A DNA stretch of 64,000 bases, from positions 1 to 64,000 of the IMG/VR virus record IMGVR_UViG_3300020202_000074. The stretch is one strand, 5' to 3'. Position 1 is the stretch's first letter; each line of letters opens with the position of its first letter. A program made the position numbers and the translations under genes. The notes below the pieces were generated by a model, which was not told the origin of the DNA, ran no database searches, and was given only the letters and a program-made list of their open reading frames with translations. Positions 1 through 64,000 of this stretch are shown piece by piece. Source of the DNA: a virus.

Positions 1-495
1 AAAGGGCGGCTGGGGGGGGGGGGGGATGGGGAAACCCTAACAAAGGGCGAGCGTCACTTGGGCGTCACGGATTGACGGCTGGAGGTGTCACTTGAGAGGG
101 AGAGTTTGTGAAAAACTTCACGGACGGGGGCAGTGACGGCTAGTGACGGCTGGGGATGCGTCACTGTAAGGGCCCTGTTAGGGAGAGAGTGACGGCTAAA
201 AAGTTCAGTAGAGGTGGGGTCTTTCCACACCAAGTACGGGATCGACCTGGGGGCCGACCACCCCGTTGACGTGGGACGGCCGTACGCCCAACGCACCACA
301 TATATGGCGGGGCGTAACGACGCGGGGCGTGGGTTCGACAACAGAGGCTACGCAACGGGCGAATGCGGGTGTAAATATGGCAGGTCGAGCGCGTTTGACT
401 GCCAAAATGGCACCTACACACCACGCAGTTGAGACTGATTCTCAACTAGACTAGCCCTACGAAGACCTTCGTACTTCCCACCATAGGAGCCCCTC
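1..495. promoter_or_regulatory. Non-coding leader with repeats and hairpins
   Basis: No convincing gene is seen here. A run of 14 G (12-25) is followed by four near-identical direct repeats of GTGACGGCT (73-81 with one change, 133-141, 143-151, 189-197) and scattered GTCAC inverted half-sites (52, 63, 86, 158). Short hairpins follow, including GTGAA/TTCAC at 109-122. The repeats resemble iterons or operator clusters, and the first + strand gene starts right after. An origin or early control region is an inference only. The G run could also be an assembly artefact. Confidence 0.5.
427..473. promoter_or_regulatory. Tandem hairpins upstream of first gene
   Basis: AGTTGAGA (427-434) pairs perfectly with TCTCAACT (440-447) around a 5-base loop. 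TACGAAG (458-464) pairs with CTTCGTA (467-473) around two bases. The pair lies just before the ribosome-binding site of the gene at 496. A similar double hairpin occurs at 8938-8984, so this may be a reused leader or a terminator plus leader. No clear T run follows. Confidence 0.55.
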
Positions 496-972
496 ATGAT
501 CATCGCAGGCACCGGACATCGTCCCGACAAACTCGGCGGCTACTCTCCAGCAGCCCTCTCCCACCTCATCCGCTTCGCAAGGCACCGTCTCTCCCTCCTC
601 CCCGAGCCACCATCCATCATCAGCGGCATGGCCCAAGGCTGGGATTCAGCACTCGCCTTCGCCGCTCTCGAACTCAAGCTTCCCCTCACTTGCGCCATCC
701 CCTTCATCGGCCAAGAACGCATGTGGCCCAAAATAGCGCAGGACCTCTACAAAGACATCCTCAATGACGCCACCCACGTAGAGGTCGTCTCACTTGGCGG
801 CTTCAGCGCCGAGAAGATGCAAATCCGCAACGAGTGGATGGTCGACCATTGCACACACGTCCTCGCACTCTGGAACGGCTCCCCAGGCGGCACCGCCAAC
901 TGCATCCGCTACGCCAAGCAGGTCTCAAAACCACTCGCCAATCTCTGGCCCGAGTGGCTTCTCTTCACATAA
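496..972 (+). CDS. SLOG/YspA-like nucleotide-binding protein
   Basis: This 158-residue protein has a Rossmann-like pattern typical of the SLOG superfamily (YspA/DprA/LOG relatives): GTGHRP at the N-terminus, a second glycine turn SGMAQGWD near residue 45, IPF near residue 75, and a late GGT after ALWNGSPGG near residue 135. Phages often carry such proteins, which are thought to bind nucleotides or nucleotide-derived signals. The ribosome-binding site AGGAG lies about 9 bases before the ATG. It is the first gene of the left arm. The substrate cannot be told from the sequence. Confidence 0.75.
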   Translation: MIIAGTGHRPDKLGGYSPAALSHLIRFARHRLSLLPEPPSIISGMAQGWDSALAFAALELKLPLTCAIPFIGQERMWPKIAQDLYKDILNDATHVEVVSLGGFSAEKMQIRNEWMVDHCTHVLALWNGSPGGTANCIRYAKQVSKPLANLWPEWLLFT

Positions 973-1064
973 AGACTCCGCAGCTGGGTTCGACAGAATC
1001 CAGCTCCGCTTCATCGTTCGTGGGCGCGTCGCCCACACTCATCCCCTTGCTCAAGGAGCATCCC

Positions 1065-1496
1065 ATGTCCGTCACCATTACTTCCAAGCCCTCGTTCTCC
1101 ATCCTCGCCGCTCGCGCCGCCACCGCCCTCGTCAAAGCCTCGAACGGCACGCGCATCACCTATCGCAAATCCACGCCCGAGAAGCAGTCATGGCTCTCCG
1201 TCAGTGGCCCCGGCTGTGGCGGTCGCTCATTCATCTTCTTCGGCGACGCCGCCGACGCCACGCACTCCCTTCTCGCCATCGGCGCCCGTTGCACCGTCTC
1301 CCAGTTCACCAAGCGCATCGTGCCGAACACCGACGTGCAGACCGGTCAGGTGTACCAGAACGTGGAGATCCTCGTTGAGGAATGCACGATCGACAGCCCC
1401 ATGGAGCAGAACGAACCCACCCACGACGCCGTCGAAGAGACCGAGTCCACCGAAGCGTCCGCTGACCTCGTCGCCGCCGGCCACGACATCGGCTAA
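1065..1496 (+). CDS. Hypothetical protein, 143 aa
   Basis: I do not recognise this protein. The ATG at 1065 is chosen because AAGGAG precedes it by about 6 bases, although the frame is open further upstream. Residues 1-100 look globular with several beta-prone stretches (SWLSVSGPG, RSFIFFGD, YQNVEILVEE). The last 40 residues are acidic (EETESTEAS) and probably disordered. It could be a small OB-fold or similar accessory protein, but nothing decides this. Confidence 0.65.
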   Translation: MSVTITSKPSFSILAARAATALVKASNGTRITYRKSTPEKQSWLSVSGPGCGGRSFIFFGDAADATHSLLAIGARCTVSQFTKRIVPNTDVQTGQVYQNVEILVEECTIDSPMEQNEPTHDAVEETESTEASADLVAAGHDIG

Positions 1497-1561
1497 GCCC
1501 AGAGCCTGAGTTAGTCCGACCCCATCCCTAGCACGCATCCGATCCCGCGTTGTTGTGCTAT

Positions 1562-1572
1562 GGTGGTGGGGA
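1562..1572 (-). repeat. TCCCCACCACC word
   Basis: An exact copy, reading GGTGGTGGGGA on the + strand, about 60 bases before the small membrane gene at 1632. Confidence 0.8.
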
Positions 1573-1631
1573 AGGACCAACCCAGTCCGCAGTCCCCAAC
1601 CCAGGAGCCGATGGCTCCAGGAGCCCCCACC

Positions 1632-1835
1632 ATGCCCATCTTCCAAGTCCTCGTCCTAGTCCTCATCCTCCTCCTCTGGTTCATCGCCTGCCTCGCCTAC
1701 GCTCAGACAGACTCCAATAGCACAGGGGAGACCATATTCGCAGTCATCTGCTTCGGCATCCTCGCAGGAGCCATCCTCTTTCTGTTATGCCTCGCTGGCA
1801 CCTTCACCCACATCATCGGATGGCCCACCCCATGA
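1632..1835 (+). CDS. Small membrane protein, 67 aa
   Basis: Two hydrophobic segments are visible, residues 4-25 (VLVLVLILLLWFIACLAYA) and about 37-60 (IFAVICFGILAGAILFLLCL), separated by a short polar linker with TDSNSTGE. The ATG at 1632 is preceded by AGGAG; an upstream in-frame ATG at 1560 exists but would add a tail encoded by the GGTGGTGGGGA repeat. It begins a chain of five genes with ATGA-type overlaps or close coupling. Holin-like size and topology make a lysis role possible but unproven. Confidence 0.65.
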   Translation: MPIFQVLVLVLILLLWFIACLAYAQTDSNSTGETIFAVICFGILAGAILFLLCLAGTFTHIIGWPTP

Positions 1836-1936
1836 CACGGGACCGAACCACTCGTATCCTCAACATCGTCGCGCTGGCCCTCGCTGCCTACGCCCTCCTC
1901 GCATCCCTCTTCGCCCTCTGGAGACTCCACCAATGA
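1832..1936 (+). CDS. Very small membrane peptide, 34 aa
   Basis: This short ORF starts inside the stop of the gene before it (ATGA) and its own stop overlaps the next start in the same way. After a basic N-terminus (TRDRTTR) it has a single hydrophobic helix of about 20 residues (LNIVALALAAYALLASLFAL). The tight coupling on both sides is the main reason to call it real. Confidence 0.55.
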   Translation: MTRDRTTRILNIVALALAAYALLASLFALWRLHQ

Positions 1937-2211
1937 ACACCATCCTCAGCACCTGGTCCGAAGGTTGCACCATCGTCACAATCCTCGTCGGAGGCATAGT
2001 CACCGTCGCAGGCATCATCGCCGGAGTCGCATTCCACCACAACAAGCGTGAGCACGACCGTGAAGACCTGAAGGCCCACCACGAAATGGAGGTCAAGGAC
2101 CGCAACGACTACAAGGCCCTGATACGTAACGCCAACCAAATCGACAAGGCTGACAAGTCTCTTGGCGGCCTGGACTCCCTCGCCGAAGCCCACCGTCGGT
2201 GGATGCCATGA
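1933..2211 (+). CDS. Membrane-anchored coiled-coil protein, 92 aa
   Basis: One transmembrane helix (about residues 13-35, TIVTILVGGIVTVAGIIAGVAF) is followed by a charged, helical tail rich in Lys, Asp, Glu and Asn. The N-in, tail-out arrangement resembles small holins or inner-membrane spanins, but no family signature is present. It is coupled by ATGA overlaps to genes on both sides. Confidence 0.65.
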   Translation: MNTILSTWSEGCTIVTILVGGIVTVAGIIAGVAFHHNKREHDREDLKAHHEMEVKDRNDYKALIRNANQIDKADKSLGGLDSLAEAHRRWMP

Positions 2212-2354
2212 TCTTGCTGGCCCTCGCGATGACGTGCTTCCTCGCCTTCCTTGGCGAACCAGCCCCCTGTGTCCTCACCATCCTCCCACTCCTCACCCTC
2301 ACTCGCGCTAAAGGAGCCCCCCATGATCGTGCCCAATGCACAACCTATCCGTGA
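2208..2354 (+). CDS. Small hydrophobic protein, 48 aa
   Basis: The ATG overlaps the stop of the previous gene and the ORF runs 31 bases into the next gene. The first 33 residues are strongly hydrophobic (MILLALAMTCFLAFLG, then a Pro/Cys break and a second Leu-rich stretch). It is too short to assign. The overlap with the next ribosome-binding site suggests translational coupling. Confidence 0.45.
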   Translation: MILLALAMTCFLAFLGEPAPCVLTILPLLTLTRAKGAPHDRAQCTTYP

Positions 2355-2976
2355 CATCCTCGACAGCACCGCCAAGGAGCAGTTCGACACCCTTGATCCC
2401 ACCACTCCCGCCGCGTACATCGCCGCCAACGCCCAACGAAACTCCGCACCCGACCCTGCCGACGTGTCCAGCAACTCCCTCTCCCCCAGTTCGACAGCGA
2501 CCCCGGAGGAGGCGGCCAAGTATGACACCATCATGCCCATCGACGCGTGCCAAGAGTTCGTCGATCGTGCGATGGCCGTCATTCGACGCCGCGCTGCCAC
2601 GCCGGGCGACAAGGTCAGCCGCCCCATGGGCGAACAGAAATGCACGTGCGGCGACCCCTACTGCTCGATGGCCAACATCCTCGGCGGCCTCATTTGCCAG
2701 ATCATCAACGAGTCGGGCTTCCCCGAAAACATGCGCCCCCTTCTCCTCCAGGCGATCCACGAGAAAGTGGCCCCCGAGGCTGACAACCACATCAAGGACT
2801 TCCTCGCTGCGTTGATGGCCGACATCCAAGCGTCCCCTGACAACGACCTCGGCCCCGATATCGACAATCCCGACAATCCCGACAATCCCGACAATCCCGA
2901 CAACGACGACGACGACGATGACGATGATGACGATGAGGGATGCAACGACGCCGACTGCGGTTGCCACCACAACTGA
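2323..2976 (+). CDS. Hypothetical protein with Asp-rich repeat tail
   Basis: This 217-residue protein is unrecognised. The ATG at 2323 is preceded by AAAGGAG. Residues about 1-75 are low-complexity. Residues about 80-165 form a plausible helical domain, with CTCGDPYC as a possible metal site. The C-terminus is striking: several DNP repeats from a tandem 9-base unit, then a run of Asp, ending in EGCNDADCGCHHN. The Asp run and the Cys/His end could bind metal. The tandem DNA repeat (about 2868-2905) makes length variation likely. Confidence 0.65.
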   Translation: MIVPNAQPIRDILDSTAKEQFDTLDPTTPAAYIAANAQRNSAPDPADVSSNSLSPSSTATPEEAAKYDTIMPIDACQEFVDRAMAVIRRRAATPGDKVSRPMGEQKCTCGDPYCSMANILGGLICQIINESGFPENMRPLLLQAIHEKVAPEADNHIKDFLAALMADIQASPDNDLGPDIDNPDNPDNPDNPDNDDDDDDDDDDEGCNDADCGCHHN

Positions 2977-3009
2977 ACCACGATCCTTCACTCACCGTCA
3001 CCGAAAGGT

Positions 3010-3104
3010 GGTGGTGGGCCTTGTACCCCTCAACCCCTAGGGGAGGGACCGTCGCTGGCCGCTCGCTTTGCTCGCGTTCGCGGCCAGCTCCGCACCCCAC
3101 CACC
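3010..3104 (+). promoter_or_regulatory. Stem-loop cassette upstream of gene 3145
   Basis: GCTGGCCGC (3054-3062) pairs perfectly with GCGGCCAGC (3080-3088) around a 17-base loop ending in CGCGTTC. The C-rich word ACCCCACCACC follows at 3094-3104 and can itself pair with GGTGGTGG upstream at 3010. The ribosome-binding site AAAGGAA and the start at 3145 come next. The same arrangement recurs at 5894, 16300, 19189 and 29361 with different stems. Confidence 0.65.
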
Positions 3105-3144
3105 GAAACCACCAGACAGGGAAACCCAACAGAAAGGAACGACG

Positions 3145-3498
3145 ATGTTCATTCTTGAGCAAACCGGCATCATCAGCTACACTCCCACCGGTCCCAATCA
3201 CTGCGGCCAATCCCCCGCCGGCCCTCGGCAGTGCGGATACGAAATCAAGGTCTTCGCGAGCAGCTTGAACGAGGACGACATGGTCATCGAGCAGGACGAG
3301 CTCACGGAGCTGATCCGCAAGACCGTCGAGGAGAACCCGTCGACTACGTGCGAGAAGCTCGCCGAAGCCCTTGGCGAGGCTATCTTCCGCAGCGACGCCG
3401 CCAATGAAGAAGGTGAGAACATCGACGGCGCGTCCGTAACCATCGCCCCCGCCGACGGCCGTCGCGTCACCTTCACCATCGGAGACACCGTCCCATGA
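3145..3498 (+). CDS. Hypothetical protein, possibly T-fold/QueD-like
   Basis: This 117-residue protein has a weak resemblance to the tunnelling-fold 6-pyruvoyl/6-carboxytetrahydropterin synthases: a beta strand YEIKVFASSL, an acidic stretch EDDMVIEQDEL at the usual position of the conserved Asp helix, then STTCEKLAEALGEAI, which recalls the PTxExLA helix. The classic zinc-binding HxH is not clear. The fit is too weak to assert a pterin enzyme. It is coupled by ATGA to the short ORF that follows. Confidence 0.6.
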   Translation: MFILEQTGIISYTPTGPNHCGQSPAGPRQCGYEIKVFASSLNEDDMVIEQDELTELIRKTVEENPSTTCEKLAEALGEAIFRSDAANEEGENIDGASVTIAPADGRRVTFTIGDTVP

Positions 3499-3581
3499 CC
3501 GAGACCCAAGACTATTTCGACCCCATCGCCGCCGCCCTCGCCACCCTGCACGCCATCGCGAAGGAGTCCCCCCATGGCTGA
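3495..3581 (+). CDS. Micro-ORF, 28 aa
   Basis: The ATG overlaps the previous stop (ATGA) and the ORF ends 8 bases into the next gene, after the AAGGAG that serves that gene. The peptide is a likely amphipathic helix (DPIAAALATLHAIAKE). It may act mainly to couple translation of the neighbours. Confidence 0.4.
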   Translation: MTETQDYFDPIAAALATLHAIAKESPHG

Positions 3582-4512
3582 AAAGAACCCGTATTGGTTT
3601 TCAGGCGGCGAGGCGAGGTCAATCTTGGACCCCGACATTCGCAAGCAACTCGGAATCAAACTGCACCCGAGCATTGAACTGCTGATGACAGCAAGTGATG
3701 AACTTTGCTACGCCATTGAAGCGGCGTTCTCCGATGAAGGTGTCAAGGATCGCGTTGCCGATGTACGCGCTGCCCTGGTCACGCTCTCCCTCGCCCGCCA
3801 AGCCGACGCGGCGACCATGCCGGCGGATGTGGCGACGCTCGTAGAGAAGTTGGACGACTGGACGCGATCAGACACTTCCCTCTCCTGTCGCAAATACGAT
3901 TTGCTGCAAGAGGCAATCGCGTACATCCGTCGTCCCCTCGCCCCGGCGACCCGACCATCCGCCCCTGCGGGCGATGTGGCGATGGAGATCGCTAATGTCG
4001 TGGCCGCGCACATTTGGGGCGAGTCTGTTGGCGTACCTGGCGAACTTCCAAAGGCAAAGGCGGCTCTCGCCACCCTCATCCGCCCCCACGTCACGGGGGA
4101 CTGCCCCGAAGCCGACGCAACGGACTACGCCCACCCCGCATGGTGGCGTGGACATAACTACACCGTAGAAGTTTTCTGCCGAATGGTGAATGACATCATC
4201 GACGGCAAGAAGAGTTCCAAGGGCATATCGGGCGAGCCGTGGGAATCGACCAAACGACGGCTGTTCGCCCTCGCCGCGACCGCGAGCGGGGAGCAGTGGC
4301 GGCCGATTGAGACTGCGCCGAAGGATGGGACGCGAATCCTCGGAACTGTGGTGGGACTGGAGAACTCAACATTGGTTTATTTCTGGAACCGACTCGTCGA
4401 AGAATGGCGAGTCCTATTCAGCAATGGACTATGCACTCCACCAACCCACTTCATGCCACTCCCGCCCGCCCCAGCCACGGCGGAGCAGGGCGAGAAAGGC
4501 GGTGGTTCGTGA
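3574..4512 (+). CDS. Protein with C-terminal DUF551-like domain
   Basis: The last 75 residues of this 312-residue protein match the pattern of phage DUF551 modules: a WRPIETAPKDGTRIL opening, internal strands, and a THFMPLPPAP ending (the usual form is THWxPLP). The N-terminal 220 residues are Ala-rich and helical and look like several copies of a loose module split by linkers, a mosaic seen in other phage DUF551 proteins. The function of DUF551 is not known. The start follows AAGGAG. Confidence 0.65.
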   Translation: MAEKNPYWFSGGEARSILDPDIRKQLGIKLHPSIELLMTASDELCYAIEAAFSDEGVKDRVADVRAALVTLSLARQADAATMPADVATLVEKLDDWTRSDTSLSCRKYDLLQEAIAYIRRPLAPATRPSAPAGDVAMEIANVVAAHIWGESVGVPGELPKAKAALATLIRPHVTGDCPEADATDYAHPAWWRGHNYTVEVFCRMVNDIIDGKKSSKGISGEPWESTKRRLFALAATASGEQWRPIETAPKDGTRILGTVVGLENSTLVYFWNRLVEEWRVLFSNGLCTPPTHFMPLPPAPATAEQGEKGGGS

Positions 4513-4838
4513 TAGGTGATCCGATCAAAGGCATGAAACAGGAGATGGACCACACGTTCGGAGCAGCGGACATCCCTAGGCCTAAGCCCGTCGAGACGAT
4601 GACAGTCCCCGTGGAGGACATCGAGCAGGTGCTCTACGACCTCAAGGACGCCGCCTCCCTCCTGCGGCTCATTGAGACGGGCGCTATTGTGGATCGCAGC
4701 AAGTTGCCGCCCGGCGTCACCCTCGCGATGGTCTCGGGCATCGAGGCTCGCCTCAACAAGTCATGGACCGCCCTCGCTGACTACACCTCGTCAACATCCT
4801 CGTCGGATGTGGACCCCACCCATCAGAACCCCACATAA
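4509..4838 (+). CDS. Hypothetical helical protein, 109 aa
   Basis: The most likely start is the GTG at 4509, which overlaps the previous stop (GTGA); an ATG at 4533 is the alternative. The middle of the protein is helical (VEDIEQVLYDLKDAASLLRLI and GIEARLNKSWTALADY), and the end is Ser-rich. It fits small phage proteins of the DUF-type two-helix class, but no family is certain. Confidence 0.55.
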   Translation: MIGDPIKGMKQEMDHTFGAADIPRPKPVETMTVPVEDIEQVLYDLKDAASLLRLIETGAIVDRSKLPPGVTLAMVSGIEARLNKSWTALADYTSSTSSSDVDPTHQNPT

Positions 4839-4848
4839 GGATTCCTCC

Positions 4849-5397
4849 ATGCGACGCGTCTACCTCGACATCTCTCAACCCTGCCCCGGCACTCTGTGCA
4901 ACGTCGGCCACCCCAAGGTGATCGGCTGCGCCATGGGTGAAGTCCTCTTCCAGGCCGGCATCCCCCTCGACCTCCTTCGTCGATACGGCACCACTCGCGA
5001 GTTGTTTCAAGTGCATCGCGAGCGACGCAAGCAGCTGCTCCAGTGGCTCGGCATCCAACACTATGTGCCCATGGAATCGTATTCTCACGTGGAGTCCGCG
5101 TACGACAGCTTCGTCAAGCTCCGCGCGATGGACCGCCAAGAGCGACTAATCCACTTGGCGGCGAGACGTGAGTCAGCCCCCACAACGCCGGACTCATGGA
5201 TCGATCCCGAGCACCATCGCGCGGAGCTGATCGAGAACGGCCGAAGGATCAATGTGGAGTTCGTCATCGGCATGGGTCCGGACCCCCTAGTTACAGAAGG
5301 AGCGCTGTCGTCATGTTCACCAACGATGGTCGAATCAATCCTGAGTACCAAGCCCGCCGCAACCAGCCAACCGAGCCCAGTGTTGGCGACTGGGTGA
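4849..5397 (+). CDS. Hypothetical protein, 182 aa
   Basis: The ATG at 4849 has a weak purine-rich site upstream. The first 150 residues look globular (VYLDISQPCPG, GEVLFQAGIPLDLLRRYG, RERRKQLLQWLGI). The last 30 overlap the next gene in another frame and look like shadow sequence, so the present stop may be a late one. No family is recognised. Confidence 0.6.
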   Translation: MRRVYLDISQPCPGTLCNVGHPKVIGCAMGEVLFQAGIPLDLLRRYGTTRELFQVHRERRKQLLQWLGIQHYVPMESYSHVESAYDSFVKLRAMDRQERLIHLAARRESAPTTPDSWIDPEHHRAELIENGRRINVEFVIGMGPDPLVTEGALSSCSPTMVESILSTKPAATSQPSPVLATG

Positions 5398-5642
5398 TCA
5401 GCCGCATAAACCCCGAGGAGCTGGTCAAGTACGACGAAGACCCCAACAAGTTCTGGCGCGTCGCACAGGTCCAATCGTCTCGGCAGATGTACTACATCTA
5501 CTTCAAATCCTCGGTGTCTTGGTTCGACAACGCCGTGGACGCCCTTGCGCACGCTGTAGGCCGAGCGTCGCTCGTCGACAACATCTACATCCGGGCGGAC
5601 CTCGCTAAGATGACCATCCCTCCATTCGGACACCACACATGA
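5313..5642 (+). CDS. Hypothetical protein, 109 aa
   Basis: AAGGAG precedes the ATG by about 10 bases. The protein has a compact beta-rich pattern (GDWVISRINPEELVKY, KFWRVAQVQ, YYIYFKSSVSWF) of the kind found in small SH3-like or KOW-like phage proteins. It ends with an ATGA overlap into the next gene. Function is not known. Confidence 0.6.
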   Translation: MFTNDGRINPEYQARRNQPTEPSVGDWVISRINPEELVKYDEDPNKFWRVAQVQSSRQMYYIYFKSSVSWFDNAVDALAHAVGRASLVDNIYIRADLAKMTIPPFGHHT

Positions 5643-6130
5643 CTCCAGCACCTGAGAAGAAGCCTAGGGGCGGTCCGTCCCGCAAGGAACGCAGGGCCCA
5701 GCTCGCCAACCTGCCCAAGCCCACGAAGGCCAAGGTCCGTAAGGCCAAGCGGCAGATGGAGGACATCAAGAAGGCCTCCAGCCACCGATACTCGAAGACC
5801 GCCAACAAGAACTTCAAGAAAGCCCTAAAGCAGCGGGCCCAAGAGCTCGTTGAACAGGGCGTACAGGACGCTAGGGAGGGGCGGTTGGGGTCCGGCCCGC
5901 CGTCCGCTGCGCTGGCGGGCCTCCCCCCTCCACCACACGGGTCAATCGACGAAGGAGAAGACCATGACGTATCAGTTCCCGGATCTGGACAACTTGAAGA
6001 GCCTCACGAATCGGCAGCTGACGCAGGTCTGGCGGGACACGGGAGCCGAGAAGCTGTTTGTCCGACAGTATTACGGGTGGGAGAGCGAGGAAGCGCTCAG
6101 CCGCCTCCGCCCGCTGAACGAGGTGATTGA
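5639..6130 (+). CDS. Basic helical protein with a long read-through tail
   Basis: The first 80 residues are Lys/Arg-rich and helical (KKPRGGPSRKERRAQLANL, KAKRQMEDIKKASSHRYS), suggesting nucleic-acid binding. From about residue 85 the frame runs through the stem-loop cassette at 5894 and then 167 bases into the next gene, where it reads like shadow sequence. An ancestral stop may have been lost when the cassette arrived. The N-terminal part is the credible protein. Confidence 0.5.
   Translation: MTPAPEKKPRGGPSRKERRAQLANLPKPTKAKVRKAKRQMEDIKKASSHRYSKTANKNFKKALKQRAQELVEQGVQDAREGRLGSGPPSAALAGLPPPPHGSIDEGEDHDVSVPGSGQLEEPHESAADAGLAGHGSREAVCPTVLRVGERGSAQPPPPAERGD
5894..5940 (+). promoter_or_regulatory. 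Stem-loop cassette upstream of gene 5964
   Basis: GGCCCGCC (5894-5901) pairs with GGCGGGCC (5914-5921) around a 12-base loop containing CTGCGCT. A C-rich tail with CCACCAC follows, then AAGGAG and the start at 5964. It shares design, but not stem sequence, with the cassettes at 3054, 16309, 19189 and 29375. Confidence 0.6.
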
Positions 6131-6221
6131 CGCCGTCCTCCGTGAGCAGGAGGCTCGTCGCCTCAGCGACCTGATGCGACGCGGCGCCCGCCGTTCACAA
6201 CCTCAACACGTAAGTAGCTAA
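5964..6221 (+). CDS. Hypothetical protein, 85 aa
   Basis: A GAAGGAG site lies 8 bases before the ATG. The protein is helical and charged (NLKSLTNRQLTQVWRDTG, LRPLNEVIDAVLREQEARR). The first helix resembles small phage SAP- or HeH-like helix pairs, but this is weak. It sits directly behind a stem-loop cassette. Confidence 0.6.
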   Translation: MTYQFPDLDNLKSLTNRQLTQVWRDTGAEKLFVRQYYGWESEEALSRLRPLNEVIDAVLREQEARRLSDLMRRGARRSQPQHVSS

Positions 6222-6250
6222 CCCCCTTCCTTCCCCAAAGGAACCCTCCG

Positions 6251-6568
6251 ATGTCTGCCTTCCACCTTATAGCCGCAGCTGCGGCAATCGCGTCGCTCCC
6301 GATCAAACCCACTACGGCTACCTCGTCCTCCAAGGAGTTGGGCGTGTTCTCGCCGCCCAAGCCCATCGACCTCCCGCCCGCCGTGCAGAACTACGAACCC
6401 AATTACTGGGTAGACCTCGCATCGCAGGCCATGGCCAAGGGCATCTATGACGCGGCGTACTGGTACTGGATGACCGTGGCCGAGCTCGCCATCGGCTCTC
6501 GGCCCGTGGCCGACGCCCTCCGAGCCGCGTCCCACTGCCTGGAGCGGTGGCAGTCCACTCAACGATAA
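6251..6568 (+). CDS. Hypothetical protein, possible exported
   Basis: The first 18 residues (SAFHLIAAAAAIASLPI) could be a weak signal or membrane-associated helix. The rest has a helical, Trp/Tyr-rich domain (YWVDLASQAMAKGIYDAAYWYWMTVAELA) with a hint of tetratricopeptide-like pairing. AAAGGAA lies upstream of the ATG. No family is recognised. Confidence 0.55.
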   Translation: MSAFHLIAAAAAIASLPIKPTTATSSSKELGVFSPPKPIDLPPAVQNYEPNYWVDLASQAMAKGIYDAAYWYWMTVAELAIGSRPVADALRAASHCLERWQSTQR

Positions 6569-6619
6569 TCGTCTCTGTTCCCCCTCTTTCCCCTATTTCC
6601 ATTTCTAAAGGAGTATGTC

Positions 6620-7090
6620 ATGTCCGGTCTATTTTCACAAATCAGTGGCCAAGGCGCCTTCGCGAACGATCGCATCAACAGCCGCGTCAAGCCCCACGAA
6701 CTCCAACCGTTGATCCTCCGCAGCGACGACGACGGCGCCGAGGTGATCGACATCATCGGCCTTCCCGTCCGCCCCGTGCAATTCAAGAACAAGAAGAACG
6801 AGGTGTCGGGCATCATGTCGCTGGTGGACTGCACCGACTGGGACGCCCAGGCGAGCAAGGTCCGCTCGGTCAGCGCGACGCTGAAGAACGCCGCCACCGG
6901 CGAAGAGACTCCGGTGCTCGTGGAGATCAAGGTTCTCAAGCTTGGCTATCTCCCCGGCATGGATCCCAAGGCCACCGGAGGAGCGTCGAATCCCGCGATC
7001 GCCGTTCCCGCCAAGCAGACCAGCGACAAATCCGCCGCTGCCGCTGAGATGTCCCCCGACGAGGCAAAGGCCCTCGGCGTCACCTCCTAA
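6620..7090 (+). CDS. Hypothetical protein, 156 aa
   Basis: AAAGGAG precedes the ATG by 7 bases. Residues 25-110 alternate short strands (EVIDIIGLPVRPVQF, VSGIMSLVDCTDW, TPVLVEIKVLKLGYLPG) as in an OB-fold or similar barrel. The C-terminal 40 residues are Ala/Pro-rich and likely flexible, ending in an acidic piece. A single-strand DNA or structural role is possible but not supported by any motif. Confidence 0.6.
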   Translation: MSGLFSQISGQGAFANDRINSRVKPHELQPLILRSDDDGAEVIDIIGLPVRPVQFKNKKNEVSGIMSLVDCTDWDAQASKVRSVSATLKNAATGEETPVLVEIKVLKLGYLPGMDPKATGGASNPAIAVPAKQTSDKSAAAAEMSPDEAKALGVTS

Positions 7091-7105
7091 CCAAAGGAGC
7101 GTCCA

Positions 7106-7810
7106 ATGTTCGCGTACGAAACAGGGGAAACCCCCCAGCTTGGCGACTTCGTCGAGTTCTGGGACGGCCCAAAGAGGTACGTGGGTAAACGGGGTACCGT
7201 TACTCGTGTTGACACCGACAACGCCACAATAAGGTGGACTGAGGGCGCCGCTGGATGGATGCCCAGTCGGTTCCGTCTCATCGGCCGCAAGGAGTCTGCT
7301 GTGCCCAACGAATACACATACGCATCGGGTGAAGCGCCCATCATGCGGGACGTCGTCGAGTACATCGGCGACGCAGACACCTGGAAGGGAAAGCGAGGCA
7401 CCGTCATCGGGATAGGCATAGGCAGCTCCCTAACGAGGATTCGCTGGTCAGAGGGCGGGGGTTTGTGGAATGCCTCCTGGTTCAAGCTCGTCGAGCGTGG
7501 GGGCCAACCCTTGAAAGTCGACCCCTATCTCAACACCCAAGTCATTCCTTACCCAACGCTGGAGAACACCACCATGAACGTCATGCCATTCCACGTCCGG
7601 ATCTGGTCCGTGAATCGCGATCCCCAAACCCTCGCAGTCACCGACGCCACGATGCAGTTCGACGGCATCGTCATCGCCAAGACGCCCAAGGAGGCCGCCA
7701 ACCTGAAGGCCACCGAGATCATCCGCAACAACCAGGATCTCACCCTCGACGACCTCCGCAGCCACATCACTTCGCTCGGCAATGACGGGCACCTCAACGG
7801 CGGCCACTAA
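7106..7810 (+). CDS. Protein with two SH3/KOW-like repeats
   Basis: Residues about 12-65 and 75-130 are a duplicated module: each begins with a D-V-EY/F strand, has GKRGTV, an IRW strand and ends with a W...F(K/R)L strand. Such KOW/SH3-like repeats bind nucleic acid or protein in other families. The last 80 residues, from the internal Met at 7574, look like a separate small domain that could be started independently. AAAGGAG precedes the first ATG. Confidence 0.6.
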   Translation: MFAYETGETPQLGDFVEFWDGPKRYVGKRGTVTRVDTDNATIRWTEGAAGWMPSRFRLIGRKESAVPNEYTYASGEAPIMRDVVEYIGDADTWKGKRGTVIGIGIGSSLTRIRWSEGGGLWNASWFKLVERGGQPLKVDPYLNTQVIPYPTLENTTMNVMPFHVRIWSVNRDPQTLAVTDATMQFDGIVIAKTPKEAANLKATEIIRNNQDLTLDDLRSHITSLGNDGHLNGGH

Positions 7811-7842
7811 GCAAGTCTCCACTCTGCGCGAGCCCTCTTGGC

Positions 7843-7870
7843 CGAAAGGCCCTGGGGGTTTATTGATCGG
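7843..7870 (+). terminator. GNRA-loop hairpin after gene 7106
   Basis: GGCC-GAAA-GGCC (about 7849-7860) forms a tetraloop hairpin, followed by a G run and a short T stretch. It is placed between two + strand genes and is a plausible weak terminator or RNA-stability element. Confidence 0.4.
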
Positions 7871-7921
7871 TTAGCTGCACTTCCACACTTCCAAGCCAGG
7901 CACAGAGTAAGGAGACTCGTG

Positions 7922-8566
7922 ATGTCGATCATTCGACAGCACCGCACGGTTGGCACGTCGCTGTTTTACAGCGACGAGGCGTATTACGACAACAACGGGT
8001 TCAGTACTCAAGAGGCCTATTACAGCGGAGTGGAGGACGACTACGACTTCTACACCCACCAGCTCGAAGGTGAGCTCTCGTACGAATCCATCGAAGTGGA
8101 TCCCTCTCCAGTGGGGAATAACTACGAGTTGAAGGCCTCCTTCGAGTACCGCGAGCCCCAACGCCTGCATGCGTTCCGTGGACACGTGGCGGACCGCATC
8201 GACAAGGACGGCCACTTCTGCGGCGAGATATGGGGTCCTATCCCCACCACCATTGATGTGCTGAGGAGGCACCGTCGCCAGCGACCCCGCATGGATTACG
8301 AGGCGTATCTGACGGCCCGCGCCGACGCCCTGTTGATCGAAGCGAAGGCCCCTCTCTTCATCACGACGCCCGACAGTCCGCCGAACATTTACGCGACGGA
8401 GGCCAAGCCCTCCACCTACCATCCGGAACCTTGGCGAGCCTTGAAGGAGCAGATCCGCCTTCGCCTGGGCATGATCGACGCAACCAAACGACCATCGCCC
8501 ATCCCCGAAGAGGACCTCACCTTCCAGGCCGCCCAGGCCCTCCGACACTCCCCAAGGAGCCGCTAA
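7922..8566 (+). CDS. Hypothetical protein, 214 aa
   Basis: AAGGAG lies 8 bases before the ATG. The N-terminal half is Tyr/Asp-rich and beta-prone (EAYYSGVEDDYDFYTHQLEGELS, then NYELKASFEYRE); the C-terminal half is helical and basic. One exact copy of the TCCCCACCACC word is inside it (8241), read as part of GPIPTTID. The stop overlaps the next start (TAATG). No family is recognised. Confidence 0.6.
   Translation: MSIIRQHRTVGTSLFYSDEAYYDNNGFSTQEAYYSGVEDDYDFYTHQLEGELSYESIEVDPSPVGNNYELKASFEYREPQRLHAFRGHVADRIDKDGHFCGEIWGPIPTTIDVLRRHRRQRPRMDYEAYLTARADALLIEAKAPLFITTPDSPPNIYATEAKPSTYHPEPWRALKEQIRLRLGMIDATKRPSPIPEEDLTFQAAQALRHSPRSR
8241..8251 (+). repeat. TCCCCACCACC word
   Basis: An exact copy within the gene at 7922, encoding part of GPIPTTID. 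Confidence 0.8.
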
Positions 8567-8922
8567 TGGCCAAGAAGACAGGCAAGAAGACCCGCAAGAA
8601 GTCACCCCCCAAGAAGGCCGTGTTCGTCGTCCCCTCCAGCAAACAGGGCAAGTACCCTCAGCTCGAACTGGAGTTCGATGCGAAAAATGAGAAGGGGAAA
8701 GATGGTAGTTCGGTCTACCTCTATGGAGACGAGATCAGATCTCGGCAGAGTGACAGTAGTGATACCGCTTGGCCCATCAAGGGCCTCTCAACCGAGCAGG
8801 GCTACCTCGTGGGCTTCGCCTCCTGCGGCACCGGTGCCATCGTGGCCACCAACGTCGCACAGGTGAACCAGCTCATCGACTGGCTCAAGCTCTGCATCTC
8901 TGAGGGCGCCATTCGCCCCTAA
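8566..8922 (+). CDS. Hypothetical protein with basic N-terminus, 118 aa
   Basis: The first 17 residues are a Lys-rich tail (KKTGKKTRKKSPPKK). The rest is a small beta-rich domain (YPQLELEFDAKN, SSVYLYGDEI, GYLVGFASCGTGAIVATN). It overlaps the previous stop and directly precedes the ubiquitin-like gene, separated only by a double hairpin. It may be part of the same transcript, but its role is unknown. Confidence 0.6.
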   Translation: MAKKTGKKTRKKSPPKKAVFVVPSSKQGKYPQLELEFDAKNEKGKDGSSVYLYGDEIRSRQSDSSDTAWPIKGLSTEQGYLVGFASCGTGAIVATNVAQVNQLIDWLKLCISEGAIRP

Positions 8923-8937
8923 CCCCACGCCTATTCG

Positions 8938-8984
8938 GTAACTCGCGCGAGTTACTCTTCCCTATGGCACGCACTGATGCGTGC
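8938..8984. promoter_or_regulatory. Double hairpin before the ubiquitin-like gene
   Basis: A perfect 18-base palindrome GTAACTCGCGCGAGTTAC (8938-8955) is followed by GCACGCA (8967-8973) pairing with TGCGTGC (8978-8984) around four bases. The AAAGGAG site of the gene at 9007 comes next. The first hairpin with its following TCTT may terminate upstream transcription; the second may be a leader. The pair parallels 427-473. Confidence 0.6.
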
Positions 8985-9006
8985 AGCTCTTTGAAAGGAG
9001 CACTTC

Positions 9007-9267
9007 ATGAAGGTTACGTTCATCAGCAACAGTGGCGACGGTACCCCCCAGACCATCGAGGTTCCGGACGACACCACCCTCGACATCGTTCTTCGTCAGA
9101 AGGGCGTCAACGAGGGCCAGGTCGTCATCTCCCACAACCGCCAGCGCGTCCCCGCCGGCAGCGCCGCCCAGACCCGCCTCCAGGACGGTGACCGCGTCGC
9201 GGTGACCCCGACGAACATGAAGGGAGCCATTGGCTCCGAGGGCGCTGAGATCCGTCTCGCCGCCTAA
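9007..9267 (+). CDS. Ubiquitin-like (beta-grasp) modifier protein
   Basis: This 86-residue protein has the ThiS/MoaD/ubiquitin-like pattern: an N-terminal hairpin (MKVTFISN, PQTIEVPDD), a helix (TTLDIVLRQKGV), then VVISHNRQRVPAG and the late signature LQDGDRVAVTPTN. It is followed by NMKGAIG and a short tail ending in RLAA. Charged modifiers of this family normally end in Gly-Gly; here no GG is present, so cleavage near GA or IG by the JAB protein at 10786, or another linkage, must be considered. Neighbours encoding E2-like, JAB and E1-like proteins make it the likely modifier of the locus. Confidence 0.8.
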   Translation: MKVTFISNSGDGTPQTIEVPDDTTLDIVLRQKGVNEGQVVISHNRQRVPAGSAAQTRLQDGDRVAVTPTNMKGAIGSEGAEIRLAA

Positions 9268-9284
9268 TAGTCTGCGGTTAGGCA

Positions 9285-9396
9285 GCCAACGTAGCTCAAG
9301 AAGGTAGTACCTGGCCCGGTCGCTCCGGTCAGCGAATCCCCTGGAAGAGCGTCGGACAATAATCCGGTGATGGAGGTTCGAGTCCTCCCGTTGGCT
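9285..9396 (+). tRNA. tRNA-like gene with D-loop insertion
   Basis: The acceptor stem GCCAACG (9285-9291) / CGTTGGC (9389-9395) is perfect. The T arm GGAGG-TTCGAGT-CCTCC and the D stem GCTC/GAGC (9294-9297, 9347-9350) are canonical. The D loop is 49 bases instead of 8-11 and holds a strong hairpin (9311-9332). The anticodon stem TCGGA/TCCGG closes a 6-base loop CAATAA with no U33, so no amino acid can be assigned. It lies between the ubiquitin-like and E2-like genes. Confidence 0.7.
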
Positions 9397-9446
9397 TTGT
9401 ACGTTACGTTCCTACTTCCACCCCCTCGCTCTAGAAGGAGCACCAT

Positions 9447-10754
9447 ATGGAGTACCCTGACAGCCTAAAGCTGGAGGTCCTGACTCCGGAGAAAGCCCTG
9501 GCCCTCGCGGGCCGCCTCGTCGCCAAGATCCTCCCCAAACCAGCCCCCAACACCCCAGACACCCCTCAGGGTCTCCCTCGCGTCGTGGAGCACAAGACCA
9601 CCGCGAAGATGAAGCGGAACATCAAGGCGATCGAGACCGCCCTCGCCAAGGGCGACCTCCAGAAGTTCAACGCGATGGTGATGGAGTTGCGGGCCCAGAT
9701 GAACACCGTAGAGTGGGCGAAGCTCGTCACCAACTGGACGGCCAAGAAGACCATCGGGACCTCCCCAGTGCGGGATGTGGCCGCCAGCCTCGTCGCCGTC
9801 GCCCGCGCGTATCCGACGCACATCCTCAGCGGCCCCATCTACTGGCGCAAGGACCGCAAACCCGACTCGGTCAACGGTCGAGGCGCCATCGCATTCCAGA
9901 TGTGGAGCCTCCTGGTCGACACCCCTCACATCTTCCTCTACGACATGGACGACCAGGAGTTCGATCTCGGCCCGATGCGCCTCCATTACAACCTGAAGTA
10001 CCTGCTCGCCCATTTCCCACACTGGGATCCAGGTTACGCTATCAACACGGTGCGGGTGGAGCCCCTGGATCCCTACTGGCCGACTCACAAAGCAGACGTC
10101 AACCTCGCCGTTGGCGAAATCACCACCGACCAACCCAGCCACCTCGCCCGGACCCACCCCTTCGCCGCCACTCACAACCTGGAGTGCCACCCGCACATCC
10201 GGGGCGGTCGACCCTGCTTAGGGACTGCGCTGCCCGCTCTGGCCAGGGAGCTCCACAGCTTGATGTTCTGGGAAGCCACCGACATCCTCATCGGCTACCT
10301 TCAGTCCTACAACCCCGCCGACGTCTTCCGCTCCCTTGAGATGTGGAACGTCCCCGCCTGCGCCAACTGCGGCTACCTCGGCAAGAAGCCCGACGACCGC
10401 ACCAAGTGCGACATCAGCGGCGGCGAGACGTGCGCCAACTGCCGTTACCGCGAGAACTACGTCGACCTCGACGGAAAGGCCCACGTCGTGACGGTGAACG
10501 GCACCCGGTACGGCCAACACTCCCTCCGCGAATGGGCCGCGAAGACGTACGACGAGCCCATCAAAGCACGCAGGGCCGCAGAGGCCGCTGCGATGTCGGT
10601 CGGCCTCTCCCCCAACTCCCTTCCCACTGCGTCCCCCGTAACGGAGCCCTCCGATGGCCCGAAGAAGAAAACGCGGAAAAAAGCCCGCACCCCTACCCCG
10701 TCCGATTACGCCCCCTTCGAGTACGTCGAACCGTCCAGGGACGAGCCGTTCTAA
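9447..10754 (+). CDS. E2-like ubiquitin-conjugating enzyme with zinc ribbon
   Basis: Residues about 170-300 of this 435-residue protein carry the E2 (UBC) core signature: an H-P-H-I turn at 248-251, then GG and the putative catalytic Cys257 in RPCLG, followed by the two C-terminal helices and LQSYNPADVF, the counterpart of the NPxDP loop. A treble-clef or zinc ribbon follows, with CxxC near 305, a Cys near 318 and CxxC near 327. The N-terminal 150 residues are a separate helical region. In this family the Cys takes the modifier from the E1 as a thioester. The last 50 residues are basic. The tail overlaps a basic ORF before the JAB gene. Confidence 0.75.
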   Translation: MEYPDSLKLEVLTPEKALALAGRLVAKILPKPAPNTPDTPQGLPRVVEHKTTAKMKRNIKAIETALAKGDLQKFNAMVMELRAQMNTVEWAKLVTNWTAKKTIGTSPVRDVAASLVAVARAYPTHILSGPIYWRKDRKPDSVNGRGAIAFQMWSLLVDTPHIFLYDMDDQEFDLGPMRLHYNLKYLLAHFPHWDPGYAINTVRVEPLDPYWPTHKADVNLAVGEITTDQPSHLARTHPFAATHNLECHPHIRGGRPCLGTALPALARELHSLMFWEATDILIGYLQSYNPADVFRSLEMWNVPACANCGYLGKKPDDRTKCDISGGETCANCRYRENYVDLDGKAHVVTVNGTRYGQHSLREWAAKTYDEPIKARRAAEAAAMSVGLSPNSLPTASPVTEPSDGPKKKTRKKARTPTPSDYAPFEYVEPSRDEPF

Positions 10755-10785
10755 GGGATACTCCGCTAAAGGTAAAGGCAACAAG

Positions 10786-11811
10786 ATGACACACGGATAC
10801 AGCTACAACAGCCATGGCAGCTCCGGCTACCAGGTCAAGTCCTTCAGTCCCCCACCCCCTCCACAGCTGAGTTTCTCCGTCTACGCGTGGATGAAACTCC
10901 AGTGGTTCTGCCACGCGGCCGACACCGAGGTCGGAGCGTTCGGCATCACCGACCCGGAGAATCCCCTCCACGTCGTGGACATGATTTTCCCACCGCAGAA
11001 GTGCACCACGGTGTCGGTCGATTACGACGACCAGGGACTCATCGACTTCGCCATGGACTGCGCGGAAGCCAACATCGCCCCCGCCAACAGCATGCGGGTA
11101 TGGATCCACACCCACCCCGGCAACAGCCCCACGCCCTCCTCCACCGATGAGGAGACGCTCGCCACTGTGTACAAGGACTCGTCCTGGGCGGTGATGTTCA
11201 TCCTCGCACGTGGCGGCGCCACCTACTGCCGCCTGCGGGCGAACCCCGCCGACAAGGTGTCCCTCTCGTCGGAGATCAAGGTCGTCCTGCCCACCATCTT
11301 CGACTACATGAAGTACACCGAGGTCCCTCTCTCTCACGTCGCCACCTGGGAGAAGGAGCTCAAGGACAACGTCTCCAAACCCGCCGCCCGCGTCTATTCA
11401 TACACCAGCAGCACTCCTTCCAACTACACGCCTGTCGGCATTGCGGGTCACCGAGTCTTGAAGAAGGGCTACGACGACCTGCCCGCGTACAAGGCATGGA
11501 TGGCGGATCGAGACTTCACGGATCCCTTCCCCAAGTATCTGTACATGCACTACCCCGAGCTTTATTGGGTGTACTTCGAGCCTCCCGACTGGTGCAAGAA
11601 CGATTACACCACTGGCCGACCGGAGCCCGCCACCTCAGGCATCATCGTCGCGTCTGAGGGTCCCGCCGAGCGGGTCAAGGCCCGCAAGCTGCTGTCCGCC
11701 GCCGAGAAGGCCCAAGACCTCCTCGATGACGACACCCAAGACACCCTCTACGGAAGCTCCGCCGCTGCTGACGACAACGAAATGGCCCGCTTCATGGAGG
11801 GCCGCCTCTAG
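10786..11811 (+). CDS. JAB/JAMM metalloprotease-like protein
   Basis: The JAMM zinc motif is complete: Glu48 in DTEVGAFG, then His108-x-His110-Pro with Ser118 and Asp121 in the HTHPGNSPTPSSTDE stretch. Proteases of this kind cut ubiquitin-like proteins from targets or trim their C-termini. The catalytic domain covers about residues 28-165. The remaining 175 residues, rich in Tyr and Pro, are unlike known JAB tails and may bind substrate or virion. It is the third gene of the ubiquitin-like locus. The ATG at 10786 is preceded by GGTAAAGG. Confidence 0.85.
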   Translation: MTHGYSYNSHGSSGYQVKSFSPPPPPQLSFSVYAWMKLQWFCHAADTEVGAFGITDPENPLHVVDMIFPPQKCTTVSVDYDDQGLIDFAMDCAEANIAPANSMRVWIHTHPGNSPTPSSTDEETLATVYKDSSWAVMFILARGGATYCRLRANPADKVSLSSEIKVVLPTIFDYMKYTEVPLSHVATWEKELKDNVSKPAARVYSYTSSTPSNYTPVGIAGHRVLKKGYDDLPAYKAWMADRDFTDPFPKYLYMHYPELYWVYFEPPDWCKNDYTTGRPEPATSGIIVASEGPAERVKARKLLSAAEKAQDLLDDDTQDTLYGSSAAADDNEMARFMEGRL

Positions 11812-12069
11812 CCACGACGGGCGTACGCTGTGGAAGGACACAGGGCGGAAAAGCTATCCGCAAGCGGGCAGATGCAAGAGGCTGTAAGAGCACCGGCTCT
11901 TGGTGCCGGAGCGCTCTGAGCTGTACGTAGCTGGCCGGAAGGCCCCGATCAGAAGTCCCGAGCCGGAATCAAGCCCGGCCCGCCCACCCGCACACCCCCC
12001 GCCAACCTGCGGCCAATACTTGCTGCTCCCCTCCACGGAGGGGTGTGGCCAATGCGAGGCGGGGGATTC
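11812..12069. other. Intergenic RNA-rich stretch
   Basis: No gene is seen. It holds a GCGG...CCGC hairpin near 11845-11860, the Gln-like tRNA structure (11864-11984) and the stem CCCCTCC/GGAGGGG at about 12034-12049, ahead of the tRNA-like gene at 12070. Confidence 0.5.
11864..11984 (+). tRNA. Possible tRNA-like structure, Gln-type anticodon arm
   Basis: GCGGGC (11864-11869) can pair with GCCCGC (11978-11983). A short D stem TGC/GCA encloses a loop with GG. The anticodon arm CCGGC-TCTTGGT-GCCGG has a 7-base loop that reads TTG (Gln) but with C in place of the invariant U33. The T arm is irregular (GCCGG-AATCAAGC-CCGGC) and about 45 extra bases lie in the variable region. It may be a degenerate or structured RNA rather than a working tRNA. 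Confidence 0.35.
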
Positions 12070-12173
12070 GCCGGAGTAGCTCAGTGAAGGAGCAACGATT
12101 GATCCCCGTTGTGCCTTCCGGTAGAGCGTCGGAAGAACTCCGAAGGTCGCAGGTTCGAGTCCTGCCTCCGGCA
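12070..12173 (+). tRNA. tRNA-like gene with D-loop hairpin insertion
   Basis: The acceptor stem GCCGGAG/CTCCGGC is perfect and the T arm GCAGG-TTCGAGT-CCTGC is canonical. The D stem GCTC/GAGC encloses 41 bases, including a hairpin in which GAAGG and GCAACG (12086-12097) pair with CGTTGT and CCTTC (12107-12118). The anticodon stem TCGGA/TCCGA leaves only a 5-base loop; with a 4-base stem the loop is AAGAACT, reading GAA (Phe) but lacking U33. It lies between the JAB and E1-like genes. Confidence 0.7.
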
Positions 12174-12215
12174 TTCAGTACCAGACCCCCTATCTAAATC
12201 TAAAGGAACCCGATC

Positions 12216-13028
12216 ATGCCCCGACAGACTGAAGAAGAAACGAACCTCCGCCAGAAGCGATTCCGTGACCTCGGCGAGAAGATGAGTCAGGCCTCCTGCG
12301 TCGTCATTGGCTGCGGCGCCATCGGCCGCCAGGTGGCCATGCAGCTCGCCGTCATGGGCGTCGCCACCCTCGACCTCTACGACCCTGGCGACATCGAGGA
12401 AGTGAACCTCGGCACCCAGGGTTGGAGCCCCCTCGACGAGGGCAAGCCCAAGGCCCAAGTCCTCGCGGAAGAGATCGAGGATGTGAACCCCGACGTCATC
12501 GTCGGCACCGTCATTGGCACCTTCAAGGTGAGCCCCACCGCGCAGAACGTAGCGGATACGTACGTATTCATGTGCGTGGACTCGATGGAAGCTCGCACCG
12601 AAATCTTCCAGGCCATCAAGAAGGTGGCGGTGGAGGGAGCACCAGCCCACCTTTTCATCGACGCGCGGATGACGATGGAAGCCGCTCGGATTTTGGTGGT
12701 GGACAACCTCGCGGCCGACGAGTATTATCAATCCACCCTATTTGCCGACCGCGACGCGCTGGCTGACGGATGCACGACGAAATCGACCTTCTACTGCGCC
12801 AGCCTCGCGGCGTCGCTGATGGTGACGCAGTTCGCCAAGCACCTTCGGGGGATCGAGACCGACCGCGACATGACCATCGACCTTCGATCTATGGAACTGT
12901 TCCCCACCACCATCGACACGGCGCCCACAGCGGTGTCGCACACGTGCTCGGACAGCAGCCCGCCGGCGCTGGAGACCGCTGCGGTCGATGCCGTCCTGCG
13001 TAGCGTGACCGTCTGCCCGATGCCCTAG
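12216..13028 (+). CDS. ThiF/E1-like activating enzyme
   Basis: This 270-residue protein has the adenylation fold of E1, MoeB and ThiF enzymes: GCGAIG at 32-37 for ATP, the DPGDIEEVNLGTQG loop (58-70), Lys79, Asp122 in CVDSMEARTEI with Arg127, and a putative catalytic Cys186 in DGCTTKST. Such enzymes adenylate the C-terminus of a ubiquitin-like protein and pass it as a thioester to an E2. It lacks an appended E2 domain, which here is a separate gene. AAAGGAA precedes the ATG. The size and the CTTKS region recall ThiF proteins of bacterial E1-E2-JAB cassettes. Confidence 0.85.
   Translation: MPRQTEEETNLRQKRFRDLGEKMSQASCVVIGCGAIGRQVAMQLAVMGVATLDLYDPGDIEEVNLGTQGWSPLDEGKPKAQVLAEEIEDVNPDVIVGTVIGTFKVSPTAQNVADTYVFMCVDSMEARTEIFQAIKKVAVEGAPAHLFIDARMTMEAARILVVDNLAADEYYQSTLFADRDALADGCTTKSTFYCASLAASLMVTQFAKHLRGIETDRDMTIDLRSMELFPTTIDTAPTAVSHTCSDSSPPALETAAVDAVLRSVTVCPMP
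12901..12911 (+). repeat. TCCCCACCACC word
   Basis: An exact copy within the E1-like gene, encoding FPTTID. Confidence 0.8.
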
Positions 13029-13055
13029 ACCTCGTCCGATTCTTGAGGAGCTGAT

Positions 13056-14021
13056 ATGCCGTTACGGGAAGACCTCATCGCGAACGTCAAAACGCTGAAG
13101 CGCAAAGTGGCCCACCTCGAACGACTGTTCGACGCGCTGCTTGTCCGTATCACCGGTCTCGAAGATGAGGTCTTCCCGGTCTCCAGCTCCACCATATCAG
13201 CGCCGGAGGCTCCCGACTCCCTGGAATCCAGCGTCAGCACCCTCGACGCACCGAGCACCGCATCGATTCCTGACCTCCCGCCCAACGGGCTGCCATTCCT
13301 CGTAGCAAGCCCTCTCCCAAACAGTGAGGTGCGAGACGTTGGGGTCTCAGGGATCATGTCCTTAGCCGGCCACGACATCACCGTCTCTCCTGGCACCGTA
13401 ATCCAGGGTACCCCTCGTGGCCTCAACGTCGAGAACGACGAGGACTCCGATCGTGTATTCAGCTATTACTTCACGGCCATCGGCTGCACCGGTTACGGTG
13501 CCTATCTCGCCCACGCGAGGGATCACTACCACCACCACTTGCAGCTACGCCAGATCGCTGGCGCCAACATGGCCCTGTTCCGGCTCGGTGGTGGTGACCG
13601 GGTCATCATCAACCAGTTCGACTTCGACAACTGGGCCGCGTTGAACGACAGCATCCGGGTCTATGGATGCCGCAACTTCGCCGCCCTGAACGGCGTCATC
13701 AAGGGCGGCCACATCCGCGTCGGCGTCCAGCACGGCGACATGGGCGGAGCCACCTTCCCCGCGACGAATCAGTGGTACCGGAATATCCAGTTCCACTACC
13801 GGGGCTCCCCGATGCCGGCAGCCTTCAGCTCCCATGAGTTCGTCGAATCCCTCACGATCGAGAATGTCCACGTCATCGGCGGCCAACGCTTCCTCGACAT
13901 GGACCAGGAATACCACCCCGCCGTGACGATCAAGGGTTGCACACACAACGGCGTCCCCGTCACCCGTGCGATGGTGGGCGACTCCAACAAGCAGGGCTCC
14001 AACCTTCAGGTGCTCCCATGA
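13056..14021 (+). CDS. Coiled-coil plus beta-helix protein
   Basis: The N-terminus is a coiled coil (residues 8-36, NVKTLKRKVAHLERLFDALL), followed by a Ser/Pro linker. From about residue 100 to the end, short repeated strands with NIQFHY, LTIENVHVIGG, VTIKGCTHNG suggest a right-handed beta-helix like those of tailspikes or polysaccharide lyases. A trimeric virion or receptor-binding protein is possible, but it lies far from the structural genes and just downstream of the E1-like gene. GAGGAG precedes the ATG. Confidence 0.6.
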   Translation: MPLREDLIANVKTLKRKVAHLERLFDALLVRITGLEDEVFPVSSSTISAPEAPDSLESSVSTLDAPSTASIPDLPPNGLPFLVASPLPNSEVRDVGVSGIMSLAGHDITVSPGTVIQGTPRGLNVENDEDSDRVFSYYFTAIGCTGYGAYLAHARDHYHHHLQLRQIAGANMALFRLGGGDRVIINQFDFDNWAALNDSIRVYGCRNFAALNGVIKGGHIRVGVQHGDMGGATFPATNQWYRNIQFHYRGSPMPAAFSSHEFVESLTIENVHVIGGQRFLDMDQEYHPAVTIKGCTHNGVPVTRAMVGDSNKQGSNLQVLP

Positions 14022-14167
14022 CCCGACGACAGCAGGCGATGATCGCAGTCGGAGCCCCTTTGGCAGCGCTGGGCCTTTGGCTGCCCAATGGGACTCCCGC
14101 CGTGATCCTGGTCGCTCTCGGACTCTCTCTTGTCTTCTGGCCAATCCTTGAAGAGTACAACGAATGA
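14018..14167 (+). CDS. Small membrane protein, 49 aa
   Basis: Two hydrophobic stretches (MIAVGAPLAALGLWLP and AVILVALGLSLVFWPIL) follow a basic start. It overlaps both neighbours through ATGA junctions. Holin-like in size, but the location gives no support for lysis. Confidence 0.55.
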   Translation: MTRRQQAMIAVGAPLAALGLWLPNGTPAVILVALGLSLVFWPILEEYNE

Positions 14168-14961
14168 ACCAAACAGTGACCAAGGTCATTACGCCCTACA
14201 TCTCGCTCTACGGCCTCTCGTCATCGACGGGCATCGACCCGCCGCCGCCGGAGATTGTCATGGCGATGAGGAAACACCGGATTCGGCGTGTGAAGAACTC
14301 GCAAGAGATACTTCACGCCTGGACGGGACCGGTCATGTTGGATGATGAGGGTGCGGAGTTCCAGCGGATTCATTGCGGCGAGGCCACGCAGGACGACTGG
14401 CAGCACTTCCGCAAGAGGGTGGGCAACATACCGGGTCTGCCGCCGAACCTCGGCATCTACGGGCTGCCGCCGCACGCGAATCCTTATGCCGAGGGCTGGT
14501 GCGATGCCTTCATGCATCAGTTCACGCAGTGGTCAATGCCCGACTGTGCGCTGGGAGAAGATGTTGAGGCCGATATGTACTTCGCGGGTGTTCTATGCAA
14601 GCGACAAGTCGCAAAGCACGGCGCGTCCAAGGTTATGCCGGTGCTGAAACTATGGACGATTGGCGCGACAAACGCATTGAATGCGCTTAGCCAAGACACA
14701 CTCAACTGCTTGGTAGATGGTCTCTACGCCGTTGGCGTGCGGCACCTTCACTTCTGGGAAATCCACGAGGAAGACTACATCCGCCTCTCGATGGACCCAC
14801 CGGAAAGCCACCCCGAGGCCAAGTGGGCCAACGACTACTTCGGCGACACGTACCGTTTGGACCCGTCGCGCATCCTGCCCGACGCCATCAAGTTCACCGT
14901 GCAGCGGTGCGAGATGATTCGCATCGCGTGCGACAAGGCGATGGGGAGGGGGAAGCGATGA
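14164..14961 (+). CDS. Hypothetical protein, 265 aa
   Basis: I do not recognise the family. The pattern of strands and helices (IYGLPPHANPYAEGW, MPVLKLWTIGATNALN, GLYAVGVRHLHFWEIHEEDY) could fit a TIM-barrel-like enzyme, with WEIHEEDY as a possible acidic active-site strand. The codon choice in this gene and the next few (more A/T at third positions) differs from the earlier genes, hinting at a separate origin. Confidence 0.55.
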   Translation: MNQTVTKVITPYISLYGLSSSTGIDPPPPEIVMAMRKHRIRRVKNSQEILHAWTGPVMLDDEGAEFQRIHCGEATQDDWQHFRKRVGNIPGLPPNLGIYGLPPHANPYAEGWCDAFMHQFTQWSMPDCALGEDVEADMYFAGVLCKRQVAKHGASKVMPVLKLWTIGATNALNALSQDTLNCLVDGLYAVGVRHLHFWEIHEEDYIRLSMDPPESHPEAKWANDYFGDTYRLDPSRILPDAIKFTVQRCEMIRIACDKAMGRGKR

Positions 14962-15164
14962 GCGACAAGCATGTTGAAGCCGTCATCGCCAAGCATCGGG
15001 AACGAGCCGCCAAGGGACTGAGCAAGTACGGCGTCACAACTGAACGCACGGACCTTACGCCGCTGGAGTGGATGCAACACGCCCAGGAAGAGGCGCTGGA
15101 CTTCGCGGTGTACCTCGAACGGATGATTGCGAACGAACTTGCGCGGATTGGAGGCGACCGATGA
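14958..15164 (+). CDS. MazG-like small nucleotide hydrolase-type protein
   Basis: The 68-residue sequence has the phage pattern KYG...ER.DL...EWMQHAQEEALDFAVYLER, as in small MazG/DUF5664-like proteins annotated as dATP/dGTP diphosphohydrolase-type domains. The EExxD-like helix (QEEALDFAVYLE) is the expected metal-binding element. It is shorter than full MazG and may be a minimal form. ATGA overlaps join it to both neighbours. Confidence 0.6.
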   Translation: MSDKHVEAVIAKHRERAAKGLSKYGVTTERTDLTPLEWMQHAQEEALDFAVYLERMIANELARIGGDR

Positions 15165-15352
15165 CAAAATGTATTACGTTTGACGACTTGGAGGATCGAG
15201 ACCGTGAGATCGCCGACCTCGCGCGGCGGCTGAGGACGGTAGAACTTGAATGTTCGGTTTGCCACCGCAAAATCGACTTATCAAAGGACCTCATCAAGTG
15301 CGCGCCCTGCGGAATGGGTACATCAGTAGCTGCGAGGGAGCAGAACCCATGA
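15161..15352 (+). CDS. Zinc-ribbon protein, 63 aa
   Basis: A helical N-terminus (DLEDRDREIADLARRLRTVE) is followed by CSVCHRKIDLSKDLIKCAPC, a CxxC...CxxC zinc knuckle. It overlaps both neighbours by ATGA. A DNA- or protein-binding regulator is likely, but the partner is unknown. Confidence 0.6.
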   Translation: MTKCITFDDLEDRDREIADLARRLRTVELECSVCHRKIDLSKDLIKCAPCGMGTSVAAREQNP

Positions 15353-15531
15353 GCAAGATCAAGAAGTGGACATCAGCCGAACACCGCATCCTAATGTCTC
15401 TCATAGCGAGTGGCGTATCGGCTAGGGAGGCCAGCCGGCAGATGGAGCGATCGTGGGACTCCGTTCGACAGTTTGCATCTCGGCATGGCATCTCGTTGAA
15501 GCATCGCAAGGGCCGAAAGACCACCACATAA
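15349..15531 (+). CDS. Small helix-turn-helix (Myb/SANT-like) protein
   Basis: The 60-residue protein has WTSAEHRILMSLIASG, then VSAREASRQMERSWDSVRQFA, the Trp-spaced helix-turn-helix of Myb/SANT and GcrA-like regulators, and ends in a basic tail. It probably binds DNA. It is the last of four overlapping small genes. Confidence 0.65.
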   Translation: MSKIKKWTSAEHRILMSLIASGVSAREASRQMERSWDSVRQFASRHGISLKHRKGRKTTT

Positions 15532-15546
15532 GGGAGCTGTTCCACG

Positions 15547-16368
15547 ATGAACCTGCTTACCAGCACCGCATTGCCCGAGGGGTCGTTCCACTGGCCCCGC
15601 GCATACCAGGGGCCCTCGGTTCGGACTCTCTTCGACGAGCCCGCCGGGTGGGAGGGCACGTTGATCACTCCCTTCCACGCCTACGACCAGATCAAAGCGG
15701 CCCGCACCGTTTATCCCAAAGCGCAGCTCGGCGTCCTCGGCTGGCCACAGTTCAAGCCGGTTCACCAGGCCGACGACCTCCTCGCAGAGACGGCGGAGGC
15801 CTCCCGCATCAAGAGCGTCGTGAGCCTCGTTGACATGGTGTGCCCGGACTGCCGGTTGCCCGCCGCCGGCCACTTCGACACGTGGATGGGGCCCCAGATC
15901 GACACCGCCCGACGTCTTGCTAAGGGGAAGCCCGTCATCCCTATCGTCAGCCACCGGCGACGTTGCCCTGGCCCTCAGCACTACCAAGAGATCGGCCTCA
16001 CAACGATCACCTTGCTGGTGCAGTTCCTGGAATCCATGCGAATCGACACCGTCATCCTCGTTACTGATGAAGTACCATGGATGATGGAACAATCGTTCAT
16101 GGACCCCTCAGCAGGTGGCACCATCGACGAACAGGCAGCCTTCCTCATTCGGCAGGCACAGAAGGCGTACCCTTGCCTCGTACACGTTGACGAGATCGAG
16201 TCGTACCACCTCAACGAGGTGATGATGGCCGCCACCGCATTCCAGGGGGCAATCAACCTGTTGCCTCCCAGACGACAACGAAGAAATAGAGCGGTGACTG
16301 CTTCGGTTGATCCGCCTCCTCCTGCGTCGGCGGATCTCCCTCCGCACCCCACCACCGAAGCAATCTAA
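15547..16368 (+). CDS. Hypothetical enzyme-like protein, 273 aa
   Basis: I cannot name the family. Alternating strands and helices (AQLGVLGWPQF, IKSVVSLVDMVCPDC, KPVIPIVSHRRR, TVILVTDEVPWMM, YPCLVHVDEIES) suggest an alpha/beta barrel or glycosidase-like fold. From about residue 245 the frame runs through the stem-loop cassette at 16300, giving a Pro-rich tail (DPPPPASADLPPHPTTEAI) that looks acquired. Confidence 0.55.
   Translation: MNLLTSTALPEGSFHWPRAYQGPSVRTLFDEPAGWEGTLITPFHAYDQIKAARTVYPKAQLGVLGWPQFKPVHQADDLLAETAEASRIKSVVSLVDMVCPDCRLPAAGHFDTWMGPQIDTARRLAKGKPVIPIVSHRRRCPGPQHYQEIGLTTITLLVQFLESMRIDTVILVTDEVPWMMEQSFMDPSAGGTIDEQAAFLIRQAQKAYPCLVHVDEIESYHLNEVMMAATAFQGAINLLPPRRQRRNRAVTASVDPPPPASADLPPHPTTEAI
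16300..16361 (+). promoter_or_regulatory. Nested stem-loop cassette upstream of gene 16380
   Basis: An outer stem GCTTCGGT (16300-16307) / ACCGAAGC (16354-16361) encloses a perfect inner stem GATCCGCC (16309-16316) / GGCGGATC (16329-16336) with the loop TCCTCCTGCGTC. The word ACCCCACCACC (16346-16356) is part of the outer arm. AAAGGAG and the start at 16380 follow. It overlaps the 3' end of the gene at 15547. Confidence 0.65.
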
Positions 16369-16379
16369 AGGAGCATGAG

Positions 16380-16703
16380 ATGGCCAAGAGACTGAAATCT
16401 AAGAACCCGATGCGTCCCGTACGACGCACTCGGCACTACGCACGAGCGGCTGCCAGGAAGGATCGACACGTAGCCAAGAGCTCGCACGGCCGGTTCCTCA
16501 CCCGCGAGGACCTCCTCAAGGGCAAGGCCACCCGCCCCGCCACCGTGAAGGTGTACAACGGTCCTCGCCCAGTACGGGCTCCGCGTATCACGTGGGAAGG
16601 TCGAAGTCCTCGAATGCTCAAGCCCCTTCGGCCCGAAGACCGACCGACAAGGTCAGAGCGCGTGACGAACAAGGACGTCAGCTTCGACCCGAGCAACGAA
16701 TAA
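16380..16703 (+). CDS. Strongly basic protein, 107 aa
   Basis: Arg and Lys make up about a third of the residues (KRLKSKNPMRPVRRTRHYARAA). There is no clear fold signature. A nucleic-acid-binding or ribosome-associated role would suit the charge. AAAGGAG precedes the ATG directly after a stem-loop cassette. Confidence 0.55.
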   Translation: MAKRLKSKNPMRPVRRTRHYARAAARKDRHVAKSSHGRFLTREDLLKGKATRPATVKVYNGPRPVRAPRITWEGRSPRMLKPLRPEDRPTRSERVTNKDVSFDPSNE

Positions 16704-16863
16704 CACAGTGGCCGACCACCGGAAGTCATGCAGGGGCCCATAACCCCAGCGGCGTCGTTCGATTCGACGGGTCGGCATTCCCCCATCTATGACAGCTGGT
16801 CATTCTCGGCTGGCAGTCTCCAAGGAACCAATGGTTCCTAGAATAAACGACCGACTTGGAGAC
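16704..16863. promoter_or_regulatory. Short intergenic region with a hairpin
   Basis: The only clear structure is AGGAACC (16823-16829) pairing with GGTTCCT (16833-16839) around AAT, some 25 bases before the next start. No terminator T run or gene is seen. Confidence 0.4.
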
Positions 16864-17346
16864 ATGCACACCATGAACCTTTCCTGGGACGTATCCGGCA
16901 TCCCAAACCACCGCACCAAGTGCTTCTACAGGGCGAAGCCTGGTGAGCTAGACAACGTGCAGACCGCTGGCGAATCCATTCCGTTGGAGGATGGCCACGG
17001 TCGACACCTGATGAAGCTTCGACCGAAGGTCGCCGCCCTCATATGGGCTAGCGCCCAGGTCGGCCTCTCGCACGTCAGTTTCGAGAACATCGAGGAGTGG
17101 CTCTATCGGCTCGACGCCTTGTTCGACGCGGGCAACGCCTTCATGTTTATGAATACCCCCGAGGGACGGGTGCCCGTCCGGCTCAATCGAAGGGACCTAG
17201 AGCTGTATGTCGGCCTACGAACCTCCGCCAAACCCATCCCCCATCAGCTCTTCGACTCCATCATCCGAGGCCTCCGGATGGCACGACAGGCTGACGCCCT
17301 TCTCGACCTCACCAGCCACAGCGACGACGACGGCCTGGACGTTTAG
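16864..17346 (+). CDS. Hypothetical protein, 160 aa
   Basis: The ATG at 16864 follows TTGGAG; an ATG at 16873 or an upstream one at 16789 is possible. The middle is globular (HLMKLRPKVAALIWASAQVGL, FENIEEWLYRLDALFDAG). The family is unknown. The next gene may begin inside it in another frame. Confidence 0.55.
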   Translation: MHTMNLSWDVSGIPNHRTKCFYRAKPGELDNVQTAGESIPLEDGHGRHLMKLRPKVAALIWASAQVGLSHVSFENIEEWLYRLDALFDAGNAFMFMNTPEGRVPVRLNRRDLELYVGLRTSAKPIPHQLFDSIIRGLRMARQADALLDLTSHSDDDGLDV

Positions 17347-17494
17347 CACCTTCGACCCCGGCCACGAAGATGGCGACCGAGCCAACTACCACGTCGGCTG
17401 TGCAGAGTTCGCCCAACGATTCGCCCGAAAGATAGCAGGCGCGTGGTACTCGATGTACTACGTCGGTCCCGAAGCCCCTCGTAAGGAGGCCACG

Positions 17495-18727
17495 ATGTTT
17501 GCCGCAGTGATGCACAACGACGGCGACGCCTACACCATCGTCGTCGGCCAGAAGGAAGTCTTCGAGGTCAGCGACACCGCGACCGCCATCGGCGAGTCCT
17601 GGGAGGAGCTCTGGGGCCAGCTCCAACAGCTCCACTCCTGCCCCTACGAGGGCTGCACCTACTTGCTGCATACAACCTCCGCTGGTCGATACGGGCAACA
17701 CAACTCGTATGCAGGCGCTCAGCATTCGGGATTTTACACCGCGTCTCGAAGCGACAAGCATGTGATGATCTCCGACGCCCCAATCTACGTGGGGCAGGAC
17801 TGGACAACGCTGTGCCGCCTTGTCGACCGGCTCAAGGTCGTCTACACCACACACCAGTTTACCCAAAACGACCCCGGCGGGTACTACCAGCACCTCCAGA
17901 AGCGATATCCCGGCGGTTTCTACAGCTACGCCTTCGACCCCAAGTTCGCCGTGAAGCGGAGCAACCGCCAGAAGTCCGCGAAGGTGCGGCGCCTCGCCGA
18001 CCTCAAGGCCAAGGGCCTCCTGGTGCCCGACCTCGACAAACCCCTACAAGGGATAGACGCGCGACTTGCCCAAGTTGGAGGTGGATACCCCCTCTCTTTG
18101 GCAGATTGTGCACGAGGCAACAATCAGCGTCATATCGAGAATGGGTATCTAATCCGCCTTGTGCAGAGCCCATACCTACACCATCGGGTTGGGCATCAAC
18201 GGTGCTATCACCAGTGGGCGGATTTCCTGACAAACCTCGGAGAGTGGATCCCCACCTACGCGAAGAGGAATACCTTGCGTCATCCTCTCGTCGAGGCCTA
18301 TTATCGGGAGCTACGACGGTTCAAGCGGATCACGCCCCACCGAAATCAGATCGACCCCTCCTACGTCCCGACACGTACGAAACCCATTTCACCGAAGGAC
18401 CCCCTCAAGGACCCCCTCAAGGAAACCCTACATGGACGAAGCACACAACGTAATCAGCCCGGCGTCGAAGAATGCGATCACCAGCGCGACGAAGCCGGTG
18501 AACATGAACATCAGCGCGGACTTGGGCATCGACAAGCAGGACATGGTGGCGATCCTCAGCGCGAAGGCGGAACGCCAACTGCGGGAGCAGATCCAAGCCG
18601 CGACGAGAACCCTGAAGGAGAAGCAGGCCCAGCTCGATCTGACGATCGGGAAGATCAACAATGCGGTAGCGGCCTTTGCCACGCCGTACCTCAACAAGCT
18701 CAAGGAACTCCAGAAGGCAGTCATTGA
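17495..18727 (+). CDS. Hypothetical protein, 410 aa
   Basis: The start is the ATG behind a perfect AAGGAGG; the frame is open and protein-like for another 50 residues upstream with no obvious start. A central Tyr-rich domain (SAGRYGQHNSYAG, DPGGYYQHLQKRYPGGFYSY) is followed by a helical domain. A KDPLKDPL repeat sits at 18397-18420. The last 98 residues overlap the next gene in another frame and read like shadow sequence. No family is recognised. Confidence 0.5.
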   Translation: MFAAVMHNDGDAYTIVVGQKEVFEVSDTATAIGESWEELWGQLQQLHSCPYEGCTYLLHTTSAGRYGQHNSYAGAQHSGFYTASRSDKHVMISDAPIYVGQDWTTLCRLVDRLKVVYTTHQFTQNDPGGYYQHLQKRYPGGFYSYAFDPKFAVKRSNRQKSAKVRRLADLKAKGLLVPDLDKPLQGIDARLAQVGGGYPLSLADCARGNNQRHIENGYLIRLVQSPYLHHRVGHQRCYHQWADFLTNLGEWIPTYAKRNTLRHPLVEAYYRELRRFKRITPHRNQIDPSYVPTRTKPISPKDPLKDPLKETLHGRSTQRNQPGVEECDHQRDEAGEHEHQRGLGHRQAGHGGDPQREGGTPTAGADPSRDENPEGEAGPARSDDREDQQCGSGLCHAVPQQAQGTPEGSH

Positions 18728-19130
18728 GTTCGGCTTCTCCGTCAAGGACGTCGGCGCGGAATCGGAGCTCGTCGAGACCGACAAGAAGACCACCATCCAC
18801 ACCAACGCGTGGATGAAGTTCTTCGACTCCACCACACAACGGGGCTACGGATACAACAGCGAGCAGACCCTTTCCAAGGGCTTCAGCGACACGCCGTCGA
18901 CGGAAGTCGTGGCGCTAATCACGGAGCGGAGCGGCTACTCCAAGGAAGTCGAGGGCATCCAGAAGGAGATCATCGGCTTCCGTCAGCAGCTCGCCAACCT
19001 CCCCAGCCTGGAACGGCAGGCCCGTGCCCAACTGGCGATCAGCGTCCTCCAGCAGTCCGACGAGGGCAAGAACATCCTCAGCGGGTTGGAGGGCTTCGAC
19101 GTCAAGGGCACCCTCGCACTGCCCCAGTAA
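18432..19130 (+). CDS. Coiled-coil protein, 232 aa
   Basis: Two long helical, heptad-like stretches are visible: residues 45-85 (ERQLREQIQAATRTLKEKQA) and 165-205 (SKEVEGIQKEIIGFRQQLAN). Between them is a short globular part. CAAGGAA precedes the ATG. It may be structural or an accessory factor; no family is recognised. Confidence 0.6.
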   Translation: MDEAHNVISPASKNAITSATKPVNMNISADLGIDKQDMVAILSAKAERQLREQIQAATRTLKEKQAQLDLTIGKINNAVAAFATPYLNKLKELQKAVIEFGFSVKDVGAESELVETDKKTTIHTNAWMKFFDSTTQRGYGYNSEQTLSKGFSDTPSTEVVALITERSGYSKEVEGIQKEIIGFRQQLANLPSLERQARAQLAISVLQQSDEGKNILSGLEGFDVKGTLALPQ

Positions 19131-19188
19131 GACCCTGCGTACCAGCGCATCTGTTGGGGCCATCATCGCTTGCCAATGGCTCCAATCC

Positions 19189-19246
19189 CGGCTACCTCCT
19201 TGGAAGTGGGGGTAGCCGCTTCGTTCTTCGTTCATTCCCCACCACC
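19189..19246 (+). promoter_or_regulatory. Stem-loop cassette upstream of gene 19276
   Basis: CGGCTACC (19189-19196) pairs with GGTAGCCG (19211-19218) around a 14-base loop. After a short CTTCGTT repeat the exact word TCCCCACCACC lies at 19236-19246. AAGGAG and the ATG at 19276 follow. Confidence 0.65.
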
Positions 19247-19275
19247 ATACTTGTTCGTCTGATAAGGAGCTCTCC

Positions 19276-19521
19276 ATGCCACGTGGCAAATCTGGCTTTC
19301 GCATCGTCCCTGTCTCGAAGATCACCGGCCACAGCGGCGGCCTCATCGTCGACGCCCTCAACGCCCTGAAGTCACTCCCCGTGAATAAGGGCGTGATCGT
19401 CAATGCACCCTCGACGCAATCCAACAAGGTCAAGGCGTGGCAGAACGCCAAGAAGATGGGCATGGTCGTCACCGTCACCCCGACCAGCGCCCGTACCATG
19501 GGCATCTACCACCGCACCTAA
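19276..19521 (+). CDS. Hypothetical protein, 81 aa
   Basis: AAGGAG lies 8 bases before the ATG. The protein has a compact helix-strand pattern (LIVDALNALKSLPVNKGVIV, NKVKAWQNAKKMGMVVTVTP). This resembles small phage proteins of unknown function with a two-layer alpha/beta fold. It sits behind a stem-loop cassette. Confidence 0.6.
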   Translation: MPRGKSGFRIVPVSKITGHSGGLIVDALNALKSLPVNKGVIVNAPSTQSNKVKAWQNAKKMGMVVTVTPTSARTMGIYHRT

Positions 19522-19530
19522 GGAGCCGCC

Positions 19531-19794
19531 ATGTTGCTCAGCGCGGCCATCGACAAGGTGCGGCAGGCCGCCCACCAATCGGGGTACGTCACCTACCGGC
19601 GGGGCAGTGCTACAGGGTCGGTGTACATCAACTGCTGGCTGAGCGACCGCCTGATCCACACCGTCCGATTGGCGACGCACTCCGCTCGATACGGGCAATG
19701 CACGATCTCCGTGGATCCTCGCTTCGAGGAGACGGTGGAAGCCGCAATAAAGGAGCTTCGGGATGCAGCTGCCGCAGCTGTTGAGCCACGCTGA
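19531..19794 (+). CDS. Hypothetical protein, 87 aa
   Basis: AAGGAG lies 6 bases upstream of the ATG. The middle has three likely strands (YVTYRRGSATGSVYINCWLS, LIHTVRLATHS, CTISVDP), followed by an Ala-rich helix. It overlaps the uracil-DNA glycosylase start by 32 bases, so the two are probably translated together. Confidence 0.6.
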   Translation: MLLSAAIDKVRQAAHQSGYVTYRRGSATGSVYINCWLSDRLIHTVRLATHSARYGQCTISVDPRFEETVEAAIKELRDAAAAAVEPR

Positions 19795-20485
19795 GTGCGT
19801 CAAGTGTCCTCTACATAACCAGGGCGTTGGGATTCCAATGGTGGTGGGGATGAAAACGATCGCGCTGCCGACGTCGCTGCCACCTGGGCCAGACGTCCCG
19901 GCGCTGTTGGTACTCGGCCAGAACCCTGGACTCCAGGAGGACCGCAAGGGCGAGCCCTTCATCGGCCCCTCGGGGCAGGTCCTCCGAGGACCCTATCTCC
20001 AAGGCGTAAAGCTCCACGAGCGGATGTCCATCTACCTGGGCAACGGGGTCCGCTGCTTCACCGTGGGCAACGAGACGCCGAAGGCCAAGCACTACAAAGC
20101 GTGCTTTGGCTATAGCCTGGAGGACCTCGATGCCATCCTCACGGTGCACACGAACGCCAAGGTCGGCGTCCTCCTCACGGGGGCGCCCGTCGCGACGGCC
20201 TTCTACAAGCACGCGCTGGGGTTCAAGACTATGAACCTCGCCAAGGCCTTCTCCCTCAACAGCAAGCCGCAGCTCTACAAGGGACGCGAGATCGGCGTCT
20301 TCGCCGTGTACCACCCTGCCTTCTGCCTCCGCAAGAAGGAGGTCATCACCACCGTCCACGACCATATGGCCCTCGTGAGGTCCTGGTACGACGGCACGAT
20401 GCCCATCCCCACCTCCCCGGAGGTTGTCGAACCCTTCATGGCACCTCCGGTGCCTATGGCCCCCCTCGCCACCCTTGGGGGTTGA
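19763..20485 (+). CDS. Uracil-DNA glycosylase, family 4-like
   Basis: The 240-residue protein has the family 4/5 pattern. An N-terminal CxxC (Cys12, Cys15) and two later Cys (in VRCFT and KACFG) would bind a 4Fe-4S cluster. Motif 1 is LVLGQNPGLQEDRKGEPFIG and motif 2 is VYHPAFCLRKKE. These enzymes remove uracil from DNA and leave an abasic site. In a phage this could protect against uracil incorporation. The GQNPG form of motif 1 differs from the usual GEAPG. A copy of the GGTGGTGGGGA word lies in the coding region at 19840. Confidence 0.85.
   Translation: MQLPQLLSHAECVKCPLHNQGVGIPMVVGMKTIALPTSLPPGPDVPALLVLGQNPGLQEDRKGEPFIGPSGQVLRGPYLQGVKLHERMSIYLGNGVRCFTVGNETPKAKHYKACFGYSLEDLDAILTVHTNAKVGVLLTGAPVATAFYKHALGFKTMNLAKAFSLNSKPQLYKGREIGVFAVYHPAFCLRKKEVITTVHDHMALVRSWYDGTMPIPTSPEVVEPFMAPPVPMAPLATLGG
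19840..19850 (-). repeat. TCCCCACCACC word
   Basis: An exact copy within the glycosylase gene, encoding PMVVGM. Confidence 0.8.
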
Positions 20486-21320
20486 CCCTGGCGGCCTCGG
20501 CAAGCATGTCAGGCCACACCGTGAAGTGGTACTTGTAGCCCTTATAGCGGCCGAAGCAGTTCATGCCCCGAGCCCGCTCCATTTCGACGGCGGTCTTCAC
20601 GATGTTGTCGAACTTCTGGAACTGCGGCACTGGCACTTTGTCGTAGTGGCACAGCGCCTCCAGGTACTGCCGCCACCACACCTCGTCCACCTCCGGCTTC
20701 GGGTGCCTCGTAGGGTAGGTGAACCGGTCCGGAAAGGGGTGGTACGGCTGGGTCCGCATGTTCGTGTAGTGGTTGAGCTTGGCGTCCCAGACGCTCATCT
20801 CCTTGCCGTCGAGGACATCCCACTCCACAGGGAAATCCGACCAGCCACCCGACGCCTTGATTCGCTGCTGGTAGTCGCCCATGGTCCAGCCACTGGGCCG
20901 CATGTCCGCGATCTTGGGCCACCTGTCCGACCGCCAGAAGGGGTGCTCGCAATCGAAGACGATGACACCCATCCGAATCGCGCACGGCTTCCCGTCCAGC
21001 GGGGTGTCATGGAGCTCCGCAACGTCGCCGTGTACCGTCTGGTCGGCATCCATGTAGATCGCCCGTCCAACGAACCCCGCAGCTTCCGGAATCGTCCATC
21101 GAAAAACCGTGAAGTTCGTCGCATGCCCGCCGGCGTAGGGCCGCATATGATCGCGGTTCCGGTTCCACGCACCGCCCCAGTGCCCATATCGGGACTCGTT
21201 GGGTTCCATCACGGTCACCTCGACGGGGCGGCTCGCGTACTTCCGGATCCCGTAGTCCATGATGAACTCCCCTCGTCCCCCGCGCTCGTCCGACCCGATG
21301 AACACTCGCACCATTTCCAT
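20454..21320 (-). CDS. Glycosyltransferase, GT8/GT-A-like
   Basis: The 288-residue protein begins VRVFIGSDER and has a DxD motif in IYMDADQTVHGD near residue 96, followed by HNxW-like WRSDRWPKIADM, as in GT-A fold transferases of the glycogenin/GT8 or capsular type. It would transfer a sugar from a nucleotide donor. It is the only - strand gene of the left arm and overlaps the end of the glycosylase by 32 bases. The ATG at 21320 is chosen because GGAG precedes it; an upstream start is open. Confidence 0.7.
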   Translation of the reverse strand: MEMVRVFIGSDERGGRGEFIMDYGIRKYASRPVEVTVMEPNESRYGHWGGAWNRNRDHMRPYAGGHATNFTVFRWTIPEAAGFVGRAIYMDADQTVHGDVAELHDTPLDGKPCAIRMGVIVFDCEHPFWRSDRWPKIADMRPSGWTMGDYQQRIKASGGWSDFPVEWDVLDGKEMSVWDAKLNHYTNMRTQPYHPFPDRFTYPTRHPKPEVDEVWWRQYLEALCHYDKVPVPQFQKFDNIVKTAVEMERARGMNCFGRYKGYKYHFTVWPDMLAEAARVNPQGWRGGP

Positions 21321-21341
21321 GCCTAATCTCCAAGGAGCACC

Positions 21342-21557
21342 ATGACCGACGATCAAGAATACCGCTTCCTCAGCCTCGGGTCGGGTCTCGTTACTCTATG
21401 CTTCATCGTCCTTGTCGCCGGCCTGGTGAAGAGCTGTGAGTATTGCGAGACTTCCTACCGAGAGAACGCTCGGATCGAAGCTGATCTTGTGCAAAAGGGG
21501 TTCGTCAAGACCTATCACTATGGAGGCACCGTTTCGTGGGTGCCACAGGACAAATGA
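21342..21557 (+). CDS. Small membrane protein, 71 aa
   Basis: One transmembrane helix (about residues 12-30) is followed by VKSCEYCETSYRENARIEAD, then KGFVKTYHYGGTVSWVPQ. The tail matches that of the small protein at 22123 in layout: VK-x-C-E, an acidic helix, KG and a final WV. The two flank a methyltransferase-like gene. AAGGAG precedes the ATG. Confidence 0.65.
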   Translation: MTDDQEYRFLSLGSGLVTLCFIVLVAGLVKSCEYCETSYRENARIEADLVQKGFVKTYHYGGTVSWVPQDK

Positions 21558-22123
21558 CCATGCTGACTTCCGACCAGATCATAGCCGGGCACGTGATGGA
21601 GCTCCGCTACCTGCGGCTCTGCAACACGCCCTCGAACATCAACGAGCACTTGCCCCTTCTGCGGCAGCTTGCTATGGGTAGCTACCACGTCGTCGAGTTC
21701 GGCACCGCTGGAGGGCGAAGCCTCACTGCGATCCTGTTGGGGGAACCGGTCCTGCTTGAAACCTACGACATCGTCAAGAATCCCGCCATTGACGATCTCT
21801 TGGCGCTGAACACGAAACGGTTGGGAGAGTGCTACGAGGGTCAACATAGAGCCATCATCGCCTCGACCCTAGAGATTGAGCCGGTATCATGCGACTTGCT
21901 GTTCATCGACGACGAGCACACCTACGACCAGGTCTCGAAGGAGCTGGCTCGACACGCCAAGGGCGTTCGGAAGACTATCTGCTTTCACGACACCGTCTCG
22001 TACCCCGAGGTGAACGTGGCTATTGATGACTTCCTCAAGACGGAAGAGGGGCTCAACTGGACTGGCGTATTCCACGCCCTTGAAAACAACGGCTTCCGCA
22101 TCATCGCACGAAAGGACTCCTAA
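21554..22123 (+). CDS. Class I methyltransferase-like protein
   Basis: The 189-residue protein has a Rossmann core like Methyltransf_24/cephalosporin hydroxylase-type proteins: HVVEFGTAGGRSLTAIL (motif I), an acidic strand end LLETYDIV, and DLLFIDDEHTYDQVSKEL, then ICFHDTVSYPEVN. SAM-dependent methyl transfer is the family role, and phage and polysaccharide clusters often carry such enzymes. It starts in an ATGA overlap. The substrate is unknown; a nearby glycosyltransferase hints at glycan work. Confidence 0.7.
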   Translation: MTMLTSDQIIAGHVMELRYLRLCNTPSNINEHLPLLRQLAMGSYHVVEFGTAGGRSLTAILLGEPVLLETYDIVKNPAIDDLLALNTKRLGECYEGQHRAIIASTLEIEPVSCDLLFIDDEHTYDQVSKELARHAKGVRKTICFHDTVSYPEVNVAIDDFLKTEEGLNWTGVFHALENNGFRIIARKDS

Positions 22124-22326
22124 TGGACATCGAAGATCGTCAACAGTTCCGGCTCGCCGCCCTCTTCACTCTTGGAGGGCTGCTGGTCGCCGCCACAATC
22201 ACCATCGGCTGCGTCAAGGGATGCGAGCACTCCTCCGAAGTGGACAAGGCCGCCATCGAGAAGGGCTACATCAAGGGGCCTGGTAACACCTGGGTGATGC
22301 CCTCCTCCCCGGTTAGCAATCGCTAA
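22123..22326 (+). CDS. Small membrane protein, paralogue of 21342
   Basis: A single hydrophobic helix (LAALFTLGGLLVAATITIGC) leads into VKGCEHSSEVDKAAIEKGYI and a GNTWVMPSS end. The shared layout with the gene at 21342 suggests duplication. It overlaps the previous stop (TAATG). Confidence 0.65.
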   Translation: MDIEDRQQFRLAALFTLGGLLVAATITIGCVKGCEHSSEVDKAAIEKGYIKGPGNTWVMPSSPVSNR

Positions 22327-22349
22327 CATAAATCCTCGGTGGAAATCCT

Positions 22350-24929
22350 GTGGGAAATAGGAAACTTGGGCCAACCATGGAACGACGCGGCATCTCCCTG
22401 GATCTCGAAACGCACGGCGCCTGCGAAAAGGACTGGCGGGGTCGTCCCCTTCCCGATCAACGGATGTTCTCACCGTTGCGGTCCCTCGTCCTCGACAAGG
22501 TGCCGACCGACTCCCTCATCCTGACGTGCTGTCTCACGATCATCGAATCCTCCGGTGAGTCGTGGCTGGATTGGCTGGCCAACATGAAGCCAGGCAAAAC
22601 CTTCCTGCTCGACCTCTCGCAGCGGTATCACCGGGAGATCCTCCGGTCGTGGCTCCGCTGGTCGAACGTCATCTTGGGCATGAACATCGGCTTCGACATC
22701 CAGTACCAGCGTGTGATGAGCGATTTTCGGTGGCTCCTCGACGGCCGCCATACGATCATCGACGTCGCCGTCCTCAACTACCTGCACAGCGAGCTCCGTC
22801 CGGAACGGTCCCTCAAGACCCTGGGTCCCGTGCTCGGCACCCACGTCTATCGGCAGTCGATCAAGGACGGCCGGTTCAAGAGTCCCAAGGAGGCGAAGTT
22901 CCAGGAGTACGCCCTTAGCGACCCGCACAACACCGTGCTTAGCGGTGGCGCCTTGGCCAGCCGCATCCGCGAGGAGTTCCGAGGCACCGACAAGCTCTCG
23001 ACCTTCTGCGTGCAGCACTACTCCGACGCCCTGTGGGCCTGCATCCGAATGACGGAGGCCGGCATCCCTATGGACATCGACAAGCTCCTCGCCGAGGAGC
23101 AGAAGCTGCTGATGACCACGAAGGCCATCGCTCGCCGGTGCCGACGCAAGTACAACCTCGTCCTCGAAGGCGAGGGCTCCAACAAGTCCAAGGACGCCTT
23201 CATCAACCACGTCTGTGACGTGATCGACACCCTCAACGGAATCCCCCCATGCCCGCTCCAGACCCTACCGCCCGAGTCCACGTCGTCAACCACCTCAGCT
23301 TCGCCGACTGGTTCACACTCCTCTCCATCTTCATCGGACAGCTCCTCATCTGCCAGTTCCTCAGTAAGATCGCATCGGCTATTGAGGCTGACCGATACCA
23401 CGAAGAAGGTGGCGTTCTCCGTGGACAACCGCCAGCTGCTACTCAACCTGCTACCGCCTACGCACCCGCTGGCTACGCCACTGCGTCTGATTGGGATTCA
23501 CACGACCTCGCAGAAGCTGTTGTCAACCTACACCTACAAGCTGTTGCGGCATCATCGTCGCAAGGTGTGGGACAACCGTGAGGTTCTTATCCCCACCACC
23601 ATTCACGACCAGCTGTCGAAGGGACTCCCATGGACATCGAATCAATACACCGGTACAAGTCCCCAGCCAGCGACCCTGACATCCTCAGCATCACCTGGGT
23701 CGAGGCCAAGCCCCTCGGCGTTAGATACGAGTGGTTCATCAAGTGCCTCACTGCCCTCCTCCAGCGAGCCCGTGAATCCGTCAGACCCGGCGTCGATCCC
23801 CTCGACCCTCAGTCCGTCGCCGCCCTCGTCTGTGCGGCCCACCAGTACGCCAGCGCCTTCAGCCGGCCGGAAGAAATCCCGACACTCATCGCCGAAGGGC
23901 ACTTGCCCAACCTCACTCTGTGCGCCCAAGCCTGCGGCGTTGACCTGGTGGTACGACAACACATCGTCGACCCCAACGGGCCGCACCCGAACGGGGATAG
24001 CGATCCCGAACTGGATGCTGATCCCGACGCACCCGAAGGACGGGGCGGGTGACGCCGGCGGCACCAAGCAGGGTCGCATCACCGCCAAGTCGGCGGCCCA
24101 GCCCCAGACGTGGCCTCCCCTGATCAAGAAGTGCATCAGATCAAGGTTCCCGAACGGCCGCCTCCTATGGAAGGACCTCTCGCAGATCGAGCCCCGCATC
24201 GCCGCGCTCAAGAGCGGCGACGCCTCCATGATCCGTGTCTTCACCGGCGGTGGCGACTACCACGACGACACCACGATCCAGCTGTTCGGCAAAGACATCG
24301 TCAACCATCCCCACTACCGAACTGGGGACATGCGCGTCGACCCTCGGCAGTGGGGCAAGACCGGTGGCCTCCTCATCCTCTATCGCGGAGGGTGGGAGAA
24401 GATGCAGCACACCATCCTCGCGGACTCCGGCATCCTGCTGCCCGACGACCTCTGCCAGCGCGTCGTGAAGGCGATGCCCACCATCCGGCCCGGTCTCTGG
24501 GAGTGGCAGGAGCAGACCATCCGCCTCGCCCGCCGGGACGGCTACCTCATCGAGCCCTTCACGGGACAGTCCCGGTACTTTATGAACCAGGGCCGCAAGT
24601 CCGAGGACTGGGACGTCAACGAGATCGTCAACTTCCCCATCCAAACGTGCGCCGGCAACGTCCTCCTCCAGATCCAGATCGCCGTCGCCCGTCGATTGCC
24701 CTCGCTCAACAGCCTGGAGCCCCATCTCCTGATGTGCCACCAGGTGTACGACTCCATACTCTTCGACTGCGCGACGGAGTTCGACGTCGGCGAAGCCAAG
24801 CGAATCCTCGCGGAAGCGGTGGAGGAGGTGGCCACCGTCGGCTACTGGCACATGCTGGAAGAGCATTACGGCCGCCACGTCCCCCTGAAATACGACATGA
24901 AGGAGATCACCTTTGATCCGATTCACTGA
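22350..24929 (+). CDS. Family A DNA polymerase with two overprinted inserts
   Basis: Residues 1-230 form a 3'-5' exonuclease domain (DLETHG at 18-23; ILGMNIGFDIQY). The polymerase domain has STYTYKLL in the thumb, GRITAKSAAQPQTWP before motif A, motif A KDLSQIEPR with Asp609, motif B RQWGKTGGLLILY, and motif C HQVYDSILF with Asp801 (usual HDE replaced by YDS). Segments 23247-23387 and about 23594-24025 interrupt this pattern. In this frame they are Ser/Pro-rich and shadow-like; removing them gives LNGIP-LTDTTKK and VLIP-THPKDGAGD, both polymerase-like. They are in-frame and stop-free, so a longer protein with two disordered loops could be made. The start may be GTG 22350 or ATG 22377. Confidence 0.85.
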   Translation: MGNRKLGPTMERRGISLDLETHGACEKDWRGRPLPDQRMFSPLRSLVLDKVPTDSLILTCCLTIIESSGESWLDWLANMKPGKTFLLDLSQRYHREILRSWLRWSNVILGMNIGFDIQYQRVMSDFRWLLDGRHTIIDVAVLNYLHSELRPERSLKTLGPVLGTHVYRQSIKDGRFKSPKEAKFQEYALSDPHNTVLSGGALASRIREEFRGTDKLSTFCVQHYSDALWACIRMTEAGIPMDIDKLLAEEQKLLMTTKAIARRCRRKYNLVLEGEGSNKSKDAFINHVCDVIDTLNGIPPCPLQTLPPESTSSTTSASPTGSHSSPSSSDSSSSASSSVRSHRLLRLTDTTKKVAFSVDNRQLLLNLLPPTHPLATPLRLIGIHTTSQKLLSTYTYKLLRHHRRKVWDNREVLIPTTIHDQLSKGLPWTSNQYTGTSPQPATLTSSASPGSRPSPSALDTSGSSSASLPSSSEPVNPSDPASIPSTLSPSPPSSVRPTSTPAPSAGRKKSRHSSPKGTCPTSLCAPKPAALTWWYDNTSSTPTGRTRTGIAIPNWMLIPTHPKDGAGDAGGTKQGRITAKSAAQPQTWPPLIKKCIRSRFPNGRLLWKDLSQIEPRIAALKSGDASMIRVFTGGGDYHDDTTIQLFGKDIVNHPHYRTGDMRVDPRQWGKTGGLLILYRGGWEKMQHTILADSGILLPDDLCQRVVKAMPTIRPGLWEWQEQTIRLARRDGYLIEPFTGQSRYFMNQGRKSEDWDVNEIVNFPIQTCAGNVLLQIQIAVARRLPSLNSLEPHLLMCHQVYDSILFDCATEFDVGEAKRILAEAVEEVATVGYWHMLEEHYGRHVPLKYDMKEITFDPIH
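23249..23581 (+). CDS. Nested small membrane-type protein inside polymerase
   Basis: This ORF lies wholly within the polymerase gene in another frame. Its first 47 codons coincide with the first insert and look like a real protein: SFADWFTLLSIFIGQLLICQFLSK is a plausible membrane helix, and IASAIEADRYHEEGG follows. After about 23390 the frame becomes Ala/Pro-rich shadow sequence against true polymerase coding. The ribosome-binding site is weak. It could be a small inserted gene that has lost its own stop. Confidence 0.45.
   Translation: MPAPDPTARVHVVNHLSFADWFTLLSIFIGQLLICQFLSKIASAIEADRYHEEGGVLRGQPPAATQPATAYAPAGYATASDWDSHDLAEAVVNLHLQAVAASSSQGVGQP
23590..23600 (+). repeat. TCCCCACCACC word
   Basis: An exact copy at the left edge of the second overprinted segment in the polymerase gene. 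ATCCC at 23589 recurs at the right edge (24021). Confidence 0.8.
23630..24052 (+). CDS. Nested protein inside polymerase, second insert
   Basis: The 140-residue product is in the same alternative frame as the ORF at 23249. It looks like a genuine globular protein: SPASDPDILSITWVEAKPLG, YEWFIKCLTALLQRARESV, PQSVAALVCAAHQYASAF, then an acidic tail. GAAGGGA precedes the ATG by 8 bases. The polymerase frame over the same bases is Ser/Pro-rich. The insert begins with the TCCCCACCACC word (23590). No family is recognised. Confidence 0.6.
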   Translation: MDIESIHRYKSPASDPDILSITWVEAKPLGVRYEWFIKCLTALLQRARESVRPGVDPLDPQSVAALVCAAHQYASAFSRPEEIPTLIAEGHLPNLTLCAQACGVDLVVRQHIVDPNGPHPNGDSDPELDADPDAPEGRGG

Positions 24930-25068
24930 CTTTGGCACTGAACATGAGCTATGGAAACAGGTTGTTGTCGCCGCTATACATGCTGGTAGGCCAATCGCTC
25001 TGGCCATAGAACAAGCGGACAAAGCCGTTGTCGAGTACCTTGCTAGGTGGGCCAGTGTACAATCGTGA
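24913..25068 (+). CDS. Small helical protein, 51 aa (TTG start)
   Basis: A TTG codon at 24913 lies 6 bases after AAGGAG, inside the end of the polymerase gene. The product is helical (ELWKQVVVAAIHAGRPIALAI, then DKAVVEYLARWASV) and its stop abuts the ATG of the nuclease at 25069. Lower GC than its neighbours may mean a recent arrival. Function is unknown. Confidence 0.6.
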   Translation: MIRFTDFGTEHELWKQVVVAAIHAGRPIALAIEQADKAVVEYLARWASVQS

Positions 25069-25659
25069 ATGGTGCGAACGATCACCGTCGTCCAGGACAC
25101 GAGGGAGCAGCGACCCCTTACGTTCCCCGAACATCTGGTGACGATGGCCTCCGACCAGCTCGGCAAGCCGGTGACCGTCCGGGTCCAGGTGGTCAAGCAG
25201 ACCCTGGAGACCGGTGACTACCTCCTGCGGGGGTTCGAGACCCACACGATCATCGAACGGAAGGGCTCCCTTGATGAGATCGCCACCAACTGCCTCAACC
25301 GAACCGACCGAGCCCGCTTCACCAAGTGCTGTGTCAGGCTCGCCGGCTCCTGCCGGGATCCCTGGGTCTTCCTCGAAGGGTGTCCCACTTCCCTCCTTGG
25401 GCGGGACATCGTTGCGCGGTCGGGTGCGCTGGGTGGGGTGGCAGTTGACGCCCTACTTCGGCTTCTCGACAGCCACGGCATCGGCCTCATGCTCCTACCT
25501 TGTGGGACCAGTAACCAGAGACGGGCGGCTGGAGAATGGGTGCTGAGGAAGCTATTATCAGGAGCCCTAGCAACCCCCGAACCACGGGTGGTGCAGGTGG
25601 GGCCTCAGATGGACTTACCTTCCGGGGGGATTGAGGGTGGCACAAGCCGAGTTCCGTAA
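25069..25659 (+). CDS. ERCC4-type nuclease
   Basis: The 196-residue protein carries the XPF/ERCC4 nuclease motif set: VVQDTREQRPLTF (first Asp), ETGDYLLRG, then the core IERKGSLDEIA. These metal-dependent nucleases cut branched or ssDNA/dsDNA junctions in repair and recombination. No helix-hairpin-helix is present, as in many phage forms. It sits between the polymerase and virion-like genes and fits a replication/recombination module. Confidence 0.8.
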   Translation: MVRTITVVQDTREQRPLTFPEHLVTMASDQLGKPVTVRVQVVKQTLETGDYLLRGFETHTIIERKGSLDEIATNCLNRTDRARFTKCCVRLAGSCRDPWVFLEGCPTSLLGRDIVARSGALGGVAVDALLRLLDSHGIGLMLLPCGTSNQRRAAGEWVLRKLLSGALATPEPRVVQVGPQMDLPSGGIEGGTSRVP

Positions 25660-26362
25660 CCTTTTCAACATGAACCAGCCCGCCGTGGGCGTCGCCGCAG
25701 GGGCAGTGGGGTCCACGATCGCAGTGTGCAACCTCAGCAGCTCCGCTCTCAACACGCCCGGCGATTCCGGCATCGGCGATCCGTGGGCTGCGTACGCCGC
25801 GCTCGACGGGGAGCAGCAAATCCTCAGCTCCGTCTCTTCGGAGTCCGGCGTCTTCGAGAACATCGCGGGGTCGGTGCCCAACCACGCCAACATCCGGCCG
25901 ATCATCACGCCCTTCGGACAGTACGCCAACTTCTACCACATCTGGAGAGGGAACGACACCGTCACCACGGCGCCACGGATTCAGGTCTTTGGCCGCGTGA
26001 AGAAGCCCCTGCAAGCGGCCGGTGGCCTCCAGCGGTGGCCCAACGATGACGATCCGGACTTCCCGAACGTCGTGGACTTCTGGATTCCGTTGCTGGAACC
26101 CGGAGAGACCAACCACTACATGGAGTTCGGCACTGCGGCGGCCGGTCGCTACACGAACCGGATGTTCATCAGCAAGCCTCGCTACGTGTACCTCCAGGGC
26201 GTGGAAGAGATCATCGTGATGATCACCCAGGCCGCCGCGTTCAGCGCCACACAGCTAGTGACCATGAGCTCCGGCGGCTCGACTGCCACGTTCTTCAGCA
26301 GCTCATCGAGCTCTGCCAGCGACGCATCCTACGGCCTCATCGGTGTTCAGCTTTCGGGGTAA
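25637..26362 (+). CDS. Virion-like structural protein, 241 aa
   Basis: The GTG at 25637 (or TTG at 25631) follows a GGGGG stretch. The sequence is typical of phage decoration, fibre or adaptor proteins: Gly/Ser/Ala-rich, many short strands (FYHIWRGNDTVTTAPRIQVFG, NHYMEFGTAAAGRYTNRMFI), and a Ser run near the end (SSSSSSASDA), which also marks several right-arm virion proteins such as those at 39165 and 44121. The exact role is not known. Confidence 0.6.
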   Translation: MAQAEFRNLFNMNQPAVGVAAGAVGSTIAVCNLSSSALNTPGDSGIGDPWAAYAALDGEQQILSSVSSESGVFENIAGSVPNHANIRPIITPFGQYANFYHIWRGNDTVTTAPRIQVFGRVKKPLQAAGGLQRWPNDDDPDFPNVVDFWIPLLEPGETNHYMEFGTAAAGRYTNRMFISKPRYVYLQGVEEIIVMITQAAAFSATQLVTMSSGGSTATFFSSSSSSASDASYGLIGVQLSG

Positions 26363-26373
26363 GGGGGATCTTG

Positions 26374-26637
26374 ATGACGCGCACCAATGACATCGTCCGT
26401 CTAGCCCTTAGCGACCGGCTTACGGTCCTCGGACTCGTCCTCACCCTGCTCGCGGGAATGGGCTGGCAGTACCTCGCCAACCGGGACCAGCTCCTCCTCC
26501 AGGGGCAGGAGATCGCGGGGCTCAATGACTCCGTCAAGAAGCTGGAGGACCAAGTGGATAAACTATCTGGGCGGATCTGGTCGCTCGAAGTGACCGGCAC
26601 ACCTAGCACGGCTGGTCGGGGAGGGAACAAGCCTTGA
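26374..26637 (+). CDS. Membrane-anchored coiled-coil protein (holin or spanin-like)
   Basis: An N-terminal helix (LTVLGLVLTLLAGMGWQYLA) is followed by a heptad-rich segment (QEIAGLNDSVKKLEDQVDKL). This N-in membrane anchor with a coiled tail is the design of inner-membrane spanins and some holins. Two lipoprotein-like genes directly follow, which strengthens a lysis reading but does not prove it. The ATG at 26374 follows a GGGGG site. Confidence 0.5.
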   Translation: MTRTNDIVRLALSDRLTVLGLVLTLLAGMGWQYLANRDQLLLQGQEIAGLNDSVKKLEDQVDKLSGRIWSLEVTGTPSTAGRGGNKP

Positions 26638-27125
26638 ATGGACCACGGACACTAACCCTTTTTCCAAGGAAGCACACCCTTGAACGCGACCTCTTTCGCT
26701 GGATGCTGGTTATTGGCGGCGTCATTGTCGCTGCTGTGGTCCTGTCGGGGTGCGTCTCCCACAGCCTCACCCGAACCAAGGACTCCACCAGCCCAGACGG
26801 CACCGTCGAACGAAGCTTCTTCGGACTCAAGTACCGAGACACCAGACCTCTCGGCGACACCGTCGGACCCCTCGCCGGAGCCGCAGGTACCTTCCTCACC
26901 GAGTCCGGGGGCTTCGGGTTCCCAGGACTCTCCCTCCTCGGGACGGCCTTGGGCAGCGTTGCCGGATGGATGGGACGGGGGAAAGTCCATACAGCGGCTG
27001 ACCGTGCATGGGACGAACGGGACCGTCAGATCAGCCATACTCCTCCCATTGTGGTTATGGCGAACCCTGGAGTTCCTGGGAATAACAGTGCTGTCGTGCC
27101 TCCTGGTGGCGTTCCTTCTACCTAA
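26634..27125 (+). CDS. Lipoprotein-like protein (possible spanin)
   Basis: A TTG start follows GGGAGGGA. A hydrophobic helix ends in VVLSGC (residues 32-40), a good lipobox. The rest is short and Gly-rich (LAGAAGTFLTESGGFGFPGL). Almost the whole gene is overlapped by another ORF at 26680 with its own lipobox-like start. The pair recalls nested Rz/Rz1 spanin genes. The alternative is that only one frame is expressed. Confidence 0.55.
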   Translation: MNGPRTLTLFPRKHTLERDLFRWMLVIGGVIVAAVVLSGCVSHSLTRTKDSTSPDGTVERSFFGLKYRDTRPLGDTVGPLAGAAGTFLTESGGFGFPGLSLLGTALGSVAGWMGRGKVHTAADRAWDERDRQISHTPPIVVMANPGVPGNNSAVVPPGGVPST

Positions 27126-27174
27126 AGCAGTGGCGTGGTGGTACCGTGTACCAGTAGCTAAGTGGAACAAGTGA
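26680..27174 (+). CDS. Overlapping Pro-rich lipoprotein-like ORF
   Basis: A TTG start lies 8 bases after AAGGAAG. Residues 1-22 form a signal-like segment ending LLWSC. A long Pro/Ser-rich stretch (residues 25-100) follows, then a membrane helix (LEFLGITVLSCLLVAFLLP) and a basic end. The middle could be shadow sequence of the 26634 frame, but Pro-rich lipoproteins are also typical outer-membrane spanins. The C-terminal 40 residues extend past the other ORF. Confidence 0.45.
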   Translation: MNATSFAGCWLLAASLSLLWSCRGASPTASPEPRTPPAQTAPSNEASSDSSTETPDLSATPSDPSPEPQVPSSPSPGASGSQDSPSSGRPWAALPDGWDGGKSIQRLTVHGTNGTVRSAILLPLWLWRTLEFLGITVLSCLLVAFLLPKAVAWWYRVPVAKWNK

Positions 27175-27200
27175 TCGCGTAGTTGGGGGGATTCGGGGGG

Positions 27201-28070
27201 ATGGCGGGAAATCTTGATGGGGAAGCGCACGTTCCTAACAGCGTCGGCACCGAAGCCGGCAGCTGCTTCGTGTCCGCCAACACCGTCGCTGCTCCGACGT
27301 CCGGAGAGATCCGCACCGTAGGCGCGTGGATCTACACCACCGCCGACGCGGCGACCTTCGAGGGCTACAACTTTCAGATCATCGGCTGCCGAACGAGGAC
27401 AACCACTGCGTCGTTCTTCAACACCTTCACGTACGCGTTGCAGGTGACGGCGGCTGACGGGCTCTTCAAGGTCCGCACGGTCATCGGCAACAATCCCATA
27501 CAACACTACAACCAGACGAGCGGCGGAGCCGACGCCCCCTACCTTCCCTTGGGTCGGGGCATCTACGTCGCTGCCCAGTTCAACACCAACGGCACCAACA
27601 CCCCCAACGACACACCCGTGTACTCGGGTCCCGTCCTGACTACGCTCGCCCTCGACGGCGCAGACACGCCACATGCCCTCTCCACAGCCGCTCGACAGGT
27701 CTCCATCGGCGGGCCAGCTGGCACCGGCTCGGGCGGCTCTGACCTTGCGTTCTTCCCTGGCCGTATTCAGTGGGCCTACCACCACCCCGGAGCCCTGACC
27801 CACGCCCAGCACCTTGCTATGGCGGCTGGTGTATCCCCACTCCAGTTCCTTACACCGACGTCCAGCGACTGCTGGATGATGGATTCCAACTCCGGCCTCT
27901 TCGTGAACGCCACCGGAGGCCCCTCTGGTGTCCTCTCCGCAAGCGGCAACGCCGCGTACACCGCGAACTTCGTCCAGCAGCGTGTCCTCGGCGTCCCTCG
28001 ATCCGGACAGACGCTCCAAGGCCGCACCGGGCGCGTCTTCTACCCCGGTGCCTCCCGCGTTCAAGCCTAG
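27201..28070 (+). CDS. LamG/concanavalin A-like virion protein
   Basis: The 289-residue protein has the jelly-roll pattern of LamG domains: RTVGAWIYTTADAATFEGYN, YVAAQFNTNGTN, and AFFPGRIQWAYHHPGALT followed by QHLAMAAGVSP. Phages use such domains in tail fibres or capsid decorations to bind sugars. The ATG at 27201 lies within a G-rich site. It is one of two virion-like proteins placed in the replication arm. Confidence 0.7.
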   Translation: MAGNLDGEAHVPNSVGTEAGSCFVSANTVAAPTSGEIRTVGAWIYTTADAATFEGYNFQIIGCRTRTTTASFFNTFTYALQVTAADGLFKVRTVIGNNPIQHYNQTSGGADAPYLPLGRGIYVAAQFNTNGTNTPNDTPVYSGPVLTTLALDGADTPHALSTAARQVSIGGPAGTGSGGSDLAFFPGRIQWAYHHPGALTHAQHLAMAAGVSPLQFLTPTSSDCWMMDSNSGLFVNATGGPSGVLSASGNAAYTANFVQQRVLGVPRSGQTLQGRTGRVFYPGASRVQA

Positions 28071-28094
28071 AATCTCCACCCTAGGAGCCCCCAC

Positions 28095-29354
28095 ATGGAA
28101 CTGCCCGTGCTTGAGCCCCCCATCCCTCACGGGAGAGGTAAGGATGCTCGTCTCTTCTTGGAGTTCTTCGGCATCCTTCCCCGCGTGCCCCATCTCCGCG
28201 CGTCGGACTGGGACCTCGCCGGCGACCCCTTCATGTACTACCTCACGCGCCGGTTGTCTCTGACGACTGCCCTTAGCACCTCGAAGGCCCTGGTCGGCGG
28301 CACCTGGTTCCACAAGGTCATGGAGAACTCCTTGATGGAGGGATGCTCTGGTGGTGGGATCTCCACTCTCTGGGGCATCCGCGTCGCCGAACTACGCGAG
28401 ACGTGCGCCCGTCTCCACATCATGGGAGAGGCTGTTGAGAAGGTGATTGCCGAGGAGAAGCGACGCTACGAGATGGCCCGTGTGTGGTGGCAAGCGTGCA
28501 TGGACGTCCACATCTCTGATTCCATCGGCACGCTCTACAACTTCCTGACCCAGCCCCACTTGAGGATCCTCGCGACGGAGCTCCACCTACGTGGCACGTT
28601 CAAGGGTCGTCACCCCACCCAGCTCAAGAAGATCGACTACACGGGTGCCGCCCAGATCGACCTGCTGCTCTACCACACCGGCATCAACGTCCTCTACCCG
28701 GTGGACTTCAAGACCTGCGACATGGTGCCCAAGGTCCGCCTCGCCATCTGCCCGCAGGAGATGCAGACCCACCACTACCCCGAAATCGTGAACCAGAACC
28801 TCCCGAAGCTCATCCGAGAGTACGGTCTCGACAAGAAGACCACGGTCGCCGGGATGATCCACGTCGCGGTGCAGAAGCCCTCCATTGAGTTCGGCCGCAA
28901 CGACCGCCTCTTCACCTCGACGGAGCGGACGATCACCCGTGGCCCTCGCAAGGGCCAGGTCGTCATCGACAAGGAGTATTACGGCGAACCCGACTTCAAA
29001 CTCTACCTTGAACGGTGCCGCCAGTGGTACCAGGGCGAGGGCGACTACTCCCACGAAGCCCCCAAGCGTCAGGGCAGCAATGCCCCGGTGAACATCTCCT
29101 TCATGGATGCCAAGTGGATATCCGCACCCGAGCAGCGGGCCGCCTACCGCGAGAGGCTGGAGACCCTGATGCACCTCAGCAGGCGACCGCCGACGCCCGA
29201 GCGATTCCCCCAGCGCGGGGACCACCTTATCCAGTACGGAAAAGAGAGCCCGTGGCTCCCCTTCTACGTGTGCCCGGTCAGTGATTGGCCTACGATCATG
29301 GCTCAGAAGGGCATCGTGATGAACCCCCGTGACCACGACGAGCCCTACGCATAA
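28095..29354 (+). CDS. PD-(D/E)XK nuclease, RecB/Cas4-like
   Basis: The 419-residue protein has the RecB-type nuclease motifs: a His in GTWFHKVME, AAQIDLLLYH with the first acid, and LYPVDFKTCDMV with the D-x-K pair near residue 205, followed by the QMQTHHYPEIV-like Gln/Tyr helix. Such enzymes process DNA ends in phage recombination. The Sak4-like ATPase and SSB-like gene downstream fit that role. AGGAG precedes the ATG. Confidence 0.8.
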   Translation: MELPVLEPPIPHGRGKDARLFLEFFGILPRVPHLRASDWDLAGDPFMYYLTRRLSLTTALSTSKALVGGTWFHKVMENSLMEGCSGGGISTLWGIRVAELRETCARLHIMGEAVEKVIAEEKRRYEMARVWWQACMDVHISDSIGTLYNFLTQPHLRILATELHLRGTFKGRHPTQLKKIDYTGAAQIDLLLYHTGINVLYPVDFKTCDMVPKVRLAICPQEMQTHHYPEIVNQNLPKLIREYGLDKKTTVAGMIHVAVQKPSIEFGRNDRLFTSTERTITRGPRKGQVVIDKEYYGEPDFKLYLERCRQWYQGEGDYSHEAPKRQGSNAPVNISFMDAKWISAPEQRAAYRERLETLMHLSRRPPTPERFPQRGDHLIQYGKESPWLPFYVCPVSDWPTIMAQKGIVMNPRDHDEPYA

Positions 29355-29360
29355 AGGAAA

Positions 29361-29420
29361 GTGGTCCGTCGCGTCTCACGCTCTCTCTGCGTTCGCGTGA
29401 GCCCCTCCGGCCCCCACCAC
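29361..29420 (+). promoter_or_regulatory. Stem-loop cassette upstream of gene 29432
   Basis: CTCACGC (29375-29381) pairs with GCGTGAG (29395-29401) around a 13-base loop ending in CTGCGTTC. CCCCCACCAC lies at 29411-29420 and can pair with GTGGT at 29361. The ATG at 29432 follows, with only a weak ribosome-binding site between. Confidence 0.6.
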
Positions 29421-29431
29421 AGGAACCACAC

Positions 29432-29986
29432 ATGGACCCCGACACCTCTCTCGGACAACCACCCATCGTCGCTACCCCCCAAGCACCCCCGCCCACAAAG
29501 AAGAAGACCTCCTCGAAGTCGAAATCAAAGACGAAGTCCCCCACCAAGGAAGTCGGCTTCTACGTTCCCCGAACTCTGTACGAGTCCTTTCTCAACGAGG
29601 TGGTGCTGCCCATGATCCAACAGATCATGCTGGAGGCTCGGCCGCCGATCGGCTCGATGAAGCACCTGCACGAGGCCTTCTGCGCGGAGGCGAAGTGCCA
29701 GATCTCCTTCACCATGTTTCGTGAATGGCTCACCACGTTGAAGGTGGAGACCGAGACCACCATCCACCTGAAAGTGCCTGGCATCGTGGACGGCCCCGGC
29801 ACCCCGCATCTCGCGGCATCAATGCCGCTGCCGAGATCGTTGCAGCCCCCGACCATGGGGGCGATGATGGGCGCCGACAACTCCCAAGAGTTCCACGACT
29901 TCGAGAACCAGCCTCCGATGGCCGCTCCCGCCGGACCCCTTGGGGACCCCAAGTTCGGCGGCATCAACACCTCCTTTGAAGGATGA
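29432..29986 (+). CDS. Hypothetical protein, basic N-terminus
   Basis: Residues 1-38 are Pro/Lys/Ser-rich. Residues 40-115 are a likely helical DNA-binding domain (YESFLNEVVLPMIQQIMLEA, MKHLHEAFCAEAKCQISFTM, FREWLTTLKV), and the tail is Pro/Met-rich. This resembles small phage regulators or recombination helpers, but no family is certain. It overlaps the ATPase start by ATGA. Confidence 0.55.
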   Translation: MDPDTSLGQPPIVATPQAPPPTKKKTSSKSKSKTKSPTKEVGFYVPRTLYESFLNEVVLPMIQQIMLEARPPIGSMKHLHEAFCAEAKCQISFTMFREWLTTLKVETETTIHLKVPGIVDGPGTPHLAASMPLPRSLQPPTMGAMMGADNSQEFHDFENQPPMAAPAGPLGDPKFGGINTSFEG

Positions 29987-30918
29987 CCATGCCTCCTGCA
30001 CAGACGCTCGCCGCTGGCACCTCCGTGACCCAGAAGTACCCAAGCCTGGGGTTCACGGGAATCCAGATGCGATACCCCCTCAACAAGTTGTTCGGGATGA
30101 TCGTGGGCCGCTTCTCCTCTGGGAAGTCCACGCTCTTCCAGAGTAACCCCGAAGCCTACATCATCAACAGTGACCTCACCTCGACGGTGGCCGAGCCCCT
30201 CCGGGCCACGATCTGGCCGGGCGTCTCCCCCTCTGGGGAGCCGATCGACGCCGACAGCAAGCCGATGCAACTCACCCATCAGCGGGTCCTCGACAAGCTC
30301 AAGCTGCTGGAGGCCCTGTCCAAGGAGAACAAGCCACGACCCTCGTGCGTCGTCTACGACACGATCACGACAGAAGCGGCCCTGACCAAGGCGTGGATGG
30401 TCGAGAACGCCAACTCCCGTCGACAGGACAACAAGCCACCCATCACCCGATGGCGGGACCTCCACGGCGAGACCGCGTGGGACGAGCTCTACGAGAACAT
30501 CCTCTTCACCTGCGCGTGGCTCCGGGGCCTCGGGTACGGAGTATGGCTCCTCATCCACCTGACCGACGACGTCATCCGGCTCAACGATGCGGAGACCATC
30601 GTGAAGCCCAAGCTTTCATTGCCCGACGGCTTCATGAAGCGAGCCGGCCCCCTTCTCGAAGTGATTGGCCTCGCCACCAAGGAGGTGGAGCAGGAAGTCA
30701 TCACAAAGAAGGAGGACGTCCTCAACGACAAGACCGGCGAGAAGCTATACACCAAGGACGTCACCATCACGGTGCCGAAGACCCGGTACTACGTGGACTT
30801 TGACAATCCGAAACTCGCCGGTATCCTCAAGCCTCGCGCTGGAGCTCGCGGCCGCATCCCTCTGTCCAAGGAGGATCCCTGGGGCGACTTCGAGCGAGCC
30901 TACAACTCCTCCAACTAG
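29983..30918 (+). CDS. Sak4-like RecA-family ATPase
   Basis: Walker A is GRFSSGKST (42-50). Walker B is SCVVYDTI near residue 120. The size and context, next to a RecB-like nuclease and an SSB-like protein, fit AAA_24/Sak4 phage recombination ATPases, which work with SSB to anneal single strands. The C-terminus is basic. No replicative-helicase motifs are seen. Confidence 0.75.
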   Translation: MTMPPAQTLAAGTSVTQKYPSLGFTGIQMRYPLNKLFGMIVGRFSSGKSTLFQSNPEAYIINSDLTSTVAEPLRATIWPGVSPSGEPIDADSKPMQLTHQRVLDKLKLLEALSKENKPRPSCVVYDTITTEAALTKAWMVENANSRRQDNKPPITRWRDLHGETAWDELYENILFTCAWLRGLGYGVWLLIHLTDDVIRLNDAETIVKPKLSLPDGFMKRAGPLLEVIGLATKEVEQEVITKKEDVLNDKTGEKLYTKDVTITVPKTRYYVDFDNPKLAGILKPRAGARGRIPLSKEDPWGDFERAYNSSN

Positions 30919-30927
30919 GACCCAACT

Positions 30928-31176
30928 ATGGCTCTGAAATGGCACCGTACGATGATGGTCCGCGTCGAATATCGACCCCTTCTAGCTGATAGCGACGCAA
31001 TGATGAAACCGGGTCATACCTACAACGTGGTGGCCCACGACGTCGAGGATGCAATCAACAAAGTCAAGAGAGACCTCGCTCGTAGTACCCCGAGTACCAA
31101 GTTTGAGCCTTACATCCAAAAGGTCGAGTATCTTGGCTCCGTCCTCATCGAAGAGACCGAGCCCTCCCCCGAGTAA
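30928..31176 (+). CDS. Hypothetical protein, 82 aa
   Basis: The product has a compact fold pattern (MMVRVEYRPLLADS, YNVVAHDVEDAINKVKRDLA, KVEYLGSVLIEE), like small ferredoxin-like phage proteins. It lies between the ATPase and the SSB-like gene. Function is unknown. Confidence 0.6.
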   Translation: MALKWHRTMMVRVEYRPLLADSDAMMKPGHTYNVVAHDVEDAINKVKRDLARSTPSTKFEPYIQKVEYLGSVLIEETEPSPE

Positions 31177-31232
31177 CTACGTAGTCCGGACAGGGTGTCC
31201 GGTGATCACCTTTCTGAAAGGAACCAGCTCTT

Positions 31233-31766
31233 ATGCCAATGACCGACAACGAAACCATTTCACTCTTCCAGGCCCTCAGCGCCGGCATGGAGAACGTCAA
31301 GCCCGACCAGGGCGGCGGCGGCAACTGGCCCGCGAACGGCACCTATGAGTGCATCGTCACCGAGCTCTCCCTCAACGCTGGCGACGACGTCACCTTCGGA
31401 GCCAAGGAATCCGGTATGCCGGGGTTCATCATGCAGTTCAAATACCTTCGACTCAAGGACCCCAACGCCGCAGGCGGCGCGACTCCGGTCAATGGCGAAT
31501 ACTACCGGTTCCCCAAGCCCTCGGTCGACCTCTCGAAGCTCACCGCTGGCCAGCAGCAGAACCTCGACATCCTGAAGCAGAAGCTCGCGGGATTCATCGT
31601 CGCCATCCTTGGACGCAACCCGTCCAACAACCTCGGCGCCGACATCCTCGCTCTTCAGAAGAAGCTAGCGACCGGCAAGGTTGTCTGCGAGATCCGTTTC
31701 AACGAGAAGGAGTCCGGTCAGTACACCAACCGGGACAGCTACTGCGTGTCCTGCTTGAGCTCGTGA
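31233..31766 (+). CDS. Putative single-stranded DNA-binding protein
   Basis: The 177-residue protein has strands typical of phage SSB-like OB-folds (NGTYECIVTELSLNAGDDV, PGFIMQFKYLRLKD, GEYYRFPKP, GKVVCEIRFNEK) and directly follows the Sak4-like gene. Phage Sak4 and SSB-like genes are often neighbours. No decisive motif is seen. AAAGGAA precedes the ATG. Confidence 0.6.
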   Translation: MPMTDNETISLFQALSAGMENVKPDQGGGGNWPANGTYECIVTELSLNAGDDVTFGAKESGMPGFIMQFKYLRLKDPNAAGGATPVNGEYYRFPKPSVDLSKLTAGQQQNLDILKQKLAGFIVAILGRNPSNNLGADILALQKKLATGKVVCEIRFNEKESGQYTNRDSYCVSCLSS

Positions 31767-31780
31767 ACCATGGGCGGCAA

Positions 31781-31857
31781 GGTGGTTATGGCACAATGGC
31801 GAGTGCGCCGGAGAGATAGAGATCCGGAGGTCCGGGTTCGAGTCCCGGTAGCCACCC
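31781..31857 (+). tRNA. tRNA-like gene with expanded anticodon loop
   Basis: The acceptor GTGGTTA/TAGCCAC (31782-31788, 31849-31855) is extended by a G-C pair at position -1, as in tRNA-His. The D arm GCAC-AATGGCGA-GTGC and the T arm CCGGG-TTCGAGT-CCCGG are canonical. The anticodon stem CCGGA/TCCGG closes a 10-base purine-rich loop GAGATAGAGA with no standard anticodon layout. The identity is unassigned. Confidence 0.65.
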
Positions 31858-31866
31858 CGCCCACCT

Positions 31867-31991
31867 GGGTGAGGACTATGGATAATCAGACGACGGTTGG
31901 CAAGGGGCCTAGGCTACCCAAACCGTAAAAGTTCCCATAGTCACCTGTAAGGATCCGTCTCCGACCTGCGGTTAGAATCCCGGCTCGCCCA
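31867..31991 (+). tRNA. Possible interrupted tRNA-like RNA
   Basis: GGGTGAG (31867-31873) pairs with CTCGCCC (31984-31990). TTAGAAT (31972-31978) resembles a T loop but its stem is weak. CTATGG (31876-31881) pairs with CCATAG (31935-31940), enclosing 53 bases with a further stem ACGGTT/AACCGT. The middle region lacks a clear anticodon arm. The layout fits a tRNA-like RNA with a large D-loop insertion, or another structured RNA. Confidence 0.4.
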
Positions 31992-31993
31992 TT

Positions 31994-32035
31994 TCCCCAC
32001 CACCAGTTCGTCGCTACCTAACCGGGGCGGCGAAC
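31994..32035 (+). promoter_or_regulatory. Repeat word plus hairpin before gene 32063
   Basis: The exact word TCCCCACCACC (31994-32004) is followed by GTTCGTCGC (32006-32014) pairing with GCGGCGAAC (32027-32035), with one G-T pair. Here the stem lies after the word, the reverse of the cassettes at 3054 or 19189. Confidence 0.6.
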
Positions 32036-32062
32036 CCTTCAACACGTAGCCCGGAGTGACGC

Positions 32063-32248
32063 ATGAATGCCCCGCAAAACTTCTACCCCGTCAGTGAACC
32101 TGGGGACCAGCTCCTGTTCCCCTGGGTCCATCCCGGACTCCTGGTCCTGCTCGGCCCGCTTGCGCCTCAGGCCCGACCGCCGGCTCGCGATCAGCGTAAG
32201 CCTCCCGAAGAACGCCATACTTATCGACTCTCCGAGTCTCTCGGGTAA
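32063..32248 (+). CDS. Small ORF overlapping gene 32067
   Basis: This 61-residue ORF begins MNAPQNFYPVSEPGDQLLF, which looks genuine. From about residue 32 it turns Pro/Arg-rich while the frame at 32067 becomes protein-like. Either two overlapping genes exist or a frameshift (+1) joins the two. CCGGAG precedes the ATG. Confidence 0.4.
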   Translation: MNAPQNFYPVSEPGDQLLFPWVHPGLLVLLGPLAPQARPPARDQRKPPEERHTYRLSESLG

Positions 32249-32573
32249 GGCCAGCACCTACATCTCGCGGGGCGGTATGGGCCACTATCTTCACCTACGG
32301 CCAGGCGACGTCGACGACACCGCGTGGATGGCCAGCCTTCTTCGGGGGTTCGGAGGTCTATTGAGCAACGTGTCACGAGTAGAGCCCGATGTGCAATACA
32401 ACGTCCAGCGACGAGACCGTGCTGATGGGATCTGGACCCGGTTCCAGTGCATCGTCTCCAAGGCGTGGATACGCAGCGCCGGGGTGGTTGCTCCGGGTCA
32501 CATTACCCCTCGTGCGACGACAGCAATGATCGACAAGACACAAGATGGCATCTTCGTAACGGTGGCCCTATGA
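32067..32573 (+). CDS. Hypothetical protein, 168 aa (start uncertain)
   Basis: The convincing part runs from about residue 40 (RRLAISVSLPKNAILIDSPS) to the end, with GHYLHLRPGDVDDTAWMASL and IWTRFQCIVSKAWIRSAG. Starts at 32067 or at the ATG 32277 are possible. The first 35 residues are shadow-like against the ORF at 32063. It overlaps the next small gene by ATGA. Confidence 0.5.
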   Translation: MPRKTSTPSVNLGTSSCSPGSIPDSWSCSARLRLRPDRRLAISVSLPKNAILIDSPSLSGKASTYISRGGMGHYLHLRPGDVDDTAWMASLLRGFGGLLSNVSRVEPDVQYNVQRRDRADGIWTRFQCIVSKAWIRSAGVVAPGHITPRATTAMIDKTQDGIFVTVAL

Positions 32574-32689
32574 ACACGCTCCTCTTCCTGTGGGACAACT
32601 GTCCGGTAGTCTTTGTGCCCCCCTTATTTCTCATCCCCTACCTCTGGTGCGCTATCAAGGACGGCCGGAAGAGTAAGAGAGCTCTATGA
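32570..32689 (+). CDS. Small hydrophobic protein, 39 aa
   Basis: ATGA overlaps join it to both neighbours. The sequence LLFLWDNCPVVFVPPLFLIP is a likely membrane segment, ending in a basic tail DGRKSKRAL. Function is unknown. Confidence 0.5.
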   Translation: MNTLLFLWDNCPVVFVPPLFLIPYLWCAIKDGRKSKRAL

Positions 32690-33534
32690 ACATCACAGCG
32701 ATTGAGGTGGTGGATCCCCGAGGGTGGGAGCTGAGGCCCGCGTCCCCGAAGCGGGAGTGGATGGACGCCGTCCCGCACGGCAACGCGTACCGGTGTCTGC
32801 CGCTGACGATGGCCAACCACATGGGCTGGGTGATCACCTGTCCCACGGGGTTCGACGTCATCTGGTCCGGCCGCTGGGGATCGAGAGGGTCCCTGCTGTT
32901 CGAGTTCGAGGACGAGTCCTACGCCCACCAGATCTCCGGGCACTTCGGCTCGGGCATCGTCACCTTCAACGTGCCGTGGATGTTCCAGACCGACGTCGAG
33001 GGCGTGGGCCTCTGGGTCACTGGGGCACCGAACTTCTACAAGACCAACATCCACCCGCTCACGGGGTTCGTGGAGACGTGGTGGCTGCCCTTCACCTTCA
33101 CGATGAACTGGAAGATCGACGAGCCCCTCCGCCCGGTGTCCTTCCGCAAGGGAGACCCCATCTGCTACCTGACGCCCTACGACATCCGCGCGACGCAGGC
33201 CATGGTGGTGGGGAAAACAACCCTGGCGGAGGCCCCGCGTCAGCTGCGCGAGAAGTATCAGGAATGGACCCGGAGCCGCGACGGCTTCAACCGAGACCCC
33301 CGCAGCCGGGAGTTCGCGGGGCAGAAGCACTATCTCCGAGGCATCGACCACAGTGGAGGCCAAGCATCAACGCACCTCACTAGCCTCAAGCTGCCGTCAT
33401 TCTACCCGGAGCCATCAGCCCTCGTCGAAGTCGAAGGAGGGAGCAATGGGGTTCCAGTTGCTGACCCCAACCAGGACACAGCCGGGCGGAGTGACGAGCC
33501 GGAAGCACCCAGCCGGCCGAATCTGGCTGGCTAA
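32686..33534 (+). CDS. DUF6065-like protein
   Basis: The 282-residue protein follows the DUF6065 pattern: CLPLTMANHMGWVITCPTGF near the N-terminus, SGIVTFNVPWMFQTDVEGVG, GLWVTGAPNFYKTNIHPL, and TWWLPFTFTMNWKIDEP. The function of this family, found in phages and cyanobacteria, is not known. The last 60 residues are disordered and acidic. One copy of GGTGGTGGGGA is in the coding region (33204). Confidence 0.7.
   Translation: MNITAIEVVDPRGWELRPASPKREWMDAVPHGNAYRCLPLTMANHMGWVITCPTGFDVIWSGRWGSRGSLLFEFEDESYAHQISGHFGSGIVTFNVPWMFQTDVEGVGLWVTGAPNFYKTNIHPLTGFVETWWLPFTFTMNWKIDEPLRPVSFRKGDPICYLTPYDIRATQAMVVGKTTLAEAPRQLREKYQEWTRSRDGFNRDPRSREFAGQKHYLRGIDHSGGQASTHLTSLKLPSFYPEPSALVEVEGGSNGVPVADPNQDTAGRSDEPEAPSRPNLAG
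33204..33214 (-). repeat. TCCCCACCACC word
   Basis: An exact copy within the DUF6065-like gene, encoding AMVVGK. Confidence 0.8.
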
Positions 33535-33648
33535 TCCCTGTCGGGCTAACCCGTAGGGTTTACTCTTTTTGGCCGGACGCTTGGTCGTCGAGCGGGGCTT
33601 CCCTTTGGGGTATCCCTTTCCCGCAGGCTTCTTCCCTTGTTTTGGCAT
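33415..33648 (-). CDS. Small basic protein on the - strand
   Basis: The first 40 residues are Lys/Pro/Gly-rich (KQGKKPAGKGYPKGKPRST) and GGGGAG lies upstream of the ATG. The rest overlaps the end of the DUF6065-like gene on the other strand and is less convincing. It may be a short basic protein with a fortuitously late stop. Confidence 0.4.
   Translation of the reverse strand: MPKQGKKPAGKGYPKGKPRSTTKRPAKKSKPYGLARQGLASQIRPAGCFRLVTPPGCVLVGVSNWNPIAPSFDFDEG
33535..33580. terminator. Convergent hairpin with T run
   Basis: AACCC-GTA-GGGTT (about 33549-33561) is followed on the + strand by TACTCTTTTT, a good intrinsic terminator for the left arm, where + and - transcription meet. Confidence 0.6.
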
Positions 33649-33763
33649 GGCACTGACTCCCCCCGCAGCACGCCTCCAAGAGGCAGCCGCAAACCCCGCA
33701 TTGCGTGTGACCGTGAACGTCGATTATACGGGTGGAGAAGCAGAAAAGGCAATGGTCAGTCAT
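33560..33763 (-). CDS. Small zinc-ribbon protein
   Basis: Residues 5-40 read CLFC...HTQCGVCGCLLEACCGG, a CxxC/CxxC ribbon with the terminal CCxG found in short phage proteins. GAGGGG lies 9 bases upstream. The second half overlaps the basic ORF at 33415-33648 in another frame. Role unknown. Confidence 0.55.
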   Translation of the reverse strand: MTDHCLFCFSTRIIDVHGHTQCGVCGCLLEACCGGSQCHAKTREEACGKGIPQREAPLDDQASGQKE

Positions 33764-33802
33764 ACGCTCGAAACCCCTCTAACGAAGTAAGGATATCCAC
33801 AG

Positions 33803-34096
33803 ATGGAAAATCTTCAGCAAGGCAAGCAGCTTCTTGACGCCGTGTCAGCCCACGTCAACAGCATGGGTGAGCTCGCAGTCGCGCTCTTCAGGAACAAGCA
33901 GTACAGTGCTGCCTCTCGGCTCATGCAGATGACGACTCAGATGCTCGACGTGCAATGGCAAATACGACATGTGGTAGACTCAGAGGTCAAACGGCAAAAT
34001 AGGGCTCAGGAGGCTACAGCCTTACAAGCTCAGCCGACCACTGCGGCCCCTGCCGCATCCGAGAAGGGCGTGCCACCAGCGACTCACCCAGGATGA
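33803..34096 (+). CDS. Hypothetical helical protein, 97 aa
   Basis: Residues 1-70 are a helical hairpin (QQGKQLLDAVSAHVNSMGEL, then FRNKQYSAASRLMQMTTQML), followed by an Ala/Thr-rich tail. GTAAGGA precedes the ATG. It is the last + strand gene of the left arm and its end overlaps the end of the phosphoesterase on the other strand by 83 bases. Confidence 0.55.
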   Translation: MENLQQGKQLLDAVSAHVNSMGELAVALFRNKQYSAASRLMQMTTQMLDVQWQIRHVVDSEVKRQNRAQEATALQAQPTTAAPAASEKGVPPATHPG

Positions 34097-34787
34097 CCCC
34101 CGAGCCCCATTGGCTGGAGTCCTTGCGGGCCATGTACCCAGGCTTCTTGGGTCCCATCGTTCCGGGGTTGGCGTACCAGTAGGCCAGCGGAACTTTTGAC
34201 GTGAGAGAGACCTGCGTAACCGGTAGAGGCCGGTGCGTATGGCCTCGGATTCCGAGCCGGTGCGCGTGCCCTCCGCAAGCGTTGGACATCTGGATACACT
34301 CCGTCCGATCGCTGCCAGCTTGACTATCGAATCCGTGGTAGAAGATGACCTGACCAAGCTCATAGCACCCTTCCCGTCCCTTGACATAGGGGATTTGTTT
34401 CCAGCGTCTGAACTCAGAACCCCAATCGTAGTCGCGGTTCCAGTGGACCGCTTTCCTCAACGCCTTTGGCACCCGTCTCGGATCGGGTGCCTGGAGATTG
34501 TCATCGTGGTTGCCCAGAATCCATACATAGTCGCACTCACCGCCGCATACATCGCGCAGGCTCAGGAGGTACTGGCCGGCTACGGCGTACTCCTCGGTTA
34601 TATCCAGCGCGACATCCCTGGGATGTACGCTGGCTGCCTCACTCTCGAAGAGGTCGCCCAGAAGCACGAAGACCTGGGGCTTGAACTCTCGAATCTGGGC
34701 CAGAAGATTCGCATGTGCGTCAACGTCGTGGTAGGGACAATGCACACAGCTGATGGCAGCAAACCGAACGACACGCCCGTCCCTCAT
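34014..34787 (-). CDS. Metallophosphoesterase, calcineurin-like
   Basis: The 257-residue protein keeps most of the fold's metal motifs: GDLFES, GNHDDN, IFYHG and GHTHRP. The first motif is AISCVHCPYHD, where the usual Asp of DxH is Cys, so metal binding or activity may be changed. Members cleave phosphodiesters or phosphomonoesters; phage versions are often called nucleases or Nudix-like helpers. The start at 34787 overlaps the cupin stop by ATGA, right after a GGTGGTGGGGA copy that may also serve as the ribosome-binding site. Confidence 0.75.
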   Translation of the reverse strand: MRDGRVVRFAAISCVHCPYHDVDAHANLLAQIREFKPQVFVLLGDLFESEAASVHPRDVALDITEEYAVAGQYLLSLRDVCGGECDYVWILGNHDDNLQAPDPRRVPKALRKAVHWNRDYDWGSEFRRWKQIPYVKGREGCYELGQVIFYHGFDSQAGSDRTECIQMSNACGGHAHRLGIRGHTHRPLPVTQVSLTSKVPLAYWYANPGTMGPKKPGYMARKDSSQWGSGVILGESLVARPSRMRQGPQWSAELVRL

Positions 34788-35215
34788 TCCCCACCACCAA
34801 TCGGTGGGGTTGTCGGTGACTGGGCACCTACACGCGCCGTCAGTGAGAACCAATCGGTAGCGGGTGGTGCAGCGCCTCCCACGTCCTCCCGTTCGATGTC
34901 GGAGGGGTCTAGCTCCGCCCAGTAGAACTCCAGGGCGACGGTGTCCTCGTGCGCCACGAACTTGTGGTACTCGCCTGGCTTCACCGTGCAGCTGTCCCCC
35001 GGCTGGAGCACTGTCACGTCAGTCAGCGAGTAGTCGTTCTTCCACACATGCACCGCCAGCGTGCCACTAATGACGTGGAACTTGTTGTACTTGTGAAGGT
35101 GCCGGTGCTTGGAGCAGTAGGCGTGCGCCTTCGCGTGGATGAGGTGGCACTCCACCCCCTGGTTGATGAACAACTCTCGCGTCTTCCCCCACACCTTTCC
35201 TGCAATATCCCCCAT
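34784..35215 (-). CDS. Cupin-domain protein
   Basis: The 143-residue protein has both cupin motifs: CSKHRHLHKYNKFHVISGTL (His cluster and Gly) and PGDSCTVKPGEYHKFVA. It resembles sugar isomerase-type or dioxygenase-type small cupins. It could modify nucleotide sugars together with the glycosyltransferases. The last residues (PPIGGGE) are encoded by the repeat word and its hairpin partner. Confidence 0.7.
   Translation of the reverse strand: MGDIAGKVWGKTRELFINQGVECHLIHAKAHAYCSKHRHLHKYNKFHVISGTLAVHVWKNDYSLTDVTVLQPGDSCTVKPGEYHKFVAHEDTVALEFYWAELDPSDIEREDVGGAAPPATDWFSLTARVGAQSPTTPPIGGGE
34788..34798 (+). repeat. TCCCCACCACC word with hairpin
   Basis: CCCCACC here pairs with GGTGGGG seven bases later. 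It lies at the cupin stop and just before the phosphoesterase start on the - strand. Confidence 0.8.
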
Positions 35216-35230
35216 AAGCGGCGACTCCTA

Positions 35231-38200
35231 TCAATCGGACGAAGCTTTCTGCTGCGGCGGGGGCGTTCCCACCGGCAACCCCGTGTAGGGGTCCTTGACC
35301 TGGAAGCTCTTGAACGGGGCGAACGCCATGGCGCGGATCTTCTTTTCCTGCTCCGCCTTGATGGCCATCTCCTTGAGCGTCCGAAGTGTAGCCGCGTCAA
35401 GGGTCACCGTTTCAGGTCGTTTTACTATTTCCGAGCGCCGTCTCGATGTCTCCGCCTCGATGATCGCCGTCTTCGTCAACCCCTGGTTCCGAGCCCTGGT
35501 CGCCACGATCTCCTGATACTGTCTCCGAACCTCGGGCGGCATCCCGTCCAACATCCGCTCGCTCCGAGGCACCTCTCGCTGCCGGATAGCGGCCTTGATC
35601 TGCGTTTGGCTCACCGTCAGAGGGACCCCGAACCGCTTCTGGAACTCCGCCTGCACCGCCTGGGCACCTGCGACGTCATTCGCCAGCAGCTTGGCCATCG
35701 CTCGCTGCCGGTACTCGATGATCTCCTCGCGGTTCTTGGCCAGGTACCCATCAATGTCCGATCCCCGCTTATGGTTCTGGAGGTCGATCCCTAGGCCCTC
35801 CAGGACCAGGGCGGTCGGGCTTCGGTATTCGATCAGGGAACCGTCCCCCTGGAAGACCGGCACCATCCCATCAGGCGTGGCGTGTCCCCAGTCCGCATAC
35901 CTCTTCTGCATCGATCCCGGCAGGCCCGCGAGCACCGATCTCGGCATCTCCGGCAGCACGCCCATCGCCTTCGACAAGGCCAGGCCTCCCGGCACCAGCC
36001 TCGGGATGGTCATCGACATCAGGGCCGCGTCGCCCGACGCATAGGACCGGAACATATCCCAGGGGATCTGGGCGATCGGCGGTAGATTGATCGGGTCCTC
36101 TTCGCCGAGGGCTCGCTCGCCGAACGGGTTGCTCGCCGCGACGATCCCGCCCCGCAGAGGGTCCACTCCGAGGAGGTTCTTGCCCACCTCGTACGCGATG
36201 GCGCTGGTGCCCAGCAGCCGGAGTCCGTCCCACAAAGCAGCGGGGCCAGGGAGTTCCTGGTCGGTGCCCCGAAGGAGGCGCTTGCCCTCACCCAGGCGGC
36301 CGGGACCCCGGAACGTCTGAGAGAAGGATCGCATCGGGAACTGCTGGAACTGCCGAACGAGTGGGTTGGAGCCGATCGAATCCGGGTGGAGGAACATCCG
36401 AGGCGTATTCTCGGGGCCGCCGCCGAACTGCGTCTGATTGACGAACCTCCGAACCTCCTCCGCTACGCCCACCTTGTCCGTGAAGCCACGGGCGGACGCG
36501 GCGTACTCGGCCGCGTGGGCCGTGACGATGCGGTTGCTCCACTCGGCGTACTGGAAGGGGGCGAGCATCATGTCGCCAATCCGCTCCCACGTGCCCTTCT
36601 CTCCGCCGCTGAAGAGCTGCTGGTCGATAGCGTTGAAGGGGTCCCGTGACAGTCCCAGGAGGGACTCGCCGTAGAAGTTCTCGTGCCGGAAGGTCTTCTT
36701 GATCAGCTCGGCGTGCGCCGCCTCGCTGATGTTGCGGCCCAGCTTCCAGCGGCCCTGGATGTAGGCGCCCATCTCCTTGAACATTTGGCCGTAGCCGTGG
36801 ACAACCGCTTGGGTCCCCAGGTATCCGTGGGCGTGGAGCCAGGGCTGAGTGGCATTGAGCATGACCGCACCCATGTTGAGGCCCAGGTGGCTGCGGTAGA
36901 GCCACTTCGCTGTCCAGTCCGCTAAGGAGCGAGCTTTCTGCGGCGTCACCTCCGATGCGCCCATCCGCTCAGCAGCGTCGACGAACGAGGCGCCCCAGTC
37001 CCCAGCTCCTCGGAGCTTCTGGAACCACGACGATTCCACCATCCGGCGCCAGTTGTCCTGGACCTTGAGCACCGTAGGCGTGAGCATGCCAGGCGCCGTG
37101 ACCAAGCTGTTGGTCACCGCCGGCAGCCACACATCTCGCAGCGAGCGGGCAGTGGTCCGATCTTTCATGAATCGATGGCCGATCGCCACTAGGTCCACGT
37201 TGCTGAGACCGCCGATGGGCTCCGCCAGAGCCTTCTTCTCCAGCTCGGGAGCCAGACCCATCGAGTTACGGAGGTTGGCGAGGTGCTCTGGCCGCACGGG
37301 GCTGACATACATCGCGTAGTCGGTGCCGTACTTGTGCCGATACTTTCGGAGGGACTCCCAGTGGTCGATCTTGTGGAGAACCGCGAACGAGTCCCCCGCC
37401 AGGGTGGCCTCCCCGGCAGCGATCTCCGCCTCCAGGGCGTCGGTGGCTCCGAATCTCCGGTACCGTGCGAGGGACTCAGGGTGCCACGACGGACCGGTGG
37501 ACCGAAGGACGCCGTAGCCACCGGAGCGGACTCGATTGGTGCCGTAGATATCCTTGAGGGGCACCGCCTGGGGGTTGTGGAAGACCGGCAGGTTGCGGGG
37601 CACATAGTGGCCATGGGCGATGGAGGCCTCGTGCGCGTTCTTCACCAAGGCGAGGAACTGGTCTTCCTTGATGGCGCCTCGACGAAGAGCCTCGGACACC
37701 GTGGGACCGTGGAGCTGGTCGAGGATGTCCATTCCGACCGCCCAGTCGTCAGTGCTGAGGGCGTCATGCCAGGTGGGAGCCAGCTCTCCGCCGACAGCGG
37801 CCTGCGTGCGGCCTCTCCAGAAGCGGGAGACCTTCTTCGGGTCGATCGCGCCAGCCTCATCCTCGAACAGAAGTTTGTGAGCCTTCCGGTAGAAACCGGT
37901 CTCAGGGTGATACACTGCATCGAAGAGTTCCCGAGCGCCCGGTGTCTCGTTGAGAACTCGATCGGCTTGCTCGTATCCGTCGACGAGGGCCGGCTGGGTG
38001 ACCTCCTCGAAGGCCAACTCGAACCGATCGTCCTTTAGAGCCGCCTTGGGGAATCGGACCACGACGTCCTCCCCAAGCCGGTTTGCCCGAATCTCCATGG
38101 CGGAGTGCACGTCCTCCACCAGGCGACGCTGCCGAAGGTCCTTGAGCTTCGTGACATCGAGGCTGGTGATCTTGTTGGCCGCCTTGAACTTGTCGACGGC

Positions 38201-38671
38201 GGACTGGAAGTGCTCGATGTCCTTGAGCTGCACATCCTGTCGGATGCGGACTGCTTCGTGAAGGATGGACCCGAGGCCGGTGCCTTGGAGGTCCTCTTGA
38301 AGGGTGTCGAAGGAAGCCAGGGCGCTGTGGTGTTCGCGGACGAAGGCGCCGAACTTCCGGGACCCCGAGTACACCGACTTGCCCGCGAGATGAGAGGACC
38401 TGGCCACCGGTTGACTGAGGAACATCAGCCAGACGAGGGGGTTCGTGGCGATGTCGATCACCGCGTTGGTGATGGAGTGGTCGCCAAACTTCGACTTCAG
38501 CCGCTGGGTGAGGCCGTCGCGCTCCGCCGGTGATAGACGGTTCTGGTCGAAGAGATCGTGATGGATGCCTGCCAGGGTGACTTCGTCGTCGAGGATCTGG
38601 TTGATCAACAGCGACGGCGCTTCGTAGACCGAGGGGGGCTCAAACGCAACAGGCTGGAACGCTACGGCCAT
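35231..38671 (-). CDS. Large internal virion/DNA-ejection protein
   Basis: This 1146-residue protein is mostly helical, without a signal peptide. Its length, its place at the end of the virion gene block after other Ala/Gln-rich proteins, and the absence of a tape measure suggest an internal core or ejection protein comparable in role to T7 gp15/gp16. Helix-rich segments such as GFTDKVGVAEEVRRFVNQTQ precede a C-terminal basic part. No lysozyme or transglycosylase motif is clear. Confidence 0.6.
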   Translation of the reverse strand: MAVAFQPVAFEPPSVYEAPSLLINQILDDEVTLAGIHHDLFDQNRLSPAERDGLTQRLKSKFGDHSITNAVIDIATNPLVWLMFLSQPVARSSHLAGKSVYSGSRKFGAFVREHHSALASFDTLQEDLQGTGLGSILHEAVRIRQDVQLKDIEHFQSAVDKFKAANKITSLDVTKLKDLRQRRLVEDVHSAMEIRANRLGEDVVVRFPKAALKDDRFELAFEEVTQPALVDGYEQADRVLNETPGARELFDAVYHPETGFYRKAHKLLFEDEAGAIDPKKVSRFWRGRTQAAVGGELAPTWHDALSTDDWAVGMDILDQLHGPTVSEALRRGAIKEDQFLALVKNAHEASIAHGHYVPRNLPVFHNPQAVPLKDIYGTNRVRSGGYGVLRSTGPSWHPESLARYRRFGATDALEAEIAAGEATLAGDSFAVLHKIDHWESLRKYRHKYGTDYAMYVSPVRPEHLANLRNSMGLAPELEKKALAEPIGGLSNVDLVAIGHRFMKDRTTARSLRDVWLPAVTNSLVTAPGMLTPTVLKVQDNWRRMVESSWFQKLRGAGDWGASFVDAAERMGASEVTPQKARSLADWTAKWLYRSHLGLNMGAVMLNATQPWLHAHGYLGTQAVVHGYGQMFKEMGAYIQGRWKLGRNISEAAHAELIKKTFRHENFYGESLLGLSRDPFNAIDQQLFSGGEKGTWERIGDMMLAPFQYAEWSNRIVTAHAAEYAASARGFTDKVGVAEEVRRFVNQTQFGGGPENTPRMFLHPDSIGSNPLVRQFQQFPMRSFSQTFRGPGRLGEGKRLLRGTDQELPGPAALWDGLRLLGTSAIAYEVGKNLLGVDPLRGGIVAASNPFGERALGEEDPINLPPIAQIPWDMFRSYASGDAALMSMTIPRLVPGGLALSKAMGVLPEMPRSVLAGLPGSMQKRYADWGHATPDGMVPVFQGDGSLIEYRSPTALVLEGLGIDLQNHKRGSDIDGYLAKNREEIIEYRQRAMAKLLANDVAGAQAVQAEFQKRFGVPLTVSQTQIKAAIRQREVPRSERMLDGMPPEVRRQYQEIVATRARNQGLTKTAIIEAETSRRRSEIVKRPETVTLDAATLRTLKEMAIKAEQEKKIRAMAFAPFKSFQVKDPYTGLPVGTPPPQQKASSD

Positions 38672-38681
38672 CGGAGATTAT

Positions 38682-38858
38682 ATGAGGAACTACTACTACA
38701 CGCTGCAAGTGCAGATCGAAGCCGAGAGCCAGGAACAAGCAGATGAGCTTGTCCGACTGCTAATGGGTATGGGGGCCGAAGACGAGGTTTCGGAAGTCGA
38801 TCCTGCTCCGTCAAAGGTGGTGGGGTGGGAAACGACGTACGTACGGGAGGCTCTGTGA
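38682..38858 (+). CDS. Small acidic protein, 58 aa
   Basis: GGAG precedes the ATG. The sequence has a strand (YYYTLQVQIEAES) and a helix (QEQADELVRLLMGMGAED), a ferredoxin-like half. It lies divergent from the ejection protein, with 10 bases between the starts. A GGTGGTGGGG copy is within it. Confidence 0.55.
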   Translation: MRNYYYTLQVQIEAESQEQADELVRLLMGMGAEDEVSEVDPAPSKVVGWETTYVREAL

Positions 38859-39100
38859 AGACCATCATCCACGTGAACAAGCACGTGATCGCCAAGAACA
38901 ACAAGCACGGGACGAAGGAGCCTCCGATTGCGGTCCGATGGGGCTATGGCCCAGCGACGTACACGCATGCGGTGGCGATTCTAGGTCCTAGCGTGGTGGT
39001 CTACCGGCCCGATAAACCCCTCCCGTGTGGTGCCAAGGTGTGGATCGAGACAGAGTCCCCTGTCCACATCCCGAAGCGTCGAAGCAAGAAGGTCAAGTGA
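38855..39100 (+). CDS. Hypothetical protein, 81 aa (GTG start)
   Basis: A GTG overlaps the previous stop and GGGAGG lies upstream. The product is basic and beta-rich (VKTIIHVNKHVIAKNNKHGT, AVAILGPSVVVYRPDKP). It may be a small SH3-like protein. It ends near a convergent hairpin. Confidence 0.55.
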   Translation: MKTIIHVNKHVIAKNNKHGTKEPPIAVRWGYGPATYTHAVAILGPSVVVYRPDKPLPCGAKVWIETESPVHIPKRRSKKVK

Positions 39101-39102
39101 GG

Positions 39103-39144
39103 AGGGGCCCCATCGGATAGATGAGACCCCTCTGGTGGTGGGGA
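39103..39144. terminator. Convergent hairpin with repeat word
   Basis: GAGGGG pairs with CCCCTC and CATC with GATG inside it (about 39103-39132), and the GGTGGTGGGGA word follows at 39134-39144. It lies between the ends of a + and a - gene, so it may serve as a two-way terminator. Confidence 0.5.
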
Positions 39145-39164
39145 AATCAAAGAAGCTCGACGCC

Positions 39165-39722
39165 TTATTGAGCGCGTTCGCGGAGCCGCAAGCCGATGCG
39201 GAGGCCGGTGACGTTGGTCGGGCCCTCAGACAGGACGAGCAGAAGACCGCCGGCGGGGATCTTGTTGAACTCCGGCCGAATCACGAGGTCCGTCTTGGTC
39301 CTCTGGACCAGGGGCTGGTAGGAGAACGACCCTTCACTCGAAGAGTCATCGCCGAGGTTCAGCCGCTCGCTGATGAACTGTCGATTTGACCAGGCGCCCA
39401 TGACGCTCTGTCCATCCTTGACGGACAAGAGCCGTAGCCGAGCGAGGTCGACGGTGGAGATGCTCTCCGACCGCACCCATGCAGCGTCCACATAAGTGTC
39501 CTTGTCGGGACAAAAGCTGCCGCCGGCCGCTGTGTAAAGAGCGTTCTCCGAGCTCAGAGCGCCCGAAGTAGAGACACTGGATGTCTGGCTTACCGTTGAG
39601 ATCGACGTCGAAGCCAGCGAGTCCGAAGAGATGTCGTACTGGGCAAACGAAGAGACCGTGAAGGGCCCCATGAAGTACACGTAGAACAGGTCACGATATT
39701 CAGAACGCGGAATAAGGCCCAT
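39165..39722 (-). CDS. Virion-like structural protein, 185 aa
   Basis: The ATG at 39722 follows GGGGG; an ATG at 39737 is possible. The protein is Ser-rich and strand-rich (FTVSSFAQYDISSDSLASTS, LVIRPEFNKIPAGGLLLVLS). It looks like a capsid decoration or fibre-attachment protein. Its Ser-rich style matches the proteins at 25637 and 44121. Confidence 0.55.
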   Translation of the reverse strand: MGLIPRSEYRDLFYVYFMGPFTVSSFAQYDISSDSLASTSISTVSQTSSVSTSGALSSENALYTAAGGSFCPDKDTYVDAAWVRSESISTVDLARLRLLSVKDGQSVMGAWSNRQFISERLNLGDDSSSEGSFSYQPLVQRTKTDLVIRPEFNKIPAGGLLLVLSEGPTNVTGLRIGLRLRERAQ

Positions 39723-39737
39723 AGGCACCCCCAACAA

Positions 39738-39863
39738 ACGGTCATTGTCCCCCTACTTTCGCTTGAGCCGTAGGGTGTAGCTCCGAACCGAGCAAGGATC
39801 CGAGGCCCGCTACGCAGTACCCGGATCGGTCCGGAGATGCGATCTCCGGAGATGTGCAAGACT
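39738..39863. ncRNA. Structured intergenic region
   Basis: No gene is seen. On the + strand GGGT-GTAGC (about 39774-39782) can pair with GCTAC and ACCC (about 39810-39823). TCCGGAGAT-GCG-ATCTCCGGA (about 39832-39852) is a perfect 9-bp hairpin. The second hairpin could terminate or process - strand mRNA. The first resembles a tRNA fragment (TAGCTC...GAGC) but lacks full arms. Confidence 0.35.
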
Positions 39864-40382
39864 CTAGAGCCCCTCTAGGGGATCCGGAGTCCGGAAGGCG
39901 TTGTCGGACATCCGCATCGCGACCTCCTCTAGGAGATCGGTGCGTGGTTGTCCCCCCAGAACCACCGCGCCACGCGGAAGTCGACGACCCGCCAGAACTT
40001 GATTATAGAGGTCCGGAGCCACAGCGGCCAGCCTCGCGGCGTTGCCCGCCATGTCCCGTTCCAACCGCTGTCGTCTGAGTCCCTGAGCCGCTCGCTGGTT
40101 CATCAGCGCCCGCTCCGCCTCGATCATATTTTGGTACTGCCGATCAGGGTCAGCCCTTACCGCTTCTCGCACAGGGCTGGTCAGGTCCCACCCGAAGAGG
40201 GCGGTACCTGTTCCGATTCCCGCCGCTGTGGTCTTCGACACTCCTGGGCCACCAAGCAGCAGGCTCTTGGGGTTGATGCCCTTGGCCTTCGCGAGCCCAG
40301 AGCGCGCCACTCCCGCGCCGGTCTTGGACGCGGCGGAGAATGCTTTTTCAGCAAGACTGGCAGCTCGGGAGAAGGCCGACAT
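39864..40382 (-). CDS. Internal virion protein, small, 172 aa
   Basis: The protein is Ala/Arg-rich and helical (FSRAASLAEKAFSAASKTG, then MIEAERALMNQRAAQGLRRQ). It belongs to a run of five Ala/Gln-rich proteins upstream of the ejection protein and is probably part of the internal core. No family is recognised. Confidence 0.5.
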   Translation of the reverse strand: MSAFSRAASLAEKAFSAASKTGAGVARSGLAKAKGINPKSLLLGGPGVSKTTAAGIGTGTALFGWDLTSPVREAVRADPDRQYQNMIEAERALMNQRAAQGLRRQRLERDMAGNAARLAAVAPDLYNQVLAGRRLPRGAVVLGGQPRTDLLEEVAMRMSDNAFRTPDPLEGL

Positions 40383-40385
40383 TGA

Positions 40386-40802
40386 TTACAGAAGTCCTTG
40401 GGCGGCGTAGCGTTCCATGAGTGAGGGCTGGCTGATCTGGCTGAGCGACTCGAACGTCGCCTGGTGTTGCTCAGTGAGGGCATCGAGAAAAGCTCGATCC
40501 CGCTGTGCGATGTTACGCACGCCGGTGGAGACTTCTCGGCCCACATCCTCTCGCTGCTTGGCGTAGCGGCCCATCATGTTGCTGAGGGTCTTGTCCGCAG
40601 CGGGGCCCCCAATCGCGTCGATCTCGTTGTAGGCATTGAGGAACCTCGCCCCCCGGTCTTCGTTGGACGCCATCCGACGCGCGGGCTCGAAGCCCTCTTG
40701 GAACCGGTCGGCCACGTCGTAGGCGAGCAGGGGCCAAAGGATAGCGTCGAGGCCTCGCAGCCCCATCTTGCCAAGCCCCTTTAGCATGTCTAGCTTAGGC
40801 AT
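40386..40802 (-). CDS. Internal virion-like protein, 138 aa
   Basis: Residues 1-35 include a hydrophobic helix (GLGKMGLRGLDAILWPLLAY). The rest is helical and charged (VGREVSTGVRNIAQRDRAFL). The membrane-like start is common in podovirus ejection proteins. It overlaps the previous gene by 8 bases. Confidence 0.55.
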   Translation of the reverse strand: MPKLDMLKGLGKMGLRGLDAILWPLLAYDVADRFQEGFEPARRMASNEDRGARFLNAYNEIDAIGGPAADKTLSNMMGRYAKQREDVGREVSTGVRNIAQRDRAFLDALTEQHQATFESLSQISQPSLMERYAAQGLL

Positions 40803-41097
40803 AGCGTATTGCTCCTACGAAACTCCACTCGGTGTCAGGATCGTAGTAGCTCCAAAGCGCGATGGAACCATCAGTGGGGAACAGCTTCCGCCGCAGCCAC
40901 AGCTCCCGTCTCAGGGACTTGAGGTGAATGAGCTGGCCCTCGAAGTGGATAATCTCCGCATCGCTGAGGAGGTGGATCCTTTCCCCACCACCATCGAGGA
41001 TGTCGGGTAGGGACTTGCCGTCGATGTCGACGGCGGCCGCTCCGTCTACGTTGTGGTGGTCCACCAGCTGCTTCGTCGCTTCTTTCCAATCCGCCAC
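40795..41097 (-). CDS. Hypothetical protein, 100 aa
   Basis: The product has a beta-rich pattern (AAAVDIDGKSLPDILDGG, ALWSYYDPDTEWSFVGAIR). The repeat word TCCCCACCACC lies at 40982 and encodes DGGGER here. Its position between core proteins suggests a virion role, but this is inference. Confidence 0.5.
   Translation of the reverse strand: MADWKEATKQLVDHHNVDGAAAVDIDGKSLPDILDGGGERIHLLSDAEIIHFEGQLIHLKSLRRELWLRRKLFPTDGSIALWSYYDPDTEWSFVGAIRYA
40982..40992 (+). repeat. TCCCCACCACC word
   Basis: An exact copy within the - strand gene at 40795. Confidence 0.8.
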
Positions 41098-42705
41098 TTA
41101 CTCCTCCTCGCCCTCTCCGGGCAAAGTGCCAACGGTGATCAGATCTCGTAGGTTGCCCTGCTGCTCCTCCATGTCGAGGAGCTGCTTCTCCACGTCCGCG
41201 ATCTCCTTGGAGTCCTTCATCAGGTCCTGGAGGCCCAGCTCCACGAGCACCGTCGGGTGTTCCTTGAAGTACGCGGCCCTCTGCGCCTCGGTCATGCCCT
41301 CGGTCGCCTTCTTCAGATACTCCTTGGCGATGCTCAGGTTCTCGGCGTGCTTGGGGTTCAGCTGCGGGATCGCCGCATCCATCACGGTCTGTAGCCTGAT
41401 GAGCCGGCCCATCCCCTGCCGGATGGACTTCACGAACTCGTCCTTGCCCTCGGTCTTCTTCCGCACCTCAGCGCCCAGACTTCCATCTTCGTTCTGCGTT
41501 TGCACCGCTTCTTGATCGGGCCTTGCCCCAGCGGAGGCGTCCAGCGCCTTCTGCTCTGCCTCCTGCTCGGTGCCGTACCACAGGTGTTCGTCAGCCACGG
41601 AGGCCACGCCCTGAAGGATGCCCCGAAGCTGAGTAGGAGACATGCCATACTGCTCCATAGTCCGCTGCACACCCTCGGCGATCTCCTGCGATTCCTCCGG
41701 CGTGATCTTGCCATCCGCGTCGACCCTCTGATGCAGTGCCATCAACGAAGCCATCGCCTCGCTAAGCCCCTCCGCCGGTGCTCCGGTGATCTGGGAGTAG
41801 TTCCTCACGACAGCGCTCATCACCGCCATCGCGCTGTCATTGGGACTGGCCGCCTGTCCGAAGCTGGTCTCGATGGGGCCCATCACCGTGAGCGACGCCC
41901 GGTTCCCCAGATCGTTCATCTCATCGGGCGCAAGGCCCTGGGCTTTGCCGCCTTCCTCACCCGCCGCACCCTGGAAGGTGTGCTGGAGCTTCTCCCAGAA
42001 CCCCTTGGGCTTCCGGATATCCATCAGGGTGTTCCAGTTGTCATCCCCCACCTGCGCTCCCGCCAGCTCCAGGATCGCCGCCTTGGCCGCGTGGTTCCCC
42101 GCCAGGGCGGAGTCTTGCTCCACCTTTAGGGACTCGGCCTGCTGGGTGACGAACTCCGCGATCTTCTTGTTGATCTTGTCCACCTGCCCGGACCGCAGCG
42201 CCTCGTGCTGCATCTTCGCCAGAGCGGCAGCCTTCTCGACACGGTGCAGCTCCCGAGCGTTCTTCAACCGCTCCGCCTGGATCTCCTTGACCTTCTTGCC
42301 TCGGGCCTTGAGCTCAGCTTCCGCGTACGAGCGGTCCTTCTCGAAGAGGTCCCGCTGCTGTTTGGCCACCTTGTCCTGGTACTCGAACTCCTTCTGCTGC
42401 TGGGCATCCTGGTGGGCTCGCTGACGGTCCCAGCCCTCCTGCTGCATTCGCTCCTTGGCGAGCTCGGTCTGGTTCTGGCCCTGAGCCATGCGCTCTTGGG
42501 CCTCTCGGTCGGAGATCCAACGCTCGTGCTCGTTCTTGGACTCCTGCTTCTGGAAGTCCAGCTGCTTCACAGCGATCTGATTCTTGGTCTGCCGATCGTG
42601 CTTCTCGATCTCGATCTGGCTCTTTTGGTGAAGTAGACCGATGAGCTCCGGAGTTAGATCCGTGCCCGGCGACTTCAATCCCCCACCACCACTTGCGCTC
42701 GGCAT
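41098..42705 (-). CDS. Coiled-coil internal virion protein
   Basis: Residues 30-200 are a near-continuous coiled coil rich in Gln, Glu, Lys and Ala (for example RDLFEKDRSYAEAELKARGK). Residues 270-460 are helical with DADGKITPEESQEIAEGVQR, an EF-hand-like acidic loop. The N-terminus has SASGGGG encoded by a TCCCCCACCACC copy. This resembles phage ejection or core proteins. Confidence 0.6.
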   Translation of the reverse strand: MPSASGGGGLKSPGTDLTPELIGLLHQKSQIEIEKHDRQTKNQIAVKQLDFQKQESKNEHERWISDREAQERMAQGQNQTELAKERMQQEGWDRQRAHQDAQQQKEFEYQDKVAKQQRDLFEKDRSYAEAELKARGKKVKEIQAERLKNARELHRVEKAAALAKMQHEALRSGQVDKINKKIAEFVTQQAESLKVEQDSALAGNHAAKAAILELAGAQVGDDNWNTLMDIRKPKGFWEKLQHTFQGAAGEEGGKAQGLAPDEMNDLGNRASLTVMGPIETSFGQAASPNDSAMAVMSAVVRNYSQITGAPAEGLSEAMASLMALHQRVDADGKITPEESQEIAEGVQRTMEQYGMSPTQLRGILQGVASVADEHLWYGTEQEAEQKALDASAGARPDQEAVQTQNEDGSLGAEVRKKTEGKDEFVKSIRQGMGRLIRLQTVMDAAIPQLNPKHAENLSIAKEYLKKATEGMTEAQRAAYFKEHPTVLVELGLQDLMKDSKEIADVEKQLLDMEEQQGNLRDLITVGTLPGEGEEE

Positions 42706-42878
42706 TAGTTACCCTCTCGCTCTGCCCCTGCCGGTACCGTTTCGCCCACGACCTCTGCGAGGATATGTGCCAGTTGCCGAATGTGCTCCCTCTGCTGCTC
42801 TAACGATGTGGGTCCCCAGAAGGACTCCCTCTCGATCTTTCGCAATACCGGCAGAAAGTGTTCACATCGCGTGATCAT
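42705..42878 (-). CDS. Small helical protein, 57 aa
   Basis: AAAGGAG precedes the ATG and the stop overlaps the next start (TAATG). The sequence CEHFLPVLRKIERESFWGPT and LEQQREHIRQLAHILAEVVG form two helices. It may be a small virion or assembly factor. It is easily missed because of its length. Confidence 0.6.
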   Translation of the reverse strand: MITRCEHFLPVLRKIERESFWGPTSLEQQREHIRQLAHILAEVVGETVPAGAEREGN

Positions 42879-42888
42879 AGGGGCTCCT

Positions 42889-44121
42889 TTAGGACATCTG
42901 GAACGAGGCGTCCATTGGGTGGACGCCCTGACGCTTCTGGAGGTCCGTCACGTTGGCCAGCATCAACAGCGCATCGAACTGGCTCGTGGGATTGTATGGG
43001 AACCGCTGGAGGATGTCCGCATACATGGCCTGCCCGTTCAGTCGGGCCTGGATGGACGCCATCTGGGCGGCCTGCTTGTACCCCTCGCCCACCTCATAGA
43101 GCTGCGACGCCCGCTCGTTGGCCTGCAACCGCTGTCGGCTGAGGTCCACCATCTGGTTTCCCGCGTTGGTGTCGTACGCCCCCAGCGTCTGGGCGTTGCC
43201 CTGGAGAATGCCCGCCTGAGAAAACTTCGCCTGGCTGATGTTGTTGGTCAGCGACGCGATCATCTCGTTCTGCCGGCTCTGGATACCAGTGATCACCTGC
43301 TGCCGAGAGCCCTCGAAGTCCTGCCGGAGGGCGGCACGCGCCTGCTGGATCTCCCCCGCCGTCATCACGTTGCCATCAGGCCCGAGGCCCGTCTCCAGCT
43401 GCTTGGCCTGGGTCTCGAAGCTACGTTGCATCCCCCAGATGTTCGAGGAGATGTCCGCCGCCGTCATGTCCTTGAAACCCGTCAAAGCCTTCTGGGCGAA
43501 ATCCACACCTCCCTGGGCAGCGGTGGCAGCCTGCCCGAGGCCCTTCTGGAGGTCGGTGCGGCCCCGTTCCGAGAGGGCCCGCCACTCGTCCATCCCCTGC
43601 TGCCCGAGTCCCTTCAGCTCTTCAGCCTGCCCCTGTAGGACACCCGCCGAGGCGTTGGCCTGACCCATCAGCTTGCCTTCGTAGCCTTCGATGTCGGTGC
43701 CCAGCTGCCCAAGCAGATCTCGGCCCGCCTCGAACTGGTACCGGGACGCCGCCTCCTGCTGAGCGAAGTCCCCGCCGGGTCCGAACATGGCGCCGAACGC
43801 CTGGTCGAACATCGTGGGCCCCCGGCTCTGCTGCTGTTGGGCCCGCCACTCACTCATTAGCCTGTTGTACGCGTTGTTCCCCGCCCGCAGCGCTTCTGAC
43901 GACGCCATGTGGTCGGTCATCGGCTGGGGTTTGGGCATGATCTTCTTGGGGCCACCCATCTTGCCCTTCATCCACGAGAAGGATGGAGCTGGCATGATGC
44001 CCATCCCGCCGCTCTGGTAGCCGCCGTAGTTGCCCTGGCCCATGGAGCCGTAGCCCCCAGGACCGCCAAACCCCGAGGACTGGCCCTGACCGTACGGATT
44101 AGGCGGTAGCGATAGCGGCAC
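42889..44121 (-). CDS. Gln/Ala-rich internal virion protein, 410 aa
   Basis: The first 45 residues are Gly/Pro/Tyr-rich (GFGGPGGYGSMGQGNYGGYQ). The rest is one long helical domain with many Gln and Ala (FAQQEAASRYQFEAGRDLLG), as in T7-like core proteins. It starts in a 1-base overlap with the nozzle gene. Capsid-interior location is an inference. Confidence 0.6.
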   Translation of the reverse strand: MPLSLPPNPYGQGQSSGFGGPGGYGSMGQGNYGGYQSGGMGIMPAPSFSWMKGKMGGPKKIMPKPQPMTDHMASSEALRAGNNAYNRLMSEWRAQQQQSRGPTMFDQAFGAMFGPGGDFAQQEAASRYQFEAGRDLLGQLGTDIEGYEGKLMGQANASAGVLQGQAEELKGLGQQGMDEWRALSERGRTDLQKGLGQAATAAQGGVDFAQKALTGFKDMTAADISSNIWGMQRSFETQAKQLETGLGPDGNVMTAGEIQQARAALRQDFEGSRQQVITGIQSRQNEMIASLTNNISQAKFSQAGILQGNAQTLGAYDTNAGNQMVDLSRQRLQANERASQLYEVGEGYKQAAQMASIQARLNGQAMYADILQRFPYNPTSQFDALLMLANVTDLQKRQGVHPMDASFQMS

Positions 44122-47100
44122 TATGAAGGTCTCCGAGTGCGGAACGTGTCGAGAATCTTACCCGCACAAAGCACTGACAGCAACCGGAAGTCGAGGTCCG
44201 GGCAGAACACCTCCACACCGGGGGAGAGTGCCACACCCATCACGCCATGGGCAGCCTGGAACTGGCTCGTCGGCTCCCCGAACGCCGCCCATCGCTCTCC
44301 CTCGATTTCGTGCACCGAGGGGACCACATCTCCCGCGTTGTCCTTGGGGAACACCTTCGAGGTCGGGTTGGCCTCCGTGCCTCGATACACCAGTGCTCGG
44401 TACTTGGCGTCAGTGGAGCTGTCTCCAAACCCCGAGGAGCTGCTGGAGACCTCGTCTCCCACCGGAGGGCCACTGACGTCGACGAACGAGCACCCCAGGG
44501 CGTCGAGCTGCTTCACCCGATGGAAGTCACCCGACCCGTAGATCATGCCGTCCTGGTCTTGAAGCCCGAGGTTGGGCCCCACCCATCGGAAGTACACCGG
44601 ACTGAATCCCACTCGGCTGCCTACCGGCAAGTTGAGGAGATCCGTCGCATTGACGAGCCGCACCTCCGTGGCCGAGAGCTTCGCCTGGACCTTCGCCTTC
44701 ATGCCGATGAAGGACGCTGTTGGGCAGTCCATCACATACACGTAGCACCCCTCGAAGTTCGTGCCCAGCGTGCCGCCGGTCAGCGTCAGAGTGCCCGTCG
44801 ACGATGAGCCGAAGGCCAGCGACGTCTCAAACCGGGAGTCGCCCGTCATGTCGAGCAGAGTGCGTCGGGCCTGTCCGTTGAAGGACGAAGAGCCACTGAT
44901 GTCGCGGGAGCTGTCGTGGTCCAGCACGTAGATGCGGGGCTTGAACCCTGCGACCACAGTGGCGGCAGTAGTTTTGGGCGCGTTCTGGAGGAAGAGAGCT
45001 CGGTCGGTCAGAGTGCTCGCGTAGTTCGTGAAAGTGCTGGGCCAGCTTCCCTGCTTAGTCTCCGAGAACACCATGTCCACCAGCTCGGTGATCATGCCGG
45101 TGTTGAACCACACCACCGCCGTATGCTCCAAGTCGGGGTTGTGGATGAACACCGCTCCCACGAAGGGATCGAACGCCACAGAGACGTTCTCCAGGTTGTT
45201 GACCCAGGCGTTCTGGATCAGCACGTCGAGGGCTTTGAAGTCGTCCAGTTCCCCAAGAGAGTTGACAGCCTTCACTCCCTTGGGTGTGACGTAGTACGCC
45301 AGGGATCCCACCGCGTCGACTGCCTTGTGTCCGACAATCCCGTATCCTTCGTGCATCTCCTGCGGCTTGACGCTGTATCCCTCACGTCGAATGTGGTAGA
45401 GTCGGTCCTTCGAGAAACCTACGGCATTCGGGCCGATCTTCTTCATCCTCACAATCTCGTTGGTAGGCACCGCCGGCACGAACCGGTTCCCCGGCGGGAA
45501 CAGCTCAGGGCTGATGCTCGCCAGTGAGGAGTACCGCAGTTCGCCGATGCCACGAATGCCGTCGTCCTGCCGCACCTCATCGGCTGTGGACTTGGGGTTG
45601 CTCTCGGTAATGCGGCTTACGAACATAGTATCGCCATAGAAGAGTGCGGTGCCTCCCTTGGGCATCGACTCGTCGAACTGGCTCGGGTCGTAGTACGCGT
45701 CCTGATGGACGAGCTGCTTGTCCTCCAGTCTGTAGAAGTACACGGCGTGCCGGTAGCTGGTGGTCGCTGGCGCCCAGGGCTGTCCGGTCTGGTTCTTGAT
45801 GGTGTGGTAGTCGGCGAGATTGATGACCGCATCGAGATGCCGAATGCTCGCGATGAACGTGCCGCCCGCATCTTGCAGCTTCACGGATCGGTAGATGTAG
45901 GCCTGGTCGAACTTCGCGGGATCGTATCCCAGCTCCACCGCGACGTAGTGGGAGGCGTTGTCGTCCGAGAGCTCGCTCGTGAGGCCGACGTTGAAGTCCT
46001 GCTCTCGGGCCTGGGCCACCTCCGACATCGCCGACTTGCGGCCGGTCTTCGAGTCATAGAGGAAGACTCCGAAAGAGTAGTCGCCGGGCTCGAACTTCTG
46101 GGCCGCATACTTCCCAGTGGCGCCTCCGGGGTTGTCGGAGCTCGCCGAGTTCCCATCAACACCCTCGACGGTGCGGTACTTGAAGAAGCCGCCGATCTTC
46201 GTGGAGAAGGCGAGCTCGCTGATGTTCGGTGGAATATCAGTTCCGCCCGCGACGGGCTCATCGTAGTTGCCGGCGCTGAAGCCGCACGCCGTCGATCCGT
46301 TGAATGCCCGAATACCCCACAGGTAGACGGTGCCGCTCTTGATGTTCTTGATGTTGCTCGGGTAGAACGTGACCTGGCCATCGGCCGCCACGAACCCCTT
46401 GTTCGACACTGCGTTGGTAGCCGTGAACACCGGAGTGTCGAGCACCGCTGGGTTCCCAAGGTATTCGTCGAGGCTCGCGAAGTAGAACTCCACGGAGGTG
46501 GGGATCACGACGTGCGTCGCATTCGGGTAGTTGTTGGACGCGAACCCCGCGACGAACTGATCATAGAGCCGGAAGCTCACGGTCTGCGTCTTGGGCCGAT
46601 TGAGCAGGCCGAAGTTGAACGGCGGGCTGGCCAGCGTGCTCAGCGGCTGGATGATGCCGATGCCCGCGATGATCTTCGGCGCGTTGGCAGACAAGCTGCC
46701 CGTGCCGCTCGTGTCGGAGCAGGAGCTCGTGGGGTCTGAGTACGAAGCGCTCGACGAGTGGCTGTCGAGCATCGACGCCCCCGAGGAGCTGGTCGTAATG
46801 TTCGACGAAACCGTGACAGAGGTAGTCGACTGGAAGTTGGAGCCTGCATTGCTCGTAGTGCTCAGCGTGTTGGTGCCGTAGCTGGTCCCCTCCAGGAACG
46901 AGGAGGAGCCCCACCCGCTCTCGCTGGTGAAGCCGCCCGTGATGTCCCCGTAGAGGCCCGACGCTTGGGGACCCACCGTCGTGAGGACCACCTGTCCAAC
47001 CATTGGACGTTTGTAGGTCACCGATCCCGGAGGTACCGCCAGGTTGCCTAGCGCCGTGGCATTCTGGGGGCTGATCAGCAGTGGCTGCCGACCCGGTCCG

Positions 47101-47858
47101 GGGAAGGGACCCGCCGAGGTGTGGCCCAGCTTCGTGAGGGTGTACGACGCGGCGTTGCCCGAGGTGCCGGGGCTGGTCGAGCCGCTCACCGAGCTGCTCA
47201 CGCTGCTCACCGCCGTCACCGCTGCGACCGCGTTCACGTAGAAGAGCGCGGGATCCCGACCCTGGATGAAGATGTAGATCAGGCGCCCGAAGACCAGCAC
47301 ATCCATCTGCGCGGTCGGGCTTACGCCATCAACAAGCTTGTATCCCTTGGTGCCGAAGCTAGACGTAGTAGAGCTTCCCAGAGCGGCGTCTCCGGTGGAA
47401 TCCCAGAAGTCAATGAACACATCAGCAAGGCCTGGTAGTCCGGTTGGATTCCCGCTCGACGTAGAAGATCCAAGGTCTGCACCAGTGCTGAAGGAGTGGC
47501 TCCCAGTGAGGCTGGTGTTGGAGACGCTGGTGGATGTAGCAGCGGACTGGAGGCCCAGAGCCCGCGATCGCGTCGCTCGGTAAACGAAGCCGAATCCATA
47601 CTTGTCCGCTCCGATTCGGAAGTTGACAGGGAAGAAGTCCGTGACGACTGACGTCTCATCGTGCAGATCGTCGGCGTAGAAGTCCAGCTCGTAGACCTTG
47701 CGGAAGCCCGAGACCGGCCGAATCCCTCCCTGGAGAGTGCCATCAACGCCGATCAGCTCGTAAGCCATGCCCTGTGGCGTACCGACCCGCGTGAGCTCCT
47801 TGTTCTCACTCGTGCGGATCAGATCGTTCTTCCAGAATGTCTGGATCTCTGTCCCCAT
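44121..47858 (-). CDS. Tail tubular/nozzle protein, gp12-like
   Basis: The 1245-residue protein opens with FWKNDLIRTSENKELTRVGT and the beta-rich GYKLVDGVSPTAQMDVLVFG, then a Ser/Thr-rich region (residues 300-400). It ends in a beta domain. Place and size fit the nozzle (tail tubular B) of podoviruses, though it is longer than T7 gp12 (about 800 residues). The Ser-rich stretch looks like an inserted flexible part. No catalytic motif is seen. Confidence 0.6.
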   Translation of the reverse strand: MGTEIQTFWKNDLIRTSENKELTRVGTPQGMAYELIGVDGTLQGGIRPVSGFRKVYELDFYADDLHDETSVVTDFFPVNFRIGADKYGFGFVYRATRSRALGLQSAATSTSVSNTSLTGSHSFSTGADLGSSTSSGNPTGLPGLADVFIDFWDSTGDAALGSSTTSSFGTKGYKLVDGVSPTAQMDVLVFGRLIYIFIQGRDPALFYVNAVAAVTAVSSVSSSVSGSTSPGTSGNAASYTLTKLGHTSAGPFPGPGRQPLLISPQNATALGNLAVPPGSVTYKRPMVGQVVLTTVGPQASGLYGDITGGFTSESGWGSSSFLEGTSYGTNTLSTTSNAGSNFQSTTSVTVSSNITTSSSGASMLDSHSSSASYSDPTSSCSDTSGTGSLSANAPKIIAGIGIIQPLSTLASPPFNFGLLNRPKTQTVSFRLYDQFVAGFASNNYPNATHVVIPTSVEFYFASLDEYLGNPAVLDTPVFTATNAVSNKGFVAADGQVTFYPSNIKNIKSGTVYLWGIRAFNGSTACGFSAGNYDEPVAGGTDIPPNISELAFSTKIGGFFKYRTVEGVDGNSASSDNPGGATGKYAAQKFEPGDYSFGVFLYDSKTGRKSAMSEVAQAREQDFNVGLTSELSDDNASHYVAVELGYDPAKFDQAYIYRSVKLQDAGGTFIASIRHLDAVINLADYHTIKNQTGQPWAPATTSYRHAVYFYRLEDKQLVHQDAYYDPSQFDESMPKGGTALFYGDTMFVSRITESNPKSTADEVRQDDGIRGIGELRYSSLASISPELFPPGNRFVPAVPTNEIVRMKKIGPNAVGFSKDRLYHIRREGYSVKPQEMHEGYGIVGHKAVDAVGSLAYYVTPKGVKAVNSLGELDDFKALDVLIQNAWVNNLENVSVAFDPFVGAVFIHNPDLEHTAVVWFNTGMITELVDMVFSETKQGSWPSTFTNYASTLTDRALFLQNAPKTTAATVVAGFKPRIYVLDHDSSRDISGSSSFNGQARRTLLDMTGDSRFETSLAFGSSSTGTLTLTGGTLGTNFEGCYVYVMDCPTASFIGMKAKVQAKLSATEVRLVNATDLLNLPVGSRVGFSPVYFRWVGPNLGLQDQDGMIYGSGDFHRVKQLDALGCSFVDVSGPPVGDEVSSSSSGFGDSSTDAKYRALVYRGTEANPTSKVFPKDNAGDVVPSVHEIEGERWAAFGEPTSQFQAAHGVMGVALSPGVEVFCPDLDFRLLSVLCAGKILDTFRTRRPS

Positions 47859-47890
47859 ATCCCCCCACTAAACCCCACTTCGATCCACCC

Positions 47891-48592
47891 TTACTTGCCC
47901 CGAGCCATCAGGTCGATGTACGCCTGGGCGTCCTCGGGCCCAATCCACTCCTTGAGCTGGAGGTTGTGGCCATCATAGAGGCCGATCTCCTTATGCCCCA
48001 CCCCATACCCGCTAGTACCAGGTAGACCCTTGAGCCCCACATGCTTCGGGTGGTAGGACTTCAAGCGCACCCGGCTCACCGGCGCCTTCCACAGCGAGAC
48101 ATCAATGGTATACGCCTCGTCGGCTGCTTTGACCTTGAGCAGCTCCGTGAACATCGGAATCAGCTCTCCCCGAAAGGCGGTGCTCCCGAGGCACGCCCAG
48201 TCCCCAGGCACCCAACTCCGCCACCGGTGGTACCGAAGGTTGAAGTGGTTGTTGGGCGTAAAACCGGACAGCTCCACCTTTCGCAGGGCGGTGCGGTGGC
48301 ACTGGAGGTAGTCGGGGGCGTACCAGTCGTCATCCTCGATGATGCAGACGATCTCCCCTTTTATGTGGGGAATCGCAGCCAGCAGGTTCCTCGCGAGCGA
48401 GGATCGAGGCCCCTCATCGGTCGACACTTCCCGCTGAACGACAAGTTGGTTGCCCGTGTACTCGTAGGGTTCGCCGTCGTTGACCACGATCCACTGGATG
48501 TCGTCGTCGTCGTGGACCTGCCGAGCGATCCACCGTTCCGTAAGCGCAAAGGCGCCCGGTCGTCCCCTCGTCGGCGTCACCAAAGTTATCAC
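47891..48592 (-). CDS. Glycosyltransferase, family 2-like
   Basis: The 233-residue protein opens MITLVTPTRGRPGAFAL and has DxD-type acids in IIEDDDWYAPDYLQCHRTAL, hallmarks of GT-A family 2 enzymes. It would add a sugar from a nucleotide donor. It overlaps the next gene by ATGA and lies between tail genes, so modification of virion or host-surface glycans is plausible. Confidence 0.75.
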   Translation of the reverse strand: MITLVTPTRGRPGAFALTERWIARQVHDDDDIQWIVVNDGEPYEYTGNQLVVQREVSTDEGPRSSLARNLLAAIPHIKGEIVCIIEDDDWYAPDYLQCHRTALRKVELSGFTPNNHFNLRYHRWRSWVPGDWACLGSTAFRGELIPMFTELLKVKAADEAYTIDVSLWKAPVSRVRLKSYHPKHVGLKGLPGTSGYGVGHKEIGLYDGHNLQLKEWIGPEDAQAYIDLMARGK

Positions 48593-50070
48593 GGCGGGTT
48601 TACCCCCTCTGGCAGCTTCTTCCCACCTGCCTTCACGGTGTCATACCAACCGAAGGTATCCAGGGCAGCGGGGTCGTTGAAGCGATCCGCTTCCGCGACA
48701 CAGGCATCGTATGGCTTGTGGTCGAAGGCCTCCAGCCCACTATTTGGATTGCAGTTGAAGACCTTCATCCCCTGCGCCTCCATCAACGGCCGGAGAGCCT
48801 TGAACCGGATGTTGAGGTCCCGATAGGTGTTGTTGTTCCCCCGAATGGCGCCAGCGCACCGCTCTTGCGGAAATGCGTACTTCTTCTCCTCGGACATCTT
48901 GAAGTCGCACCCGACCAGGTTGACGGTGCGGAACCCCAGGTAGAAGAGCAGCCGCATGGCCGCCAGCATCACGGAGCGGGAACCGCCGCAGCCCAGAGAG
49001 TCGACCACCTTCTTGTGGTTCCCCCAGTTCACGGTATCCTCGTGGAGGTACTCGTTGACTTTGAAGTGCTCGTTGCGCTTGTAGAACAGGAGGTTCGGCA
49101 TCTCACCGACGGTCTTGCCGGACCAGCGCCACTTGCCCCCGTGCTTGGTGCCCAACCGCTTATTGATGAGTCCATACGGCACCAGCTTCAAGATGCCAGG
49201 GTCCTTCCAGCCCGCATCCAGGAATGTGCACGGGTCATCCACCGAGGTCCAGATCGTCGGACGCACCAGGCTCCAGGCGTTGTTGACCGCCATGGTCACT
49301 ACGCCCCGGCGCTGGATCTTCGAGAGGTCGAGCTCGTTGGACGAAGGCCCGCTGAGCACCAGGAACGCCGTAGCACCCTTCCAGTGATCCTCCATGCAGA
49401 AGGAGTGGCCCTGCTTATTGTATAGGAGCAGGTTGGATTGCTTCTTGGACGTCGGAGGCGGGCGCCTCGACTCCCTAGCGTCGTTCTGGTCCCGATAACC
49501 ATCCTTCACCAAGGGGTGGGTTGCATCGAGAGGTCCACCAGACACCGCAGGAGGCGAAGGGTCGTTCCCCACCACCATGTCGGTTGCGGGGGTCGTGATG
49601 TCCCACTCGCTGAGGGGCACGGTGTCGCTGACGATGGCGGTCTTCCAGGGCTTGAGGTGCTTGCACCACACATGGCTGGCGAAGCTCTGCACCTCGCGGA
49701 TCAGGTCCGGTCCGTCGGCGCCGTGCACGACGATCACCTTCGCCCACGGCTTCAGCCGCCGTAGGGCCTCCACCCGCTGCGCTCCGCTCCCGTGGTCGAT
49801 GAGCGCCAGCCCCCACTCCTTGTCGTAGGGCACCTGCGAGTAGTCCGACACGATCGTGAATGTGTGGTGGGGACGAACCCCGATGTCTTTGAGCGCGTCC
49901 GCGTACGGGCCAGGGTGCTCGCACGTGTGCAGGAGCCGGCCCATCTTCCCGCACAGGTCGCTAAGGATTGGAGTGCTGTAGAAGCCGCCGCCGATTTCCA
50001 GCACGCTTCCGTAGGTGTTGCACAGCGCCGTCACGAGGAACGGCAAGTGAGTGTGAAATCCGTCCGCCAT
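48589..50070 (-). CDS. Methyltransferase-like plus DUF115-like fusion
   Basis: Residues 1-150 are a Rossmann domain (GSVLEIGGGFYSTPILSDL, HTCEHPGPYADALKDIG, WGLALIDHGSGAQRVEAL), as in SAM-dependent methyltransferases. A linker with DMVVGNDPSPP holds the repeat word. Residues 220-470 are DUF115/sialyltransferase-like (FLVLSGPSSNELDLSKIQRR, AVNNAWSLVRPTIWTSVDDP, LGFRTVNLVGCDFK). The two modules likely act on one glycan. The ATG at 50070 follows AAGGAGG at longer spacing. Confidence 0.65.
   Translation of the reverse strand: MADGFHTHLPFLVTALCNTYGSVLEIGGGFYSTPILSDLCGKMGRLLHTCEHPGPYADALKDIGVRPHHTFTIVSDYSQVPYDKEWGLALIDHGSGAQRVEALRRLKPWAKVIVVHGADGPDLIREVQSFASHVWCKHLKPWKTAIVSDTVPLSEWDITTPATDMVVGNDPSPPAVSGGPLDATHPLVKDGYRDQNDARESRRPPPTSKKQSNLLLYNKQGHSFCMEDHWKGATAFLVLSGPSSNELDLSKIQRRGVVTMAVNNAWSLVRPTIWTSVDDPCTFLDAGWKDPGILKLVPYGLINKRLGTKHGGKWRWSGKTVGEMPNLLFYKRNEHFKVNEYLHEDTVNWGNHKKVVDSLGCGGSRSVMLAAMRLLFYLGFRTVNLVGCDFKMSEEKKYAFPQERCAGAIRGNNNTYRDLNIRFKALRPLMEAQGMKVFNCNPNSGLEAFDHKPYDACVAEADRFNDPAALDTFGWYDTVKAGGKKLPEGVNPP
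49566..49576 (+). repeat. TCCCCACCACC word
   Basis: An exact copy in the linker between the methyltransferase-like and DUF115-like domains. Confidence 0.8.
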
Positions 50071-50086
50071 CCCGCCCCCAACCTCC

Positions 50087-51292
50087 TTATGCGTTGCCGT
50101 TGTCCACGGTCTCCACGACACAGTTCGTGGCCGTAATGGTATTCCCCGCATCCGCCACACTGTACGTAGCGGTGATGTCGATTCCTTTGGTCGTCGTGGT
50201 GTCGATGGTCACTGCCGCCGTGGTCACCATCCCGTACTTCGTGATGGCTCCGGAGCCACCCATGAACTCCGCCGTGCCTTGGCCGTGCACGGTGCCACTG
50301 GCTCCCCGCGACCGGCAGGTGATCAGGGACTCCACGGTCCAGCCGGTGTTCGTGAGCCCCGTCACCAGGTTCTGGGCTGTAGTCTGGTGGATGATCGTCC
50401 CGCCCAGCTTCACCTTGATGTTCAGCGTCCCGGCGCCAGCCCCCAAGGTTGACTGGTACCCGCAGATCTTGACCCGGATGCTCTTGCCAGCCGTGAAGAA
50501 CCCGATGGGCAATGTCATGTTGCCGACACCGCCTCCTACCAACGACGTCTCCACCGTGGTGTTGGCGACCGTCTTGTCTGCCGTGGCGATGAAGTTCGCG
50601 CAGTCACAGCCAAGCCCGTAACCCGAAGCATTCGACGAGGTGTCGTCGAACTCGTTGGCGTTGGGTGAGAAGGGGTTGAAGCAGTCCTGGATGCTTCCGT
50701 TGTTTGAAGTGCAGCTGTTCGCCCCCGCCCCCGTCGGACCCGTAGGTCCCGTGGAGCCAGTGCTCCCGGTGCTACCCGCGCTCCCCGTGGGCCCCGTAGG
50801 TCCCGTTGGTCCGGTGCACGATTCGGGACACTGCCCAGCAGGCCCAGCAGGACCCGGCGGGCCGGGAGGTCCCGGAGGACCAGAAGGACCGCTAGGTCCA
50901 GTGGGGCCCGTAGGGCCGCTCGGCCCCGAAGGACCAGAGGGCCCCGTAGGTCCCGTTGGACCCGTGAGCCCCGGAGGGCCAGGCGGTCCACCGCCACCAC
51001 CACCGGGGGGTCCCGGAGGACCCGGAGGCGCGATACCCGGAGGTAGGTGGATGACCACCGTCTCGCCGGCCGGCCGAGCGTTCTGGTACTGGAAGGACAG
51101 GGTTCGGATGTCGGGGCCGGTGCCCAGGTAGAAGCCGGGGCCCTCCCGCGCTTTGCGTTGCCCGAACACCTCGGCCAGGGTCTTCGACTTGGCGGCACCA
51201 AACCGGCCCCGGAAGGTACGCGAGTACCAGTCATTCAGGGTGGCCTGATTGTTGAGAATGTCCTGTGGATTCTGGACCGTTGAGAAAGGCAT
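50087..51292 (-). CDS. Collagen-like tail fibre protein
   Basis: Residues 1-75 may attach to the tail. Residues about 80-195 are a run of Gly-x-y triplets, largely GPP and GPT, that should form a collagen-type triple helix. Residues 230-401 are a beta-rich trimer domain that could contact the host. Such fibres occur in podo- and siphoviruses. The triplet DNA is also open on the + strand as Pro/Gly shadow sequence. Confidence 0.75.
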
Positions 51293-51310
51293 CCCCCCAG
51301 CGCCCTCCTA

Positions 51311-52216
51311 TTACGGGAACAGAAACCGGTTTGCCGGATGATCCACGGTGTCACGATCGAAGGCCTTGCCGTTGCGCATCTGGAGATTGGCGAGGTTGTC
51401 CTTGATCGTCTTCATCGCCTTCATGTACTCCTTTTCCAAGAAAGCGATCTTCTTCTCCGAAGCGCCGGTCGCGGCACCCAGCTTCAACGCGCATCCCAAG
51501 CTGATGGCCTCGTACATGGGCTGTGAAGCACAGGGAGCGATCTCATAGACGTAGGTGTCCGAGAACCCGCCAGACGAACTGGAGGACTCCGACGACCCTG
51601 CTCCGCTGGAGCTCGATGATCCGCCTGACGCGTCGAGGGTGAACGGCACCCGAACAGTTACCGTCCGACTATCGACGTCGTACGATTCGATGATTCTTTC
51701 TTGGATTGCCCCGCTTGAGGGGAGCAACCTCAGGATCGCCCCCGCGTATGCGTTGGGCCTCCGGTCCACAAGCCCGTAGGTAGGTGCCGAGGCTAGTGTG
51801 AACACCTTGTTCCGCAAGCTGCCAGTTCCGTAGTGGCATAGGACGTCTCCGCTGGGTATGTACCAGATATCCACCGTCTCATCGGCGGTGGGCTTCGGCA
51901 ACATCTGGAGCACGTTTCCTTGGATGCTCCACCCCGGACCGCTGGGGTTGAACACCCCTCTCGGATACGCCTCCTTGGTGATGCGACCGTTCGAGTCTAG
52001 AACCGCCAGCCGCCAGATTTCCTGCACGTTAGGTGGAAGAAGGTAATATTCGGTATCCGAATCTAGAGCTACCGAGTGCCGGATCGTGATCGGGTTGTCC
52101 TGGTTCAGGTTCAAGCGAGCGAGGACGTCCACCATCACCGGGTAGATGAGGTGCTGGACCATGAACGCGTCCTTGTACTTGGCGTCCGTTGTCGGCACGT
52201 CACAGTAGAAGCGCAC
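51311..52216 (-). CDS. Tail tubular protein A-like (gp11-like)
   Basis: The 301-residue protein has the layout of podovirus adaptor/gatekeeper proteins: a helical N-terminus (LIYPVMVDVLARLNLNQDNP), a beta middle with YYLLPPNVQEIWRLAVLD, and a helical C-terminus (YEAISLGCALKLGAATGASE). A Ser-rich insert lies at about 205-225. It follows the capsid genes in the order expected for a head-tail adaptor. Confidence 0.65.
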   Translation of the reverse strand: MRFYCDVPTTDAKYKDAFMVQHLIYPVMVDVLARLNLNQDNPITIRHSVALDSDTEYYLLPPNVQEIWRLAVLDSNGRITKEAYPRGVFNPSGPGWSIQGNVLQMLPKPTADETVDIWYIPSGDVLCHYGTGSLRNKVFTLASAPTYGLVDRRPNAYAGAILRLLPSSGAIQERIIESYDVDSRTVTVRVPFTLDASGGSSSSSGAGSSESSSSSGGFSDTYVYEIAPCASQPMYEAISLGCALKLGAATGASEKKIAFLEKEYMKAMKTIKDNLANLQMRNGKAFDRDTVDHPANRFLFP

Positions 52217-52261
52217 GCGTTCGAGGACTGTCAGCAGAAAAGAGTGGCTGGAATGAATGGC

Positions 52262-52819
52262 TTAGTCCCCCTTTAGCTTCGACAACTCATTCATGGCACC
52301 ACCGCCCTGGAGGGCCGCCTCCCTTGCGCTGAGGAACGGCACCCCGTCAGACAGCAGCTTCGCCGACTGCTCCATCCCCTTGTGACGCATCCACTTGCTC
52401 GTCTCCTGCCGCTGCGTGTACGTCTCCTCCTTGGCCGCCCTCAGCTCGGAGTGGCGGTCCCGAATCTGCTGGTGCATGCGTTGGGCCATCTGTCGTGAGC
52501 CGACCATGCGATACTTCCAGAAGTCGGCCCGCTCGATGCGGTTGTGTATCCAGTCGGGAGGGGCGTCAAAAGTATCCAGTTCGAGACAGACTCGTGGTGT
52601 GTGACCTCGGGGGTCCAGCATCCAATGGGCAAGCACAAACGAACCGACCTCCCGATGCACATACACGAACAGATCGTCCCGTTCCAGCACCCGTTGCAGC
52701 CAGTGCACGAACTCTCCATGGGGCAGCACCTCGTGCCGTTCATCCATCCACAAGCCCTGACCGATGGCCAGCTCCACGGGGTCGATAATGACTTCAAAGT
52801 CCGTCACCTGGTTCTCCAT
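52262..52819 (-). CDS. Hypothetical virion-associated protein, 185 aa
   Basis: The first 100 residues look like a compact alpha/beta domain (FEVIIDPVELAIGQGLWM, FVYVHREVGSFVLAHWML). The rest is helical (QMAQRMHQQIRDRHSELRAA). It lies between capsid and adaptor genes, so a head-completion role is plausible. No family is recognised. Confidence 0.55.
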   Translation of the reverse strand: MENQVTDFEVIIDPVELAIGQGLWMDERHEVLPHGEFVHWLQRVLERDDLFVYVHREVGSFVLAHWMLDPRGHTPRVCLELDTFDAPPDWIHNRIERADFWKYRMVGSRQMAQRMHQQIRDRHSELRAAKEETYTQRQETSKWMRHKGMEQSAKLLSDGVPFLSAREAALQGGGAMNELSKLKGD

Positions 52820-52826
52820 TCAAGCA

Positions 52827-52860
52827 GCTAGGGCACTACCCGTAAGGATAGCACCCTAGC
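52827..52860. promoter_or_regulatory. Hairpin between - strand genes
   Basis: GCTAGGG (52827-52833) pairs with CCCTAGC (52854-52860) around 20 bases. It lies just upstream of the gene starting at 52819 and may control or process its mRNA. Confidence 0.45.
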
Positions 52861-52912
52861 GCCTGAAAGGAGCCCTCTCCCTTTTCCTCTTTCCCCTCGC
52901 GGGGATCGTAGG

Positions 52913-53182
52913 TTACTTGCGTTCAGGCAGCGAAATCGAATCCGAACCCGTGCCGCTGGTCATCACTCGGTCAGGCAGCGAGCTGGAGAGGTCGCCCGAG
53001 AAGGACGCCGACTCCGAGCCGAAGCCACCGGTGTTGGACGTCGCGCCCGAAGACGCGGAGCCCGACCAGCTGAGGCTGTTCTCGATGACCGCCCGCATTT
53101 GGTGTTCGAGGCGAATGAGACGCCGCCCGTACTCGGTGAGCAGCGTAGTGATTTGTTCTTGCGTAAGTACAGGACGACCCAT
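52913..53182 (-). CDS. Hypothetical protein, 89 aa
   Basis: Residues 8-38 are a helical coiled segment (EQITTLLTEYGRRLIRLEHQ). The remainder is Ser/Gly-rich. A trimerising virion protein or decoration linker is possible. It lies between the capsid gene and the head-tail genes and its start is preceded by AAAGGAA. Confidence 0.55.
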   Translation of the reverse strand: MGRPVLTQEQITTLLTEYGRRLIRLEHQMRAVIENSLSWSGSASSGATSNTGGFGSESASFSGDLSSSLPDRVMTSGTGSDSISLPERK

Positions 53183-53206
53183 GTTCGTTCCTTTCTTCGT
53201 ACTCGG

Positions 53207-53232
53207 TCCCCAGCCCCCCGGTGAAGGGGGGC
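53207..53232 (-). terminator. Strong hairpin after the capsid gene
   Basis: AGCCCCCC pairs with GGGGGGCT around GGTGAA, extended outwards by GGTCCC/GGAACC-type pairing. It lies 35 bases past the capsid stop in the - direction and probably sets transcript levels. No T run is seen. Confidence 0.55.
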
Positions 53233-53267
53233 TAGGAACCGACGATTTCAGTTAGTGCCGCTAGGGT

Positions 53268-54878
53268 TTAGCTATCGGCGTACACGCGATCCTCGGTCAG
53301 ACCGGTCATCTTCAGGCCGGCGGGCTGATCCCACGGCATGATCTGCATACGCAGCATGCCGGGCATCTGAGCACCTTCGGTCAGAAGGTTGACGGCACCA
53401 GCGTTGCCGCTGGAGGTCTGGTAGATGGGCAGCCGGTTGGTCCCGGTGCCGGTGATCGCGCCGGCGACGAAGCGGAACGGAATATGGCTCTTGACCCGTT
53501 CGTTGCTGGAGACGCCCTTGGGATCCGGAGGCACGATGCGCCGCCAGTTGTTTCCGCCCTTACGGATGCCGTACACGGTGCCGGTCTCGATGTAGTTCGA
53601 GGTGTACCCGGTGTAGTTGCGGCCGTCCATAGTGAACACGAAGCCACCCTTGTGCGGATCACCGTTGCTGGAGCCCTGGGCCCGAAGGCTGGACAGGTCA
53701 CCATACCCACGCGGAGTGAACTCGCGACCGATACGCGCACCCTCATAGGCGAGCCACACGCCGTCCGAAGCGATCAGACAGTCGATGTACTGGCCATGCT
53801 TGGTCTTCGCGCGGTGGAAGCCACGGAGCGTCTTGCGGAGCTCGTGCTCGGTGAGGACACCGTTGACGGCTCGGAAGAAGCTCTTGAACTCCGGATGCGT
53901 GTTGACGTTGATGGCATCGGCCGCGATGGCCTCGGCACCCAGCAACGTGTTGACGTTGTTGTTGGTGGCACCGTTGGAGTCGCCGGTCTTCATCCAGCTG
54001 TTGATGCCCGCGATGCCCTTGAAGCTCGGGCTCGCACCCGCGCCGCTGTTGGCATACACAATGAGATCACCGGCGACCGGCACAACACCGGGGCCCCAGC
54101 TCGCCACCGCGACATTGGAAGTGAGTTCCACAACATTGCGGAGTTCGTCCACCTTCGTCACATATAGCTGGATTCGAGTGGTCTTGTCTTGGCCGACGCC
54201 TGTGGTGTTCGCCAGGGTGTCGTTCTTGCGATAGACGCCCGAGGCCGCGTAGATGTCCACCCGTTGGCCGATGCTGAAGCGGTCGGTAGCCAGGTTGCCA
54301 GGGCTGAAGGTGACCGTCGCACCGGAGTTGGTGATGCTCGTCATCGCACACAGCGAGTAGCTGGAGTTCTGCGAGACGTACCACATGTTGCACAAAGTGT
54401 GCGCAATGTTCCGGGCGAAGCCTTCCAGCTTCGGAGCGATAACTTCACCGATGAATGCGGGGGTCGCCTCCGCCTGGAGCTCACCGAGAGTGAGCATCAG
54501 GTTGGTCATCATCGACCGCATGGGAATAGCCAGCCGGTACGGCGTCGCATTGGCGCCATCCAGCGGGTTCGGCCACGTCTGGTTCAGGTTCTGCTGGTGC
54601 AACTTCACGCCGAAGGCGGTGGTGGTGTCACCGTACAGGGTGACGTCGCCGTAGTTGGCGGCACCCTCTTCGATGACGCCGTTCATGGAGCCCATGTAGA
54701 CCTTGATGACGTGCATATCACGTCCAAGCTCGTTGGAACCCACGACGCCCTGGCTGGAAACGATGGTGTCTTCCCACACCGGGTCCAGCGCCGGCATGAA
54801 GACTTCGATGTTCTTGTTGATGACCTCTTCGATCCGGTACTGATGCCGGTTGAAGAGGGAGTTAGTTACAGCCGCCAT
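53268..54878 (-). CDS. Major capsid protein
   Basis: The 536-residue protein is preceded (upstream on the - strand) by the scaffold gene and followed by small head genes. Its sequence has the mixed alpha/beta pattern of HK97-fold capsids: an N-terminal arm (RIEEVINKNIEVFMPALDPV), an internal helix (PAFIGEVIAPKLEGFARNIA) and strands near the end (GMLRMQIMPWDQPAGLKMTG). Length and gene order, rather than a sequence motif, carry the call. Confidence 0.8.
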   Translation of the reverse strand: MAAVTNSLFNRHQYRIEEVINKNIEVFMPALDPVWEDTIVSSQGVVGSNELGRDMHVIKVYMGSMNGVIEEGAANYGDVTLYGDTTTAFGVKLHQQNLNQTWPNPLDGANATPYRLAIPMRSMMTNLMLTLGELQAEATPAFIGEVIAPKLEGFARNIAHTLCNMWYVSQNSSYSLCAMTSITNSGATVTFSPGNLATDRFSIGQRVDIYAASGVYRKNDTLANTTGVGQDKTTRIQLYVTKVDELRNVVELTSNVAVASWGPGVVPVAGDLIVYANSGAGASPSFKGIAGINSWMKTGDSNGATNNNVNTLLGAEAIAADAINVNTHPEFKSFFRAVNGVLTEHELRKTLRGFHRAKTKHGQYIDCLIASDGVWLAYEGARIGREFTPRGYGDLSSLRAQGSSNGDPHKGGFVFTMDGRNYTGYTSNYIETGTVYGIRKGGNNWRRIVPPDPKGVSSNERVKSHIPFRFVAGAITGTGTNRLPIYQTSSGNAGAVNLLTEGAQMPGMLRMQIMPWDQPAGLKMTGLTEDRVYADS

Positions 54879-54967
54879 AGCAACCCCTTTGAGGTATTGC
54901 CGTCGACCGTTAGATCACTTCGCTGATGGGACCCTCCCACCCCCCGCCGTGACAACAGTCCAACGGA

Positions 54968-55927
54968 TCAGACCTTGCCCTCGCCGCCTTCACCGTCTTC
55001 CAGAGCCAACCGGCTCAGGACATCGGTATTCCACTCACGAACCTTCGTGGTGGTCGTTCCCATGTCGTCCTTGCCCTTTTCGTAGGTAGGCGTGGGAATC
55101 GGCTTCGAGCGCAACAACACGTCTTGACCCGTAACTGTTTCCGGCGCCCTCTTGAGTTTGTTGGGGTCGCCGATTACCGACAGGTATCCCTTGTACACTG
55201 CTTCCGCAGCGCCTTGGGACTCTTCCGCCAACCAGTCCTCCTCCACCCGCCGTCCAGTCGTGGACGAACGGATCTTGAGGCGGTTGATCGTCTCCCTCTG
55301 AATCTCCTCGGCGATCCGGTTCTTGGCTTCCGCCAACCCCTCCTCGCCACGGAGATCTTTGAGAGCCTTGAACAATAGGCTCATGTTAGGGTGTGAGTCA
55401 AGCACCTCTGCCGCCGACGCATGCAACGCCTTCTTGAGGCTCTGGACCCGATGTCGATCCATCTCCTCACGCAGTTGCTTCAACTCCGCCGCCGTCGCGG
55501 CATCCGGCGCCGTTTTCGTGGTCTCCACCTTCTTCTCTCCTTCATTGTCAGCCGGCTTGCTCGTGCCTGGGTCCAGGCTCTTGACGTACTCCTCGATATC
55601 CTCGGGGGCGTACCCCGCCTTAGAGAGAACGTGTCGCAAGGACTCCGACCGTTTGGCCGCATCCACCGAATCCCCCTGAAGCAGGGTCTCCGTGGCGGTC
55701 TTGTACTGGTCGTACTCGGACGACTTGGCCTCCGCCGCTTCTTTAGCCGCAATGATGTCCTTGATGGTCAGCTCCTTGCCGCCCACCTTCACCTTGGCGT
55801 CCAAGTCCAGAACCCCCGTCGCTCCCCCCTTGTTGGTTTCCCCACCACCATTTCCGGTGGGTTGCTCCCCTGCGGCGGGGTCGGTGTCGGCCATCAGGCG
55901 TCGCGTGCTATATCGAATAAAAGTCAT
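54968..55927 (-). CDS. Scaffolding protein
   Basis: The 319-residue protein is acidic and helical, with LTIKDIIAAKEAAEAKSSEY, a Lys/Glu middle (KKVETTKTAPDAATAAELKQ) and a helical C-terminus, directly upstream of the capsid gene. It has the usual properties of phage scaffolds. The N-terminal linker GNGGGETNKGG is encoded by a TCCCCACCACC copy. The ATG at 55927 follows GAGGAG and overlaps the previous stop by ATGA; a second start lies at 55894. Confidence 0.75.
   Translation of the reverse strand: MTFIRYSTRRLMADTDPAAGEQPTGNGGGETNKGGATGVLDLDAKVKVGGKELTIKDIIAAKEAAEAKSSEYDQYKTATETLLQGDSVDAAKRSESLRHVLSKAGYAPEDIEEYVKSLDPGTSKPADNEGEKKVETTKTAPDAATAAELKQLREEMDRHRVQSLKKALHASAAEVLDSHPNMSLLFKALKDLRGEEGLAEAKNRIAEEIQRETINRLKIRSSTTGRRVEEDWLAEESQGAAEAVYKGYLSVIGDPNKLKRAPETVTGQDVLLRSKPIPTPTYEKGKDDMGTTTTKVREWNTDVLSRLALEDGEGGEGKV
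55839..55849 (+). repeat. TCCCCACCACC word with hairpin
   Basis: CCCACC pairs with GGTGGG nine bases later. It lies in the linker coding of the scaffold gene. Confidence 0.8.
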
Positions 55928-56262
55928 CTATCTTGCTCCTCATCGGTTTCGTCCGCCCTGGGTGGGGGAACGTACTTCATTAGCTGGTCGTACCACGCGT
56001 CGCGCCTAACAGCATGGACATCTTGGGGGTCGTCCTCTCGCATCAATAGCCTGCACCGAAACTCTCCCCGCCAAGTATTGACGGTCACGCACAGCTCTAG
56101 GATGTCCGGGACGACTTGTCCGTCGATGAAGAAGGGAAACAGTGCAGTTCGTGCCCCGTTGATCTTCGGACCCATGGGCTCAAACCCGAGGTCTTCATTG
56201 CCTTCGAGGTAGAACTCCTCCAGCTTCTTCCTTTCAGCGACGTCCACACATTCTCCTTTCAA
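55924..56262 (-). CDS. Hypothetical protein, 112 aa
   Basis: The sequence has a beta-rich domain (GARTALFPFFIDGQVVPDIL, LCVTVNTWRGEFRCRLLMRE). It sits between portal and scaffold, where podoviruses often have a small head-associated protein. AAAGGAG precedes the ATG. No family is recognised. Confidence 0.6.
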   Translation of the reverse strand: MKGECVDVAERKKLEEFYLEGNEDLGFEPMGPKINGARTALFPFFIDGQVVPDILELCVTVNTWRGEFRCRLLMREDDPQDVHAVRRDAWYDQLMKYVPPPRADETDEEQDR

Positions 56263-56263
56263 C

Positions 56264-58237
56264 CTACTGCTGCATCATAGCGGGGTCCATGCCCGCATCT
56301 TGGCCCTCGGGAAGGGCGTCCGGGCTCTCGCCCACGGGGAAGCCTTGGTCCGCGATCCCTTGGCGGAGCATGCTCATGTCGTCGGGGTTGGGCACCGCCG
56401 CCGGCAGCACCAGCCCCATCGCCCCCATCAGGAAGTCCCTGTAAGAGGCGAACGCGTCTTGCACATCGGGGCTAGCGGCGGCCATCGCCGGTCCGCTCAT
56501 GAAGGCGACCAGCACCCGCATCTGGAACTCGGGCTTCGCGGTCGCGGGCGTCACCACCACCTCGCCGGGCGTTTCCCCATCGCCATACAGGAGTAGGCAG
56601 TTCCGCACCACGGTCTCGTAGGGCGCCTGCCACTCGTCCATCCACATGGCGAAGTCGAGGCCCTCCTTCAGCGCGAAGAGCCGGAATCCATCGGGATCCA
56701 TCAGCGGACCCGCTGGACTGTCCGCCATATAGAGGTTCATCGCCTCGTCCTTACGGGCCACCTCACTGCGCGGACTCCGCTCTCGTAGCCCAAAGGTCAT
56801 GGTCGACACCGTGGGCAGTGGGTTCTCCGGAAAGGAGACGGTCTCCCCATCGGGGCCGATCACCGCTCCCGCCAGCTCCAGCGTCAGCTTCCCGACGGAC
56901 AAAGGCCGAGGGCTCAGCTTCAACTCGCGGGCCGCGTTGTGCACCGCGCTGCGGTACATCTGCGACCACGCCATGTCCACTCCCCTAGAAGGGCTCGTCA
57001 GCGCTCGGTTGATCTGCTCATCGAGGAACTGCAACCCCGCACCGCTATCCACTCGGCCCTTCTCTTGGATGAGGTCCTGGACCGGGTTGATCGCCGTCAT
57101 CAGCTCCTTCGCCAGCGTGGCGACCTTGCCGGGCACATCTCCGCTGTTGTAGGGCTGCACGGGGAACGGCCGGAACCCCTCGGCGACAGGGTCCGGCTCG
57201 TACGGGATGACCCGAAGGCCCTTGCCAACCTCCTTCAGAGCGGCTCGCTCGTTCCATGACCCCGAGGGCATCACGATGTAGCCGTACCGGTCGATGTCGC
57301 GGATGTTGTTGAAGAGACTCTTGAGCAGCTTCTCCAGTTCCCGAGAGATCGAGAACAGAAGGTCGAAGGCGCCGATGCCGTGGAAGGTGCCCGACTCCAT
57401 GAAGCGAGCCCACCCGATCGGGCAATACACCTCCTGGCGGTCGTACACCTCGTCAGCGATCAGGTAGTCCCCACACGTGATGATGTACCGTGCGCAGGTG
57501 CCCCGTTGCCCGTCGAGCCACAGCTCCCGGACCTGGGCGACGCCCATCATGTCTTTGTTCTTGGACTCCGAGGAATCCCCATTGGCGCCCTGCATGGAGC
57601 CGGCGCCGGCGTTGTACGTCAGGCCGCCGATGGCCATCGACTCGCCCTCAGGCCCCAGAGGCTCCCCAGACTGCTGCTCCCACCATTCCAGCTTCTCCAA
57701 GTTGTCCATGATCCGGCGGCCGAACACCTCCTTGAGGAACAAAAGCGGCACAATACGCTGCCGCATCTTCCCCCGTTCCTTGGTGTAGTCGCTCGTCTGG
57801 GACGGGAAGGGCATCATCTCACGGGGGTGGACCACCTCCAGGTCGCACGTCAATCCGACGATCGGGTGGTCGATCACGTTCCCCGCAATGCCGCAGCTCC
57901 CCAGGACCGTGAAGATGTGGGCGAACTGCGTCTTCACCATCTCCAGCTGGTCGTCGGAGACCACGGAGTCCGCGATGATCTGGCCGATCGCCCGCTGGCG
58001 GATGCCTGCAAGGCTGAGACCCTGTCTCATCACCTTCGGTCGGAAGTCCATGGACGCCAACCGTGCCTGGATCCGGTCCAGGGCGCTCATCAGCTCCTGG
58101 GACTGGAACTCCAGATTCCCCTCTCCATCGAGATGGAACGCCTTGATAAGGCCCATCGCGGGGTCGAAGACGTCAAACCGCCGGGCGCCGTTGAGGTAGT
58201 ACCACGCCAGTAGCCACATGGTCCGCCGATAGGCCAA
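56264..58237 (-). CDS. Portal protein
   Basis: The 657-residue protein has the helical stem and clip pattern of podovirus portals (LEKLLKSLFNNIRDIDRYGY, NPVQDLIQEKGRVDSGAGL) and lies between terminase and scaffold. A TTG at 58237 is the first start considered. Protein-like sequence continues upstream (AIQLTRDPTVLPKILDRHAK) to about 58324, where ATT follows GGGGAG, so the true start may be there, giving about 686 residues. Confidence 0.8.
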   Translation of the reverse strand: MAYRRTMWLLAWYYLNGARRFDVFDPAMGLIKAFHLDGEGNLEFQSQELMSALDRIQARLASMDFRPKVMRQGLSLAGIRQRAIGQIIADSVVSDDQLEMVKTQFAHIFTVLGSCGIAGNVIDHPIVGLTCDLEVVHPREMMPFPSQTSDYTKERGKMRQRIVPLLFLKEVFGRRIMDNLEKLEWWEQQSGEPLGPEGESMAIGGLTYNAGAGSMQGANGDSSESKNKDMMGVAQVRELWLDGQRGTCARYIITCGDYLIADEVYDRQEVYCPIGWARFMESGTFHGIGAFDLLFSISRELEKLLKSLFNNIRDIDRYGYIVMPSGSWNERAALKEVGKGLRVIPYEPDPVAEGFRPFPVQPYNSGDVPGKVATLAKELMTAINPVQDLIQEKGRVDSGAGLQFLDEQINRALTSPSRGVDMAWSQMYRSAVHNAARELKLSPRPLSVGKLTLELAGAVIGPDGETVSFPENPLPTVSTMTFGLRERSPRSEVARKDEAMNLYMADSPAGPLMDPDGFRLFALKEGLDFAMWMDEWQAPYETVVRNCLLLYGDGETPGEVVVTPATAKPEFQMRVLVAFMSGPAMAAASPDVQDAFASYRDFLMGAMGLVLPAAVPNPDDMSMLRQGIADQGFPVGESPDALPEGQDAGMDPAMMQQ

Positions 58238-58356
58238 CCGCTGCTCTTCCCGCTTTGCGTGGCGGTCGAGGATCTTCGGTAGAACCGTCGGGTCCCTGGT
58301 CAGTTGAATCGCGTCAAGGGCAATAGCTAGAGCTCCCCCACAAGGCCTCAGACATC

Positions 58357-58665
58357 TTAGTCAGCATTTCGCCCTACGTCCGTAGCCTCAGCCGCCGACG
58401 GCTTCGTCGTCCGGCACCTCGCCCTCGCCGCCGCTCCACGGGGTTCGTACCCTGGCATATAGGTTCGCAGGAGCACCTCCTGAAGCTTCTTGTCGACCTC
58501 CGGGTCGCTCGGCGAACCCGGCGCCTTCACCCCTTGGTCCCCAGAGATCTTCACGGCGTCGCGGTCGATGCCCAGGATCGCTGCGTAGTACACCTTCGCC
58601 ATCGCGTGGTAGAGGGACACCGGGAGGGTAACGGTCTGGACGGGGTGGTTAGACTCGGGAATCAT
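58357..58665 (-). CDS. Hypothetical protein, 102 aa
   Basis: The start at 58665 overlaps the terminase end; 58692 is an alternative. Residues 8-65 are helical (VTLPVSLYHAMAKVYYAAIL, DKKLQEVLLRTYMPG) and the tail is Arg/Ala-rich. It lies between the terminase and portal genes. Role unknown. Confidence 0.5.
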   Translation of the reverse strand: MIPESNHPVQTVTLPVSLYHAMAKVYYAAILGIDRDAVKISGDQGVKAPGSPSDPEVDKKLQEVLLRTYMPGYEPRGAAARARCRTTKPSAAEATDVGRNAD

Positions 58666-60613
58666 GGGTTTCGCTCGGTCGGCTGCCTGCATTCAGGATC
58701 TCAAGGATGTCGGCGGCCGGCACCTTCATCCAGTCCACCGCGTGGGCGTTGAAGTGCCCGTGCTCGTCGGTGTAGTTCCCCGCCTTCAACTGCTCCAAGG
58801 GCGTCTTTCGCTCCTCTGGCGCGTGCCCGCTGACGCGAAGCCGCCCACGGAGGATAAGTGTAGACATCGCGACGGTGTCGATGACGTCATCGTTCTTCAG
58901 GCCGCCGTCCAACACCTCGGGGTTGAACCCCTCGATCTGGTCGAAGAGCATCGACCACGGCATGCGATTCCGCATATGGAGGGGGAACTTGATGCGGCCA
59001 TACTCGAATCGGGGCTGCAACGTGGCGATCTTGGCGGTCTTCTCCGCCACGCCAGGGTTGAACTTCTTGATCGACGGCATGAAGCTCACGTTGTAGATGT
59101 CCATCTGCCTCTGACGAACGATGCTGTCGAGCGTGTTGTAAAGCACGATACCCTGTTTGATGGTCTCTACGTGCACCGTGGGACACCGCCAGCGGGACGC
59201 CATCCGAAGAGTCGCCTTGATCAGCTCTTGTTCGTGGCACTGCTTGGCCCAGAGATCGAGGACGAAGAGGTCCTGATCCTTGGTGATCGCCATAAGGGTG
59301 GCGACCTTGTAGTCCGAGTCCTTGCCGGTGGTCCACGAGTTGTCGGTGGTGATGAAAAGCCGAGACTCCGCGAGGAAGTCCGCCATTCGCAGGCCTCGGG
59401 GTACGCCCTTGCTGTCCACCCACTGGATGCGGGCATTCGACAGCCGAGGGGACTCCTCTAGGGCGTCATCGGCGTCGGTGATCTGGTAGCCGTGCTTGTC
59501 GTCGGAGAGGTTGCCGAAGAACTGGTCTTCGGCGGTGCCCGGCATCGCCATGTACTCGCCCAAGAAGACGGAGCTGCCGACCTTCTCTCGGATCTCCTCC
59601 AGGGTCTTGCACTCGGGTCGAGCCTTCAACCGTCGCTCTTCGTCGTTGGCCGGCCACATCTCCGGCCAGCAGCTGATCAACTCGCCGTTGGCGCCCTCGT
59701 AGGCGGCCTTCACCACGTATCGAGACCATCCGTCGAAGCGGGGCTCCACCGCGCGGCGCTGGCCGTGGGCGTCGACGTACGTCTGGAGGGCGTGCCAAGC
59801 GAAGTGTCTCCGCGACACGAAGGTGGCCAGCCAATCACAGCCGCAGCCGGGGCGCATGACCATCGGCAGGACGACGTTGAAGAGGAACTGCCGCATATTG
59901 TCGCGGACCTGGGCCATCGACGTAGAGGCCTTGGCGTCGTACTCAGGGTCATCGAGACGGAATCGTCGAGGACGACTGCCACGCAGCTTGCCTTCGGCGG
60001 AGACGCACCGGATATAGGACCCGTTGCGGAGCATCAGATAGTTCGTGGAGTACGTGGACTCGCCGCGCTTGGGGACGATCTCGCCACCGGGGAACTCCGG
60101 GTCCCAGTCGTCCCTGATTCGGGGATTGTCGCGGAACTGCATCTTCAGCGTGAGACCCATGTTCGTCGCGTTCTCGTTGGTCGACGTCGCGTACGTGATG
60201 GAGTTCACGGGCCGGCTGAGCAGCAGCAGCGCGTTGTCCTTCTTCACGAGCGTGGATTTCGCGGAACCACGGGGGGCGATGGCGATGTTGGCGTCGGAGG
60301 TGGCCCACTGCCGAACGATGTCCCAGTGAAGGTCCGGCGTCCGCATGGGCTCGTCGTCGTAGAACATGGGGTCGAACTCGATCTCCGGGTTCGGCCACAG
60401 ATACCACAAGTCGAAGAACCGAAGGCTGGCCACGCGGGCCTCCGCCTTCATCTCGATGCTGTTGTAGGGGTACGCGCTGATGGGTAGCATCCACTGGCGG
60501 CAGGCGTTCACACGAGCCTGACGTCGTCCGTCAGTCGTGAGCGTCTCGTAGTCCGCAACCAGGGGATACAGGGGATTCCCCTCCGCCGGCGTCAATACCC
60601 TCTTTACGTTCAA
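58649..60613 (-). CDS. Terminase large subunit
   Basis: The 654-residue protein carries Walker A APRGSAKST near residue 112 and a likely Walker B in the RFRLDDPEYD stretch, then an RNase H-type nuclease with LFITTDNSW near residue 420, KDSDYKVATLMAITKDQDLF and a late IEGFNPEVLDGGLKNDDVID acidic motif. It cuts and packages DNA into the prohead through the portal. A TTG start follows GGGAGGG. Confidence 0.85.
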   Translation of the reverse strand: MNVKRVLTPAEGNPLYPLVADYETLTTDGRRQARVNACRQWMLPISAYPYNSIEMKAEARVASLRFFDLWYLWPNPEIEFDPMFYDDEPMRTPDLHWDIVRQWATSDANIAIAPRGSAKSTLVKKDNALLLLSRPVNSITYATSTNENATNMGLTLKMQFRDNPRIRDDWDPEFPGGEIVPKRGESTYSTNYLMLRNGSYIRCVSAEGKLRGSRPRRFRLDDPEYDAKASTSMAQVRDNMRQFLFNVVLPMVMRPGCGCDWLATFVSRRHFAWHALQTYVDAHGQRRAVEPRFDGWSRYVVKAAYEGANGELISCWPEMWPANDEERRLKARPECKTLEEIREKVGSSVFLGEYMAMPGTAEDQFFGNLSDDKHGYQITDADDALEESPRLSNARIQWVDSKGVPRGLRMADFLAESRLFITTDNSWTTGKDSDYKVATLMAITKDQDLFVLDLWAKQCHEQELIKATLRMASRWRCPTVHVETIKQGIVLYNTLDSIVRQRQMDIYNVSFMPSIKKFNPGVAEKTAKIATLQPRFEYGRIKFPLHMRNRMPWSMLFDQIEGFNPEVLDGGLKNDDVIDTVAMSTLILRGRLRVSGHAPEERKTPLEQLKAGNYTDEHGHFNAHAVDWMKVPAADILEILNAGSRPSETHDSRV

Positions 60614-60642
60614 CAGTCCCTCCCACAGCAGCTATGTGCTAG

Positions 60643-61260
60643 TTATGTGCTCTCTGGTGATGTGGTGACTCCGCCGGCCTTCATCGCGAGGAGGCTCACC
60701 GCCGCACAGGCGATCAGTGATCGGAGGATCTCCGCTGGGTGGATGAAGCTGCACTCGGCGATCTCCTGGGCCATCGCCAGGTACCAAGGACTGATCATCG
60801 GCATGAACCGCTTGGGCCCCTCCTCGGGGTCTTCCTCGGTGAGAACGGGAGTCGACACCGGAGGACACAGCTCCTGGTAGAGGGCCAGGCCCAGCTGATG
60901 ATGGGTGCCCCACCACTCGCCGGGGAGACGGATCCCGAGCTCTCGGAGGTGGCCGCCGCCGATCTGGGCGATCTCCGACTCCGACAGGGATCGGAGGACG
61001 GTGTGCAGCTGGTCACTGAGGCCCTGCCGGCTCACCGACCGCCGGATCAGCTTGCTCTCCGGAAAGTCCAAAGGTGTCTGCGGATCGGGCGCCGGTGGGG
61101 TTGTTGTGGGCGCTGAGAGCTCGCACGATTTGCTCGGCGGGGTCAATGTCAGCGGAGCGAGGACGGGGGCGGTGGTATTCCGGACGGCCGTAGGCGCCGC
61201 GATCTTCGGCTCCTTCGCCGGCTTGGGCATCGGCGGCTGCTTGGTTTTGGACTTTGGCAT
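60643..61260 (-). CDS. Hypothetical protein with Pro-rich N-terminus
   Basis: The first 70 residues are Pro/Lys/Thr-rich. Residues 80-205 are helical (SDQLHTVLRSLSESEIAQIG, PWYLAMAQEIAECSFIHPAE). The first half overlaps the gene at 61013 in another frame by 248 bases, so one of the overlapping parts is probably not functional. It lies where a terminase small subunit is often found. Confidence 0.5.
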   Translation of the reverse strand: MPKSKTKQPPMPKPAKEPKIAAPTAVRNTTAPVLAPLTLTPPSKSCELSAPTTTPPAPDPQTPLDFPESKLIRRSVSRQGLSDQLHTVLRSLSESEIAQIGGGHLRELGIRLPGEWWGTHHQLGLALYQELCPPVSTPVLTEEDPEEGPKRFMPMISPWYLAMAQEIAECSFIHPAEILRSLIACAAVSLLAMKAGGVTTSPEST

Positions 61261-61660
61261 TCGTTAGGTTCTCACGGGCGAGGGCGGCCAGCACCGGGCT
61301 GGTGGCCATCGTGACCGACTGCTCGATCGAACCATCCTCCTTTCGAGTGGCAGTGAAGTATACGGACGTTGCTTGCTTGATATCCCGCAGCAGAGCGCGG
61401 AACTGAGTCTGGGCCTTGAGCCGGACCTTGATCTCGTGATGCTCCATCGCCTCCTTTAGGAGGGCGAGCTCGTCGGCCAGCGTGATGCCGGACGCCTCGA
61501 TCGCCGCGAGGATGGCGTCGGGGCTGTAGAACCGCTCGATGAGCGGGTGATCCGCTGGCTGGTTGCGTCGAATGACCGCCTTATTCTCCACACCAGATGT
61601 GGTGGTGGGGATAAGTTCCGAGGGCAAGCCAGTGTCCGTGGGCTCCACGAAGGATGTCAT
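61013..61660 (-). CDS. Possible terminase small subunit-like protein
   Basis: Residues 40-125 form a helical domain (DAILAAIEASGITLADELAL, HEIKVRLKAQTQFRALLRDI) like terminase small subunits, just upstream of the large one. The last 80 residues overlap the gene at 60643 and look like shadow sequence. The N-terminal PTTTSG is encoded by the repeat word at 61601. Confidence 0.55.
   Translation of the reverse strand: MTSFVEPTDTGLPSELIPTTTSGVENKAVIRRNQPADHPLIERFYSPDAILAAIEASGITLADELALLKEAMEHHEIKVRLKAQTQFRALLRDIKQATSVYFTATRKEDGSIEQSVTMATSPVLAALARENLTNAKVQNQAAADAQAGEGAEDRGAYGRPEYHRPRPRSADIDPAEQIVRALSAHNNPTGARSADTFGLSGEQADPAVGEPAGPQ
61601..61611 (-). repeat. TCCCCACCACC word with hairpin
   Basis: An exact copy; CCACA pairs with TGTGG at its edge. 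It lies near the N-terminus of the gene at 61013. Confidence 0.8.
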
Positions 61661-62616
61661 TTCGGCAACCTCCGCACAATTCCACCGAGCGCCTCTAGGG
61701 CCTTGGGTACCGCCGACCTCGACTTGATGTAGAACGGAGAGCTCTCCAGAGCACCTGCGGCGCCTACGAGAGTCTGTCCGCGAATCGCGGAGGGTCGCTC
61801 CTTGGCGATTTTCTCCAGGATGGCTACCTGTGTCTGCTTGGGTAGGAGTGAGAAGGCCTTGGGGTCCTGGAGTTCAGGAGGCAGCGCTTTGCGATGGATG
61901 CGATGCTCGGTCTGGGTGTACTCAGTAGGCTCGGGCTTGCCGGCGTAGGACTCGTGGAGCCGGAATCGCTGCTGTCGGGAGTTGGCATCCGCGAGAGCTT
62001 CCTCTTCCGGGCTGGGATACAGTGGTTCTTCGACCTGGCGGGCTTGGACGTTCTTCAGGTTGACGATGTTCCCGAGCACGGGGCCCTTGGTGGTGCGGAC
62101 CGGCTTGCGGAGCTTCTGGGAGAACGGCCCCTCATTGAGGTAGATGCCCCAGTTCTTGTACCCCTGCGGTTTGGGGTTCTGCTTCACGTACTCGTAGGGC
62201 TTCTCGTCGCTGAGGCCCATCGAATACTCACGAGCCTTAGCGGCTTGGTCTCGCCGGAACCCTTCGAGGTAGGCGCCCCACTGGCCGGACTTCTGGAGCT
62301 TCTTGCGCTCCGCCTTCGGGATGCTGGGAAACGAGCCCAGGAGATTGCTAGGGGATTGGGCCTTGAGGAGCTCGCGGTTGCCCAGGCCCTTGCGGACAAA
62401 CTGGGACATCTTGTCGTGCTTCAGGCTGTTGAGGATCGTGACGCCTTCGGTGTCGCCCGCCTTGACGGCGGCCTCCAGGGCTCGGTTGAAGGCCTTCTCG
62501 ATGTCCTTGGCGGTGCCCTCCTTGGCGGCCCAGAACGACAGCGGACGACCCGCCACGACTCGCTTGCGAGCTTGGTACCACCGTGCGATCTTATCGAGCG
62601 GGAACTCCTCCGCCAC
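61657..62616 (-). CDS. Hypothetical protein, 319 aa
   Basis: The protein is helical and basic (EEFPLDKIARWYQARKRVVA, FNRALEAAVKAGDTEGVTIL). It is the second gene of the virion transcript and overlaps the next by ATGA. No family is recognised. Confidence 0.5.
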   Translation of the reverse strand: MAEEFPLDKIARWYQARKRVVAGRPLSFWAAKEGTAKDIEKAFNRALEAAVKAGDTEGVTILNSLKHDKMSQFVRKGLGNRELLKAQSPSNLLGSFPSIPKAERKKLQKSGQWGAYLEGFRRDQAAKAREYSMGLSDEKPYEYVKQNPKPQGYKNWGIYLNEGPFSQKLRKPVRTTKGPVLGNIVNLKNVQARQVEEPLYPSPEEEALADANSRQQRFRLHESYAGKPEPTEYTQTEHRIHRKALPPELQDPKAFSLLPKQTQVAILEKIAKERPSAIRGQTLVGAAGALESSPFYIKSRSAVPKALEALGGIVRRLPK

Positions 62617-62649
62617 CTACTGACCCCCTCATCCGGAAAACGAATCGGC

Positions 62650-63411
62650 TCAATACTTTATGCGGGCCGCCGGCGGGAGGTCGTTGGCCACTTTCTTGGG
62701 CCCGGAGACCTTGGCTCGCTCCTCCGGGGTGAACGTGGACATCCCGCCGTAGAAGCCCATGCCCAGGATCTGGTCGAGCTTGTCCTTACGGTCAAAGGCC
62801 GATCCCGCCTTGTCGAGGTCTCCCTTGTCCGTCCAGTAGCGGAACGAGGCCGCTTCCATGTTCCTCTGCGCGAGCATCGGGTCCCCGGTGGGCGTGGCGG
62901 GAGTCGACCGCGCGGCGGTGGGGCCGATCTGAGAGGCCCCAGTCGATGAGGTGCCGGTGCCGAAGCTGGGACCCATGGGGCCGCCGGCGTTGTTCTGTCG
63001 TGCGCGGTTGGCGTTGACGCCCGTGTTGTAGGACCCGCTGTTCACGTTGACGCGGGAGCCAGTGTCTGGGCCCTTGGACCGGTAGCTGTTGAAAGCCCCA
63101 CGCGCGGGCTGACTTTCCCCACCACCATATTGGTGGTCCGCTGAGCGGGGTCTGCGGGTAGGGCCCCCGATGCCGAGGCGCTGTAGCTCCTGGGTGACGA
63201 GGTCGGCGACCATCTTGGCGATCTCGGGGCTCTGGCCCATCGGCTGCGGTTGCATCGATGCGGCGGGGCCGATGGCGCCGAACTTCGCGGACTGCGGGGT
63301 GCCCGGCATCGGAGAGGTCTGCGGACCCAGGGACCCAATGGATCCGACGGGCTGGCTGCCAGCGCCGCCGGGATTTGGGAGGCCTCGCATAGGAAAGTTA
63401 GGAATCGGCAT
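62650..63411 (-). CDS. Low-complexity protein, 253 aa
   Basis: Residues 1-170 are rich in Gly, Pro, Ser and Asn, with the repeat word giving YGGGESQPARG. The last 60 residues are helical (KGDLDKAGSAFDRKDKLDQI). Head-associated or disordered assembly proteins look like this. It is the first gene of the right arm, divergent from the primase gene. Confidence 0.5.
   Translation of the reverse strand: MPIPNFPMRGLPNPGGAGSQPVGSIGSLGPQTSPMPGTPQSAKFGAIGPAASMQPQPMGQSPEIAKMVADLVTQELQRLGIGGPTRRPRSADHQYGGGESQPARGAFNSYRSKGPDTGSRVNVNSGSYNTGVNANRARQNNAGGPMGPSFGTGTSSTGASQIGPTAARSTPATPTGDPMLAQRNMEAASFRYWTDKGDLDKAGSAFDRKDKLDQILGMGFYGGMSTFTPEERAKVSGPKKVANDLPPAARIKY
63116..63126 (+). repeat. TCCCCACCACC word with hairpin
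   Basis: ACCACCA pairs with TGGTGGT three bases later. It lies in a low-complexity part of the gene at 62650. Confidence 0.8.
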
Positions 63412-63432
63412 CCATAAGGATAGGATCCGAAT

Positions 63433-64000
63433 ATGGAATCACAAAATAGTAAGGTCATCCTAGAGAGCCCCGAGCCGATGAAGGTGGCGCAATGGTTGCT
63501 GGACACCCGATTCACGGCCGACGCCAGCGTCCCGGCGCTGGTGTACTTCAATGGGGAGTGGTGGGAGTGGTTCAAGGATCGCTGGCACGTCCGGGACCAG
63601 GAGTGGCTCCAGGACCAGGTCTACCCCGCGCTGGAGGATGCCACGTATCTTCGGGAGACGCAACACGGCACCGTGAGAAAGCGGCTGAGTCCGACGCCGG
63701 AGCTGGTTCGGGGAGTCCTCCAGGCGCTGCGGTCGAAGGCACGGAGGGACTATCGAGAGACGCCCGTGTGGCTGAGGGGGCATCGGGAGAAGCCGTCGCC
63801 GGCGGATCAGGTGGCGTTCGACAACTCGCTGTATGACCTAAAGACCGGGAAGCAGATGGTGCGGGACGCTACGTGGTTCGATCATCAAGTCCTCCCCGTG
63901 GAGCTGGACCCCAACGCGAAGTGCCCGTTGTGGCTGAAGTGCCTGGAGCAGTGGAGCTGTGGGGATGAGGACTGGAAGACCCTGCTTCAACGGTGGTTTG
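63433..64000 (+). CDS. D5/P4-like primase-helicase, 5' part
   Basis: An ORF from the ATG at 63433 stays open to the window end (189 codons). After a helical N-terminus, AFDNSLYDLKTGKQMVRDAT and FDHQVLPVELDPNAKCPLWL match the D5_N region that precedes SF3 helicase domains in poxvirus D5 and P4-type phage primases. The helicase lies beyond the window. It is divergent from the virion arm. Confidence 0.75.
   Translation, partial: MESQNSKVILESPEPMKVAQWLLDTRFTADASVPALVYFNGEWWEWFKDRWHVRDQEWLQDQVYPALEDATYLRETQHGTVRKRLSPTPELVRGVLQALRSKARRDYRETPVWLRGHREKPSPADQVAFDNSLYDLKTGKQMVRDATWFDHQVLPVELDPNAKCPLWLKCLEQWSCGDEDWKTLLQRWF

Follow-up and report, generated by a model that had tools for sequence, protein, structure and literature searches.

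Gene content of the locus

Four genes, all on the + strand, occupy positions 9007-13028 of the window (the whole 64,000-nucleotide stretch that was analysed) and code, in this order, for a ubiquitin-like (Ubl) modifier, an E2-like protein, a JAB peptidase and an E1-like protein. Shine-Dalgarno-like sequences (AAGGAG or AAAGG) are found upstream of the Ubl (9007), E2 (9447) and E1 (12216) genes. The motifs on which a sequence-only reading had based its proposal of a four-gene Ubl pathway (LQDGDRV; HPHIRGGRPCLG, including Cys257; NPADVF; WIHTHPGNSPTPSSTD; GCGAIG; Lys79, Asp122 and Cys186) were all present as described in the modifier, E2-like, JAB and E1-like proteins.

Leave-one-out HMMs, built from 51-57 relatives each and run against the 456 ORFs of the window, gave one match each, always the expected ORF, with E-values of 2.7e-14 for the Ubl, 3.8e-19 for the E2, 4.1e-49 for the JAB and 5.9e-66 for the E1, and so picked exactly these four genes. 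Even though the family is deeply divergent, the E1s of the relatives being only about 24-43% identical to that of the window, the catalytic residues are invariant across 57-58 distinct members (E2 Cys257; JAB Glu/His/His/Ser/Asp; E1 Cys186, Lys79 and Asp122). Cys257 and Cys186, whose loss in relatives would have spoken against the earlier proposal, are thus kept in all relatives. Of the folds that it had assigned, that of the E2 core was modelled as UBC-like, and the ThiS, JAB and ThiF relationships are supported by sequence profiles.

The modifier and the JAB peptidase

The Ubl modifier precursor (9007-9267, + strand) has 86 aa and a single ThiS-like beta-grasp domain, recognised by Pfam ThiS (E = 3.5e-6, above the cut-off) as well as by the leave-one-out HMM. 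Its conserved Gly73 is followed by a 13-residue tail, AIGSEGAEIRLAA, and it provides the beta-grasp modifier with a C-terminal Gly that is expected of a Ubl conjugation pathway. The position of Gly73 is occupied by Gly in 31 of 33 close relatives and in 48 of all 51 relatives, after which the sequences continue with G, A or another residue and then 0-15 residues. Since Ala is what mostly follows the key Gly in the window Ubl and those nearest to it, instead of the second Gly of the GG seen in most other members, the mature C-terminus of the modifier is uncertain. As a whole, a near-invariant Gly73 with a variable tail is the pattern of a pro-modifier, as if trimmed by the JAB peptidase. Trimming would also be consistent with the case of one jumbo phage, counted here as support, in which the E1 is present, no JAB match was found in the whole record, and the putative Ubl already ends in GG.

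The JAB/JAMM peptidase (10786-11811, + strand) has 341 aa. Its frame is open from 10654, and the most likely start is at 10786 (M45 of that frame), which reproduces exactly the numbering of Glu48, His108, His110, Ser118 and Asp121. These five catalytic positions are kept in 58/58 members. The Pfam Prok-JAB match (4e-4) is below the cut-off; the gene is identified by the leave-one-out HMM, and the profile matches structures of RPN11, AMSH, CSN5 and JAMM1.

The E2-like protein

The E2-like protein (435 aa; 9447-10754, + strand) comprises a long helical N-terminal region ahead of a UBC-like core (about residues 104-300), and a C-terminal Cys cluster. Its assignment comes from the leave-one-out HMM, AF2 models, VIA-align and a PDB profile search. 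The active-site motif CHPHIRGGRPCLG (residues 247-259; 10185-10223, + strand), located in the alignments of the relatives, contains the predicted catalytic Cys257. Among 36 aligned sequences, H248, P249, C257 and G259 are invariant; C257 and G259 are found in 58/58 members, and the His ahead of the Cys in 57/58. This motif aligns with HPNIDEKGQVCL of UBE2L3 and with GRICIGS of PRTRC_B, and hhalign of the core against PRTRC_B gave an E-value of 7e-5 and a probability of 63.5, Cys on Cys, the reversed controls staying below 1%.

Concerning the fold, VIA-align of the AF2 model of the core returned E2 enzymes as the 11 best chains, followed by RWD domains, although with all Z-scores below 8 (Ube2W, 7.4 over 115 residues at 3.4 A; Ube2S, 7.4; Ube2H, 6.8). 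In the sequence-only PDB profile search, the 11 best matches were UBE2L3 and other E2s, with E-values of at least 0.19, and the HPN..C of E2 enzymes was aligned to the HPH..C of the phage E2. Foldseek gave nothing significant, either for the whole protein, where the search was swamped by the helical N-terminus, or for the core alone. No Pfam family matched the E2 and no library HMM of known function recognised it; two members match phrog_15310, the function of which is not assigned. Each structural match is weak singly; taken together with Cys257 in all 58 members, the models support a core that folds like ubiquitin-conjugating enzymes and carries the catalytic Cys of an E2.

The C-terminal Cys cluster (C305, C308, C321, C329 and C332; 10359-10442, + strand) is, judging from the Cys positions, a putative zinc-binding module. 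It had been read as a zinc ribbon fused to the E2, in a gene set that might be a new variant; the cluster is indeed there, but it is not special to the window phage, since at least two CxxC occur in the C-terminal tail of 31/58 E2s, and most E2 relatives have a Cys-rich C-terminus, with up to 45 Cys.

The E1-like protein

The E1-like adenylyltransferase (270 aa; 12216-13028, + strand) consists of one ThiF domain (Pfam ThiF, 1.9e-23; also recovered by the leave-one-out HMM and placed by the tree) with predicted catalytic Cys186. G32, G34, D56, N64, K79, D122, R127, R151 and C186 are invariant in 57/57 members, which thus hold both the ThiF adenylation residues and the catalytic Cys of an E1. 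In the tree, these E1s group in a clade distinct from the PRTRC (clade support 100/100), ThiF/MoeB and polyUbl E1s. The last 37 or so residues of the window E1 are absent from its closest relatives.

Distribution and gene neighbourhood

Dozens of viral contigs, those of IMG/VR being viral by prediction only, share the gene order Ubl-E2-JAB-E1, which is also that of published crAss-like and Flavobacterium phages (FpV4) and of some bacterial genomes, among them Planctomycetota; the phages concerned are unrelated, and large phages carry the module too. Single-sequence searches detected no relatives of the E2 and E1 in IMG/VR, nor of the E2 and JAB in phage records; the relatives were reached by E1 tblastn and alignment. 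A full set in a podovirus-like phage had been put forward as a possible new variant: the set is complete, and it is no isolated case, the module recurring across phages. Genes for a terminase, a DNA polymerase, an exonuclease and a collagen-like tail fibre show the genome to be that of a tailed phage; its being a podovirus is not established. The module was not found in six partial records of relatives of the window phage's terminase, so it is probably accessory, a claim weakened by the incompleteness of these records.

In about 30 viral loci, the neighbours of the module are mainly genes for DnaB helicase, primase, Sak4/Erf annealing protein, UDG and RNA ligase, in a tally made without matched background. 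These replication and recombination neighbours argue for a role during replication or host takeover, as against virion tagging. Bacterial copies are sporadic (15/150 Phycisphaerae genomes), and in one genome of this class a chromosomal relative is separated by about 7 kb from a CRISPR array. The tRNA genes found within the same stretch as the window module were considered as part of it and rejected, since 18 of the 19 relatives scanned with ARAGORN have none.

Comparison with known systems

The PRTRC plasmid cassette (PRTRC_C, _B, _A and ThiF; Iyer 2006, row 6d) has the order Ubl..E2-JAB-E1 in common with the phage module, and both are carried by mobile elements. Besides the Cys-on-Cys alignment of the E2 core with PRTRC_B, the JAB aligns weakly with PRTRC_A and the E1 with PRTRC_ThiF at 99.4%, and PRTRC_C likewise ends in Gly, sometimes with a short additional tail; however, no relation between the Ubl and PRTRC_C was found by hhalign. 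PRTRC_B has no HPH ahead of its Cys and has a conserved His downstream, whereas the phage E2 has HPH; the Cys-rich C-terminus is a phage E2 feature, and the E1 clades are separate. Membership was rejected in spite of the shared gene order: the E2 is not of the PRTRC_B type, the PRTRC_B, PRTRC_F and PRTRC ParB families had no match in the 65,474-base, possibly incomplete phage record, and the E1 scored 35.8 bits against the PRTRC_ThiF model, for a cut-off of 144.75.

The anti-phage Bil operon (BilABCD) uses the same four-gene Ubl/E2/JAB/E1 toolkit, and its JAB trims the Ubl, exposing a glycine (PMC11354881). BilA has two tandem beta-grasp domains, the Bil E2 a C-E-H-H motif, and BilD combines an IAD+AAD pseudodimer with a Cys domain (PMC11354881). 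In the phage module, by contrast, the Ubl is one beta-grasp domain of 86 aa, the E2 has H-P-x..C-x-G and the E1 is a single 270-aa ThiF domain, so that membership was rejected on all three features. The kinship to Bil or PRTRC-like sets suggested earlier thus extends to the similar gene set and stops short of the defining features of either.

CBASS Cap2/Cap3 and the 6A-MBL E1-E2(-JAB) fusions have E1, E2 and JAB domains in common with the phage module, and Cap2 conjugates the CD-NTase (PMC12355090). The phage proteins are instead separate, with a dedicated beta-grasp Ubl; since E2 and E1 are distinct ORFs and the E1 matches the models of these systems only locally, Cap2/Cap3 membership was rejected. 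So was a place in ThiS/ThiF thiamine biosynthesis, by the tree and by scores below the equivalog-level cut-offs (ThiS, 27.0 vs. 37.45 bits; ThiF, 56.8 vs. 275.25 bits). The TAPI/TAPK proteins of phages lambda and T1 also combine a beta-grasp domain with a JAB peptidase (PMC1779556), but they are tail assembly genes without E1 or E2. The eukaryotic UBE2, RPN11 and UBA enzymes share the UBC-like core, the JAMM motif and the ThiF adenylation domain; the phage set differs by its single-domain E1, the Cys cluster fused to the E2 and the lack of a separate E3.

Discussion

With gene set, gene order, homology, invariant catalytic residues and a UBC-like E2 core fold established at the sequence level, the locus probably encodes a complete pathway for attaching and removing a Ubl, which belongs to a distinct family found mostly in phages and most likely acts early on replication-stage proteins. 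The best call is that this phage-dominated family is functional. The catalytic steps, cleavage site, E3-like role, timing and targets that we infer are as follows. The JAB peptidase would cut the 13-residue tail off the Ubl and expose Gly73, which the E1 would adenylate with ATP before binding the Ubl through a thioester at Cys186; the Ubl would be handed over to Cys257 of the E2, which would attach it to target proteins through their lysines or other nucleophilic groups, the C-terminal Cys cluster and the helical N-terminus possibly aiding this step as substrate-binding or E3-like elements. The JAB could additionally take the Ubl back off its targets. Such action would most likely occur early in infection, on replication-stage proteins of the phage or the host, for host takeover or counter-defence.

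Other uses of the module can be envisaged. As a Bil-like weapon in inter-phage warfare or superinfection exclusion, it would be aimed at rival phages, whose structural proteins it would tag in the way that bacterial Bil tags those of incoming phages; a gene set of the same kind (PMC11354881), the proximity of a CRISPR array and a sporadic occurrence in bacteria, as for defence genes, speak for this, yet the phage copies sit among replication genes, large and crAss-like phages carry the module too, and the Bil hallmarks are missing (the Ubl has one beta-grasp domain, the E2 lacks the C-E-H-H motif and the E1 is small), which leaves it unlikely. Joining of the Ubl to the phage's own structural proteins, which the sequence-only reading had suggested and for which the JAB and Ubl-like domains of lambdoid tail assembly offer a precedent, is harder still to accept: the structural genes of the window are on the opposite strand, tens of kb from the module, the neighbourhood in the relatives favours the replication stage instead, and the TAPK/TAPI loci have neither E1 nor E2.

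Two further readings would remove protein conjugation or its E2. The E2-like protein might be an unrelated Cys protein, leaving a pathway of E1, Ubl and JAB only, as could be argued from the lack of any significant single match, be it to a library family with a known function or, with Foldseek, to a structure; this is improbable, given that the VIA-align and profile results are coherent and all point to UBC, that the HP..C motif is where it is expected, and that the hhalign match to PRTRC_B is specific. A sulfur carrier of the ThiS/MoaD type, in which Ubl and E1 would yield a thiocarboxylate for thiamine, molybdopterin, cysteine or tRNA thiolation and the JAB would act as in CysO-type systems, would fit the ThiS and ThiF matches and the tRNA genes of the stretch; it is nevertheless very improbable, for an E2 with an invariant active-site Cys is conserved in the 58 compared loci, the listed recurrent neighbour families include no sulfur-transfer or cofactor enzyme, and the E1 clade is separate from ThiF/MoeB. 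Conjugation during the replication stage is preferred. A broader and speculative scenario, for which we would claim little confidence, is that phages are the main radiation of this Ubl conjugation family, its E2 often having a built-in Cys-rich E3-like module, that it modifies replication proteins in infection as a phage counterpart of SUMO/ubiquitin replisome control, and that several transfers brought the module from phages into bacteria, where part of the copies perhaps serve defence.

The known E1/E2/Ubl systems of bacteria that include an E2 have been interpreted chiefly as defences against phages or as cassettes of plasmids. A search covering mainly open-access literature gave no paper on a phage module containing an E2. 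The module described here is a recurrent, phage-side version with intact catalytic residues, present in cultured Flavobacterium phages and gut crAss-like phages, and it opens to direct test whether phages label proteins with a Ubl modifier of their own, which proteins these are, and whether such modules are a source of cellular systems. The Flavobacterium psychrophilum phages offer a phage-host pair already in existence for such a study.

Organisation and conservation of the module

All four ORFs of the ubiquitin-like set that the sequence-only reading had placed on a single strand at 9007-13028 are present on the plus strand: the modifier (Ubl, 9007-9267), the E2-like protein (9447-10754), the JAB peptidase (10654/10786-11811) and the E1-like protein (12216-13028). 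Ubl and E2 are preceded by an AAGGAG-like ribosome site, E1 by an AAAGG-like one and JAB by a weaker AAAGG-like one; the residue numbering of that reading was exact, given a JAB start at 10786. The IMG/VR virus record counts 65,474 bases and, since genes for terminase, DNA polymerase, exonuclease and a collagen-like tail fibre also lie in the window, the module is carried by a tailed phage. In single-protein library searches, E1 matched ThiF (1.9e-23), Ubl matched ThiS (3.5e-6, above the cut-off) and JAB weakly matched Prok-JAB (4e-4); E2 was recognised by no library family.

Leave-one-out profiles, each built from 51-57 relatives with the window sequence excluded, were run over the full set of 456 window ORFs. 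Every profile matched a single ORF, the expected one, with E-values of 2.7e-14 (Ubl), 3.8e-19 (E2), 4.1e-49 (JAB) and 5.9e-66 (E1). In the window-anchored alignments, Cys257 and Gly259 of E2 are present in 58/58 relatives, His248 in 57/58 and Pro249 in 54/58; the Glu, His, His, Ser and Asp of JAB in 58/58; and G32, G34, D56, N64, K79, D122, R127, R151 and C186 of E1 in 57/57, so that the cysteines named earlier, Cys257 and Cys186, are invariant. These catalytic residues are kept although identity to the window E1 is only about 30-43% even within its own group, which argues for strong selection for catalysis. The module is real, coherent and deeply conserved, and homology gives its predicted mechanism good support as far as the chemistry is concerned. 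The E1 C-terminus (12900-13028) carries some 37 residues absent from its closest relatives.

Identity of the E2-like protein and the modifier tail

AF2 modelling of the whole E2 gave a confident core after a helical region; modelled alone (residues 104-300, 36 sequences), the core reached a mean pLDDT of 76.7 and a pTM of 0.73. Foldseek found nothing with this model, and the 11 best VIA-align chains were all ubiquitin-conjugating enzymes, including Ube2W (Z 7.4, rmsd 3.4 over 115), Ube2S (7.4), Ube2H (6.8) and UbcH5b (6.5); next in the list came RWD domains, a further E2, the CBASS CdnG-E2 and Atg3. As such Z values also occur for chance arrangements, the argument lies in the coherence of the list. 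A structure-blind profile search of PDB sequences likewise returned E2s as its 11 best matches (E from 0.19), aligning HPHV..DG..CL with HPNIDEKGQVCL of UBE2L3, and hhalign placed the core on plasmid PRTRC_B, Cys on Cys (E 7e-5, probability 63.5; reversed controls <1%). On this evidence, the protein is very probably a genuine UBC family member.

As for the modifier, the Gly73-equivalent glycine occurs in 31/33 close and 48/51 of all Ubl picks, some of which are wrong frames. It is mostly followed by Gly or Ala and a short tail, with a total of 0-15 residues after the glycine; the FpV4 and crAss Ubls extend some 150-200 residues beyond this place. Judged from sequence, glycine and tail fit a precursor that a JAMM peptidase would trim, with either Gly73 or the residue after it as the probable mature end. 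Xanthomonas phage PhiXhv-12 has an E1, although its whole record yields no match to JAB. A small protein at the putative Ubl position ends in GG; it was assigned by visual inspection, as neither the Ubl nor the E2 profile finds a match in this phage.

Relatives and known systems

By tblastn, E1 was found in Flavobacterium psychrophilum phages, crAss-like phages and large Xanthomonas and Erwinia phages. In FpV4 and the crAss-like bajarodcaudo virus 1, Ubl, E2 and JAB genes precede E1 in the window order, E2 carries H.H..CxG and the E2 and JAB genes overlap. An alignment-based scan yielded 228 related viral stretches (80 retained), a second one 52, and a scan of GTDB species genomes 32. Among the first 80, a JAB ORF lies directly 5' of E1 in most and all four positions are filled in 45, though the position-based Ubl pick is not always correct. 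Across the loci as a whole, 58 distinct JAB-adjacent E2 proteins have an HP-x..C-x-G type motif. One relative's locus (L005, 3868-4722) has, between Ubl and E2, a separate Cys-rich protein with several CxxC that may be a free-standing E3-like factor.

In the E1 tree, the module E1s, 44 from phages and 10 from bacteria, form one group (support 95/89), separate from PRTRC ThiF (100/100), ThiF/MoeB and polyUbl E1s. The window E1 clusters with phages and Planctomycetota (99/92), and bacterial rows fall in three places within phage diversity; being midpoint-rooted, the tree gives no direction of transfer. PRTRC membership was rejected on the E2 motif, the E1 clade and the failure to find PRTRC_B, PRTRC F or ParB in the phage record. 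Bil was rejected since, compared with the features in PMC11354881, the window Ubl has a single beta-grasp domain, E2 lacks C-E-H-H and E1 is small. Assignment to CBASS Cap2/Cap3 or to ThiS/ThiF was tried and failed. The module is filed as a branch of its own, although by analogy it would work like the PRTRC, Bil, CBASS and ThiS/ThiF systems. Among the predictions of Iyer et al. 2006 (PMC1779556) are several Ubl/E1/E2/JAB operon types in bacteria and, for phages, TAPI/TAPK, which combine Ubl and JAB. The open-access papers searched included none on a phage module with E2, and its novelty is relative to that coverage.

Neighbourhood and bacterial copies

Among 140 proteins flanking about 30 viral modules (a raw family tally), the commonest families were DnaB-like helicase, primase, Sak4 and Erf annealing proteins, RNA ligase, UDG, Toprim, SNF2 and DNA helicase, with structural ones being rare. 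In the window the module likewise sits in the left arm, where it shares a strand with the DNA polymerase and exonuclease and is set apart from the structural genes of the minus strand. Most simply, it would act early or at the replication stage and target phage replication proteins or host factors. By eye, an ORF at 19763-20485 (+) looks like a uracil-DNA glycosylase (UDG) of the family-4 type; in FpV4 and a crAss-like phage, too, UDG genes are found beside the module.

Bacterial copies are sporadic (15/150 genomes of one Planctomycetota class), with up to four in a single genome. About 7 kb from a chromosomal Phycisphaerae copy (L189), positions 1227-2466 hold a 19-repeat CRISPR array (GTCGCTCCCATCACGGGAGCGTGGATTGAAAC, spacing 65-67), which allows for a possible defence use in bacteria. 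Two bacterial loci share an extra gene (MAWRP..EGxLDNT..GWMKFAG..) upstream of E2, at 12731-13600 (-) in L189 and 6408-7115 (+) in L191; this gene is a candidate fifth component of the module in bacteria.

tRNA-like elements

A tRNA gene lies between JAB and E1 at 12070-12173 (+) (Rfam 51 bits, E 5.5e-8; fold z-score -3.4). ARAGORN does not report it; its D-loop holds a hairpin of some 30 extra bases, and its anticodon loop looks irregular, with five unpaired bases (AGAAC). Between Ubl and E2, a second element at about 9285-9397 (+) has an acceptor stem (GCCAACG/CGTTGGC), a good T-arm and likewise an enlarged D-region; it scores 22 bits with Rfam, below threshold, and folds no better than shuffles. 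The sole tRNA reported by ARAGORN, at 31782-31858 (+), has a four-base anticodon (atag) in an enlarged loop. Each of the three tRNA-like genes in this phage is irregular.
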